Source: Gonatopus flavifemur
Taxonomy: Eukaryota; Arthropoda; Insecta; Hymenoptera; Dryinidae
NCBI GenBank assembly: GCA_018340375.1
Contig: JAFFJZ010000040.1
Location: 1,178,001-1,242,000 of the forward strand
Direction: 5' to 3'
DNA length: 64,000 bases
Shown: positions 1 through 64,000 of the stretch, piece by piece
Layout: each line of letters begins with the position of its first letter
How positions within the stretch are numbered: position 1 is the stretch's first letter
Translations under genes and position numbers: made by a program
The notes under the pieces: generated by a model
Told to the model about the DNA's origin: nothing
The model's database searches: none
The model's input: only the letters and a program-made list of their open reading frames with translations

Positions 1-1012
1 AGGACTATTTCTTCTATAATCGAAGGTCACAACCAATTCTCTTCGAACCCCACCCTTGATGATTCGGTTTTTATAAATCTTTGTTTATAATAATTTGTTG
101 GTAGACATTGTTGTGGAGCATGAAAAATTCTGGAAAAATTCACAAAAATTGTTTGGACTGTTTTCAAAGATCCCTGTGACTTGAAAAAAAAAAAAAAATT
201 TTTTTTGAGAGATATCATACTTTGAACTCAGCCCCGCACGTTTCCGGACGCGGAATTTTTCATCTGTTCGTCACACTTACAAAACAGAAGTAATTTGTCA
301 AGTTATTATTGCAGTAGTATTGTCCGGAATTGATTCACATGGAATTCCGAATTCAACAATTCATTATTAACGATCATTAGGTATTATTTAAGAAACAAAA
401 TGCAGAGTTATCGAAGAAGTTTGTTTTCAACTATTGTGATAATTAATCTCAAAAGTCTCTCTGCGATACGGATTGGACAATTGTCTTCGTGGTTACGATG
501 ACCGTATTCTCAATATCGACAATAGCTATCCCAATACTCTGTTGCTGTTTTCATTGGGTGATCGTCAAATTTTTATTCATGATCGTCCAATTTTTCCCGA
601 AAACTTCGAAAGCCATTGAACAAATCTAGGTAACCAAACGCTCCTATTCTTTTAATGATACGCGGGTCGTGTTCTTGTGTTTTTCATATGTGATTTTTTT
701 CAAATTTCACCTCCGAATATTTCCTGCAATCCCCATAAAAAAGATTCCTACAATAACGTTCATGTGAGTATCAAACTGGTGACAGAAGAATGGGAAAATC
801 GGTCCCATCATTTCGTGGGCAGATACATGTGCGCAAGGTGTCGTTTGATGTTTTCAGAATATTATGGGATTGCCTCCAGAACCATCTCCAGATTCACGAT
901 CAGATGATTCATCAGATGACAAAACAAGTGGCGATGGAGATTATAGCACTGATTGCGATAACATTGACGATTCATTGATTGATTCCTCATTCGAAGATGA
1001 GCTCATTTCTAC
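1..1012. other. No confident gene; possible acidic exon scrap
   Basis: Mostly AT-rich sequence without recognisable genes. A short plus-strand frame at 864-1019 (about 51 codons) is strikingly rich in Asp and Ser. It runs into the inverted-repeat element that starts near 1013, which supplies its stop. It could be the broken acidic N-terminal part of a transposase, since a degenerate transposase fragment lies beyond the repeat at 2.2-2.5 kb. That link is inference only. Confidence 0.3.
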
Positions 1013-2075
1013 ACTGTAAAAAAACTGGAAATTTACTGTGCAACTGGACTGGAAATTCCCAGTGTTAGTACTGGAATATGGATATTCCAGTACATGTACA
1101 GAGATTTTGTTGGTACGGTACTGAAAATTCACCAAGCATAACTGAAAATTCAGTCCTTGTACTGGAATTTTGCCATGATTTCGCGAAAATTTTACTGGCT
1201 TGTACTACAGTTTTATAGTTCTTGTGCACCAGAAAAAAGTATTCCCTCAAAAAGGACTTGGGAAAAATTTCGAATTTAGAAAAAAAAACCTCATCGTTGT
1301 TTTACTGGAATTATACAGGTTTTGAACTGCAATTTTCAGGTTGTGTGATGGAATTGTCAAGTTGCTATGCAATTGAATTATACAGGTTTTGAACTGCAAT
1401 TTTCAGGTCTTGTGATGGAATTTTTCAGTGATGCTGGAATTTGATCACTGTTGCACTGAAATTTTCCACTTCTATTGGACTCTGTTATTTCTGGCAGGAC
1501 AAATTTCAAGATTTTATATTAGAAATTTCCTGATTGAGATTTGGAATAATAATTGTAATTGCAGCAAACAAAATGGATATATGAGGTTTTTCCAAGATTT
1601 ATTTCCTTGTGTATTCTAGATATGAAGCATATGTAGTAACCCAAGCTGGCCTTCCAACATGTCGCGCTATAGCTCATCGGCTAGGTCTTAGGTTTCAGGA
1701 TAGGCAGGTAGAAAAGTGTAGGCTTAAATCCCGTTAGGTAGACATGTCTTTCTGCCCATCAAAATGAACGATCAAGTTTCTCAATCATCTTGAAACACAA
1801 GGACCGTGCAAATTCACTTTGTGTGAGTAATTTTTTTCCAATTTTCATAAAATATTTTCAGCATTAATTTTCCAGTACATGTCCTGGAAAAGTCCAATTC
1901 GTGTACTGGAAGATTCCAGTACTGAGGCTCGGAAAATTTCCAGTTTTGATGCTGAAATTCCATAACATTTGTACTGAATTTTTGCAGTACAAAGGGGCTA
2001 AAATCTTCTGGTACATGTACAGATTAATTGCTTCCAGTACATGTGCTGGAATTTTCTGGTGACATTTTTTTACAG
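1013..2075. repeat. Inverted-end repeat rich in CCAGTACATGT-like motifs
   Basis: The left end reads ACTGTAAAAAAACTGG, and the right end is the inverted form, TTTTTTACAGT at about 2065-2075. The interior repeats short variants of TTCCAGTACATGT and AATTTTCCAGT in both orientations, mainly at 1020-1450 and 1860-2060. There is no coding potential. The arrangement fits a non-autonomous DNA element of about 1 kb or two related terminal blocks around a spacer. Target duplication was not resolved. Confidence 0.5.
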
Positions 2076-2219
2076 TTTATGTTAATCATCTAACCAATTT
2101 TCAAACCATTCCTGATACATATTTTGGAGTAACAACAAATGACGCTGAACAGCAGAAGTAGAATCCACGAAGAAACAGTCCCCGAAAAATTCAAAGGGTG
2201 GAAATGAAACAGATGCAAA

Positions 2220-2460
2220 AATTTACGCGAGACATGATTTCATTGCCAGCAGTCAAGCAAGCTACTTTGCTACTGTGAAAGATAATGTTGAAGAAGGAGA
2301 ATTTTTGGTAGCTTTGGGTTTTTCAGAAAATCATTCTTTCGTGATCCAAGACGCAGTCCAATCTTATCATTAGAACAATGATCAAGCCACGTTGCACAGT
2401 GGTAATGCACAGGCTGCAAGAGTAATTAGGGATGTAACAGAAGGTAGTCCGTCAAAGTCA
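2220..2460 (+). pseudogene. Fragment of unclassified insect transposase (same family as 24.1-25.4 kb)
   Basis: A plus-strand frame from about 2220 encodes a stretch with the signature GFSENHSFVIQDAVQSYH, then an in-frame TAG, then NNDQATLH. The minus-strand protein at 24060-25151 has DFSENFTLMVQNEVQSFHW followed by NNRATLH. The TAG therefore sits exactly where the relative has Trp (TGG). Similarity fades on both sides, so this is a decayed internal piece of the same transposase family, about 80 codons long. The family is one I recognise from many insect genomes but cannot assign to a named superfamily. Confidence 0.6.
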
Positions 2461-2559
2461 TCACAGTGTGGAACGCGTTTCAGAAGATGTACTTTCAGGC
2501 AACAAAGCATTATCATTCGTAATAGAAGGTGTAATGTTCTCTTTGATAATAATTAATTT

Positions 2560-3800
2560 GCTGTGAAGATACTTATTGATCTTTAGAATGAACTTTTCGG
2601 TATCTTACCTCAAGGGGCTATGTGCCGCTTCCTCTCTATATTCTCCAAGATGGTTCCTCTCTTTAACGAGAGAACTCCGTATGAAGGATTACACCCCGAA
2701 GAATATCTCAATAACTCATAATTTAACGATCGAGAGGGATATGGAACCTTTCTTAGGTTAATTGAAATGAACAAAGCCTATGTAATATCGGAGGAAGAGT
2801 TTATTCAATAGTTATAAAAGACGTGTGTTATATAATATTTCTCCTTCCTCCTTATGTATATCCCTTTGACTCCGAATCTATAAGCAAAGGGAAATTCACA
2901 AATCATTTGTCTATCCTAATTGTTCGTACATAAATTGAGATTGAACTCGAGAAAATCTCTGAACTACACACGTAAGAAAGCAGTATACGTAACTTGCAAT
3001 AAGTACGGTGACTGTCCCTCAGGTATGCGTATATAACTTTGATTTGCAATGAATCCACCTGTACGTTCCGCTTGCAATGAGAAGAAGTCGAGGGGATTCA
3101 GCTGAAAAGAATCTGTTAGGTAAACCTCTTATTTGAATTCTCGTTCACGAGAGTGTGTATGTGACTTGGCTTAATAATCGAGAAGTTATTCTCAAGTTCA
3201 ATTTCACATTGATTTTTACCTATATTTATATGGTTCAATGTTTATTTTGAATCACATGCGACTACAACATCTGTCGGTTTTGTTTATAAGCTTTGTTATC
3301 GAGTTATCGAATAATTTAATAACGCGCGAGGTCTCTTATCATTGGTTATTTATGTATAATATTATATATCGATTATGGATCGATTGTTTGTCAAATTTGA
3401 ATGATCTTACATTCCGAGACTTTGCTATAGAGGTGCAAGAAATCTTGAATAATTGTTTTTATTTTGACGCGGTCTTTAATTCTTTCTTAGAATTTTGTCT
3501 GGTGCACTCGCATGTGATTCTCTATTCTCTTTCCACGTTTTTCGTCGATCGAACGCTATTATGTCATCGCTCATATGTTAGTTACCGGAATACATACATC
3601 GATCGTGTGCCGACGATGTTGACATTTTTTCATAACGCGTTCGCTCGACGAATTTTCGTTCGCTATTCTACTCTCTATACTTTGCGTGTATACATTATTT
3701 TCATCGGAGGGATATGAACACGTCTTTATCTCTTTATAATTTAATTATTCATTTTTCCTTTGGAAATTATTTTATGTTCTTTCACTATCGCGCGGTGTTG
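2560..3800. other. AT-rich intergenic stretch, no supported gene
   Basis: No motif or homology is recognisable. A 159-codon open frame at 3238-3717 has hydrophobic, AT-driven composition and no domain signature, so I do not call it a gene. Confidence 0.5.
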
Positions 3801-3811
3801 TAACCGTATGA

Positions 3812-5065
3812 ATGTCTATGACACATTCGTACCGTTACAAAGGTAGAATGACCAAAGTTCAATACCAATTGATACGTTCTATGAGCGTGCAGAAAAATTG
3901 TGAATTATATCCACCTCATAAATCTGTTTTGGATTCTCAAAAACAGTGTTGTCCTGAAAAGTCAGAAATTTCTGTCACTGAAAGTGGAGTCAAAGTTGGA
4001 CTCTAAGCATTGCTGAATCATACAGCTGGAAGAATATCAATGGTACAATCGAACGTCATTAAAAGTCTTCCTATAAACGAACTTGGTGATTGAAAATTCA
4101 TATGCAAGTGGGGATGCGATGGCACTTCTGGTCGAAGCACGTACAAACGAAAATTCAATGATGGAGACGGCAATGAAACGGATGCCAACATTCTCTTTAT
4201 TTCACTTGTCCCCTTGCAAATGCATGTTAGAGTCAACCCAAACGTAATCATTTGGAAAAATCCACGTCCTTCGTCTTCGAGATTTTGTCGCCCAATTAAA
4301 ATTGAATTTCTGCGCGAAACTGCCGAAGTAACCAGGGCAGAAGTTGATTATGTCGAAGCGCAAGAGAAAAACCTTGTGCCTTTTCAAATTGTGATGGGGG
4401 GCAAAAAAATTACCATCACATTCAACCTTGTCTTGACGATGATTGATGGTAAGGTGTGTAATTCTGTTACGGATACATCGTCAAGTATGCGTTGCTACCT
4501 TTGTAATGCTACGGCTGAAGAATTCAATGATATGGACGATATGTTGCAAAGACCAATTAATACAGATCACTTGCAATTCGGAATATCGTCGCTACATGCT
4601 TGGATCCGTTTTTTTCGATGTTGCTCGCACGTAGCTTACAAATTATGAACTAAAAAATGGAAAGGGAGCGAAGAGGATGAAGAGAGTATTGATAGAAGAA
4701 AGAAAAATATACAACAAGGTTTCCGTGACAGATTAGGGCTTCTGGTTGATCAACCAAAACCAGGATATGGGAGTTCGAATGACAGAAATACAGCTCGAAG
4801 ATTTTTCGAAAATTCTCAAATTTCCGCTCTAATCACGGGAATTGATGAGGAATTGATGAACCGATTCCGTGTTGTATTGCAAGTCATTTCATGTGGTTTC
4901 GAAATTAATATACCAAAGTTTTGCCAATACACTGAAGATACTGCACGAAAACTTGTTGAACTCTATCCGTGGTACTTCATGCCAACAACATTGCATAAAA
5001 TTCTTATCCACGGTCACAGAATTATAGAATCTTCGAGTCACCGCAGTCCTCGTTGCTTCACCTAG
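3812..5065 (+). pseudogene. Decayed Transib (RAG1-like) transposase copy
   Basis: Several plus-strand frames together parallel the complete Transib transposase at 36597-39079. At about 4100-4150 the sequence encodes KWGCDGTSGRSTYK, which carries the first catalytic Asp region. It continues in frame into 4214-4648, which shares IIWKNPRPSS, FCRPIKIEF, the second-Asp motif MIDGKVCN and the CYLC zinc-binding pair. Further pieces at about 4650-5040 match the region after the zinc motif, including YPWYFMPTTLHKILIHG. The upstream piece at 3812-4006 corresponds to the segment before the first Asp. Frameshifts and stops separate these blocks, and the region expected to hold the catalytic Glu is lost after 5040. 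It diverges strongly from the 36.6 kb copy, so it is a different, older lineage. No CACAGTG-type ends were found around it. Confidence 0.75.
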
Positions 5066-5109
5066 AAGATCGAACTGCGTTTCCACTCAATGGATACCGT
5101 GGGTCGTTT

Positions 5110-5266
5110 CCTACTAATGTGGTTCAAGTGATGCGGAAGAGTCAAACGTTGACTGAATGGATTTATTTTTTATTTTGTTTTGTTTGTCATCGCAAAACGC
5201 AACTCTTCCGCACTATGACGTTCCGAATTTCAAGAATTTCCCATTTTTGGTTCACCCCACTAGATT
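5110..5266. repeat. MITE remnants
   Basis: The block GATGCGGAAGAGT near 5131 is mirrored by ACTCTTCCGCAC near 5202. The stretch 5200-5266 closely resembles 7875-7930, the right end of the complete MITE at 7602-7930, sharing a TTCCGCACTAT and GTTCCG core and a TTTTTGG..CACCC end. This is therefore a second, partial copy of that family. Confidence 0.5.
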
Positions 5267-5329
5267 TTTTACTAGCAATACAACCTTCATATTCACTCTT
5301 CAATGACGCTCCCATGAGTATAGCGCGAT

Positions 5330-6540
5330 CTTGATGAAATCCTTATTCTTCCTGATATGTTTCATGTACTTGAAATATACGTTCGAAATAATCTGAATGT
5401 TCCACTTCACACGCGGTATACACACAAATTCACGTCCCGAATACTTTATAAACATGGTGCAGACATTTTCCGATACAGCCCTCTTCTGCATCAGGGAGTT
5501 CGTGTACAACATTCACTCATAAAATCCTCAAATTCTTCATACACGTTCACCAATTCGAAAGGTAATTGTGGTTGAGTTTTGAAAAAATAATCATCCCCTC
5601 CCAGCGTCCCTCATCTCCAGGCAGCGAAAGGAATGTGGAATGATTTGAAAGACGTTGAGATTTCAATCATTCATAGAAACGAATTCGTAATTGAATATGA
5701 CATCTGATACGAAATTGATCAAACTGCCTCACATTCCATTTTTTCCCATGAGGAATGCTGATCAAACCTGATCCAAAAAACGCGGAGCGTGTATGTGATA
5801 GTATTCTCAAATTCAGTGGGATGAACATAGAGCCCCAATGTGAACGACGAGTCAAAATCATCTCAAAGTTTTTGCCAAAGTGATAATTTCTTTGACAGAA
5901 TATTCAGCAACTCTTGAAATAAAAAATGGGCGAGATAAGGCCCGATTTTGGGGCATCATGTGGAATGGAGTCTCATTCAGCCCATTTCTTATTCCAAGAT
6001 TTCCTGAACATTTTGTCAAAAAAATGATGACTTTGACAAAAAGTTCCACATGATGTTGACTCCTCGTTCCCGTTTGGAGTATTTAAGGGCAATCGAACAT
6101 CAGAAGATACAGATCAACTTCTGCGACAACGTTTCTCATGAATCACTTGATGAATACAAAAAAACAGGTAATAATTAAGAGGATACCTGAGATTACATTG
6201 AATATGAATATGGCTCTGACATTGTTTTCAGGTATTGAATTATGATGAAGTTTTCGACATTTGAGAGATATTACTTTCAAAATCCTCTGACAGTCACCAG
6301 GAGTGTGTAAGAAGTTAGAACTCACATTTGGAGTGAGTTCGTGTTTTCATCTTCATCACACTTTGTTGAATTCTTCTAAGTTTGGCTGGAGTTTGTTGGT
6401 TCTCGGGCACTCATCAGTATACGGAGTATATCAAGCACGGAATGCCTATTGCGCTCGTTATCGTACCCTCTCACCATTCCTCCTGAAATATTCGAGCAAT
6501 CCAATTGGGAGTTGGATAGTTTTTCATTTCATGCAATATT
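5330..6540. other. Intergenic, no supported gene
   Basis: AT-rich sequence with short random open frames only. No recognised domain, inverted repeat or tandem array was seen. Confidence 0.4.
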
Positions 6541-6544
6541 GATT

Positions 6545-6615
6545 CACAATCTGTGGGGTTGTCTGTTTGTCTATATGTCCATCTATCTGTCGATCTGTCT
6601 GTCACTCTGTCTGTA
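6545..6615. repeat. TCTG/TCTA-type simple repeat
   Basis: An imperfect tetranucleotide run built from TGTC, TATC and TGTT variants. Open frames here are by-products of the repeat. Confidence 0.6.
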
Positions 6616-6820
6616 TTCAGGATTGAGAAAGGAAAATTTCAAATTCCCTCACACATAAGCACAGCTCAGTTGAGTGTCGCCACGTTAAGCTGGCGCAGAT
6701 ATTTATTTTCAATTGGGGAACCTGCAAACAATCAACAACAGCAGAAAAAAGTTCAAATAAGTTTTGGAGGGACAGAGGGGGAGGGGAAAGCTCAGGGAGA
6801 GGGGATGGATGAATTCTAAA

Positions 6821-7221
6821 CCCAAACAGCACCGAAAATTCTCGGAACATTTTGGAAACTTATTTCTGGTTTCCTAGATTTGATTCTGAAAACATCATAT
6901 CCTGGATGTTTTGAGAACGTTTTTTTTCAATGCATCCTGTTAGATTTTGAGAACATCATTTTCATGATCTTGAAATATTTTTGGAACATTTCAATAATTG
7001 AAAGAAATAAGAAAAACATTTATGCGACGTTTTTAAATCATGTTCGGTGAAATGTTTCCATAATCCTCCTCGAAAACGTGAATGAAACTTCCCAGGACAT
7101 TTTCACGTTTCCAAAACATACATCTAACGTTTTTAAAATATCCTGGGACGTTTTTTGCATGTTTCGTATATTACCGACCATGTTTTGTGAATGTTCTCAA
7201 AACGTTTCAGTGCTGTCTGGG
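6821..7221. mobile_element. MITE, 401 bp, CCCAGACAGCAC-type ends
   Basis: The left end CCCAAACAGCACCGAAAATT is mirrored by the right end, whose reverse complement starts CCCAGACAGCACTGAAA. The interior is full of GAACGTTTT and AAAACGTT variants in both orientations and has no coding potential. Related pieces with the same GTGCTGTCYGGGA end occur at 17.09-17.4 kb. No clear target-site duplication is visible. Confidence 0.6.
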
Positions 7222-7601
7222 AGGTGCCACAGGGCACCTACTTTTCCCCATTTACTCTCATCTTCATTATCATGTAATTATGGAGACCAACTAGCAGAAA
7301 AATATGATTTTCATACGGTTTCAATCAGTTATCCAAGTACTTTCTCAAGAAGATTTCCCAATGTTGAAAATTTCAAGATGGCGGCCTTGATAATTCGATT
7401 GGTTATGATTTTTTGAAGTGTCATACCAAAACCTCCATCTTGAAATTTCCAAAACTGAGAATTCCTCATAGGAAGTACATGGAGAACTGGATGAAAGCGT
7501 TTATATTCCATTATTCAGTGTCAGAAAATGATTGTCGAGCATACAAACATAGTTAATAGTGTTGGATTGATGTATAAATGAATGAATAAATATATATATA
7601 C

Positions 7602-7930
7602 ATTAGGGTGTGTCGAAAAAAAATTTTTCCTCATTAAAGGGGCTTAAACCCTTCATCCCGACCCCAAACTGAACCTCCCGAAACCTCAGGTCTCTAGTTT
7701 CAAATTTAGAGGTCGCTCAAACGAGTTTTATATCCCGATTTTACTGCCAGTTTGAAAAGTCACCTGATATATGGCATTTCGGCATTTTCTGGAGAAAATT
7801 CGCTGCCAGGCACAATTTCGAAGATATGACGATGAACTTGGGCTCAAAATACTCGTAAGGGATCCATCGGTCTTTTCCGCACTATTACGTTCCGGATTTC
7901 GAAAATTTTGCTTTTTCGGCCCACCCTAAT
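7602..7930. mobile_element. MITE, 329 bp, ATTAGGGTG ends
   Basis: It begins ATTAGGGTGTGTCGAAAAA and ends TTTTTCGGCCCACCCTAAT, an inverted pair with two mismatches over about 19 bases. It sits in a TA-rich site. The DD41D element begins within three bases of its right end, so one probably inserted at the edge of the other. It has no coding potential. A partial relative lies at 5200-5266. Confidence 0.65.
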
Positions 7931-7933
7931 ATA

Positions 7934-8350
7934 CAGGGTGGTCCATTCGAAGTGATATAGTCAAATATCTCGGAAACTGGTTGAGATGGAGAAAAATGTT
8001 CCAAATAAAAAGTCGAGGATTCCAAGGGGCAAGTATGATGTTGACCTTGAAAAATCCCTCAGACGTTATTTTGAAGGTCATTTGGGGGTCAAGATGATTG
8101 TTTTTGACGGGTCCCCCATCTTTTTATCATGGCATGGGAAAGTTAGTTCCAAACCCATCACAAAGCACTGATCATGGACCCCTTTCCGCTCATTGGAGTG
8201 CAAGGTATGGACCGTCGAATTCATTGATGAACTACTCTTAGCGCTCCCCAGGAACGACGACGTGGACGTGGTAGTTCTCTGTTCCCTCCGGAGTGCTTGA
8301 TTATCGTGAGTCCCCTTGCCTCTCACATGAGGGGTGCTTGACGTGTTACA
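7934..8350 (+). repeat. Left long TIR of DD41D element 1
   Basis: This is the reverse complement of 10225-10638, with roughly 80-90 percent identity by eye. It contains an ACCTTGAAAAATCCCTCAG block and a GAGGCAAGGGGACTCACG block that recur in the partner arm. Confidence 0.8.
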
Positions 8351-8427
8351 ATAATTGCTCGAAGTTACCCCCCTCTGCCTTGACACATAATCCTGGTATG
8401 TTGTCACTAACAGTACGGATGCGATCG

Positions 8428-8675
8428 ATTATGTCCTCCCTCATTTACAAAAAAATTTCCAAATTTTGGAACCCCACATGTGAGAGGCAAGGGGACTCAC
8501 AGTGATCAAGCACTCCGGAGGGAACAGAGAACTACCACGTCCACGTCGTTGTTCCTGGGTAGTGCTGAGAGTAATCCATCAATAACTTCAACGGTCCATA
8601 CTTTGCACCCCGATGGGCGGAAAGGGGTCCAATCATGTCCTCCCTCATTTACAAAAAAACTTCCAAATTTTTTTG
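8428..8675 (+). repeat. Extra internal copy of the inner TIR segment
   Basis: The stretch 8475-8635 repeats the inner TIR block in the orientation of the right arm, facing the left arm copy at 8160-8335. It therefore makes a local palindrome inside the element. It is bracketed by two direct copies of a CCTCCCTCATTTACAAAAAA-type sequence at about 8432 and 8638, which suggests a template-switch or local duplication. Confidence 0.6.
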
Positions 8676-9209
8676 GTAAATCTACGGAGAAATTTTTCAC
8701 AGTGTAACTCTTTTTGGTGAATTCTCTGCGAGCTCGAAGGATTTTTGTATCCGTTCGAATGTGCATCCTAATCGGCGGTATGGGGTATGATGAATACTTC
8801 CAATGTTTCCAGGGACCTTTCGACAATTTTTGTGGGTCGATACCCATTTATAACCCCCATTGAATCAAATGGAATAATTGATTCGATTCGAAACGCAATG
8901 ATCGTAATAAATCGTACATATCACTGCCAACCATAATAAGCAGAGACTCAGTGTTCCCGTTTGTTTATGTTCACGTTTTTCTTTCAATGAAATTAGCTCA
9001 AATCCGCATTGAAATCAGTCTCGATCTTCGATACATGAACAGACAGAAACATTGGATTTCTGTTTATTATGGTTGATTATGTGGATGATTACGGAAATAC
9101 GTGATCATTTGAACACTGGTTCTGAACTGAGACCATCACAATTGTCTTCTCCTTTGAATATTCAATCATCTTCATTCATCAATTCGATTCATTCGATTCA
9201 ATCGGAGAA

Positions 9210-10211
9210 ATGAATCACTTTCCACCCTCTGAAATTATTGATACGATGCTTGTACTTGGCTCATGTCACAATAATTTCAACGAAGCCGCAAGAGTTCACC
9301 GGGATCGGTATCCCGATCGCCGCATCGCCCACCCCACGACCACCCGTCGACTCGGATTGAGGGCTCGACGAGGAGTATTGCAGCGAGATCTAACGCATCA
9401 CCGGTACGATCAGAATGATATCCGTGCACTCACCATATGAGGACTAATACACTTGGACCCTCATGCTAGTAGCGGATCGTTGGCACGAATAACTGGTATA
9501 CCCTGGACTACTGTTTTGAAAATCTTGAAGCATGTCAAATATCTACCATACCACATTACGTTAACTCAAGCTCCCACTCCAAACGACATGACACTTCGAA
9601 TTAGATTCTGCAACTGGGCACGAACAAGGCTGATTGACGATCCTCGATCCTTTGAATATGTAATGTTCTCCGACGGAGCATCTTTCCAGAGCACTGGGCG
9701 TTTCAATAGACACAACTCCCATTATTGTTCGGATGTTAATCCGCAGTGGTATCGAGCAATCGACAACCAACATCGTTGGAGAGTAAATGTGTGGTGTGGG
9801 ATCGTCAATGGCTATTCAGTCGGTCCACATTTTTTCAACGGCACTTTGAACGGCCCCATGTTTCCGGAATTCCTGGCGGATCATTTACCAGGCTTGCTTC
9901 AGGATCTGGATTTACAAACAAGGCAGAGGATGTGGGTCCAACTAGATGGGGCGCCACCCCATTACGCATTGATCGTGAGAGAATACCTCGATCATCATTT
10001 CCCGGAAAGGTGGATTGGACGAGGTGGGCCAGTTGCGTGGCCTCCACGCTCACCCGACTTGACATCTCCCGACTTCTTCTCGTGGGGATTTTCGGAAGAC
10101 GAAGTATTCAAGGCCCAACTAACAACGAGGGGGGACATGATCGATCGCATCTGCATTGTTTGTGCTAACATACCAGGATTAGGTATCCAGGCAGAGGGAG
10201 GTAACTTTTAG
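9210..10211 (+). pseudogene. DD41D transposase, one in-frame TGA, C-terminal deletion
   Basis: The start ATG at 9210 opens an N-terminal helix-turn-helix region of the DUF4817 kind found in insect mariner-like transposases. The frame is interrupted by one in-frame TGA (9438-9440) and then continues in the same frame to 10211. The DDE core carries MFSDGASFQ (first Asp), VQLDGAPPHY (second Asp) and RSPDLTSPDFF (third Asp, 41 residues after the second). The RWIGRGGP signature between the last two is shared with the elements at 57 and 61 kb. The C-terminus is abnormal: the region after IPGLGIQAEGGNF is shorter than in the two relatives, which end in an LELCIEV or FEMCIEV block. It is inactive as read. 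Confidence 0.85.
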
Positions 10212-10224
10212 CATTTATTGTAAC

Positions 10225-10638
10225 AGCATCAAGCTCCCCTCATGTGAGAGGCAAGGGGACTCACGATAATCAAGCACTCCGGACGGAACAGAGAACTACC
10301 GCGTCAACGTCGTTGTTCTTGGGTAGCGCTGAGAGTAGTTCATCAATAACTTCGACGGTCCATACTCCGCACCCCAATGGGCGGAAAGGGATTCATGTTC
10401 AGTGTTTCCTAAAGGATTTGAAACCAGCTTCCCCATGCCATGATGAAAAAATGGGGGTCCTGTTAAAAAAAAAACCATCTTGACCCCTGAATGACCTTCA
10501 AAATGACCTCTGAGGGATTTTTCAAGGTCAGCATCATACTTCCCCTTTTGAACCCTGAACTTCTCATCCGGAACGATTTTCCCCATCCCCACTAGTTTCC
10601 GAGATATTTGACCATATCATTTCAAATGGACCACCCTG
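10225..10638 (-). repeat. Right long TIR of DD41D element 1
   Basis: Inverted partner of 7934-8350. It ends ATGGACCACCCTG followed by TA. Confidence 0.8.
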
Positions 10639-10773
10639 TATATGACTGGTCCCCTCCACGATGTTCACAAGTTTGTTATTCTGGCTTGCACATACAAATT
10701 TGTATGAAACATTGGGACCAGGAATTCCCGAGAGTGACGAATCCGATCAAATCTGACGTCGGGAAACAAATTT

Positions 10774-11900
10774 GAGATGGCGGATCCAATGTGCCGGGCG
10801 TGGATCCAGTTTTCTTGGGATTCATGAAGAGGACATCATCAGATATCAGTTTGAGGGGTGTTTGAGGATGCGTAATCCAAATTTGATGTCAAGAAATGAA
10901 TTGAGGATGGCGGATCCATCAGGCACACGTGAATCCAGTCGTTTTGGCAGCTCTTAATGGAGCATGAATTCTGGGTGTGTTTGAGGAATACAAAATGGTG
11001 GACTTGATGTCGTTGATTAATACAGTCGTTCTGGCCCTATTGAACAGATCCATATGAAACAAGAGTTTCAGGAGTTTTTGAGCATGCTGAACCCCATCCT
11101 GCATCCAGAAAACCGAATCCAGGGTGTTGAATCCAATATCGCGGATGGAATCCAGTCATTTTCGCATTGTTGGACAGATCAATATACATCGTATATGAAT
11201 AAGATAGCGGATCTCACATGGTGGACGTGAATGTAGTCATTTTCGCATTTATGAACAGATTAATATAACTCATGAGTTCTAGGGGATTTCGAGGGTGCTG
11301 GATTCGGGTCTACTGGAAACGAATTTGAGAAGGCACGTACAATATGGCGGACGTGAATATAGGCATTATTGTGTTCATGAACGGATTCTCATGAAACATG
11401 GGCCCTGAAGGTACTCCAGGATGTAGGATACAAATCTGGGATCACAGAATGGAAACAAGTTGGCGAACCGAATATGGCGGACGTGAATCTAATCATTCTG
11501 GGATTCATGAAGAGAATATCATGAGATATGGGTTTCAGGGGTGTTCGATGATTCGTAATCCGAATGTACCAGAAGAAATGAATCGAGAATGGCGGATCTA
11601 ATATAGCACACGTGAATCCAGTCGTTTTGTCATTCAATGGCGGCTTCTTATGGAACATAAGTTTCGGGTGTTTCTGAGGATGGAGAATCTAAATCTTCCC
11701 TCTGTGAAATGAATTCAAGATGGCGGATATCATATGGTGGGCCGGGATTCATCGGTTTCGGCATTTATGGACGGTGTCATCAAGAACATGGGTTGTGGGA
11801 GTTTTCGAGGGTGCTAAGTGCAGATTCAGGAATCAGAAAACCAATCCAAGATGGATGAACCAATATGGCGGACGTGAATTCAGTCATCTTCGCATTTGTG
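10774..11900 (+). repeat. Degenerate tandem array, ~130 bp unit, ATGGCGGATCCAATATGG core
   Basis: The core ATGGCGGAT..GGACGTGAAT..CAGTC recurs at about 10774, 10905, 11207, 11340, 11470, 11590, 11720 and 11860, mostly 125-135 bases apart. The region also carries CGTAATCC and GGGTGTTTGAGG segments in order. The same core and the same GATTACGAATCC segment make up the arrays inside the Transib element at 35.3-35.7 and 39.3-40.3 kb. This may be the remains of another Transib copy or a free satellite derived from one. Confidence 0.65.
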
Positions 11901-11949
11901 CAACGGGAGGAAAAGCAAGCTTCAAACGCGAGGAAGTCCTTACGCTCCT

Positions 11950-13310
11950 AATGCTGTTGTTATAACGTGCTTTCATGGCATAGCAACATGCTTGGAAGGC
12001 GTGGGACTAATACTCAGAGAGCATAGACTCGTGCGTCGGAAGCATGGGCTTGTGCGTTGAAAGTATACGCTTATGCGTTAAACTCACGTTACATCAAAAG
12101 CTCGCTCCCCCTCCCGGTATGGACAGGTCCGTACGAAACATGGGTGCTGTAGGTTTTCAAGGGGTCCTGAATCACAACCTGGGATCAAGTGTTGAGAAGA
12201 AAAAAGAACTTCGATCCCTACGTGTGAGCTCCGTGCAGCGAAAATATTTCGGGCAAAAAAATATTCGGAAAACTCTGCTGATTAGCACCCTCTTTTGTGT
12301 TGGAGGAAGAATTCAAGATGAATTATATCTCAACTTCAACTTATCTCTCGATCAATACATCTAAAACTCATATAAGACCATCATGATATCCATCATGAGA
12401 CATTTCCTTTTCCGGTAATCACATTCGACTGTAACATAGCCACGTAAATATTCAATCAGAACATAACAAAACCAGGATCTCAATGAATCACTCAAATCAT
12501 CGATTCCGAAAAAAACAAAATTTTCAACACTTCTCAACCGAGGTTCATTCAAAACTGATGAAGTTTCGTTCCGTCTCGATCTAGATTTCAAATCGAATAT
12601 ACTGTGACAAAAGTATTGGTCTCACAATACTGTCACGTCCAGGAATTTCATGAAGAAATATCTTCAATGATATTCAATCAAAATTAGAATTCATGAGTAA
12701 CTTCTTCATTGATTGGATATGATTATTGCTCATTGGACTGGGAGGAACAGACAGTGAGGTTCGAACGATGAAGTGAGAGAATTTGTATACTTATATAGAA
12801 TGATTCCCCCAGCTCATTTGTAGAAGATACAATCCATACATTTTTCATATTTTCGTAACTTGCACCGAAATACTTCCATGATACAACTTCTTCTCTCTCT
12901 CTGGCCAAGAATTTAGTTTCATCAATTCCCTTCATACTCCACTTTGAATACAATTCACCATAATGCCTACAATTATCATAATCTCAAAATTCTATGGTGG
13001 TTTCAATACATTTATCGCACTTTCGTGGTCGATTTTTGGACAGGGTATGATTCATGCACGTAAAAATCATACAAGTATCAATTGGACACAAAAAATAAAA
13101 CCCAAAAGTATTCACACTGATAATTTTTGTCTCACACATAGTATTTCATGCAATGACTATTCGTGCACGTTCAATTGATTGACATAGAAATTGTACACGA
13201 AATATTTCACAAGATTTGAAAATGTAATCAACAAAAGTTCTACACATATTGTTTATGCACGGTCAAAAAGTAAAATTATTCAGTGTAAAATCATTGTACT
13301 CCTAATCCAA
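11950..13310. other. Intergenic, no supported gene
   Basis: A few short frames exist but none shows a recognisable domain. The sequence is AT-rich after 12.2 kb. Confidence 0.4.
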
Positions 13311-13329
13311 TCCATGGTAATTATTCAAT

Positions 13330-14050
13330 GAAACGGAAAAGAGACCTCCGGGTGACAAGCGCGAGTGAGTAGTGAGTTTATGATAGGTGTGTGAGTATAG
13401 GTGATTCACAGACGGGAAATAGAACGGGAAAGAAGTTTGAGTTGTGTGAGGGGGAACTATGGTGGGAGCATACGGGTTTTTGGTGGAGTTTTTGTAGTGA
13501 GGTAGCGTGTAGGAAGAGAATGAAAAGGAATTCAGTAGGCAGGCACGTGGTAGAGGAGAGGTAGAGAGGTGAAGGGGAAGTGAGAAGAGAGGAGGAGGAA
13601 GTTGGTGGCGGCACCAAGGATCAAGCGTTAAAGGAGGCGGTGGAATGAAGAGCGATTGGGAGGATAGAGTAGATGGAAGAGTTGTTGAGTGGACAGTAGC
13701 GACATAGGGCGGAGAAGTAGAGGAGGCAGGATCCAGGGGAGAGATAGTGGCGAGGGTAGTAGAGAAGGTAGAGTAAGGGTCAGAGGAGATATTGGAAATG
13801 CAGAAAGGAGAGGAGGTAGAGTGAGGGTCAGTCGAGCAACAGAGGGAGACAAAGTGAGAGTCAGGGAAGACAAAGGAAGTAGAGGGATCAGATGAGAGAG
13901 AGGGTGTGAAGATTAGGGGCAAGGAATGAAAGAGAGTGGGAGGAAGGGAAGGAGGGAGAAGGAGTGTGGTCAACACCAACGGGAGGAGATGAAAAGGGGG
14001 AGTTGGATGAAAAGAGGGGGAGGCCGACCAATGTGGTATGATGAGGGAGA
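13330..14050 (+). repeat. Polypurine (G/A-rich) tract of about 700 bp
   Basis: The plus strand is dominated by GAGG, GGAA, GAGAG and AGTG words. The opposite strand therefore reads as a 225-codon Ser/Pro/Leu/Thr-rich open frame (13302-13979), with further overlapping open frames in other phases. Multiple frames open at once is the mark of compositional bias, so I treat this as a purine-rich tract and not as a gene. Confidence 0.65.
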
Positions 14051-14675
14051 GAAAGAAGAACTGTATTCTGCATATATTCCCCTAACTAAAACGATTTTTC
14101 AATACATCAAAATGAGACTAGATTTTTCAAGGGTTTTTGCCGCGTCTAGACCATAGTGCGATTGGTCACAGTTGTACATAATCTGGGGTTACCACGTGGA
14201 TGATAAAACGTTATCCACACTATGGCGTCAGATTTGCGCAAAATTCAGACAAATTTTATCCATGAAAAAAGTCCAAATTTGATCCAGAAAGGTGATACAA
14301 TATTGTCCAGTCTACAGCAACATCGTCAAAAAATATGGGTTGTCAATATTTGACATGTGGCTCATAATACTAGTTTCTTTTGAATGAAACGTCGGCTTGC
14401 AATAGTTCGTTCCGGGTTTGATTGTGTAGGATCTGTTTTCCATGAATTCCAAAACTTGAATTGATCGTGAGAAAATTTTATTGAAACATCATTTATTCTG
14501 ACATCGTTCAATATCCTGTTGTGAATCAAAATTCCAGAATGCGGAAATCGAAATGAATGAAACATGAGAAGGTTTCAATCAACTTCTCAAATTGCGCTCA
14601 GATGATTGTTTGGTACGCTTCTACGCCGTTCTATACGCTTCACTTCAACCTGGGATTGAACGAACCACGGAAGGA

Positions 14676-14900
14676 TCACACTGGTAGAAAAATCAGTACA
14701 GGACTTCAAAACACGGATACGAAGTTTTTCACGTATCAGTATTACGAAATTTCGTATCATGTCAATCATGTGGCCATATCTGTTTATATCATTGTTATAA
14801 AATTTAGGATCAGTTTTCATACAAAATTTTATATCACAGCTTGTTACGAAATTTAATATCATTTGTGATACAAGATTTTGTATTATCTTCAACAGTGACC
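14676..14900. repeat. Short inverted-repeat block with ACGAAATTTCGTAT motifs
   Basis: Several palindromic ACGAAATTTCGT or TAAAATTTTAT words occur between CACTGGTAGAAAAATC on the left and an ACAGTGACC end on the right. It is possibly a small MITE with CAC-type ends. The boundaries are weak. Confidence 0.3.
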
Positions 14901-14997
14901 AGGCAAAAGTTGGTCATTCTATTGATCAGTTGAGTTTTCGTCATCACTAGATTTTTTATCATTATCATTCAGGAATGGGCGGAATGATAACTAGATG

Positions 14998-16756
14998 CCC
15001 ACTGAGCATTTCCGTTAGAACCTCGTATTAATATTGTAGCAATATTGATGCGATCTTGGAAGTACCTATTTTTCAATTTACAAATGCAATATTACAAAAG
15101 TAACTAACAGAAATATCGTTGGAATATCACTTGGCAACGTAACATCGCTGTAAATTACTTGTAATTGAATTCTGTAATATGTGATGGTTATTCCCAGAAA
15201 CCATGCACAAAGGCGCTTGGATCCTTGAACGCCTCCATGACTCCTGTCGTGGATATTTATATATCACAGCGGGACCTGAAAAATATTGGGGACGAACAAG
15301 TCACTTGTTCACGGCAATTTTGAGGGGTCAAGGGAAAAGGAATAAGCTCAGGGAGAGGGGGTGGGTTGATTCCAATTCACTAAAATAATCAAACTCCAAA
15401 TGGGGTTAACCACGTGCCAGAGCACGTATATATATTTTTACAATCTGTCAAAATCATACACAACCAGCGACTCCGTCGCGCTCAAAAAAATACAAACAAC
15501 TCTCTTGGTCATCAATTTACTTTGGGGGACACAGGGATCAAGAAAAGAGTACGGAGGGCGCGGCCGCGAGGGAACATCTATACACGGACTATGCCGTTTA
15601 CATTAATCAAAATAAAGGGAACTAGAGGGCAACCGCGACCATACAATTTGATCGAGGGAGGACAAACACGGGCGGAGGGGGTGACTCGATGTCGAAATAC
15701 GAAGGGTCAGGAAGGAAAGATGTGGGAAGAAAGGGACACGTGGAGGAGGCCACGTGAACGACACTGTTATTACCACACAAAATCCCGCGAAGGAAACACC
15801 GCACGGGCACTGGACACCAGTTGATTTCCTCGACAGGACGAGGAAGGAGATTTCAACCGAAATCGGACCCCGATGGCACGACACACTCACCGTATCAGAA
15901 ATTCGACAGCGCGCGAAAGATCCTGGAACGTTGCCGTGGCTCAGTTACACAAGAAGTGACAGGCAACATGGCCACTTTCTTCTTCTTCACCGACGGGTGA
16001 GTTCACAAAATCATATACGAAACCCCGTCGGTGACTTTCCGTTGGAGCGCACTCTCGAGCTCGACTTGCGCGCTCGGGTGGTGGTGGCTTCTTACTACTC
16101 GTTGGGTGAGTGTGCGCATGTGCGTTTTGGAGATCTTCTGGGTGCGGGTGTTTATGTCCTTTTCTTTCCTTTGGTAGGGCCGGGAGAAGGGGTACAGCGT
16201 GGTCGGGTTGGTCTCTGCCGTCGTTCCGCCGATGCAGGAACGGGGTGGCGTCCTCGGAGACGACTCATCTTACTCTCTCTCTCTCTCTCTCTAGTCCAGG
16301 GTTGGAGAGAGATGGTGTTGTCCGCGAGGGATTTCCAGTCTCCTGGGGGTTGTCGATTTTGGAACGGCCGAGATGGCGTTGATATCGCCCCCTGACGTTG
16401 AACCGATCCTACCAAGCATCCGTGGTATAGGTGGCGCTGCCTCCTTGGGGACGGAAAACCTCAACAAATAGAAGGACAGGGATTAGATCAGGACAGGAAT
16501 AACGAGGGAGAGGAGATTTGTTCCCGATTCTCGTGTAAGCGAGCGACAGTTGTGTTCTTACGAGTGAACTAACTCGTTATGCATGTTTACAATTACGATC
16601 GATAGGGATCGTGCGCGGTGCCATCCCGCGACTCTCTTTGTGATGATTTGTCACATCACAAATATTACTGTTGTAACTCTCATTACAGGTACTTTCAAGA
16701 TCGCATCAATATCACTGCAATATTAATGCGAGGTTCTAACAGAAATGCCCCGTGGG
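14998..16756. mobile_element. Inverted-repeat-bounded block, about 1.76 kb, GC-richer interior
   Basis: The left end carries CATTTCCGTTAGAACCTCG, then TTAATATTG, then GATGCGATCTTGG and AAGTACCT. The right end (about 16685-16756) is the near-perfect inverted copy of about 70 bases. The interior is GC-richer than its surroundings and contains a 213-codon plus-strand frame at 15754-16395 with no domain I recognise. A CT microsatellite at about 16274-16292 contributes part of that frame. I read this as a non-autonomous or unidentified DNA element. No target duplication was resolved. Confidence 0.5.
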
Positions 16757-17089
16757 TTCACTATTGATCAATTGTTCTACATGGACTGATCAATTATGTT
16801 CTCGTTTTTTAAAGAATTCACTGATTAACAGAATCCATTCATCTCAATTTGACCTTGTTGAAGAGCGATTTCCGTCGCCAACATACCACGATTCGATTGG
16901 ATCAATTTTGAGTTCATTTCAGATACACTTACATATAATGAACATCCAATGGACCTGCACATGTTCATAGTCTCGTTTCAGGTTCGACCAATGTTCGTTG
17001 CACGTTTCCGTTCGTTGGGGATTCTTTAATCGGGTAATTAATTGAAATCCAGGATTATTGGTTTATCTATGGAGAAAGAGTGTATGATC

Positions 17090-17395
17090 ACATTTGGACA
17101 TACCTGGGACGTACGTGCAACGTTCTTGGAACTACCTGAGACATCATTTGCACGTTCCCTGTGTTGTAATCAAGCACGTCTCATGAACGTTCGAAAAACA
17201 TCCTGGTGCTGTCCGGGAAGTGTTCTTAAAAGGATACCCTCAAAAGATATATCTCATGAACGTTCGAAATCCCCCCCCCCCCCCTCCCAGACAGCATCAT
17301 GTTCCCTGGACGTTTTTGAAACGTTCTAAGAATGTTTTCACCACGTCCGGACGGTCATAAGACGTTTTCGAAACCTCCGAGTGCTGTTAGGGCCC
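17090..17395. repeat. Two partial MITE copies, CCCAGACAGCA family, plus a poly-C run
   Basis: A right end with GGTGCTGTCCGGGA lies at about 17205-17219. A short complete-looking copy runs from CCCAGACAGCAT (17286) to GTGCTGTTAGGG (about 17393). Between them lies a run of about 14 C (17271-17284). These belong to the same family as 6821-7221. Confidence 0.5.
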
Positions 17396-17399
17396 GGTG

Positions 17400-18655
17400 T
17401 TGTACGGGAAGTCCTCTTAACAAGATACTCTCAAGAGGCAAGTGCTCTCAAAAGGATGCTTTCAAGATGATCATAGGTAGAAAGAATGGTTTGCTACTAT
17501 AGCGCCTACAGAGAAATTGGTTGTCCTTGCAAAAATATTCACTCGAACAGCTGAGACGTCAGTTCTGTTAACAAATTTGTTTATGTCAGCAAAAAAATGT
17601 AGCTGTGTCAATCATTTTTCTTGCTATTTCAACTAGTTTTCTTTGTAGGCGCTATAGTAACAGACCTGCTTGTTATGCCAACAATACTTTTTTCTCCGTG
17701 CACACTCTGGTAAAAGGGAACGATAGGTAACGATAGAAAGAGTCAAAAACAGCATAGAAAATGATTTAGAGTTGTTTCTATCATTTACCTGTTTCTATCA
17801 GTTCTTATCTGCCTCTAAGCGGCTTTCAACTCTTCTCATCATTTTCTTCCTTCCTTTTTTCCCACAGTGGGTAACTCAATCTTATCGCGTGTTTCTGTTA
17901 AATCATCCGAAATTGAGTTCAAACAAAAATCTGAAATTTTCAGGGGAATTTCAGCTATCTTAGAAAGCACAAGAGTTCTGAAAGAGTTCTCACGAATACA
18001 TCGCATTCATTATGAGCTCTTTTAGAACTCTTATGCTATCTGGGTATGTTTAAAAATTTATCGGAACTGAATCCAATAAGTGATTAAATCGATTTAGACT
18101 CAATCTTATTCATGGAAAGATGTTTGTTCAGATATTGATCATGGTATTATTTCCACATGCTGGGTCGAGATTCGAGTTGGAAAAGTGACACAGAAACACT
18201 CAAATTCTGATCCATCGGTCCCCAGCTGGTAGTTCAAATATTGGTCAAATGTATTTCCACTTGGTTCGATGGGTGGTAAGCATGAATAATATTTCTCATT
18301 TTCGAACTTCGCTCGAAAAATTCGAGCTCACCTCTATGACAACGATTGGATTCAGATTTTAAGAAAAGTTCCAGTTGACAGATTCCACACAAAAAATTGG
18401 ATGTATTGAACAGAAAAGGAGTGACACACTGTTCGCATTTTTTTCTATCTAAAGATTCCTGTCTCTATCCTATAGAAAATCCAAGTAGTGCGCAATGCGG
18501 TATATGATATACCTCAATGATTCAACCGGATTCAAAGAGTGTCCATGATACCTATTTTGTGTACAGCGACAGTAAAGTTTGAACCAATCGAAAAAGTAGG
18601 AAAGGACTCCTGAAGTTTTCGATTCATTATGGAGTTGCTCTTGCATTTTTCGGAA
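17400..18655. other. Intergenic, no supported gene
   Basis: AT-rich with only short frames. An element-like start CACACTCTGGTAAAAGG near 17700 has no convincing partner. Confidence 0.35.
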
Positions 18656-18659
18656 CACA

Positions 18660-18893
18660 CTGAGAGAAATTGATGTTCCGATTCATTAGGATTGACCAAA
18701 CTTGGTCCGGATCAATTAAATTCCTATTAAGATGTGGAGCTACTAGGGTTTGAGTTGGATCAAATAGAAAATTCATTCCATCCAAATGAATTTTTATTCA
18801 TTTCGAATGAAATTCATTTGATTCGAGTGAAATTTCGTTAGAGGTGATGAAATGTCCAGTAGGTTCATATTCAAGTGAACCATTTTTCTGGGT
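18660..18893. mobile_element. Candidate small MITE with CACTGAGAGAAA end
   Basis: It starts CACTGAGAGAAATTG, and its right end has the reverse complement CACCCAGAAAAATGG. The interior has several ATTCATTTGAATT-like palindromes. This CAC-N-GARAAA end type also appears on the hairpin element at 26.4 kb. The boundary call is tentative. Confidence 0.4.
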
Positions 18894-19084
18894 GCATCCA
18901 TCGAAAATACTCGAAATAAAAAAGGATGCCTAATTGCCGATATTCCGAGTTTTTGAAGTTGGGACAGTAGGCCAGCGAAACGCTCCTGAATTTGCGCCCA
19001 TGCTACTAGTATAATAGTGTCACGCTAGCAACGTTGGAGCTTCCACAAGATTTTGACACTGCTTACTATCATAGCATATAAGTA

Positions 19085-20504
19085 CACAAGGTGGTGCAAA
19101 AGTCTGGATACACCTTGATAACTCCTAAACGGGGAAAGATAAGTAGATGATTTTTTTTCAATTAAACGGGGGAACGGGATCTATCATATCAGGGGGATAA
19201 GAAGTCCTCAACCTTTAAGGGAGCGCTGAAGACGCGGAGGGGGACAAAATCTTATATAGGATGGGAGGGCCTGTGATAGTTCATTCAATGAGGATTCATA
19301 GCCCAAATACAGCCGTTTTTTCCGAAATCGGTCAATTTCTCGCTGAATTATGCCCACTTGAAGATTGTTCTGGGAACAATCAGAGCCCATGTAGATCTTT
19401 CTAACAATCGAATGGTTGGAGGTCTTTGGATGGTTTTTTCAATCAAATGGGGAGAAAGATTGTATCATCCCATGAAAATGAGAATCCAGAACTCCGAGAA
19501 GGGGCTGTGGGGGTGGTAGGGACGACAAAAATCACAGGTCAAATTGGGGGCTTGCGAAACATCTTTGAATGGCGTTTTTCAACACGAATCTGATGGTTTC
19601 TGACTCTATGAAACCATTCGATCCTTCTACGAGATACAGCTATTCCTACATTCCAGATGTAGTTTTCTTCTATTCCCAAATATTAGCCATGTTTGGGCAA
19701 AACATGCTATAGCGGGGGACTTGAATGAGATGTTCAAAATGGTTGCCTGAACATTCGGTGCAGTAGGCGAGACGATTGTAACAACTTTCACCTACGTTCC
19801 GCAAAATTTCAGAAGTGGTGAGTTCTGCTTCTACGCAAAGTTATCCGAAAATGTTCAGAAACACCGAAAATAAGCGGAGTCATCCGAAAATACTGAAAAT
19901 CTGCTCAGCTATCCGAAAATGTTCAAAAATATCGGAAATGAGCAAAGTTATCCGAGAATGTTCGAGAATATCGAAAAGACAAACTGAAAATGACAATCTG
20001 AACGTTGGCTAGGGGGCTATGCAACGTGTACCATCCTCCTACAATTATTTCTTATTCATCCAGGTTTGTCGAAGGATCCATTGTTATTCATTATTTACGA
20101 TTGTTCTCAGGAATCCAGCTCCATATAATGAAACATTCTTCCCTCCCCATTTGATTGAAAGAACCATCCAAAGATCTCGAACCGTTCGATTGTTAGAAAG
20201 GTCTACATGGGCTCTGATTGTTCGCAAAACAATCTTCAAGTGGGCATAATTCAGCGAAAAATTGATCAATTGCGAAGAAGAAAAAACGGCTGTATTCGAG
20301 TTCTAAATCCTCATCGGATGAGCTAGCACAAGCCCCCTCATCCTGATCAAGACCTTGCGCCCCTCCAAGGTTGAGAACTCCTTACCCCCCCCCCCCCCCG
20401 ATATGATAGATCCTGTTCCCCCGTTCAATAAAAAAAAGGATCATTCACTTATATTCACCCGTTCAGGAATTATCAGGGTTTATCCAGACTTCTGCACCAT
20501 CCTG
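19085..20504. mobile_element. Non-autonomous mariner-like element, 1.42 kb, long TIRs, TA-flanked
   Basis: The left end CACAAGGTGGTGCAAAAGTC (TA at 19083-19084) is matched inversely by the right end, which reads CAGGATGGTGCAGAAGTC on the other strand (TA at 20505-20506). The inverted similarity continues for about 380-400 bp per side and includes AGATCTTTCTAACAATCGAA on the left against TTCGATTGTTAGAAAGGTCT on the right. No transposase frame lies between. TA flanks, the CAGG(G/A)TGG end type and long TIRs suggest mobilisation by a DD41D or related mariner-like transposase. Confidence 0.75.
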
Positions 20505-20509
20505 TATAA

Positions 20510-21535
20510 TGCAAACTATAACGTAGCACCAGCTACCAATATCAGCAGAGAATGCTACCGAGTGCTGCTCCTAGTAAAATACTATCAATTCATTGCCATC
20601 ATCAGACATAAATCAGGTACTGTATGTACAATATGCTTTTGGATGTATGAGTGGATGGTAGCGACGCTGTTAGAAGCGCTGCCTCGATTTTGCTGGCTGG
20701 ATCTGGATTTCTTATGAAAAACAAACTTGTTTCTTGAGAATTTCTTTCCAAATGATCTATAATTGAAACTTTGGAAAAGAATGATCGATCATCAATTTTT
20801 ATAGGTCTTTGAAGGAAAATTGAATAAACATCGATATCAAATAATTCTCCATAGATCAACCTAAATTCTTCTGCTCAGTCAGGCCACTGAATTCCTCACC
20901 CCGGTCCAGTCTTGAGCCCATATTGGCAGGATGGGGCGCATGTGGGGTCGGGGTGGGCCCTATGGTACATACATGCTAGAGGAGGATAGTGTCCTTATAC
21001 TTTTCATACCTGCATGAAATTCAGAATGAATAGGCGTTTCTTATACCTCTATATGAATCATTTGTAGGTATACGGACTGCGTAAGACTGGACCCACTTAT
21101 CACGTACAATGTTGAAAATTTCTTGAAATTTCATACACTTCTAATGTCCAAATGTGATTGAAATTTAAATTCTCAAGGAATTGAATTGGAGATTAATGCA
21201 CTTGTGATGGAATTCTTCAATTTTTGTACATGAAAACCTATTAATGTCCATGTAATTTTAAGAACTTAGAATTATAATTTCAATTGGTAATTCTTAATTC
21301 TATGAGAGCAGCAGACAATCTATGATCAATTGGATAAGACAACTGGGATCATGCCCAAACTCCAAAAGCAGCAGACTTTAGCGTGGAAGTTATGGGTCTG
21401 TTTGTTAGAATTTTTTCATTTATTTTATTAGTTATTTTTTTCATTATCTTATTGTAGTGAACATATGTACATATATAATGGAACAACAAACTTCGTCATT
21501 TATTTGTTCTATGCATTGAATCGCATTGTCGCAGG
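20510..21535. other. Intergenic, no supported gene
   Basis: AT-rich. Nothing recognisable on either strand. Confidence 0.4.
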
Positions 21536-21539
21536 GTTG

Positions 21540-21645
21540 CGACAGGTCAGGGAAGTCAGAGAAAAGTCAGTGAATTCAAAACTGGTCAGGGAAATCAGGG
21601 AAAAGTCAGGGAATTCATCAGAAGGTCTGGGAATTTCCCTGCCAT
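21540..21645 (+). repeat. GTCAGGGAA-type tandem repeat
   Basis: Four to five imperfect copies of GTCAGGGAAxTCAGxGAAAA. No coding role is apparent. Confidence 0.55.
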
Positions 21646-21867
21646 AATTCATAATTTCGTATTCGCATGAAATATTAAAATAATCACGAGTGACAATGAA
21701 ATTTTTCAATTTACCAAACTTTTCAAGTCATATCCTTTATTTCCCGAGAATTTTCACGCATTCTTCAATGCAGATACTATGGATATCAGAAATGAAAAGT
21801 GAATTGAAACATGAAATGCAAATCTGCTTATTTGTAAATATGAATCAGTAAATAAAAGGGCAAACAT

Positions 21868-22115
21868 CATTGAAAGAAGAAGTAATCTGATAGGACACAC
21901 GTTAAGGCATGAGAGTTTATTGAAAACCATATTGGAAGGGAAAATGAATGGTCAAATTGGTAAAGGTAGACCTAGATTAAGTTATATGAAACTAATCATA
22001 TAAGACAAAACATGTAGTAAATACGCGGGAATTAAACGTTTGGCGGATCATAGACAGGGTTGGAGAATTTCATCAAACCAGTCTTAAGACTGATTACTTC
22101 ATGATGATGATGAAA
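21868..22115 (+). pseudogene. 5'-truncated RTE-like LINE, C-terminal tail and 3' end
   Basis: The plus frame reads LIGHTLRHESLLKTILEGK, then GKGRPRLSYMKLI, an in-frame TAA, then IKRLADHRQGWRISSNQS and a stop. This is the conserved C-terminal tail of RTE-type reverse transcriptase proteins. It is followed by a GATGATGATGA tail, the short microsatellite-like 3' end usual for RTE elements. Only the last ~75 codons are present, as expected for a 5'-truncated insertion. It may belong to the same clade as the LINE at 49.7-51.9 kb, but the two pieces do not overlap, so this cannot be tested here. Confidence 0.75.
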
Positions 22116-22752
22116 TACAAGGGCAAATCGTCATCCTTTCACATCAAATGGATTCCATCATTCAAAAAATGACAATTATTTTTCATGAATTTTTCAGTTC
22201 ATGAATGAATTCTTTTCAAATTCTGGCTAAGTTTGGAAATTCAACAATTGCACGGAGAAAAATAGATTATCATGGATGGGTCATTCCATATGAAATCAGC
22301 AAATCGATGGCGCGGCACTATCTTAGATTTCGATTATACTCCGTGAGAATCTTCTTTGAGGTCTAAGAAAAGAAAATTCATGGCCATTCGATTTTTATAT
22401 TCCGTCAGATCCATTCCACACCACCCAAAACACTCGGAAAGTGCTGTTTCTGAGCTGTTATACTTTTTGTTGACAATTCCTCGAAATTGGAGACATTCCG
22501 ACGTTTGTGGCGTCATTTTGAAGCTAAAAAATGTTACTCTCTCCAGAAAATTTGAAAAGTTACTCAATAGATATCCCCAAAGAATAGCATCAAACTGGAA
22601 ATACGTGGTTTTTCACTGATTTTCGTGATTTCCAAGTTCCTTCTGTGCCTATGCTATTTGATGTGAAGAAATAATCGTTTCTGTTATACCATCAGCATAC
22701 ATGGAATGAATGAAAAGACCTGCCATTGGTCCCTTTGACCGTCTCCTTGTAA

Positions 22753-23228
22753 GGGGTCATCCATAAACTACGTGGCCAATATAGGGAGAGGGAGGGGTAA
22801 GATGAAATGCTACGATAGGCTACATGGGGGGGGGGGGGTCGGTTCCAAGCTACGTGTTTTTTTTATTTATGTTGTACTTGGAAGAAAATTCTATATAAAT
22901 ATCCAGAAAAATGATCCATTTGAATATAACCCAAATATATATTTGATTGGATCAAATAAGATTCTTCTTCATTCAAGTAAATCTCATTTGAAATGAGGGA
23001 AATTTTATTTCAATAAAATAAATCTTTCATTTCAGTTTATTTCAATTTTATTGAGGTCATATTTGGACAAAAATTCATTTGATTGAAATTAATTTAGCTG
23101 AACGTGAAAAACTACGTTCCCACGTGGGGGAGGGGGGGGATGTTCAAAGAAAAGCCACGGTAGAGCTACATGAGGGGGGGGGGTCAAAAAGTTGCAAAAA
23201 CAGGGCCACGTAGTTTATGGACAGCCCC
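22753..23228. mobile_element. MITE, about 476 bp, GGGG..CCATAAACTACGTGG ends
   Basis: The left end GGGGTCATCCATAAACTACG is mirrored by the right end ACGTAGTTTATGGACAGCCCC. G-rich runs (12 G near 22828; 8-9 G near 23137 and 23175) lie at matching distances from the two ends. The middle is AT-rich and non-coding. This end type is common in animal genomes. Confidence 0.7.
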
Positions 23229-23229
23229 T

Positions 23230-24058
23230 AATTTGAAATTTGTGAGTTTTCAAAAACCGAATACTTTGGGGTCCAAGTTTCGTATGTGGGGTGAGTGATA
23301 AAAATCTCAAACTTGCGGGAAAATTTGTCCTTGGCTTGAACTTTGAGAGCACCATAGACTCGTTCCATGATTTCCATCAGGGTCGTAATTACAGCCCTTT
23401 AAAGACAACCAAAATGACCTCAAATTATTCTCATGATTCATTGAACAACACGTTCATACACATATATTCTTAACATGTGTGTACAATGGAGGCTACACTG
23501 GTCCAACATAGGACCTATTCTGCCTATATGGGTCCAAGATTGGGCCGAAATTCATCCACGTGGGAGATATGATCTACTTTGATAATGACAGTGCGAACTG
23601 AAAATTTTGCATAAAAATACCTTGAGAAAATCGGTTTCTTCAGAAAACGATTATGATTGTTACAAATAATCAGTTTTCGTCATATCATTACGAATGAAAA
23701 AGTCCGCATAAAGATAGAAAAAAAGTGATTTGCAATGAAAGACGTTTATTTTACAATTTGGTACCATTTCATAATTCCATATGGTACAAGGATGTTATAT
23801 GAAACAATGAAAGATTCAGGACAATATAATTGAAATACATTTGGCTGAAAGTTATTCAATCGAGTGTTAATTTTTTCTTTACATTCGAGTTCTTGAAGGA
23901 CTCACAACATTCACAATTTGAAATTTATCGGAAGTTGAATATCTGCGTACTTTCAATTGATTGTGGGATAAAGGAACAAAACTGTGATACGTTCTTGTAT
24001 TTTTAATGGTATTTGTATTCGCAAATCTCCGAAATGAGAAATTTCCATCTACTTGGAC
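23230..24058. other. Intergenic / possible flank of the 24 kb transposon
   Basis: AT-rich, no gene. It may include the 3' end and TIR of the transposon encoded downstream on the minus strand, but I could not match a partner end. Confidence 0.35.
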
Positions 24059-24059
24059 A

Positions 24060-25426
24060 TCAGAATTCGATACAAAAAAAAAACATTATACCAGGGATCT
24101 CATCACTACAGAAATCAAACATTGCTTTCGGAGTCAATATATGATGATTTTCAGTTCGTTGTAGACTAGCCTTCCTCACGATCCGTTTGATTGTACCTCC
24201 TACACCATCACATGGGCTTTTTCCGTGGGATGTAGCGAAGAAATTCCACTCTGCTCCCAATTCAAAATCAGTTCCGTGATGACATATGTTGATAAAATTT
24301 TTTTTATTTTTGTATTGAGCTGCCGCTCTATCACTGACGTAATGGATCTTCTTGAAGGATGGATAGTTTTGTTCAAGATGATGGATGAATTCCTTTTGAA
24401 ATGAATAAAACGCCACAGTACTGTGAGCTAGACAATCACTAATCACACACAATGTTCTTGCCTCAATCGAACCGTTTTTCTTGAAATAAATAACAAAAGG
24501 ATGTAGAGTTGCTCGATTATTCGTCCAGTGGAATGATTGTACTTCATTTTGTACCATGAGAGTGAAATTTTCTGAAAAATCAACCGATGTGATACATTCT
24601 GTATCATCTTTGGAATTTTCTTCAAGATTCCTCAAGTACTCTGATTGTTTTTTGGAAATGAAATGATGAGACTTCAAGGCAACTAATTGTGCTCCAAAAT
24701 CATTCATGAATTCATCCATTGGTTTGACTGCTGTAATTAAATTGCAACGATCAGTAGACACCCGTTGCTTGAAAGTTATCTCGAATAATGACTCACTTCC
24801 ATTACAGATTTCGGGATCAATCACATCTACTTCTGGGCATTTATCACAAAGAGATAGCATAGAGTCTCCATCGGCATCATTACAAACAATTTTTCTAAGT
24901 AATTCTTGATATGTTAATTTAGTTTGGCACGTTGATAACATTAATTTTAGGTTTTGATGACTAAAGCAAACACACACTGAATGTGTGCCACTTGCACCTA
25001 CTGAAACACAGCTCTTTGGTCGTGATGAAGCGAATAGCGAAAAGCCTATCCTCAAGTGTGGATGATTTTGCTTAAATTTTATATCAATTTCTTTCAGATT
25101 CGAGAGGACCAATCTTTTTCGTCCCTCAAACTTTACACACACTTTACACAATTTTTTTGACCTGGCATCAATCTACTAATTTCATCATCTTGATAAAAAT
25201 TCCGAACTGTATTAGTGATTCCTTCAGTTAATTTCGATCCACTCCTTTTATCCTGTATTTTTGGTAATATGCCATATTTGTCCCGTAATTTTTTTGCGTT
25301 TCTGGCTAGATATCCGCTACAATTGAAGTCCGTCTGTATTTTACGAATTGTCCATTTTTGTTGTAGTAAATTCAAAATTTGATATTTCTCAGCCAATGTA
25401 TCTGCAGATTCAAATTTCTTTTTCAA
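24060..25426 (-). pseudogene. Unclassified insect DDE-type transposase, one frameshift
   Basis: Two minus-strand frames join near 25140. 25426-25133 holds an HTH-like segment (KYQILNLLQQKW) ending at the MPGQKN motif. 25151-24060 continues with KRLVLSNLKEID, GTHSVCVCFSHQNLKLML, VDFSENFTLMVQNEVQSFHW, VSDRAAAQYKNKKNF and FFATSHGKSPCDGVGG. Frames break at a GTGTGTGTAAAG run, consistent with a small indel. The Asp of VSDRAAAQ and acidic residues in VDFSEN and AEWNFFATSHGK are candidates for a DDE triad. I know this signature as a frequent, poorly named protein family in insects and cnidarians and cannot place it in a superfamily with confidence. Otherwise well preserved. Confidence 0.6.
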
Positions 25427-25636
25427 CTGTTCGATTAACTTTGAATATTCTGATTCATCGCTCTCATCAGAATCACATTCATTTTTCCATGCTCTATAAC
25501 CTCAAAAGCAGTTTTTAATTCCTTTCGGATTCGATTCGACATCTGTTCTACTGCTTCGTCTATTCATCTTTTTCTTTTTGCTGTATTGCATTTTTCAATA
25601 GACGGAATAGGTGATTCGTCTGAAATATTACATACA

Positions 25637-26053
25637 TCATTGAGTCAATCTATTATACACTTCATAGTTATCTTCACAAGCATTACTCAAATTGATATTT
25701 TCATCATTCAAAATATTGATACACCGGGAACAAATTGCGTAACCAGGTAGAAGATTCAGATTCTCATTTGCAGTACACAATTCCATTGTGATTTCCTTCA
25801 AAGATTTATGAATCAGTTTTTTATGAATATTATATGGATCACAACACTTCTTACCAAACAAATGAAAAAACTTTTGCACATATTTACGATGATGATATAT
25901 ACAAATATTGGTCACAGATTCGACTTGTAATCGTTTTCTCAATAACTGTTTATCATTGTCACTTACGTCATTTGCACTTATCAATTCTGATGATCGCGAA
26001 TAAGTTAATTTGTGACAATCTTCTGTCACAAATGAACCAATTGAACACTCCAT
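25637..26053 (-). pseudogene. N-terminal zinc-binding domain of the same transposase
   Basis: A 138-codon frame with Met at 26053. It contains FFHLFGKKCCDPYNIHKK, LIHKSLKEITMEL and AICSRCINILNDE. The Cys pairs (CC and CSRC) suggest a treble-clef-like zinc-binding N-terminal domain. It lies directly upstream of the 24060-25426 part on the same strand, with stops and an unread gap of about 200 bp between. Together they likely made one protein. A head-to-head relative starts 56 bases away on the plus strand. Confidence 0.5.
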
Positions 26054-26108
26054 TATTATGTTTTAGTGAACTGATCGCATTGCACTTGAGCTCAACTGAT
26101 GTCAAACC

Positions 26109-26660
26109 ATGAGTAATAAAAGAATGCCACTATTAGAACAAAAGCCCGTCAATCACAAGAACAAAAGACTACATCTCTGGAAAGAACACGTGCAAGAATG
26201 TGTGCAAAAGTTTTTCCATTTGTTTGGTAAGGAGTGTTGTGATCCATTTAATATCCACAAGAAACTAATTCATAAATCTTGGGAGGAAATCACAATGGAA
26301 TTGTGTGATGCAAATGAGAATCTAGATCTTGTACCTGGTTATGCGATTTGTTCCCGGTGTATTGATATTTTGAATGATGAAAATATCGATTTGAGTGCAC
26401 AGAAAAAAAGATGATGTTGGATTTACAATGTTTCGTTCGATCACCATAGAAATATTAGGGGTTTCTATGGTGATCGAACGAAATGTTGTAAATCCAACAT
26501 CATCTTTTTTTCCGTGTGATGCTTGTGAAGATACCTATAAAGTTTATTCTCAAGACGCAGATCAGACAGGTGAATCATTTGAACCCAAGTCTGTTTTAAT
26601 ACATTCGGTCAATAATGCACGGAAAAACAAATCCTTGTATCGAGAAAACATTTTTTTCGT
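26109..26660 (+). pseudogene. Second, head-to-head copy of the transposase N-terminus, broken by a MITE and a mariner
   Basis: The plus frame 26109-26397 encodes VQKFFHLFGKECCDPFNIHK, WEEITMELCDANENLDLV and AICSRCIDILNDENIDLS, clearly paralogous to 25637-26053 on the other strand. A 119 bp hairpin insertion interrupts it, and the frame resumes at about 26519 with DACEDTYKVYSQ, matching NACEDNYEVYN of the other copy. It is then cut at 26662 by the mariner. The rest of a transposase is not visible beyond the mariner. Confidence 0.65.
26398..26516. mobile_element. 119 bp hairpin MITE, near-perfect palindrome
   Basis: Arms of 51 bases (26402-26452 and 26462-26512) are reverse complements with two mismatches around a 9-base loop. 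The outer bases extend the inverted pair to CACRGAAAAAAAG. Flanking TG (26396-26397 and 26517-26518) looks like a 2 bp target duplication. Removing the element and one TG restores a reading frame, LSDACED, that matches the paralogue. Confidence 0.8.
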
Positions 26661-26662
26661 TA

Positions 26663-27957
26663 TACAGGCTGGTTGAAAAGTTTCTGCGCTTGAAATGAAA
26701 GAATACTGTTTTTGTTACGAAATGTATTTTTTTATTCAATATAATCTCCTAGAAGCTCAATACACTTGTTCCAATGATCTTCCAATAATTTGATCCCATC
26801 CTTATAATGGTTTTCCGGAAGCTCTGCAAAATAACCGTCTACGGCTGCTATGGCCTCTTCATTCGACGAAAAATGCTTTCCACGAAGGAATTGTTTGAGA
26901 TTTCTGAAGAGATAGTAGTCGCTAGGAGCCAAATCTGGCGAATACGGTGGATGTTCAAGCAATTCGTACTTGAGTTCTTTGAATTTAGCCATCGTCAAAA
27001 CACTTTTGTGAGCAGGTGCATTATCTTGATGAAAAATGATTTTTCTCTTCTTTAAACCAGGTCTTTTCTCACGAATTTTTCCATCCAGCTGATCCAAAAG
27101 GCTGCAGTAATATTCGGAGTTGATTGTTTCATCTTTCTGAAGATAATCAATGAACAAAATTCCTTTTGCATCCCAAAAAACTGATGCCATAATCTTCTTT
27201 GCTGATCGTTGTGACTTCACTTGCTTTGGAGTTGAACAACCAGCTTCAGTCCACTGTAAACGTTCTTGTTTCAATTCAGGATCATGGTGGTAGATCCAAG
27301 TCTCATCCATAGTTATGAAACGACACAAGAAGTCGGTTTTATTCTGCTTAAAACGCTCCAAATTACGCTGAGAAATTTGTTTTCGATCCAGTTTTTGTTG
27401 AATTGTTAACGTGTGTGGCACTAACTTTCCAAACAGTTTTTTCATACGTAATTCTTCATGTAAAATATGGAGTACTCGTTCGTCTGAGATGCCTATGGCA
27501 TTAGCAATTTCACGCTTAGTCAAACTTGGATCTTCACTAACCATATTATATACATGCTCAATGATTCCTGCTGTGGTTGCAGTTTTTGGTCGTCCTTCGC
27601 GTGGATGGTCTTCAAGGCTAGTAAGACCACGTTTAAATTCACCAGCCCAAAATTCAACGGTGCGTTTCGAAGGTGATGACTCCTCATACACTTCTAACAA
27701 TTGTTCATAAATTTCCTTTGCTTCTAAACTCTTCAAAACAAAGAATCTAATGACTGCACGATATTCAATTTCTCCCATATTAAGAAAAATCAATGACACG
27801 TCAACTTCAAATGGCTTGTAAACAAAGAATGAATTGACAGAATGACTTGTAACTTTGCATGTGTTCTCAGGACAGATATACCAACTTGAGAAAAAAAAAG
27901 TTAAGAGATAGCAGTGCTATCTCTTGGTGAGCGCAGGAACTTTTCAACCAACCTGTA
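26663..27957 (-). mobile_element. Complete mariner element, 1295 bp
   Basis: TA target duplications flank it at 26661-26662 and 27958-27959. The TIRs are about 29 bp: left TACAGGCTGGTTGAAAAGTT, right TACAGGTTGGTTGAAAAGTT on the other strand, continuing YCTGCGCT. Only two mismatches separate the arms. A single uninterrupted transposase lies between. Size and ends are typical of mariner, and the ends resemble the ACAGGTTGG type of irritans-like elements. I cannot fix the subfamily by eye. Confidence 0.92.
26732..27799 (-). CDS. Mariner transposase (DD34D), apparently intact
   Basis: Cut-and-paste transposase that binds the element TIRs and inserts at TA. The frame is 355 codons from ATG 27799; the second Met at 27778 gives 348 residues, nearer the usual ~345, and is probably the true start. 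The N-terminal paired-like HTH region opens with EYRAVIRFF. It includes LEDHPREGRPKTA, the linker before the catalytic domain. Catalytic residues are all present: TMDETWIYHH, HQDNAPAHKS and YSPDLAPSDYYLF, with 34 residues between the second and third Asp. There are no internal stops or frameshifts. With matching TIRs and TA flanks this copy looks young and may still encode active enzyme. It interrupts the older transposase copy ending at 26660. Confidence 0.93.
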   Translation of the reverse strand: MSLIFLNMGEIEYRAVIRFFVLKSLEAKEIYEQLLEVYEESSPSKRTVEFWAGEFKRGLTSLEDHPREGRPKTATTAGIIEHVYNMVSEDPSLTKREIANAIGISDERVLHILHEELRMKKLFGKLVPHTLTIQQKLDRKQISQRNLERFKQNKTDFLCRFITMDETWIYHHDPELKQERLQWTEAGCSTPKQVKSQRSAKKIMASVFWDAKGILFIDYLQKDETINSEYYCSLLDQLDGKIREKRPGLKKRKIIFHQDNAPAHKSVLTMAKFKELKYELLEHPPYSPDLAPSDYYLFRNLKQFLRGKHFSSNEEAIAAVDGYFAELPENHYKDGIKLLEDHWNKCIELLGDYIE

Positions 27958-27959
27958 TA

Positions 27960-28848
27960 TGAATGTTCGATCAACGAGCCGAATATGAATATCTATTTCT
28001 TACAAGCGAATGCAAAATCGGAAACGATAAAAAAAAACAGTGATACACAATCACCAAGTCGTCGAACGATCGGCAGCCGTGGATCCACGCCGGATCAGGA
28101 AGATCGGTAGTTCGGTAGGTGGCAAATGAATGAGTGCACAGACACTAATTGAAGTTTCACAATAAAATTCAATCAGTCAACTTCCACTCACGTGACAAAT
28201 AGTTCAAAACTATACAAAAGATTGTACTGGCGAACCAGCCACAGTTGATTTTACTATTTGAAGTCACAATGACTCAACAAGATCAAACACGGTGGTGACT
28301 ACTAAATGGTTTGTCATCCGTCGCGGACGACGAGCTCACAACGGTGATGTTGAGCCGCCAGCGATTACAAACGAACTGATCTACAAAAATTCGATCAGCA
28401 ACGACAAGCCCTCCGATGACATCATCGAACATAGGTAATGAATAGAATTTCAATACCGCTCGATGATCTCATCGAAGATGAATGCCTGTCAAGGCTGTCC
28501 TTGAGATGGGATTAAGCGGATAAGGAATTTCACTCGACACTAGAGCGGTATGTCGAATTATGGAAGGTATAAAATATAATGAATTATTTAGAAGATGAAT
28601 TTTTGATTTTTCAGGAAGCTATGAGGTTTAAAAGGATGGAATAGAATTTCACAAGATTTTTATTTAATGATTTCCGAACATACTGCCCGCCTCTGGTGGA
28701 TACAGCCGATATACAAAGTGTGACTTATGCTGGCAAATTATGGATGGGAGTATGTATTCGCATACGGATGCGGAAGATTCAAAAATAAATTTCAATTTCA
28801 ATTCTAAGTTTAATTCCAATCCAGCCGAAGCTGGTCATATCGGGACAC
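27960..28848. other. Untranslated stretch beside the BEL/Pao element
   Basis: No gene. As the BEL/Pao frames run on the minus strand, this side is its 3' end, but I could not match an LTR here to sequence at the 5' side. Confidence 0.35.
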
Positions 28849-28849
28849 T

Positions 28850-30728
28850 TTAAGTAGTTCCGGTTTGGTTGCCTTTTGGGGGGTCACCGCCTACCGTGTC
28901 GACTTCGGGGCTTGAATTCGCCATGACATCCGCGGGCAAGAAACGAAGTTTAGATATCGGTCGTTTGAAAGTTGATGTAGCAGTTTTGACTGATACAACT
29001 CGGATCAGCCCATCAGAGTCGGGGTGACAATTCAAAATGCGACCCAACTCCCATTTAGTGGGAGGAAGTGAAGGGTCGCGTGAGAGGACCAATCGTCCCG
29101 GTGCAGCCAGATTTTGAACATGACGCCACTTCGGCCGTTGATGAAGCAAGTGCAAATGATCAGTCGACCACGATTTCTAGAAATCTTCACTTATTTGCTC
29201 AAGGAGCTGCCGGCGAGACAGACGGTATTCACTTAAATCTAACAATGTTGGCTCTGGGACGGACTTCAAAGTGGACCCGACCAAGAAGTGACCCGGCGTT
29301 AAGCAGTTGTAATCGTCAAAGTGATCTGATGTAGCGGAAATTGGCCGGGAGTTCAAGCATCCCTCAACGCGGCAGAGAACGGTGTTGAATTCTTCGAAAG
29401 TGAGTGTGTGTCCGCCAACCACTCGCTTCAAGTGATGCTTGACACTTTTGACTCGGCAAATTTGATGTAGCAAGACGGTTCAGAAAATCCGGATGACGAG
29501 TGGCATTAATTAACAAAACGGTCAGTTCTCGGTCGGCGCCGCGGAAAATCGTCCCATTATCAGAGTACATATCACTAGGACAGCCGCGGCGAGCCACAAA
29601 ACGATCAAATGCGGCTGAAAACGCGTCGGTTGTTAGATCCCCAACTAGTTCCAAATGAAGTGCCTTTATGGCCATACATACAAATACCGTGATGTAGGCC
29701 TTCCGAGTTTTGGTTCCATGCCCAGGGGCGTGACAGATGACGATGGGACCGGCGTAGTCAACGCCAACATGCGAAAACGCACGATTCGGGGCCGTAACGC
29801 GTACAGTAGGCAGATTTGCCATGAGTTCGGTTGAAGCAGGCGCAAGGAATGCATCGATGGATAACAGATCGCACTACACTACGAGCGCGGATTACCCAGA
29901 ACTCCTGGCGTAGGAGAGCCAGAGTGAGGTGTATCCCAGCATGCAGGGCACGTAGATGGGAATGAATGATTTTTGTTGATAATTGATGTGATTGCAAGAT
30001 GATTGGGCACTTCGCGGCATCGGGCAGGTTAGCATTTTGTAGTCGTCCGCGTGCGCGGAGAACTCCGTCGTTATCAATGAATGGGTTGAGCGAAAGAATT
30101 TCACTCTTCTTTGGAACAGGGGATCGGTTGGTCAGTGCTGAGATTTCAAGGGGAAACGTTCCGCGCTGCATTGATTCAACCCAGAAAAGCTTGGATTGGT
30201 GAGTTTCAACGGGATGAAGCGCAACGCCCAAATTTAGTACGGGAAGAATCTCGGGAACGTGTTGCGGAAGAATCTCTCGTCACGAGCAAATGTTACGAAT
30301 AAACCGGAAGACGTGAGCCGTCACCCGCAACAACTTTGGCCAAGATGAATATCGAGAGGCCAATTTCCATGGTTCCAAGGGAGTGGTCGTCAAAGAACAA
30401 ACGATGGTCTTGGTTTCGGGCGCGGCTTCGCGGCAGATAACCGGAAGAGGTGGCTATGAACCTTGATCCGATAGGAGCTAATTCGGTCCAGTCCACCATA
30501 GGGGATGGTCTCTCAATTGACCTGGTAAGATGCCACGAGAGGCAGAATCCGCGGGATTGTCGGCGGAAGGTACATGACGCCAACCGGCGTCCGGAAGTTC
30601 AGATTGAACTTTAGCGACACGGTTTGCCACGAATGTTTGCCACAAATTGGGGGGTTTGCTACGAATGTTTGCGACGAATCAGGGGGCTTGTTGAGCCATG
30701 CCAATGTGACAATCCAAGGTTGGTACAC
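28850..30728 (-). pseudogene. BEL/Pao pol remnant: RNase H tail, integrase, C-terminal domain
   Basis: Downstream of gag-protease on the same strand. At 30728-30430 a short RNase H-type tail survives (SADNPADSASRG context, a BEL/Pao hallmark), with a small internal duplication and frame changes. 30231-29758 carries the integrase zinc-binding segment, including GIHLTLALLRQEFW and CIPCACFN. 29822-29364 carries the integrase core with VGVDYAGP and MYSDNGTIF (two catalytic Asp). The expected Glu block is missing because sequence jumps from FLNRLATSN to VKHHLKRVVGG. 29473-29177 and 29155-28850 encode the C-terminal DUF5641-like part (CLNSRPISA, LTPGHFLVG). Reverse transcriptase is absent. Non-functional. 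Confidence 0.85.
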
Positions 30729-30740
30729 TAAGCAATGGGC

Positions 30741-32369
30741 TCACTTTCGCTCCCCCGGCGGAGGCCAGCAAGAATAAGTTGGCCGTACAGGTGTGCTCCA
30801 ATTATCAGATCTATCGGATCCGAACTCGAGGGAGTGGGATCTGCCAACTTCAAATCTGTTGAATAATTCCAGGACCAAAGCCCTGGAATCCAAGGCGGTC
30901 GATATTGAATCAAATGCGGATGGATCAATGCTGTAATCGACCACATCGGCATCATACGGCGCAATATTTACTATGGTTGAAAATCGAGCGAATGCTTTAA
31001 CATTCGATACACCTGAAATATTGATTGACGCTCCCGCTCGGGCTACATGAAGTCGCTGGGCAAGATGTTCAGAAATCAATGTAGTGGCCGATCCTTGATC
31101 TAAGAGTGCTTGAACCCGCTCGACTCTCCCGTTCGAATGACTGACTCTGACTCGAGCAGTTGCTAATAAAATTCTCGAACAAGAGAAATTGGAATTAACA
31201 GCACAATGTGAAGTAATGGTAGGCTCGGCCCTGGGCGTGCCCGTTGACGGAGTACTGACAATTGAATCGGAGTTAGGCGGCTCGGGGTCAGATATAAAAT
31301 GCAGCAAAGAATGATGACGCGATTTACATTTCGAACACGAGCGAGGGTTCGAGCATTCTTTCACATTATGCTTCGGACTGAAACAATTTGTGCATCGAGA
31401 ACATGATTTAATAAAATTGAAACGTTGATGCGGTGTTTCAGCTAAAAATCTGGAACATTGATTGAGAAAATGATTTGATTCGCAGAGCGGACATTTGAAA
31501 GGCGCAACAGTCGTAGAATGCATGGGTAACGCAGCCAATTCTGATGATTCAGCGTTCGGGTGATCGAATCTTTTCCCAGACGAAGGCTCAGATGGGGTCA
31601 TTGCCTCCAACCCACAAATTCGAGAATCTAAGAATTTTTCAAAATCTTCATACAAAGGATATTCATTTGCACCGTTTGACGAGAGCTCCCATGCCTCTCG
31701 GGTGGCTCGATCTAATTTTTGAGTGACTAGAAACACTAAGATGTCACTCCACTGTTTGGTTGGCCGTTTCAAATTAGTCAACGATCGAACTGCAGAAATG
31801 ACTGCATCTAATGAATGGCGAAGGTCTCTGGGATGTTCGTGATTTACTTCCGACAGCGAAAATAGGGTTTGCAAATGAACGACAATAAGCCGGCGTTTGT
31901 TTTCGAATCGAAATTCCAAAAGATCCCACGCGATAGTGAAATTGTCTTCGGTAAGCTCGAGATGACTGATTATTTGACTAGCATCACCGATTACACCAGT
32001 TACAAGATAGTGCATGCGCGCTACAGGAGACGAATTCTTATCATCAATAATTATCGAGATAAACCGGTCGCGAAAACTTTCCCAATGATGAGGCTGGCCG
32101 TCGAACGGTGGAATATGGATTCGTGGAAGCACCACAATTGTCGGCTTTGAAGTTTCCGCAACGAAACTAACATCAGCGGGGGGTGCCGATTCAGGAGATT
32201 TGCGGACTTCGGCCATGTAATCCATGGTCAAGTTGAAAGCGTCCTCACAATCAAAAAACTGACGTTCAGTAAAATATGGTTCAATCTGTCTTACCGCGTC
32301 ATCCGCCTTAGATTCCAACATTACATGCAATTGTTGACATTGAGAGAAACTTTCCTTGAGTCTGCTCAT
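30741..32369 (-). CDS. BEL/Pao Gag-protease polyprotein, 542 codons, open but cut short
   Basis: The retroelement capsid and protease precursor. ATG at 32369 opens an uninterrupted frame. The DUF1759-type Gag region holds PPFDGQPHHWESFRDRF near residue 90 and NLKRPTKQWSDILVFL near 200. Zinc knuckles follow (FKCPLCESNHFLNQC, then CTNCFSPKHNVKEC and CSKCKSRHHSLLH). A retropepsin-like DUF1758 domain follows, with ALLDQGSATTLIS, where Asp-Gln-Gly is the active-site triad position. The frame ends shortly after the protease, at GERK, where the reverse transcriptase should begin, because RT has been deleted. The Gag-protease part looks intact. It could be supplied in trans to, or be a relic of, a larger family. 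Confidence 0.85.
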   Translation of the reverse strand: MSRLKESFSQCQQLHVMLESKADDAVRQIEPYFTERQFFDCEDAFNLTMDYMAEVRKSPESAPPADVSFVAETSKPTIVVLPRIHIPPFDGQPHHWESFRDRFISIIIDDKNSSPVARMHYLVTGVIGDASQIISHLELTEDNFTIAWDLLEFRFENKRRLIVVHLQTLFSLSEVNHEHPRDLRHSLDAVISAVRSLTNLKRPTKQWSDILVFLVTQKLDRATREAWELSSNGANEYPLYEDFEKFLDSRICGLEAMTPSEPSSGKRFDHPNAESSELAALPMHSTTVAPFKCPLCESNHFLNQCSRFLAETPHQRFNFIKSCSRCTNCFSPKHNVKECSNPRSCSKCKSRHHSLLHFISDPEPPNSDSIVSTPSTGTPRAEPTITSHCAVNSNFSCSRILLATARVRVSHSNGRVERVQALLDQGSATTLISEHLAQRLHVARAGASINISGVSNVKAFARFSTIVNIAPYDADVVDYSIDPSAFDSISTALDSRALVLELFNRFEVGRSHSLEFGSDRSDNWSTPVRPTYSCWPPPGERK

Positions 32370-33230
32370 ACGGCTCTACACACTCGCCTCGGTGACGTTG
32401 GCCTTGCCGATTTTTTTGAAGTTCGGAAGCGCACGATGCACCGCCTTCATGAATTCTCGCTGCTGTTCCAAGATCCCCTTCATGATGGCGTCGTGAAACG
32501 AGCAGCGAAAACACAAAATTCAGAACTCCAAGTCCTGAATTGAAAGGGCGACCAAACCCACAAATAGCACTGTAAAAATCTATGGCATCCACCGCGAAAT
32601 GAATCAACGTCGTGAGTATGTGTCAATGATGAGAACATAAAAACTCAGATGAAATCAAACAAACTGTTGTTGTGGTGTTAATGTTGTTCAGCACAACAAT
32701 AAGCATGGTCAATGCGAAGAATGATCCAAGATCGAAACACCAAAGTAGTTTTCAGGTGAAAAACACTGAGTCGATTCGCGAATCACGGCGTTGGGCCGAC
32801 GGCAAACGTACGAAAACTGTCGTCGAAAATGAAAAAAGGTGATTCGAAAAGATTGTTGCAATTTTGCATTAACTCATACTCACTGAATTAATTTTCACTG
32901 ATGCATCTTAATGTTCGTCACGAATGACTTGAAATGAATATGCATGTGATTTTAACTCACACGGTATGGTTTCGTACCTTTTCCGACGGAGATACCAGAA
33001 GTTTTATACGATACACTGCAATTAACACGGTGTTCGTGGGTTTCTCAAACGAAATCGACACCCACGTATTCACGAAACACAGATTCGATGAATAAACACA
33101 GTCGAGGAACGATCAAACAAAAAAATCGATTCGTTTTTCACAATTTGGTTGCCAAAATACTGTACTTATGATCGGTTCCCGTCCGTTTACCATAATATAT
33201 TTTTCATACTTTTTCTTTCCTCACAACCAC
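32370..33230 (-). other. BEL/Pao 5' untranslated leader; possible primer binding site
   Basis: No frame is supported. On the minus strand at about 33150-33165 the sequence reads TATTTTGGCAACCAAATTGT. The TGG start resembles a tRNA-complementary primer binding site and would place the 5' LTR just above 33165. I could not find a matching copy at the 3' side, so the LTR call is unproven. Confidence 0.35.
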
Positions 33231-33365
33231 TTTTCCTAATGCCTTTTTTTTCTAATTCTTTTTTCCTAATTCCTTTTTCCCTAATTCTTTTCCTAATTCA
33301 TTTTCCCTAATTTTTTCCCCAAAAATCATTCTCCTGAATTTTTTTTCCCTTATACGGAAAATATC
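33230..33365 (+). repeat. TTTTCCTAATTC short-unit repeat
   Basis: Eight or so imperfect copies of (T)nCCCTAATTC. The inverted form, TTAGGAAAAA, recurs at 42590-42690. Confidence 0.65.
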
Positions 33366-33865
33366 TAAAAACAAATGTGATTGAAGCAACTTCAAGTGAC
33401 ACTGGGCTGGTTGTTTACAACCAACATCTTTTCTTGCATTTGATTCAAAATTTTACGCGTATATTGCATATTCTTTTTTAAACCTCCTCTTTATAATTGG
33501 CAACATGAGTGCGATTCCGAATGTTATTGGTAAAAAGTTAGCTTATGGTGGTTTCCTATATTATTATGTGCGTGTTATATAACGGGTTTTTCCGTAGGTG
33601 AAAGACGAAAAATCTCGTTATATACGTAAAAGAAAATGAAGCACTTTCCCAACCGGAGTGGCTCGATTGGAAAAGCGAGTAGGTACCCGCTCCTGGTTTT
33701 AAGCTCTCAATAAGATATAGATTCTCTTATCTTGCACCCCCAGTGTAGTGGTTAAGGTTAAAGTGAAAGAAATTCAGATGTGGAGGAATTCGTTTAACAA
33801 ATACTCTATTCCGTTCAAAGAATCTATGGAAAACGGGAAACAGATGAAATTTTATTTATAAGCCT
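33365..33865. other. Intergenic, no supported gene
   Basis: AT-rich. A segment at about 33655-33705 has pol III box-like words (GGCTCGATTGG) but no convincing tRNA fold. Confidence 0.35.
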
Positions 33866-34500
33866 TTCTATGAGAATTTCCGAAAATGGTCTGGATTGTA
33901 CAATGAGTGAATCCGATATGATCTTGATTCACTGAGATTTCTACAAGAGTTCCCGAAGAGGAACTCGTAATGTACAAAGCTTAACAGATATAGTTTTATT
34001 ACAGATGATTCCACGAGTGTTTTCGGAAGGAAACTCGTAATGTACAAAGATTGACCATATACAATTGGATTACGTATGTTTCTACGAGAGTTTTTCGGAA
34101 CGAAACTCGTAATGTACAATGAATGAAAAACCGAATATGTACTTATTTCAGATGATACTACGAGAGTTTTTGAACAGAAAACTCGTAATGTACAAAGATT
34201 GAACGTATATGATTTGATTATAGATGTTTCTACGAGAGTTTTCCAGAAAGAAACTCGTAATGTACAATGAATGAAAAACCGAATATGTACTTGTTTCAGA
34301 TGATACTACGAGAGTTTGTGAACAGAAAACTCGTAATGTACAAAGATTGAACGTATATAATTTGATTGAAGTTGTTTCTACGAGAGTTTTTCAGAAAGAA
34401 ACTCGTAATGTACAATGGATGAAGAACCGAATATGTACTTATTTCAGATGAAACTACGAGAGTTTTTGAACAGAAAACTCGTAATGTACAAAGATTGGAA
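33865..34500 (+). repeat. Tandem array, ~73 bp unit (148 bp dimer), each with a hairpin
   Basis: ACTCGTAATGTACAA recurs at about 33963, 34032, 34104, 34181, 34252, 34328, 34401 and 34477, spaced 69-77 bases. Odd and even units alternate in flanking sequence, so the higher-order period is about 148. Each unit has CTACGAGAGTTTT facing AAAACTCGTA across a short loop of about 5-9 bases, so it can form a stem of about 10 bp. A diverged ninth unit lies at 33865-33905. Confidence 0.85.
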
Positions 34501-34655
34501 AAACCAAGAAAATTCCCTTGGAGTCGTGTATACAGAGGAGGAGGAAGAATGAACTAATATATTTTTCTTTTCTCTTTTGCTCTTGACTCACCGTGGTGGG
34601 AAAGAAGAGTACACGTTGGGTACTTCTTTCCGAACAAAAAGGCAACGAGGTGACG

Positions 34656-34693
34656 CACAGTGGGGCCAAATGCCAAAAAGCTGGCCAAAACCC
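34656..34693 (+). repeat. Left Transib TIR with RSS-like heptamer
   Basis: Heptamer CACAGTG is identical to the vertebrate V(D)J consensus heptamer. After 22 bases comes CCAAAACCC (34685-34693), matching 7 of 9 positions of the consensus nonamer ACAAAAACC. Confidence 0.85.
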
Positions 34694-35254
34694 CAAAAAT
34701 GAAGTTTGTAGTTGGGGATATTTGACCCTTGGGATAAGTAAGGTGATGTCCCAAGTATTGGAATTCTGATATAAGAAGATCTGATCCCCTCCCCCTGCCC
34801 TTGTGTACCAGTTGCAAAATACCCTCCTTGAAGTATAATCCGCGTGATTGAAAGACAGTAAAATAACAAGCATGTTCAAATAGACGCTGTGTCTCGAAAA
34901 ATGAACCGATTTAACTTTTTCAAATTGGAGTCTATTACTGAAACTATGTAGAATACACTAAAAATTAAGAGAATATCAATTTGATGAGTGGAAAATACTG
35001 ACAGAGCAATGATTGGATGTAATTTCTATATCTATAAATGAGAAAATGTGTTTGGTTTTTGAAGGAATAGTGGAGAATTACGCAAAATTACGTCGTTTAA
35101 CTTATTGGAGGTGGTGGATGGGACTCTTACCTAAACATCAGAAAAAAAACGGCTGCCCATGTCTGCCCCTAAGCAATTCCGCCATGTTTTTGTGCAGGAA
35201 ATCACAAAAAATTAGACGGAGTGATGAAGAGTCCTTAGATCCGTCTGAAACTTG

Positions 35255-35710
35255 ATACGCAGAAGTTTGTGGGGTCGCTGATTATGGATCCGTTGTCTTC
35301 ATTTCGGAATTCAAAATGGCGGATCCAATATGGCGGACGAAAATTGAAAGAAATCATCAGATTTTCTTCAAATTCGTTACCCAGGGGTTTCTGAGGTCGC
35401 TGATTACGAATCCGTTGTTTGAATTTCAAAATTCAAAATAGCGGATCCAATATGGCGGATGAAAATTGAAAAAATCATCGGATTGGCTTCAAACTCGGTA
35501 CCCTGAGGTTTTTAAGGTCGCTGATTCCGAATCCGGTGTCTGAATTCCGGAATTCAGAATGGCGGATCCAGTTTGGCAGAAAAAAATTGAAAAAATCATC
35601 AGATTTCCTTCAAACTCGGTATCCAGGGTTTTGTGGGGTCATTGATTACGAATCAGTTGTCAAATTCCAAGAATCAAAGATAGCGTATCTAATATGGTGG
35701 ACACAAAACT
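35255..35710 (+). repeat. Left internal satellite array of Transib, ~120 bp unit, about 4 units
   Basis: GTCGCTGATTACGAATCC-type blocks occur at about 35272, 35396, 35516 and 35636. Each is followed by a TTCAAAATGGCGGATCCAA block and GAAAATTGAAAAAATCATC. The same unit is present in opposite orientation at the right end of the element. Confidence 0.85.
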
Positions 35711-36596
35711 CAGAATTCAGTAGATTCGCTTTGAATTTTATCTCAACGTTAGTATGTGTTTCATTTCCAGTGTACATTTGCTGCACGAGGAAAACTGTAT
35801 GAGATTGATTACCATTCGTTTTTCTTCTCATCGCGGGCTTAGGGTACACAAAAGCCAGAAATCATTGATATTTAGGAAGATGATGGACCATTGAGAGAAA
35901 AACAGTATTGCTGGAGAATATTCGTAGTGAATTTACTATGAGTTGATGAATTCACTATGGGAAATGACAATAAAACTACCAACATTTAGTATTATTACTA
36001 CGAATTTTTGGTAACTTCAGTGCTAACATTCTTCAGCGATGCTCTTTTTCCCTAAAGTAACCGTCATTTTCCTAAATGTTTATAGATGTCATTCAAGTAT
36101 TGATATCTCTTTTCTTTTCGTGAACTAAATCATGACTCGCGATTTGGTGATCGTTCTTATGTTAACCTATCGTTTCCATGGCAACGTAAATAGTTGGTTG
36201 TAATCGGTCTGATTTCAAATGGTGCTTATCACAATTGTGCAATAGCTGTCACCGAATTCTTACTCTTGCTAGTAGTCGTTACCGTAAACTTTTTTCCGCG
36301 TGCGAGTTTGGAGCTTGGTGAATATTTTTCGTTTTTTAAAATCATTCAATGTTAACATACAATTCCAAATGAGATGGATTCCGCTGCCATAGGTGAGTGT
36401 TTCAACAACCTATATTTTCTTAGTAGTTTAATTTGAACAGTTGACTGCAAAAAAAATTAGCTTAAGAGGGTTGAATCCAACCCAAGAAAATTAGGAAAAT
36501 TTTTAGAAACACATGGGGTTTCTGTAGCGAATTTCATCGAATTCTACAACGTTTGTAGATTTCAAAGATGATTCAATGCCTATGACTCGGAGATAG
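35710..36596 (+). other. Transib 5' region: putative promoter, leader and first exon
   Basis: No long frame. An ATG at 36374 is followed by MDSAAI and a donor-like G|GTGAGT at 36392-36393, which may be a short first exon. A stretch at about 36470-36565 reads as NPRKLGKFLETHGVSVANF, coding-like, but ends in a stop out of phase with the main exon. I could not join these into a clean transcript. Confidence 0.35.
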
Positions 36597-39079
36597 ATGT
36601 ACAATATTTTAAGGAGCAGTCCTCTACCTACGTTGGATGAAAAGTTTACTTTCCTTCAAGGAAAAATCATCGAGATAACGTGTTGTAATAACAAAACTAC
36701 AGAGATCTCTAACCTTTTATCCACTTTTAAATGTGTATTCAAAAAGAGATGGGAATCTTCTCAAAGGACCGAAGAACGATTTCTCAAACATAATGAAGAA
36801 TGGTTAAAACAAGAGGTAGTGTTTTGTACTTTCAGGAATCCCCATTCTGTAACTGTTCACACGCAAGTGGGAAGACCTCTTGTTGAATTCAACGAATGTT
36901 CAGAAAGAACGAAACGTGGGAAAACGGAGAATATCAGAGTAAATACTCCTATCTCAGAGCTGTCTTACGCCACACAAATGTGTTTGAGAGCGTCTGAACA
37001 GATCGAAGCCGCAAAAATTGTAAAGGATGTTACATCTTCTGATCCTGAGCTTGCCAAAATGTATATGAAAGGTTATCAAACTTTCAAGCGAAATGAGCCA
37101 AAGATGTTGAATGATGAAGATGCTCTAGCTCTCCTAGTAGATGCCGAGCTCTCAAAACATCAGTACTGCTTATTGCGTGAAGCTGATCCGCAGAAATTTC
37201 CACCTTATAAAAAAATTCAACTGGCCAAACGCATGTGTTTCCCTAACAAGGAATTTATTCAAATAACAGAAACCTGCGCTGTTGTGCAACTACAAGCACT
37301 TCTTGATCACACAGCTACACGTATTTTAAAGCTACAGAATTCGGTTTTGTCAACTTTATCTGATGAAGAGTTACAAAACCTGGTACTTATTTCCAAATGG
37401 GGGTTTGATGGGAGCTCTGGCCACTCCTCATACAAACAAGCATATCAAAGTTCGGAAGCTAGTGATTCCGTTGTGTTCATTACTTCACTTGTGCCTCTCC
37501 GCCTACACTGCAATTCAAAAATAATTTGGCAGAATCCAAGGCCATCATCAACCAAATTTTGTAGGCCAATCAAAATAGAGTTTGTGAAAGAATCAACTGA
37601 AGTTTCGGTTGCAGAGAAGCTACGGGTTGATAATGGAATAGAAAATCTGAGGGCTACTTCTTTCAGAACTGATGAAAAACATGTTTCAGTGAAACATGAG
37701 ATGATTTTTTCTATGGTGGACGGGAAGGTATGCAATGCCATAACTGAGACAACCTATACCCAGAAATGCTATATATGTGGTGCCACATCTAAGGAATGCA
37801 ACAAAATTGATGATATAGTATCCAGGCCGGTCAAAACCGAAAACCTCCAGTTTGGTTTGTCTTGTCTACACGACTGGATACGATTTTTTGAGGGCCTCCT
37901 GCATTTGTCTTATAAGCTACCTATTCAGAAGTGGCAAGCACGAAGACGAGATAAAGCTTTGGTGGAAGAACGAAAAAAGGTTGTACAGAAAAGTTTTACA
38001 GAAAAATGTGGCCTCATTGTCGATGTTCCTAAGCCAGGGTTTGGGAACTCAAAGGATGGGAATACCGCTAGGCGATTTCCCGCACAACCCGAAGTTTCTG
38101 CCGAAATCACAGGGGTGGATGTCAACCTAATACAACGACTCCATGTAGTATTAGCTACCGTTTCAAGTGGCCATGAAATAGACGTTGAAAAGTTTCGGAG
38201 TTACGCTTTAGACACGGCACGCTACTACGCGACAAAATATCCGTGGTACTCAATGTCACCTACGATGCACAAGTTTTTGATCCACGGACCTGAAATCATT
38301 GCATCTGCTCTTCTACCTATAGGCCAATTGACTGAGGAAGCACAAGAGGCTCGTAACAAAGATTTTAAAAGGTGAAAATGATGTATATCACTTAATAATA
38401 GTCTATATTTGTCACAGTGGACTCGACACTTTGAAGGGGAAAATTTGACTTCTCAAGTACTGCAATCAGTTTGATACATTGCACAATACGTTTTTGACTA
38501 CTAGGCAAACTATATATTTATGGTAACCACGAGAATATATGTCCGCGAAGATTGTTTTGTTCTGGTAAGGAATTCGGGGAATTATGAATATTCATATACT
38601 TTTTTTTATTAATAAGCCACATTGTTCATCCTCTGGAAACATAAATTTATAGACTAGAAAACAATTTTGAGAATCAAGTAAACTTATGAATTAGAGGATT
38701 TATTCAAAACTTTATACTGATGACCCCAAAGTGCAGCTGCTTTTTGTTCTTCCTTGATTTTGCTTGTCATGTTGAGATCAAAAGCTTTAACGGTGTCGAT
38801 GAATACATAATTATATTCAAATATCTTAACAACATTCATTTCCAAAGGTACCGAGAGCATCACTCCAGGAAATGCAGTAGAGAAAAAACGAATGAAGACA
38901 TGTTTAAATGGTTCCTTTTGAGTTCTGATCCAATGTTATCGAGTAAAAGACAGTTGCCCAAGAAAAAACTAAAGTTTCTCCCTAGAGACGTGTTAAGCCT
39001 GATCAAAACTCCGGATATACTTGATAAAGACAACGTAACTTTCCCATTATCTTCCTCTGAGAGTGGAGAAGAAGACTAA
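36597..39079 (+). CDS. Transib transposase (RAG1-core-like), two exons
   Basis: Exons 36597-38371 and 38848-39079, joined by a GT..AG intron that keeps frame (AAAAG|G TAC CGA), give 668 residues from the Met at 36597. RAG1/Transib landmarks occur in order: KWGFDGSSGHSSYKQ with Asp271; IIWQNPRPSSTKFCRPI; MVDGKVCN with Asp375; the zinc pair CYIC near residue 390; KYPWYSMSPTMHKFLIHGPEII; and EEAQEARNKDFKRYR with Glu584. These align with RAG1 Asp600, Asp708, CxxC and Glu962 by motif. The Lys/Arg-rich second exon ends in an acidic SSSESGEED tail. No stops or frameshifts. A TAG lies just before the Met, so extra N-terminal exons are possible. The enzyme would cut at CACAGTG ends by a hairpin-type mechanism, as known for Transib. 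Confidence 0.9.
38372..38847 (+). other. Transposase intron, 476 bp
   Basis: Donor GTGAAAATG, acceptor TTCCAAAG. Splicing joins a split Arg codon and links the catalytic Glu motif directly to the RYREHHSRK segment expected from RAG1/Transib alignment (NKLFRRFRK in RAG1). An unspliced reading would stop at TGA 38373. Confidence 0.85.
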
Positions 39080-39319
39080 TCTGAGTAAAAAAAGTGTGGC
39101 AAAAGTAAAAACCATTACGATTTCAGTTTTTTATATTATTGTATATATTGTGAATGTATATATCTTTCGATTCAACACATTTGGTGTGTTAATATCATTC
39201 GATAATTATATTTATAATGATTCAATGTTGGAAATAATAATAATAATGATCATAATAGGAACAACAAAATGGGCCGTTTAGTTCTTGTTTAATATGACGT
39301 TATGAATGAAGTTTTGATT

Positions 39320-40255
39320 TTTGGCATCCGCCATCCTGAATTTTGGAATTCTGACAACGGATTCGTGATCAGCGATCCCGAAAACCCCTGGGTACCGAGT
39401 TTGAAGGGAATCCGATGATTTTTACAATTTTCGTCCGCTATATTGGGTCCGTTATTTTGAATTTTGAATTTCAGACCGTGGATTCGTAATCAGCGACCAC
39501 AGAAACCCCTGAGTACCGAGTTTGAAGAAAATGCGATGATTTTCTTAATTTTTGTCCACCATATTGGATCCGCCATTCTGAATTCCAAAATTTTGACAAC
39601 GGATTCGTAATTGGTGACCCCAAAAACTCCTGGATGCCGAGTTTGAAGAAAATCCGATGGTCTCCTCGATTTTATTCCACCATATTGGATCCGTCATTTT
39701 GAATTTCGAAATGCAGACAACGGATTTGTAATCAGCGACCCCAAAAATCCCTGGGTATCCAATTTGGAAAGAATCCGATAATTTTTTCAATTTTCGTCCG
39801 CCATATTGGATTTGCCATCCTGAATTTGGGAACTCAGACAGCGGATTCGTAATCAGCGACCCCAAAAACCCCTGATCACCAAATTTGAAAAAAATCCGAT
39901 GATTTTTTCCAATTTTCGTCCTCCATATTGGATCCGCCATTCTAAATTTCGAAATGAGAACAACGGATCCGTAATCAGCGACCCCAAAAACCGTTCGGTA
40001 CCCAATTTGAGGAGAATCCGATGATTTTTAAAATTTTCGTCCGTCATATTGGATTCGCCATTTTGAATTTTGGAACTCAAACAGCAGATTCGTAATCAGC
40101 GACCCCAAAAACCCCTGATCACCAAGTTTGAAGAAAATCCGATGGTTTCTTTCAATTTTCGTCCGCCATATTGGATCCGCCATTTTGAATTTTGAAATTC
40201 TGACAACGGATTCGTAATCAGTGACCCCATAAACTTCCCGAGTACGAAATCGCAA
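39320..40255 (-). repeat. Right internal satellite array of Transib, ~120 bp unit, 8 units, inverted
   Basis: GGATTCGTAATCAGCGACCCC-type blocks occur at about 39362, 39481, 39602, 39722, 39843, 39964, 40085 and 40207, almost exactly 120 bases apart. The orientation is opposite to the left array. The array ends about 20-25 bases from the inner edge of the right TIR. Confidence 0.9.
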
Positions 40256-40275
40256 GCGAATTTGAGAGCCCCTTA

Positions 40276-40313
40276 TAATTTTGTCCAGCTTTTTGGCATT
40301 TGGCCTCACTGTG
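40276..40313 (-). repeat. Right Transib TIR with RSS-like heptamer
   Basis: Read on the minus strand it begins CACAGTG. After 22 bases comes ACAAAATTA, matching 6 of 9 of the RSS nonamer, including the ACAAAA core. Confidence 0.85.
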
Positions 40314-41200
40314 TGACGGTTACTCCTGATGGTCCTCCTGTCTCTCTCTCTCTCTCTCTCTCTCTTTTGGACGAAGATCGAAGACGTGCCGGTTCACGAT
40401 TAAATTTCAACGCGATTTGAATGCCAAAAATGACTTGATTACACTTAGTTTCACTGATTTTATTACAACGGAAAAGAAAAACTGATTCTATTCGCGAATC
40501 TCGGTTGGAAGTATAGACTTATTCTACAAAGTCCCGTTTCACTAAGTTGCAATCGTGACTAAGGCAAAAGGAATGAATTTTTTGAGGAACGTTGCGTTGA
40601 AAAAAAATTATCGAAACATGAATTTCCTACAAAAGACGCCGTGGAACCTTCCAAAGGGACACGCTTTTACGATTTATTGCTAACTCGAAGTATGTAATCG
40701 TCAACTTGGCTTCAATCGTATCCTCGTTTCTACCCTCTTGCGGAGAAGGACGGACTTGTCTTCGCGTATGGAAAATCGGCTGTTCAACAAAACTTTCGCG
40801 TAACGAATCTCCCGATTTTTCATTGTCCGTCCTATTTACGTGTTCTCCATCTGGGTGATGGAACACGCCAGATCCTGGCAAGAGGGGTTTTTCTGCCGAC
40901 TCAACTGCCTGATCAGCAGTGATTAGTCAATTTGGTATTCGGGAAGAGAGAGAGACACGGGCACTTGGGTACCGTGAACAAAGACAGCGAATCCGCGGGC
41001 GTTGGACTTTGGTTCCGCGTTGGTATGTTCCCTCACGGTGCAGCGGTGCCTCGAAAATATGCATCGATGTGGACATCGATGCGAGCTCTGACCTAGATTT
41101 CTTTCTTCCTGCTCAGCGTTTTGTTTGAGCGTACGTTTGTTTCTTACATACTATGAGTCGATATATGTATATATTTGAATATACATATATTTTGAATAAT
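40314..41200. other. Flank of Transib / 5' side of the MULE gene
   Basis: Contains a CT microsatellite (about 40341-40366). No zinc-finger exon that would belong to the MULE transposase was recognised. Confidence 0.4.
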
Positions 41201-41202
41201 GT

Positions 41203-42489
41203 TTGAATGCAGAAGAACATCCAGAAATGCCACCTGCTCAGATTTTGAGAACCGAACTTGCACGTGTACCTAGTAGTGTTTTGAACCAATTACCCGGAAG
41301 AAAAAATCTCAAGAAATCCTTGCGCAGACAACGTCGTCGAGATTTACCAGCGAACCCAAAATCGATTACAGATTTACAAGCACTACCTGAACGCTATACG
41401 GATTCCTTATCAGGCGAAAGATTCTTGGTGCACGACAACATGGATGAAAAAAATCGGGTTATTGTGTTTGCAACTCGACGTAATTTGGAAGTACTCTCAA
41501 AAGCTAATACCTGGTTCGTTGATGGGACATTCAAGGTTGGTTTCAGTGCTCTTATATGTTGGTATAAAATATTGATTATTCTCTTTATATTGTAGGTTGC
41601 ACCAACTATTCTCATGCAACTATTCACAATCCTAGGTACTGTCGCAAAAAACAGAATGAATGTTGAAAGCCCCGTTGAATACGTCGCATTGCCTCTCGTA
41701 TATGCACTCCTCTCTTCCAAAGAAACTACTCAATATTTCGATGTCCTCTCTGCTGTTGTTACCTCTGCTAATGGATTTAGAATTCAAAATTGCCAACCAC
41801 GTAAAATCATGGGTGACTTCGAGCTGGCTATAATGAACGCGTGCAAACAAATGTTTCCTGAAGCCACATATACTGGATGCTTTTTCCATTTCACACAAAA
41901 CGTCTATCGCAAAGTTCAAGATAGTGGATTACAAACCAATTATGCTGATCCTAATGATCCCTACTCAACCAAATTATACACAAACATGTTGATGGCGTTA
42001 TCTTTCGCCCCTATTCCAGATGTTCAATGTACATTCCGACGTCTAAAAGATGATTTGCCGGAAGAACTTCTACCTATCGCAGAGTATTTGGAAGAATTTC
42101 ATATCCTTGGCCGTCGCGTAGAGGTAATCGTAGAGCAGTGGCACTTAGGTACCCGATTCCCATATGGAATCAATACGAATCCAGTCTCACGGGAAAACAC
42201 AAAAGCAATAATTCAAGCCAGGGGACGGCACAATCGATTCAGATTAGTAGTTGGGAAACATCACCCGGACTTATACACAGCATTGATTGAAATCCAGAAA
42301 GAACAAGCTGATTCTGAAATAGCAATAGCCGAATTGAGTATTGGGAGGGCTGTAGAAGCTGGTCCAAAAAAGAAGTGGCGTGACACTCAGAACCGAATCA
42401 TAGGCATTGTTCGTCAATATGAAAATTATAAAGCAGATGATGACATTTTGAAACACCTACGAACGATTGCTCAAACTATTGTTCTCTGA
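41203..42489 (+). CDS. MULE-type transposase, two exons visible, 5' end missing
   Basis: Exon 41203-41535 and exon 41596-42489 are joined by a 60 bp GT..AG intron (donor AAG|GTTGG, acceptor TTGTAG|GTT). The first ends WFVDGTFK, the first-Asp motif of the MULE transposase domain. The second continues with IMGDFELAIMNACKQMFP (second Asp) and TGCFFHFTQ, the C..H motif usual for MULE. Later residues (VIVEQWHLGTRFP) fit the C-terminal part. No ATG opens the first exon; an acceptor-like TTTGAATGCAG at 41202-41212 suggests an upstream exon, commonly a FLYWCH zinc finger in insect members, but none is seen. An AATAAA lies at about 42511. The frame is open throughout, so it could be functional. Confidence 0.8.
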
Positions 42490-42589
42490 TTATACAATGA
42501 TGAAATTTTTTAATAAACAATTCTTCTTCATAACATACTTACGTTTGATTCTTTTGAGGATTTATGAATCTGGATTTAGGAACGAATAA

Positions 42590-42690
42590 TTAGGAAAAAA
42601 AATTTTAGGAAAAATCGATTAGGAAAAAAAAATTAGAAGAAAATGGTTTTAGGAAAAACGGGCATGAGGGGAATCGGCTTAAGGATAATT
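42590..42690 (+). repeat. TTAGGAAAAA short-unit repeat
   Basis: Five or six copies of TTAGGAAAAA or TTAGAAGAAAA. It is the inverted counterpart of 33230-33365. Confidence 0.6.
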
Positions 42691-42699
42691 TCCGGTAAT

Positions 42700-43200
42700 C
42701 GAGTGGATCTCCCTGGATTGTTCTGAATCTCTCTGCATCTCTCTAAATTCTGAGGATCTCTCTGAATTTCTATAAATCTCTCGGGATTTGATGTATTCAG
42801 GTTTCAAAGAATCTCTCTGAATTACTATGAACCTCGCTGACCCTTTCTAAAAAGTCTGACAAACAATTTTTCCTAATTTACCTGACTCTGTGAGTCTCTG
42901 ACATTCCCTGAATATCTCCGAAGTCCTCAACCAAGAATTTTACTGAATCAATTTCTCCCTGAATTTCTCTGGATTCCTCTGAATCTCTCTGAATTACTCT
43001 GAACCTCTCAAACTCCTGAATATTTCTGAAAAATTCCACGCACATTTTTTCTCAATTTATCTATCTCTGAGAGTCTCTGACACTCTCTGAATACCTCCGA
43101 AATCCTGAACTGAAAATTTTACTGAATCAATTTGTCTCTAAATTTTTCTGAATTCCTCTGAATTACTCTGAATTACTCTGAATTACTCTAAATATTCTAA
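42700..43200 (+). repeat. CTCTCTGAAT degenerate repeat tract
   Basis: About 30 imperfect copies of a 9-15 base unit, CTCTGAATTxCTCTGAATCCT, with two larger blocks containing CTGACTCTGTGAGTCTCTGAC-like words about 180 bases apart. Confidence 0.7.
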
Positions 43201-46200
43201 TTTCCAAGCACCTTACCATAACAAGGGTTTTTTTTCTCTAAAACTGGTTATTTTTATTGTATTGCACCCACTATATATTGAAATACGAAGGTATAGGGGT
43301 AACCAAACACTGCCAGAACAACCACTTACTCTCCCCCAACTCATCAATGCAAATGAGGAACCACTAGTCAACTTAGATGATGGTCCAACACCCGCCAAGG
43401 TATTCACATACATTTACAATCTTGGGGAAATATTCAAGGGGTATGAACACTGTAAACGTTGGAATTTTGAATCTTTTTTTGTGTGATGGATGGAAAAATC
43501 GGCTGAATGGATCAATGTGAAACCTTGTATTTCTCTTTATTGAACTGATTTGTACATAATGACAATTCATTTACAAGATTTTGTTGCATGCTGGTCGATC
43601 AAAAATAGCACCCTTTTGAGATTCCTACAATGTAGTGGATAGCTTTTCAACAAAACGGAACATCTTGTAACGGTACGATTATATAGTCAGAACTAAAATG
43701 TTACATATTCTAATCATCAATCATGATCGTACCGTTGCAACGCCCGAGTGGTGTCCACCGGTGATGCACGCAAATAAATTTGGTATGCCTCGAGACGATA
43801 CATATAATAATGACACAGGCGAAATATAAATAGTTATCGTCGCGTGGTAATCATTACGTGTAATGAGCCTACCATGTATATCAATGTATCATCGGAAAAT
43901 TAGCATTTCTTCGTACCGCGCATCACCAACTTATCTAGTGAACCGAATTATCAACCAAAAATGTCGTTCCTTATACAACCACTAGGTTTTCACATGAAAT
44001 CATGTTAACTTCAAATTTCTCGGGTTATATGAACCCCCTCCAGCGCTTTGATCGAGGACTTCCACTTGGCATTCATTGCTGTACCTGACGACATACGTTC
44101 ATCACACTATCTCAAGCGTGGCTCAACAATTCAAAGGGAAAATCCTTTCATTCCTTTCCAGCTTGAACTCGTATGCATGTCAGTTGCACTGAAGAAAGTG
44201 GTGCTCGATAAACCTTTTCCATGGCGGAACAGGTGAGGAAAAGCATCGTTTTCTTTTAGAAACATAACCTTTTTTGGGTAATCACTAGAAGTATTGTCGT
44301 TTCACGACACGCAATACGGAGACATTAACATGAGCAACCCATTCCTGTTGCAGGGATGCTAGGCTTATGAATTATGTCGACGGTGATTGAACAAAAAAGG
44401 CAGTAGAACTAACGTGCCAAGGAGAAGTCCATTTTTCCATTCATGGTTTTCTTAACAAACCATCTGGTAGTTTAGTTTTTTCATTTGGATATTGAGAGAG
44501 TATCGTCACCAATCTATGTTGGTGAAGATGGTCCCTCAAGACTTCCGTGTCACTCGAAACGCGTGGGCTGCCTCAACTCGTTGAGAAATCTTTCTCAACC
44601 TTTGAGTATTCTCGGCAGCACACTCGTTTATGAGTTATATCAATTTTTTTATTATTATTATTGTGTGATAATCGGCGTCCATTCAAAAGTAATTATCTTG
44701 AATAATTCGGATACAATGGAATAAAAAACTCGTTCTTCATTTTTCTTTCTTAGCCTCCATACCAAAGAAGGCCTAAGGAGCACTCGTCTCATATCTCCTT
44801 GTGATTAATGAATCCTAATACACTTATCACATATCTTGCTTATCACAGCGCCTGTCCGTACCGAATCCTTGTATTCGTATTGTCGAATCTGAGGTCAAGT
44901 TCACCCTTTCATTGAAACATTATCGCATCGTCTCTTGCAATGTTTTATATCAAGTCGACTTGACGTTTCTTACCCTTGATAACATCATTCTTTCATTTCA
45001 TGTTACTTGATTAGCCAGAAACTATCATTATTGTTGTGATAGTGAGGGGTGATTCAAGTATTGAAATATATTTTTTATTTTATGTATTCATTACAAATAC
45101 AGAGTAAAATCACAATCTGAGAGCGAAAAACAGAGCCATATAGCATTTATTTCCAAAAGAAATAATTTGGGAAATGATTGGAGGAAGTATAATAAGTCTT
45201 ATGCAACGTAGATATATCTTTTAGAAATCTTAAAATGTTCTTATTCCAAAAAGATATTATTCAGAAACTTTTGAAAGGTTTCTGAAAAAGTTCTTGAAGG
45301 TATCTTTTGAAACCAAGAACATTTCACGACTTCTAAAAGATATTTTCTTATGTTTCAAAATATTACTTGCATTGCTCTTTATTATTCCTGAAGTCTTTTT
45401 TTAGCAAAAAAATGTATGTGGACATTCTTGAAACATATGCGAATGGACATAGCTTAGCGTAGGGGATTTCGAGAATATTCATGTGAAAACATTGATTTGA
45501 GAAAATTGTCACTATTCAGAAGAACAAAATCGCACTTTTCTCGGAATCGACAACATAAAATTTGTCTCAAAAAAAGTCAATGATGAAAAAAGTAGCTACG
45601 TTGTTCTGTAGAAACACGTTTTCTCTACAAGATGCATTTTGTATCCAACTGATCGGACAAAACTGTCTGGAGTATGGGATCAACCAAGTCGAAAAATATG
45701 ATCTCTAGTGAATGGCATTTGAACCTGGAGACAACACGAGGCGAATAAATCAATTTCGGGTTGGTTTTAGACTACATTACATTCAACCAACGTTCGAATC
45801 TCTTCAGGTTCATATTCAGTGAACCTCCAGATAAAACATCGGTGCCATGATAAAACGTAACAAGTTTTATCATTTCACAGATTTTGAAGAAATCAACACG
45901 TCACAAATCATAGAAAAGTAAACCTTTATCTTCATTGCTTTTTCCAAGCGTTTTGGTTAATTTTACATATTATTCTTCACTCTTTTTCGGAAGAACGAAA
46001 AAATTTTCCTTCCTGTATGTTTTCGTAGAGATTTCAATTTTTGAAATGAGTTCATTCTCGTTCTTCCTCAAGTTTTCCCTCTCTCAGGATTTGAGCACTA
46101 ATTACTTTTTGTCATGGAAGAAATTCAAAGACCAAGCGGACTTGTTACCTTTTATAATGTGACCGACGATATGTAGCTCCATGTTGAAGCTCCATTGACG

Positions 46201-47190
46201 TTTTGTTCTCTTCGGGAAGTATTATAACAGATAATTGAATACGTAGAATCGAATGCATTCGGCTGGGGGAAAAATCACTCAGAGTTCGAATTTTGACTTG
46301 CATCTTAAGGTACATATTCTTCGGGATAAAATGTATTGATTTATAAAACAAAAACTTCTTATATTTTTTGAAAATTTTATCGTTCATACCCTTCAAGCAC
46401 TTATATATGTATGCACACACGTACACGCACACATCCAGACATGCGTATCAGTCTTAACAGTATTACATTCTAAATGAAAGTTTCTTCATGTTCTGCAGCA
46501 ACAAAGGTTCAACAATGCAGATAATTCGGACGATTCCTCATCGTGATGCAACCTCATGGACCTTTCAATTCAAAGGGAAAAAGTTCTCCCATTAATTTAA
46601 ATGTTATAAACCCTATCATTTTTCTCAAGATTATATAAGAAGAAATATACTCGGTGGAAGGTATTTCTTTTTTCTCGTATTCGGAGATTTTCTCTATAAT
46701 TGTTCGATTATAGAAATTATAAGTGTAGAATTAGGAATTTTTTTTGAATCAAAACATAATTCATTGAACGGAACATGGTCTTTCGGTTTTGCGGGAAACA
46801 GGTGATAAGATTCCTGTCGATTTCTTTCTTTTCATTTTCTGTGAGTCGTTTAGAATCTTCTTTCGATTCATCAAATATGAATTATTCTGAAAATTTGTTC
46901 CCTTCAAATATTCGATTTTTCTTTTTCTTACTGCTACCTTGAAATTTTGATGATACCATAAGGGAATAATGCACGAAAATCTATGAAGCTTGATGAGATT
47001 TATTTTTCTTGATTCGTGATGTATAGACAAAACATTGGAACAAAAATCGCATCAAAATAACCAAAAGCGAATTCACGTTGAATCTAATCAATGTTCCGCA
47101 CGTCCATTTCTTATATAATGTGCATTATTATGGGTAGACTCATATGAAGACATGAAGTGGAACTGTGTATAAAGTATACAGTTTACTGTG
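43200..47190. other. Long AT-rich stretch, no supported gene
   Basis: Short frames only. The frame at 43262-43486 (QTLPEQPLTLPQLINANEE) has protein-like composition and could be an exon scrap, as could 44048-44236. Neither shows a domain or a clear splice pattern. CA/AC microsatellite traces lie at about 46410-46432. Confidence 0.4.
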
Positions 47191-47193
47191 TAT

Positions 47194-47910
47194 ACAGTAT
47201 GTTCGGAAATCTGCTTACCTCAAATATGTACATTAGTATATGACGGAAAGAATTCTACATGAGAAATTCAAGTATGATTCATTGTGACCTTACTGCGTGC
47301 TGAAATTCTTCATGAATATTATTCATATGCAAAGTCAGACAATTGTCGATATTACGTTCAAATGTGAAAAAGGGCCATATAATTTTTGTTCAAAGACCAA
47401 ATATCATTATTTAATGAAGAAAAAATTATCCTAGTCGGATGAATGTCCATTTGTCTTTACTCGAATGAATTTTTTTCAGAATCAATTTGTGTATCGATAC
47501 TCAGTTGGAATTTGAAGAAACTATCATATATTATTTATTTATTGTATACAGAGTGTTCCAAAATCCGCTCAGCTCAGATATGTATATTAGTATATGACAA
47601 AAAGAATTCTACATAAGGAATTCAAGTGTAACTTATTGTCACCTTACTACAGGTTGGAATCCGTCATGAATATTATTCATGCGCAGGCGGACAATTGTCG
47701 ATATTACGTTCAAATGTAAAAAAAAACTATCATATAATTTCTGTTTAAAGACCATATACTTGTTCAAGACTATATTCGTTCAAGACTATTGGATGTATCA
47801 TTTCATATCAGTTTTTTATGCAATGAAAAGCAAATTGTCCCAGTCGAATGGATGTTCATCTATCTTTTCTCAAATAAATATTCTTCAGAATCGATTTATG
47901 TATCATTGCA
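47194..47910 (+). repeat. Two-copy direct repeat, about 350 bp unit
   Basis: 47194-47546 and 47547-47910 share, in order, a CAGWRTGTTC start, AATATGTA..TTAGTATATGAC, AAAAGAATTCTACAT, GAATATTATTCAT, GACAATTGTCGATATTACG and TTTYTTCAGAATC. Anchor words are offset by about 353 bases. Both units start next to a TGTATACAG-like word. Non-coding. Confidence 0.75.
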
Positions 47911-48112
47911 TTTATTCAACATTCCACATACATTCCTTTCCGAAGATCCCTCCGCGACAATCACGAAATTGACGTGAAAAATAAGCATATATCCTACTCA
48001 TATGAAAATTTTGAGGATGAGAGACATTTGAATCCCTCCCAATATAGCCGTGATATTATGAATGTATAATCCTAGAGTAATTTCACCAAAAAAATTCTTT
48101 GTACACATAATT

Positions 48113-49659
48113 CTACACCTTCCTCGTATTCCTTTGACTACCAAGATAAACTTTCAATGAATTCCGAGAACGAACTCTGGATAAGGCAACATATAATTGT
48201 CCATGATTGAAACCATCCTTCCGGAGATCTATTCCAATTGCATCAAAAGTTTGACCTTGCGACTTATTGATTGTGATTGCAAAAGCTAATTTTATGGGAA
48301 ATTGTCTTCTAGAAAACGTGAATGGATATTCGTTCTCACAATAGAGTGTAATACGGCTCAGGAAAACTATTTGTCCCTTTTTATCCTTTGTTAAAATCTC
48401 ACATTTGAGCAGATTGTATCCAAGTTCTAGAACTGATAGTCTTGTGCCATTACAAAGGCCTTCACTGATATTGAGATTTCTCATCAGTATCACTACACTA
48501 TTCGCTCTCAAACGTAATCCATGCACTGGTAGAGATGAAGGAGATGAAGTATGTAGATATTCGAGTAAAATAGTTCGTGCGATTTCTTCATTACCACATG
48601 AATCTGGTATCTATAGTATCTATGCTGGTATATATCTTTCACTGTTGATGTCCAACAGTTCAACTACTCGTTGATTGATTTCATCGACATCATCATTCCG
48701 AGCAGACAATATTGCACGTGTCACCGCGTGCTTATATAGTTTTCGCCTGATCAAATCACCGTAAATATCTTCAACAATGTCTGCATTATCAGGAGCTATT
48801 GAAGATTCTGGGATAACTATATCATCATGAATCTTTAAATTGCCATTACCTACGTTCAATACAAATTGTGAAAATTCTGTTTCTTCTGGCAGAGCACGCA
48901 TATTTTGCGCCAGAGAAAATATGTTGAATAATTCCCATGAAGTGCTTTTTTGAATCGAAACATCTATTATTCCAGGTCTAGTGCCACGTACTTTTACTAG
49001 CAAGAGTTGTCTGAAATCACCTCCTCAGATTATTATATTTCTTCCAAATTGTGGATCATTATTCATGATGTCGCGCCATGTACGGTCCATAATTTCCAAA
49101 ACGTATCGAGGACCCATGGGTGCTTCATCTCAAATGAAAACGTCTACAACTCTCAAGTAATTTCCTTCTTTTGATCGAATTTTCATATTTGACGATGAAT
49201 CTGGGGAAAGAGGAACTGGCAATCCAAATGTTTCGTAAACAGTCTCACCATTAGGCAGCAAAGTAGCTGCGATACCAGTGAATGCTATAGCGCAACCATT
49301 TTTGCGTCTAATTTTCAATGAATATGGAAGGGTACTGTAAATGAGGGTTTTCTCTGATCCTTCAGGGCAATCTATGTATAAGCATCTTTGCGAATCATCC
49401 GTCTGTTGTAAATTAGTATCAACCAATTTCAGAACTACATCTACGATTTTTTTTTGTTTTTCATTCAATTGTTCATATTGTTGCACACTCATCTCGTCAA
49501 ACTGTTCAATTTGATTAAATTCTGCATTATCCTCAACTTCTAAGACTTGATCCATACTTGGAAACTGAGATAGACTCCATCCTCCCCTATTAAACATCTC
49601 ACTCACATTCGCATATGCTTGTTTTCCACCCCGGATTGAACCTAAACGTAAAAAAATCT
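48113..49659 (-). pseudogene. Helitron PIF1-like helicase domain, four in-frame stops
   Basis: One minus-strand frame is continuous from 49659 to 48113, interrupted by two TGA and two TAG codons. Motifs in order: CPEGSEKT (Walker A, altered from the usual GSGKT); AIAFTGIAATLLPNGETV; a TGA, then DEAPMGPRYVLE (motif II); GGDFRQLL; SARNDDVDEINQRVVELL; HGLRLRANSVVILMRNLN; and the C-terminal FAITINKSQGQTFDAIGIDL and LYVALSRVRS (motifs V and VI). This is the C-terminal helicase half of a RepHel protein. The first TGA replaces the residue before DEAPM. Its Rep nuclease part is not present upstream; a LINE begins at 49660. Confidence 0.88.
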
Positions 49660-49946
49660 TCGGACGATGGGACTTTGAAATTTTCCCATAACTGTTCCAG
49701 CCTCCCTGTGGATACCTGTCCTTAATATGCTTTCTATCAATCCCTGGTGGTATCTGCTTCCTTCACGTGGTGGGGAGGATGAGTACCTCAGAGTTGGATC
49801 ATTTTTTTGAGTGGAATAAACTACCCAAGAGAAAGAATACAAACTGGGAGAAACGAAATCATCCTGATGCCAGAAACATCGGCAAAAACGGAAGGAAAGC
49901 GAAGGAAAACCACCTTCCTTGACATGTTTCAATACTTCCCGAGGAG

Positions 49947-51211
49947 ATGAAACCTTTTCCGAACCTGGAATATTATACTCGTGAAACAGAAACAAACGAA
50001 CAAATTAATGAGTACATGATGGCGCTTTCTCGGGTAAAATATTCCGGAGGTAAACTACTCTCCCGTTCGGATCTCCGGGTGGGGGCTGCTCGGGAAAGCT
50101 TCATCAGCGAAGAACGGAAACCGAAGAATAGGATAGGGAAAAGAAACAACATTCTTCGAGTCGGAGCGTGGAATGTTAGATCACTGAGGCAAGCGGGAAA
50201 TTAGAGAATTTGGGATTAGAAATGAATAGGTTGAATATAGACGTAATGGGGATTAGCGGAATGAGATGGCCACAGAAGGGCGATTTCTGGAGTGAGGATT
50301 ATGGAATAATTCATACAGGATCAAAGAATGGTCAAGCAGGTGTAAGAATTGTAATGCATGAAAGAGTAGGAAATAGAATAGAAAATTATTTGCAACATAA
50401 TGAACGTGTGATGATGGTTAGAATCAGAACAAAACCGGTAGACACAGTCATAGTCCAAGTATTCATGCCCACATCTGCATATTCGGAGGAAGATATTGAA
50501 AAAATGTACGAAGAAATAGAAGGAGTGATAGAATATGTGAAGGGAGAAGAGAATTTGATAGTGATGGGTGATTGGAATGCGGTAGTAGGACAAGGGGAAG
50601 AGGGCAACGTAATAGGAGATTTTGCGTTAGGGAGGAGGAACGATAAAGGACAACGTTCAGTCAAATTTTGTGAAAATCATGAGATGGTTATCACAAACAC
50701 TTTATTTGCAAATCATCCAAGAAGAATCTACACTTGGAAAATGCCAGGAGATACAGCGAGATACCAAATTGATTACATCTTAGTCAAACAAAGATTCAGA
50801 AACCAAGTCAAAAACTGTAAAACTTATCCCAGTGCAGATATAGATAGTGATCATAATATGTTGATGATGAAATGTTCTCTGAAATTCGAATCTCTGGGGA
50901 AGAAAAGGAAAATGCAGAAAAGATGGAATTTGAAGAACCTCAAGCAAAAACAAACACATGAGGCATTCGAGAAAATGTTGGATGAGAAATTGGGAGATCA
51001 AAAAGAGAAAGACTGGGGAATAGAGAGGAGATGGACAAAGATGAAGGGGAATATAAGAGAATGCGCGGATAAGATTTTGAAGAATAATGGGGTAGAACCT
51101 AAAAACCCATGGATAACGGGAGAAATTCTAGAATTGATAAATGAAAAGAGAAAGTACAGGAATAATGATAGCCAAGAAAGCCAGCAACGATACGGATCAT
51201 CGAGGAATTAA
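49947..51211 (+). pseudogene. LINE endonuclease domain (APE type), frameshifted
   Basis: The ATG at 49947 opens a leader ending in LRVGAWNVRSLRQAG. A one-base loss near 50200 then shifts frame into 50210-51211. The rest of the AP-endonuclease fold follows: NIDVMGISGMRW, NLIVMGDWNAVVG, RIYTWKMPGDTARYQIDYIL and DIDSDHNMLMM. Apart from the shift the catalytic motifs (N, E-equivalent, D-x-N, SDH) are well kept. The clade (RTE-like) is judged from motif spacing and the WNVRSL and GISGMRW style. The domain nicks target DNA to prime reverse transcription. Confidence 0.85.
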
Positions 51212-51214
51212 ATA

Positions 51215-51887
51215 ATAAGAGAATCAAGGGAAGCAAAAGAACAGTGGTCAGAAGAGGAATGTCAGGAAATAGAAAAAAGATTGCATTTAGGAAGGATGGA
51301 TGTAGCATATAGGATGATTATAAGATCTTTCGGACAAATGAAATCTAGAAGCGATAAGATTAGAAACCCTCTAGGACGACAATTGATAAGAACGGAAGAG
51401 GAAATAGAACAGTGGATCAATCATTTGGAAGACTTGTATAAAGGAAACGATGATATAGCACTTTTAGAGAAGGAGGAGGATGTAGATGAGGAAGAATTGG
51501 GAGAGTCGATATTGAGATCAGAATTCGACAAGGCTTTGGAAGAATTGAAAAATAATAAAGCGCCAGGCATAGATGGCATAAGTGCGGACCTTATAAAAGC
51601 CTCCAGTGAAGGAACTCGTGACGCACTGTTCGAATTGATTGGAGATATGTACGAAAAAAGAGAAGTACCGGAAGATTTCCAGAAGAATAAAATTGTCGCT
51701 ATCCCCAAGAAACAAGGGGCAGACAAATGCGAGAACTACAGAACGATCAGTTTAACTTCACATGCTTCGAAAATACTGACAAGAATTATATACAGGAGGA
51801 TGGAAAATAGAATAGAGAGTAGATTGGCAGAAGATCAGTTTGGTTTCAGAAAAAATAGGGGAAAGCGAGAAGCAATTTTAGCACTTG
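51215..51887 (+). pseudogene. LINE reverse transcriptase, N-terminal half only
   Basis: It follows the endonuclease after another frame break near 51205. It reads ALEELKNNKAPGIDGISADL, IPKKQGADKCENYRTISL, ASKILTRIIYRRM and LAEDQFGFRKNRG, the standard RT fingers region. It is then cut at about 51887, before the catalytic YxDD. The sequence beyond belongs to the minus-strand Helitron. Confidence 0.85.
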
Positions 51888-53317
51888 ATCTCCATTGGAT
51901 CTTGATAATGTTGAACCATGTTCCGCGCGGACCCTATATATGATGAAGGTGATATAACAATTTCACCTAAACGAGCATTATGATTATTTTCTATAGTTTC
52001 CAAATGATCTTGTAAACCCGTGTAATTATCAACACGAAGTTTTTTTTGGTTTTCCAATAAGTAATTCATTCTATCTCTTCCAATTTCAACGTAACTATCC
52101 ACAAGCCATTGCTGAAACAAATGCCGTCCCATAATGATGACGTTGAATTCATTACGTACTGCTATTCGATACCTTGTATGAGCGCATCTCGTAATACGTT
52201 TATTTTCATTTCTTAGACATGAATTACGATTCCATCCTCGAGTACCATAAGGATAAAATAATGGGTAGTTCTACATTCAGGTCCATAACACTCACAGTCT
52301 GTAATTCTTTTGTATTTTTATCACGTATCACAACATAAAATTCTGGTATTTCTCCATTGGCTGCGGTAGAAAGTACTGCTGCAACTTCATTACACCTTTG
52401 AAAATTATAACGGTGGCGATCTACACCGGGTTTCAAAGTGAAAATTAACTGAAGTTCATTAGGAATATCTTCCCCTGATCCATTAACTCGCTCTTGTTGG
52501 AGTTTTGATTCCTCACCCATCATCTCAAAAGATTTTGCGAAAATATTATGTACCCTCATCATATTATCCAACCTTAACAGAACGTTACAATCCGATCACG
52601 ATTCAATCGATGTTGGGTCGCTTCATTGACATCCACAATGAAAAGCTGACCATAGCTTGGTGGTTCATTCGGGAGGGGATGAATAGATTCATTTACCTGA
52701 TAATATATTTGGCCTTGAATTTTGAAGCAATATGGAGCACGACGGAACCCCGATAAACCAACTAAATTCGCATTGAATGATGCAAGAGAAAAAGCACTAT
52801 TAGAACGTCGAATCCGTTCATTAAACAGATTAGACTGTGAGTTAGAACCATCGAATAACGCCCGGAGCTCTGCTGGTGCTCCAAGTAAACTTTCTGAGTA
52901 TACATTTCCATGATCACAACGATCATTGGATGAGTTGGGGGAATTAGATATTTTTTCCGCTTGGAAATGTTTAGCGCCACAATGAATACAGGAAATATTC
53001 ATTTCTCCAATATAATCTTCATGTGTATTATTAATTTCATGGATCAGATTGGAATTTTGCATGATACTTCTTTGACGCAACCACCATCGTTCTTGACATT
53101 GTCTATGAACATTACGCGAAGCCCCATTGGTCTGTTCATCTTCAATATAGTTCACAGATATACTTCCTGATAGCACAGAATCAACACCAATATTTCTAGC
53201 AGCTCTCTCACGTTCGCGATAACGACGTTGATTCTCAGCATGTCTTTCCCGCCTGAGGCGCTGGAAGTTGGCTTCGTCCTCTGGTGTACGTTGAATCTTC
53301 CTACGAGGTGTGATCAA
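51888..53317 (-). pseudogene. Helitron RepHel N-terminal region, several frameshifts
   Basis: From ATG 53317 a basic start (RRKIQRTPEDEANFQRLRRE) is followed by ISCIHCGAKHFQAEK, a Cys-rich motif, then FKIQGQIYYQVNESIHPLP. Frames shift near 52574 and 52240 and continue with MMRVHNIFAKSFEMM, NELQLIFTLKPGVD, PYGTRGWN and MGRHLFQQWLVDSYVEIGRD, ending at SYIGSARNMVQHYQD. This is the Helitron-like N-terminal domain that precedes the Rep HUH nuclease. The HUH and two-Tyr part is missing, replaced by the LINE. The two Helitron parts share strand and order, so they are halves of one old element. Confidence 0.85.
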
Positions 53318-53487
53318 TTCCGGGGAATCCCAATGAAATTGTAATTTTCCAAAACTCTCAATAAATTTTATGGATCAAAAATTGACTGAAAAAACTTTCA
53401 TTAGTCCCAAATCAACACTCACAGTTTGATAACAATTTGGAAATCTTTTGGTAATCATCAACATCCATTCGATGCGAAAGCAATCAT

Positions 53488-53782
<295 letters not shown>

Positions 53783-53799
53783 TCATGATATCATTATTA

Positions 53800-54645
53800 C
53801 TATTATTATTCCTGAAACTACAGCCAAAACCCCGGAGAAGGTGAGTTCTGGCATGAACGGAGCCCAGTAGGGCTCCTAGAATACTGGAACTCCTCCTATG
53901 AAAAAACGGATCAACATAATTTACATGCTTGTAATAGCGATTATTGAAATCAACACAAATTCGAATAAGCAGTTGAACTATCAACTATCTCAATTTCATC
54001 AACACATATCCATGTGAGAATGTAACAAGAACAAATGATTATATCATTGATATGTAACAATCATATCAATGAATATGAAAAATTCTCATACTATAATTCA
54101 TCATCTTATGCTATGAGGTCATTCTCAGGAAATATTGAGAGGGGATCAATCAAATTATAGTGGAATTTATTTGGATGCAATAAAAAACACTATTCCGAAA
54201 CCAGTCAGAAAATCAGCAAACATACCACTAAGGAACTATATATTGTAAACAATTTCTTTGTCGATCTAGAAGATATCTGGAAATTTTTTTTCAAAAACAA
54301 TTTCTGTAGTAGATTCCCGAAAAAAGTTTGGAGAAGATAAAATTTTTCCTTTATTTCTTACAAACTTTTTTTTGAGGGTCCACTAGAAAAATTGCTTTCG
54401 AGAAAAACTTTCGAAATTTCTGATGAATCCACCAAATGATGTTTTCCACAGTATGCAGTCGTCCCAACGTGACCAGTAACATGTTACTAGAGTTCCAACG
54501 GGAACCCATTCGAATATGTTATAATGGTATATTTAAAATCTTCTACCCTGACTGTGCATCATTATAAATATTCCTTCTATCATCACCTACACAGCACGCT
54601 GGTCCCGATATATTCATAAAGAACTCTTCATGAATCCATCGTGGG
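53800..54645. other. Intergenic, no supported gene
   Basis: AT-rich; nothing recognised. Confidence 0.4.
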
Positions 54646-54654
54646 ATCCTTATG

Positions 54655-54755
54655 AGTCCCCGTTATGACAATTCAGGAAGAGTTCCCTTTGAATCCCTGG
54701 AATTCAAGAAAAATTCTCAAGGAATTCTCAAGAATTCTTTGGAAACTGACATAAC
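54655..54755. repeat. Small inverted-repeat block, CCCGTTATGxCA ends
   Basis: CCCCGTTATGACA (54658) faces TGACATAACGGG (about 54746-54757). The interior has GGAATTCAAG and AAGAATTCTT palindromes. It is a possible MITE of about 100 bp. Confidence 0.45.
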
Positions 54756-54913
54756 GGGATTTCATTTGGAACATGTCTGTGTTGTGTGGACTTCCTGTTG
54801 ATTCACGAGTTCTCAAATAACAACAATAGCGTATATTATATGAAGATATTTCCATTGGAACTGTGACCGAAGTGATTGCAACGACTGAACATTGGGGTGA
54901 TTTTTATTTTATA

Positions 54914-55288
54914 CAAGGTGTTCCATCTCAAATAGTCAGGGCTTGAATCTCCCAAAGTAATGGGGCTGGAAGGAAAAGTTTCGGGACAAAATTGCAGGGT
55001 TCTGCGGGAAACATTTGATGGTAACCTTGACTTCGACCTCCGACTCCATCTCCAAGGTTATTTTGAGGTTAACTTGTGTTTTTCAAATGAGACCCCTTAT
55101 ATTCCACCACATCCATGGATCTCTGTAAGCTGACCTCAAAATGACCTTGAAGATGGAGTCTGAAGTCGAAGTGAAGGTTACCATCAAATTCCCCCCTCAA
55201 AACCCTGCAACTTTGTCCCGAGACTCTTTCTTCCAGCCTCATTACTTTCGGAGATATAAGCTCTGCCTACTTAGAATGGGACACCCTG
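54914..55288. mobile_element. Foldback MITE derived from DD41D-type ends, ~375 bp
   Basis: The left end CAAGGTGTTCCATCTCAAATAG and the right end, CAGGGTGTCCCATTCTAAGTAG on the other strand, are inverted. The arms run about 170 bp to a short spacer, carrying GATGGTAACCTTGACTTCGA on the left against the same block inverted on the right. A TA precedes the left end. The layout matches the TIRs of the 56.5 and 60.7 kb DD41D elements, without a transposase. Confidence 0.75.
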
Positions 55289-55334
55289 TTTATAAAAAGT
55301 TTGCTTTCACTTTCTTTTATCGACAAAAGAAATG

Positions 55335-55590
55335 TTCTGTATGGGCCACTCTTTAATTTTATTCTATATCATAAAGGGGTGCTACAATATTCATCACATA
55401 AATTTTCCGAAGAAATTTGGAAGTCGCTACCGGCGTTCGGGAACCTCTATTTGAAACGTCGGTAGCAACCCTCAAATCCCTTTCGGGAGTGTTGCACTAA
55501 TATAAATATTGTGGTACTCCATGATGTGGAAGGAAATTAAAGGGTGGCCCATACAGAAAACTTTGTTTCTTTGGTGACAATAAGGAATGA
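55335..55590. mobile_element. MITE, ~250 bp, TCTGTATGGGCCACYCTTTAATTT ends
   Basis: TCTGTATGGGCCACTCTTTA (about 55334-55353) is matched inversely by TAAAGGGTGGCCCATACAGA (about 55540). Inside, CCGGCGTTCGGGAACCTC and ACGTCGGTAGCAACC words form a weaker central palindrome. Non-coding. The exact outer limits are uncertain. Confidence 0.6.
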
Positions 55591-55599
55591 AAACTAACT

Positions 55600-56505
55600 T
55601 CTCATATATAGTATAAGAATCATCCCACTCAACATGTATGTGCACACGAGAAAAAAAATCTGGGACATAGTCCGTGAATATTTGTCACGCATCAATTCCA
55701 AGGAGTGTCATGCGTTTATGTCGTGGAAATCTTAAGAATAAGGATGTCACGTCCAGGATCGAACGTACAAGAATATTTTTTCTGTATTGAGATTTGGAAA
55801 TTCAATCTTTATGAATTCCGAGTCAAACGCCTCCAAGTAGCGTGAGGCTTCAGGAAACTGGATTTTGGGCAAAAACTTATGCCCACGGGACCAGTGCTTT
55901 CTTGTATGGAGTTGAGATTTTTATAAGTGGGATGGAAATTGTAATGAAAATTGAAATGTAAGTGGAAAGTATTGAATAACAAAGTGAAAATCACAATCGG
56001 AGAAGAAGTTGAACCTTGAATATAAATCTTGAAATTTATAGGAAGAATATTTCTACCTTGGCTGCCGCTTTGAAAGCCTCCATTTCGTTCGTGACGGTCC
56101 GGCTTCACACACCCACACACACACAGTTGTCTTTTCTTTTTATGTGGAAATAGTAGTCTCTTCGTCTTTGAAACAATCAATAAACACTTTGATTTCCTCG
56201 AGAATCGCGGATAAGCACTCTGACTTTTCGTAATACGAGAATCGCGGAAGGAAAAGAACCCTGAATTTTCCTTTTCTACTCGAGAGTTGGAGATGGAAGT
56301 TAACTCTGAGGTTTTTGTCCATCCACCTCGCGGTGATAACCTCGGTTCACCCCCAATTCTGCCGATCTTGGTCAGTCAGTGGGGTGATCCACTAATTAGG
56401 TACTAGTAATTATCCCACTCACTTTGATTTTCTTTCATGGTGGGAGGCATTGACGGATCACCCTTCGTGAATAGGCCAGTGGCCTAGCCCTCGTCATCTT
56501 CTTGC
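55600..56505. other. Intergenic, no supported gene
   Basis: A 123-codon minus-strand frame (55809-56180) has no recognised motif. A short CA repeat lies at 56107-56125. Confidence 0.4.
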
Positions 56506-56510
56506 ACATA

Positions 56511-56893
56511 CAGGGCGTCCCATTTGAAACAGGACAGATGAATAACTCTTCAGGGAATGGAGGGGGAAAAAAATTGTTCAAATAAAAGTTGTAGGGTTCG
56601 AAGGAGGCCATAAGATGGTGACCTTGAATTTGACCTTGTGGTCAATTATGAGCATAATTGATGGTCAAAGTATGTTTTTTTCGAATGGAAAACCCTACGT
56701 TCGACCTCAGAAATGGAAAGAGCGGAAAATTTTACGCCCGAATATGTTAACATATCAGGTCATTTAAAGGTCATTTGAAGGTCAAAAAACCATTTTCCAT
56801 GGATTTTCACGGGAAAGCCTCAAACGAGTTGTTTCTCTGACCAAAGTTATTAAAGTTAAAGTGGAACTCCACGTTTCGACCTTGAATTGAGAG
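56511..56893 (+). repeat. Left long TIR of DD41D element 2
   Basis: Partner of 58153-58535. It has multiple AGGTCA/TGACCT words that could bind transposase repeatedly. Confidence 0.88.
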
Positions 56894-56988
56894 TGAACAG
56901 AACTAACCTTCAGGGTTTATTCTTCATATCAGTACGAAAATGATCATTAAGAAGTTTCCATCGTTTACGGTGTGAGTGCGGGTTCAAA

Positions 56989-58040
56989 ATGGTTTATTCA
57001 CCTAACGAATGTGTTGATATTTTAATGATTCAGGGTGAGTGTCGCGGAGTGTATCAAAGAGCGTCACGATTGTACAGAGAGCGGTTTGGAGATCGGCAGC
57101 ATCATCCTTCTCCAGAAGTCATTCGCTAAGTTGAAAGAAATTGTCGACAAGGAAGGATTGGTCAACGCCGAAACAATCAAGGTTCCAACTTCAACGACCC
57201 TCGATGCGTTGCTGTTTCAGCAATAATACACATGAATCCTCATGTTAGTTTACGTGATATTGAACGCGATTTGGGTATTCGGCACACAGAATTCTACAAG
57301 CTGCTTAATATCATCCGTACCACATCACACTGACCCAAGAATTATCTCAACAAGATATGCAGAATCGGGTTAACTTTTGCCATTGGGCTTTACAGAGGTT
57401 GGACGAAGCGCCCGATTTCTCTCGATATGTTCTTTTCAGTGATGAATCAACGTTTCAAAGTACTGGCTTGTTAAATCGTCACAATAGCCACTATTGGTCA
57501 GCGCAAAACCCGCACTGGACTCAACAAGTTGATCATCAGCATCGGTGGAGTATAAATGTTTGGTGTGGAATTCTAGACAATCAAGTTATTGGGCCCTATT
57601 TTTTTGATGGAACTGTTAACGGTCCTAATTATCTACAGTTTCTACAGAATGAATTACCAGTTCTCATGGAAGATGTGACATTAGCAACTAGGCAGAGGAT
57701 GTGGTATCAGCAAGACGGTGCACCACCACACTCTGCTCGATGTGTGAGGGATTATCTAAATGTCCTTTTTCCCAATCGTTGGATTGGTCGAGGTGGATTT
57801 GTACTGTGGCCGGCAAGATCTCCTGATCTTACCCCTCTAGATTTTCATTTGTGGGGTTACGTAAAAAATGTCGTTTATACCAACCGACCAACAACACCTG
57901 TGGATCTACAACAACGCATCAGATACGCAATTGCGAATATTCGTGCAGAAGTTTTTCAGTCTGTTCTTGGAAACTTCGGACGCCGGCTGGAGTTATGTAT
58001 TGAAGTGAATGGCGGTCAATTCGAAAATCTCCTGCAATAA
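56989..58040 (+). pseudogene. DD41D transposase, one stop and one frameshift
   Basis: ATG 56989 starts MVYSPNECVDILMIQGECRG, the HTH region. A TAA near 57127 follows EVIR, the same frame continues to HMNPHVSLRDIERDLGI, and a one-base shift near 57310 leads into YHPYHITLTQELSQQD. From there the frame is clean to the stop at 58040. Catalytic motifs: LFSDESTFQ, QQDGAPPHSA and RSPDLTPLDFHLWG, the last two Asp separated by 41 residues. RWIGRGG is present. The C-terminus ends LELCIEVNGGQFENLLQ. Only two lesions separate it from an intact protein, so this copy is fairly young. Confidence 0.9.
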
Positions 58041-58152
58041 GTGTGTCTTACCCGTCAACGGATTTGTGCCATCTGTAATTATAAAACGACGAACTGGAAA
58101 AATAAATAATTTTTTAATTATTGTTCCAAATTTGGCATCCATTATCGTTCTC

Positions 58153-58535
58153 AAGGTCGAATCCAAGGTCGAAACGTGGGGTTTCACTTTAACTTTGATA
58201 ACTTTGGTCAGAGAAACAACTCGATTGAGGCTTTTCCGTGAAAATCCATAGAAAATGGTTTTTCAACCTTCAAATGACCTCTAAATGACCTGATATGTTA
58301 TCATATTCGGACGTAAAATTTTCCGCTCTTTCCATTTCTGAGGTCGAACGTAGAGTTTTCCATTTGAAAAAACATACTTTGACCATCAATTATGCTCAAA
58401 ATTGACCTCAAGGTCAAATTCAAGGTCACCATCTTATGGCCCCCTCCGAACCCTACAACTTTTACCTGAACAATTTTTTCCCCCTCCATTCCCTGAAGAG
58501 TTATTCAGCTGTCCGGTTTCAAATGGGACGCCCTG
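58153..58535 (-). repeat. Right long TIR of DD41D element 2
   Basis: Inverted copy of 56511-56893, ending GGGACGCCCTG before TA. Confidence 0.88.
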
Positions 58536-58539
58536 TATA

Positions 58540-60732
58540 TTTCATGTATCGCGAAGACCATAGGCGGGATCATTGCCAATCTCAAAGAACATTGGTCGGA
58601 AGGGTTTTCCACCACCCCTTCCTTTTGTATGGTTCTCACACACAGTTTCTGAATCATCGTGACACAATTCTTATTGTGAAAACATATGTATTGTTTATGT
58701 AAAACATAAACACAACGTCGGTTATCCACCGTCCAACGCCAAGATCATGCCACCAATGTTGGAACTTGAGGAATATTCCTCAAGTTTCAGTATATAATGA
58801 ATCTTCCTATTATCGAAGGAAGTTCGGTCTTTGGTAACGTTCCGAATAAAGAGATCGTTGTCCATGGGATCCATGCAGAATCATATGCTTCGAACAATAG
58901 AAAAGTTTTTTTCCAAAAGGCCCACTGTCTAACCAAGAATCGCACAAAATCCGTTACGTAAAAAATGTACTATATCATATCAAATCAGAGTATTCTCCCA
59001 TGCAACCTGAATCTAACTTACGATAATATTAATTCATAAAATCAAAATCATCTAATCATGAGAAATTACACATGATTGAACTCGAATCCATTCTGCTTTA
59101 AACCATGCACTACAATAAAAATAACACTGTACTTGCATATAATGCATCATGCATTTTCATCATTCCTATTCAAATTCAATGATATGGGATTTCCATAAAT
59201 ATTCTTATAACTATCATTAATAATTATTGCTACCTTGTAAAAACTGTCAATCGCGATGAATGGCATACTTGCATCGTCAATAGGATATTTGGATCATTTC
59301 AGAATATGCGAGATGGTTCTAGACTGATAGATCATGAATTATAATTTTGTAATTGATTACAATCAATCAAATATTCCTTCAACATGCTTTCGAACAGAGG
59401 TGTCATGTAGACTCGATTTTTTATTCGATTCGATTAGATTTCCTTCCCTTTTTTCAGAGTAACGTGATAAAACTTATACCCCCTCAAGCCCTTAGAAATA
59501 TAATGAAATTGCATAGAACAAAAGAAAACTACATGCTATCCATCATTCCAATTCCCCACGATAATTACTATGCAGGTGATTACCTCTCACCTCATGCAGA
59601 TATCTAATTATGTCTCAAGGGCATTCATCAGAGGCAAAGTTACTAGATCCCTCCCCCCAGTTTTCTGAACGATTAATGAATATAATCGATTTTGATGAGC
59701 AGGCGCATCTTCTTAGCATATCAAGGAAGTGCAGCTACTCTTTATTTTTCATTTTATTTGTTCGTTTCTGAGAAAACTGAGGGGGGGGGGCGATTTTGGA
59801 ATCTAGTAACTTTTTGGGAAGGTGGTGAATGCCGTTAAAAGATCGAAATTTTCATGCAATGATATAATATTGAAGAGAGATTACCCTGTAAAATAAAATC
59901 ATGTAAAATTGTTGTTGATTATGATTGAGAACTAAGAAAAATAACTTCCAATCAGAAAGAAAGTATTAGGAGTACAGGAATCATAAGAGGTGGCTCGTAA
60001 AAGATTTGTCAATGGACCTACACTATTATGATTATGTCCATTTCGTCGACCTATGTTTGAGAGTCATATTGCACTCCGAATCCGAACTCTGGAACTTTTG
60101 ATTTTCGACACTTTGAGACAAAATAAAATAAAATATTGGCACACTCATAAAACCGATTTCACTTTATTTCTTGAACCTCGAAACATTAATGAAAAATGTG
60201 GAAATTCAGTTTAGGAGCTTGGTGATTTGAAGAGACGAATAATAAAAAAATAATTAAATTTTTTAGTGACTGAACAAATTATTTATTTCTCATGAACAAA
60301 TCGTTGAGAAAAACGCTGACATAAATTTGACAATGCAACTTTCCCATACAATAATAATTAAAAAAAATCAACAATTTTTTGTTTTCACAATACAAATCAT
60401 CTTCCCTTTCCTGTAGAACTCATATTGTCTTTTACATTTCATCTTCTCGTTGACTTTGAAGTATTTGACACAGTTACTTGCTTAACTTCATTTTTCTTTG
60501 GCAATCTCCTGTTTTTCGGTTTTGAAACTTCAATATTATTATCATTGCTATCCTCTCTAACTTTCCTTTTTCTTGGTCTCAATTCTTGAATATTACCAAC
60601 AGTTCCCTCCTTTATTTTCACACTCTCTGCGTCCGATTTTTTTATAGTCTTTTAAGACCAACCATCTACAATGAATGGGTTTGGGAGAACTGAGTGGGAG
60701 GCCAGAGTAGGCAGAATCGTATTGTCGATATA
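58540..60732. other. AT-rich stretch, no confident gene
   Basis: A 60-codon Lys/Arg-rich minus frame at 60439-60621 (RPRKRKVRED, NRRLPKKNEVK) resembles a nuclear-localisation-rich tail and may be an exon scrap of an element interrupted at 60734. A G run lies at about 59782-59790. Confidence 0.35.
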
Positions 60733-60734
60733 TA

Positions 60735-61098
60735 CAGGGTGGGGCATTTGAAGTGTCGCGGGCGTTTTTTCCAAAAATGAAATGAGAAACGAGAAAATTT
60801 TTCAGACAAAAATTGTAGGGTATCGAGGGGGACATCCGATGGTGGCCTTGGCTTTGACCTCAAATCTCATCTTCAAGGGCATTCTGAGGTCAACTCTTGT
60901 TTTTTGAATAGCATCTCATATTTTTTACTGCAGATTTGGATTCTAGGTCAAAAACCAAGAAACTTTTGTCTGAACCATTTTCCTGAAATCCGCAAAGATG
61001 GCGCTCTAATCGATTCTGTTCCATACTGAATCTGACATTAGAATAACTCGAAAACGAAGGGTCTTGGAGGAGAATGTTTCGGACAAAAGTTGTCTGAT
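60735..61098 (+). repeat. Left long TIR of DD41D element 3
   Basis: Inverted partner of 62403-62766, roughly 90 percent identical by eye. Confidence 0.87.
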
Positions 61099-61163
61099 TC
61101 CAAGGGGGACCCCTTGAACTGGAACGGAGGTGATGGGGTATAACAGACAAAACACAACACATT

Positions 61164-62255
61164 TCAATCGTCTACATCACTTGGATAATTTAAATGCAGT
61201 AGATGCTCAAAATGATGGCCTTCGACTTCAATACACATTTCAAAACGTTTTACAAAAGATTGCTGAACTCGTGCTAAAATATCTTCATTGATGCTCGCGC
61301 ATGCATTGATGATTCGTTGACGCATATTCTCAGGTGTAGTCGGTGCTCGTTGATGAACTGTATCTCCTATGTATCCCCATAAAAAGAAATCTGGAAAAGT
61401 AAGATCCGGAGAACGGGCAGGCCAATGAACTGGTCCACGACGTCCTATCCATCGTCCAGGATAATCTCTGTCCAATATTTCTCGAGCTGTGACTGCATAA
61501 TGGGATGGACAACCATCGTGTTGATACCACATATTCAATCGTTCCTGAATAGGTATGTCTTCAAGTAATGTTGGAAGTACTTGATCTGAGAAATGTCTGT
61601 ACTTCTCTCCATTTAGCGTATCTGCAATGAAGTACGGTCCAATTACTCGAGATCGAAAAATACCACACCAAACATTCACAGCCCATTGTATTTGATGCTC
61701 TACTTGACGTAACCATCTTGGATTTTCTGTCGCCCAGTAATGCATATTATGTCGATTCACTTGACCATGATTGGTGAACGTCGACTCATCAGAAAATAAT
61801 ATGTTGATGAAGTTGTTATTGTGCATTTGCGCTAGACCTCATCGAAAAAACTGTACACGATTTTCGAAATCATCACCGTGAAGGTCTTGATGCAAACAAA
61901 TGTGATACGGATGGAATTTGTGACGTTTCAGTATTCGAAGAACACTTCTTCGAGAAATCCCCGAATGGGGTTCAATTTCACGAGAGCTCACGTGTGGATT
62001 ATTGGCTACTGCAGCTAGTACATCAACTTCCGCATTTTCTCCGCTAACAGTTCTCATTCGATGTCGTTTCTCCCTTGTAACACTTCCCGTTTCTGAGAAT
62101 AATTTTGTAATGCGTTGAAAATACCTGATGGATGGCGTTGTTCTTTCAGGAAATCGTTCTGCATACAAGTCATATGCTTGTCTGGGGTTCTTATGCACTT
62201 CACCGTAAATGTAGATCATATCGATCTTTTCAGAAACCGTGTATCGGATATCCAT
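61164..62255 (-). pseudogene. DD41D transposase, broken only by one in-frame TGA
   Basis: Minus strand. The Met at 62255 (MDIRYTVSEKIDMIYIYGEV) starts a DUF4817-type HTH region; an upstream Met at 62315 is less likely. The frame is unbroken except for a TGA at 61841-61839, after NRVQFFR and before GLAQM. The relative at 57.4 kb has CHWAL at this point, so the stop probably replaces Trp (TGG to TGA). Catalytic motifs: LFSDESTFT, YQHDGCPSHYA and RSPDLTFPDFFLWG, with 41 residues between the last two Asp. RWIGRRG is present. It ends FEMCIEVEGHHFEHLLHLNY. Confidence 0.92.
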
Positions 62256-62402
62256 GATTTTCAATTTGTCATAAACCAAGTAATAATCAAATGTAACTGA
62301 CAAACTGACTTTCAAAATCGTGAATTTCCACTGAACCCCGTCGTTTGTTTACATCGCGTGAGCTCTGAATGGTGGTAATGTAGACGATTGAAATGTGTTG
62401 TG

Positions 62403-62766
62403 TATTGACAACTTTTGTACGAAACATTCTTTTGCAAGACCCTTCGTTTTCGAGTTATTCGAATGTCAGATTCAAAATGGAACAATATCGATTGGAGCGC
62501 CATTTTTGCGGATTTCAGGAAAATGGTTCAGACAAAAGTTTCTTGGTTTTTGACCTAGAATCCAAATCTGCAGTAAAAAATATGAGATGCTATTTAAAAA
62601 ACAAGAGTTGATCTCAGAATGCCCTTGAAGATGAGATTTGAGGTCGAAGCCAAGGCCACCATCGGATGTCCCCCTCGGTACCCTACAACTTTTGTCCGAA
62701 AAATTTTCTCGTATCTCACTTTATTTTTGGAAAAAACGCCCGCGACACTTTAAATGCCCCACCCTG
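62403..62766 (-). repeat. Right long TIR of DD41D element 3
   Basis: Inverted copy of 60735-61098, ending GCCCCACCCTG before TA. Confidence 0.87.
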
Positions 62767-64000
62767 TATATATGGGGCATCCAAGCACAAGCCAGTGAGG
62801 ACCAGAAGGTCGAGCATCCGTATCTCTCAGAGGATGGATTTATTAAATGTGAAGATGATCATAACGCGACAGCAGATTTCATGGCGGAAATCATCCAACA
62901 GGAAACCCCTGCGCCGACATCCAACGTAAGTCAACTACAACAATCTTATCTAGAATCGACACCTCGCTCCATGGCAACGTTACCGCGTATAAATTCACCA
63001 AGTTTTTCCGGTGATTTCCATGAATGGGAAAGTTTTCGAGATCGTTTCACTTCGTTAATAAAAAATGATAATTCGTCAGATGATGTGCAACGTATGCATC
63101 ATCTTGTTCCCTGCTTGAAAGGAGACGCAGCAAAATCGTCAAGCCATCTAAGTCCTACTGCCGCGAACTTTCCTACCGCGTGGGGTATTCTCGAATCGCG
63201 GTACGAAAATAGACGCCGACTACTATTCGCACATCTAGAAGCACTTTTCAACCAATCGCAAGTCACGTCTGAAACTGCTAAGGAGTTGCAGGAGTTAAAA
63301 GATGAAGCGAATATGTCAATCAATGCTTTAAAAAATTTGAAGAGACTCACAAATAAATGGAGTGATATGCTCGTTTTCTTAATAACCCAAAAACTCGATC
63401 GAGCGTCGCGCAAAGCTTGGGAATTTCAATTAGGGAACGCGAGTGATATGCCAACTTATACCGAGTTAGATGATTTTTTGCAGTCTCGTATTCGAGCATT
63501 AGAGGTCATTCCGGCAAGCAACTCGAAATCTGAGAAAAATAAGAAACCCTTAGAATCAACCGAACCGCGAATCTCCTCCTCGCACTCAGCTACTACTACC
63601 AACGTGACTTGCCCGATTTGCAAAACAAACCATCTTTTATATCAATGCCAAGCATTTTTAAATCAATCTCCTGTGCAGCGATACGATCCCATCGAGAAGA
63701 GGAAACGATGCATCAATTGTTTCAGTTCAAAGCATGCGGTAACGGCATGTACGAATGCGCGAACTCGTAAATATTGTAATGAAAAGCACCATTCATTGCT
63801 GCATTCTCCCGAAAACGTCGAGCAACCTCGTGGCGAACGACCTATAGCCACTACCTCTTCCGCGGCCCGGAGTGATCCACCTTTGGCATCGCATTGCCTT
63901 TCAAAAATTGCATCAACGCATTCAGGAATTCCATTGGCCACAGCGCATGTAATTCTATATTCACCACAAGGTCGTTCGATCAAAGTAAGTGCATTAATTG
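62767..64000 (+). CDS. BEL/Pao Gag, partial, open at both ends
   Basis: A stop-free plus frame of 411 codons runs from the edge of DD41D element 3 to the window end; the first ATG is at 62881. The DUF1759-like Gag region has FSGDFHEWESFRDRF, RMHHLVPCLKGDA and LKRLTNKWSDMLVFLITQKL. Zinc knuckles follow: CPICKTNHLLYQCQ, then CINCFSSKHAVTAC. The frame then approaches the protease region (ATAHVILYSPQGRSIKVSAL). It is homologous to but clearly diverged from the Gag at 30.7-32.4 kb, so a second BEL/Pao family is present. Its N-terminus has been cut off or displaced by the DD41D insertion. Gag forms the particle of this retroelement. Confidence 0.88.

Follow-up and report, generated by a model that had tools for sequence, protein, structure and literature searches.

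The locus raises the question of whether it holds a complete Transib transposon and, if it does, whether that copy is still fit to move. A sequence-only reading of the window, by which we mean the whole 64,000-nucleotide stretch of Gonatopus flavifemur DNA that was analysed, had proposed a complete element with everything needed for mobility intact. The element was delimited to positions 34656–40313 (5,658 bp) by a pair of 35-bp terminal inverted repeats, the left at 34656–34690 (+ strand, beginning with CACAGTG) and the right at 40279–40313 (− strand), which are identical at 33 of 35 positions once one of them is inverted. Immediately outside these repeats, the sequence TGACG is read directly in the window at 34651–34655 and again at 40314–40318 (neither assigned to a strand). 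The inverted CACAGTG termini and identical TGACG flanks that had been reported were therefore both found. A crude count that assumes equal base frequencies gives an expectation of approximately 1e-8 for such a 33/35 inverted pair in 64 kb, so chance identity of the repeats, which would have counted against the proposal, does not account for them. The heptamer alone would be insufficient, as CACAGTG occurs eight times in the window versus 4.95 expected and at least eight times in 13 of 100 shuffles. The ends were judged to be real because the 35-bp match and the flanking TGACG combine, where the duplication is support that is independent of the repeat match. Both features are of the Transib type: the repeats start with a heptamer like that of a recombination signal sequence (RSS), and the perfect duplication has the 5-bp length described as typical of Transibs in the available text of PMC4411706.

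The satellite-like array at 33962–34505, built of 76/148-bp units, ends approximately 150 bp to the left of the insertion. A blastn search of the element against the rest of the window (threshold 1e-3) found no further match. An RSS-like nonamer separated from the heptamer by 12 or 23 bp was also considered and rejected, using ACAAAAACC, which we take to be the nonamer consensus. The best matches were 7/9 at spacings of 10, 21 and 22 at the left end and 10 at the right end, and mononucleotide shuffles did equally well in 12.5% and 13.5% of cases, so these scores are no better than chance.

Between the ends, the transposase gene is predicted to comprise a main coding exon at 36597–38371 (+), which carries D271, D375, C391, C394, H558, H563 and E584, a 476-bp GT..AG intron at 38372–38847 (+) and a last coding exon at 38848–39079 (+) that terminates at a stop codon. 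The splicing is predicted from continuity with relatives, and translation of the two joined exons reproduced the proposed frame of 668 residues with no internal stops. An alternative 3' acceptor at 38785, which would give 689 residues, was rejected, since both HzTransib and the relatives continue at 38848. The best match to a solved structure is HzTransib from Helicoverpa zea (PDB 6pqn and others; E = 6.3e-125, 420.9 bits), which shares the same RAG1-like core over residues 171–634 of the query. The query residues D271, D375 and E584 align to positions 109, 208 and 419 of the HzTransib chain, each 17 below the published triad of D126, D225 and E436 (PMC6941560, from the available text). This constant offset places the two proteins in the same DDE register, which establishes the assignment of Asp271, Asp375 and Glu584 as the triad of a RAG1-like transposase, as had been proposed. 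E581, which by eye would fit as well, was rejected as the catalytic glutamate, since the published E436 lands on E584.

A search of a large protein set, in which scoring was confined to the 7,991 candidates with the most words in common, returned 592 related proteins at E ≤ 1e-3, and the best 120 of these 592 were used for all counts of relatives given here. Named matches among the best 120 are insects, including Sitophilus, Macrosiphum, Amyelois, Rhagoletis and Temnothorax. The top 15 matches by score have 54–58% identity with 96–100% coverage and the 16th has 56% identity with 97% coverage; the closest near-full-length protein listed among the best 120 of 592 has 58% identity at 97% coverage, and shorter matches reach 61% over 84% (P0017) and 63% over 58% (P0084). 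Two alignments were made from relatives hand-picked for spread (A1 with 21 and A2 with 49 of the 120). The catalytic residues are retained almost throughout the best 120 of 592, with D271 kept in 119, D375 in 116 and E584 in 119; at the neighbouring glutamates, E581 is kept in 108 and E580 in all 120. The zinc ligands are equally stable in this set (C391 and C394 in 120, H558 and H563 in 119), so the pair of cysteines noted earlier in the CYIC motif is kept in 120/120. Searches for relatives in viral contigs and in prokaryotic genomes gave 55 and 34 pattern matches, respectively, none of which was confirmed, in collections that may omit records near the genome of the window.

Matches to RAG1 itself are far weaker. 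Amphioxus RAG1L (6b40) matched the query with E = 9.5e-4, while RAG1 chains, including vertebrate RAG1, gave values from 5.3e-3 to 1.4e-2. The Pfam RAG1 model scored 19.7 bits, below its cut-off of 25, and was also below cut-off for all four relatives tested. These values bear on whether the element could instead be a RAG1L-RAG2L (ProtoRAG-like) transposon, a type with which it shares a RAG1-like core, CACAGTG ends and a 5-bp duplication. A member of that group should be closer to RAG1L than to Transib, but the opposite was found. The list of open reading frames contains none above 130 codons that lies wholly within the element outside the transposase and the repeat arrays described below, and among these frames no RAG2-like partner gene is apparent. 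We consider this assignment to have a negligible probability. On these alignments, the element is a well-preserved, full-length insect Transib and a fresh member of a known superfamily, and the earlier claim of structural completeness is upheld in that the ends, the duplication and a transposase frame were all found.

A mostly open frame would also be expected if the transposase had been kept by the host as a domesticated gene. This is very improbable, because the inverted repeats and the duplication still give the locus the form of a transposon, its protein is interrupted by a stop at the N-terminus, and no close ortholog exists among the best 120 of 592 relatives, for which the identities and coverages given above are the highest.

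The interruption is an in-frame TAG at 36594–36596 (+), located by a window search with relatives, which falls within an N-terminal motif and directly precedes the ATG of the 668-residue frame. The local reading is TRR*MYNILRSS, compared with TRRELYNLLRSS in P0005. Protein records cannot themselves show a stop, so the argument rests on aligned coding sequence upstream of the TAG. In the set of the best 120 of 592, 66 relatives continue beyond this column by three residues or more and 54 do not. The residue at the column is not invariant (E in 34/66, eleven other residues in 32/66), and ahead of it R stands two columns before the TAG in 58/66, with T or S in the column before that in 52/66. When the window was searched with seven of the 120 relatives, P0003, P0020 and P0028 aligned from 36582, across the TAG, and the other four aligned from 36624 or later. 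P0003, an uncharacterised Transib-like protein of Sitophilus oryzae (LOC115890777, 57% identity), is collinear with the present protein including the N-terminal region, and in uncharacterised insect proteins of this kind the motif is uninterrupted. Further upstream, a candidate first coding exon, MDSAAI (36374–36392, +, donor GTGAGT), weakly resembles the N-termini of P0003 and P0028; spliced to one of two possible acceptors, before 36559 or before 36568, it would read in frame into the sequence that precedes the stop.

Substitutions elsewhere in the protein accompany this stop. In columns where at least 97% of relatives have one residue, 4/83 are altered (G134E, S387Y, N486K and F495P), whereas uncharacterised insect Transib-like proteins such as P0003 keep G134, S387, N486 and F495. 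N486 and F495 are constant in 120/120 of the best 120 of 592 relatives and are also N and F in HzTransib, and position 387 is Y in two of these relatives and F in one. At least four such changes were found in 4/120 relatives, and in three of the 38 that are comparably isolated. The branch leading to the transposase is of ordinary length (0.56 versus a clade median of 0.61 across 39 tips), so any loss of constraint would be recent and would have followed normal constraint, with no sign of long decay. The earlier statement that everything needed for mobility is intact therefore does not hold, as the TAG cuts the N-terminal motif and four near-invariant residues are altered.

The stop could nevertheless be harmless if the native start is the ATG at 36597, in which case the TAG would lie in a leader, the 668-residue protein would be complete and the copy would be fully active. 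A downstream start may indeed be native, since the predicted starts of 54/120 relatives lie beyond the TAG column, with 3/120 exactly at this ATG and 20/120 four residues downstream of it, although these starts are predictions that often come from short contigs. The open 668-residue frame, the perfect duplication, the near-identical repeats and the ordinary branch length all fit with an active copy, and, as judged from the offset in numbering, the N-terminal ~146 residues of the present protein seem to have no counterpart in HzTransib. The purified HzTransib enzyme cleaves DNA (PMC6941560, available text), so the interruption ahead of residue 1 may have little effect: activity need not be lost, and the enzyme might function in shortened form. 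However, the MTRR before the TAG still resembles the motif of the relatives, which would be unexpected in a non-coding leader, and N486K and F495P are absent from all of the best 120 of 592 relatives. We therefore regard full activity as a tentative and rather unlikely reading. An error of assembly or sequencing could also have created the TAG in an otherwise intact full-length protein, given that it is a single codon with an open frame on either side, but the two changes unseen in relatives sit elsewhere in the protein, and we think such an error highly unlikely.

Instead, the element is likely to be a young cut-and-paste Transib that was disabled recently, or that at best encodes an N-terminally shortened enzyme starting at the ATG after the stop. 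The position of the stop, at a conserved protein start, suggests that this copy may have just ceased working. Its RAG1-like transposase would have bound and paired the 35-bp ends and nicked the DNA at the CACAGTG heptamer, leaving hairpins on the flanking DNA, as is reported for HzTransib cleavage (PMC6941560, available text). Insertion of the excised ends elsewhere, with a stagger of 5 bp, would have left TGACG on both sides; this chemistry of cleavage and joining is carried over from HzTransib and RAG. A working element was probably the source of the copy, which retained a near-intact frame and would later have gained the stop in the N-terminal motif and a few changes at near-invariant sites. 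Since the ends are well preserved, it could still move in trans through an enzyme made elsewhere.

An unusual feature of the element is a pair of tandem arrays with a 121-bp unit that lie inside its ends in opposite orientations. Tandem repeat analysis located 3.6 copies in the left array (35265–35701, +) and 7.5 copies in the right array (39321–40234, +), and a single unit of the right array aligns to the left one over four segments with 72–89% identity. Two words from the terminal inverted repeats were sought within the arrays, allowing up to two mismatches, and neither was present, so TIR-like words within the units were rejected and any role of the arrays would differ from that of extra transposase sites, at least for the two words tested. 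Exact copies of a 21-base core of the inverted repeat and of a 20-base array word were also sought in viral contigs, with no hits. Titles and abstract openings of the papers listed by literature searches contain no mention of subterminal arrays in Transib, and nothing on them was found in the available part of PMC9659126; we make no claim of a first report. In principle, the element could represent a Transib subfamily in which inverted 121-bp arrays are a structural part and mobility depends on an N-shortened transposase started after the stop. We consider this unlikely; if it were true, the arrays might, for example, act as spacers, be targeted for silencing or seed satellite DNA.

Mobile elements are densely packed in the window. 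Another Transib core, of a different lineage, lies at 3839–5035 (+), where in-frame stops immediately ahead of 4094 and at 4646–4648 break it; among seven relatives, its closest are an Osmia protein (57% over 400 residues) and a Trachymyrmex protein (51%). A search for its ends from the window start to 9500 gave no convincing pair, the best having 15 mismatches in 30 positions. Mariner, MULE and Helitron domains pass Pfam cut-offs in the window, including the helix-turn-helix and transposase domains of a stop-free, mariner-like transposase frame of 394 codons at 26732–27916 (−). Matches to DDE_3, which we take to indicate Tc1-like elements, were below cut-off, and a protein that carries DUF1759 and has an integrase zinc domain close by is presumably BEL/Pao-like. 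A search with the DUF1759 protein gave 20 hits of 30–45% identity, and of the 11 that are named, nine are from ants. Helitron-like frames with a PIF1 helicase and a Helitron_like_N domain occupy 48113–53374 (−) and are adjoined by a 290-bp ATCGTC microsatellite (53492–53781). Between these frames, on the opposite strand, is a stretch at 50180–51943 with an endonuclease domain above its Pfam cut-off and a reverse transcriptase narrowly below. For a 370-codon open frame at 24060–25172 (−), Pfam gave no match at a threshold of E 0.01.

Transib transposases are related by descent to RAG1, the recombinase of adaptive immunity. This common ancestry is supported in the available texts of PMC7204232 and PMC4411706, which treat it as an open question whether Transib or the RAG1L-RAG2L transposon is the older, and the accepted picture is unchanged by the element described here. 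Compared by length, it is larger than Drosophila Transib1 (5,658 versus 3,030 bp), an element that has spread recently in nature (PMC12230796, available text). As a full-length copy with clean ends, it adds a divergent lineage, 58% identical to its nearest near-full-length relative among the best 120 of 592, for tracing the Transib family, and its N-terminal interruption provides a natural experiment on the need for the ~146 residues that are apparently absent from HzTransib.
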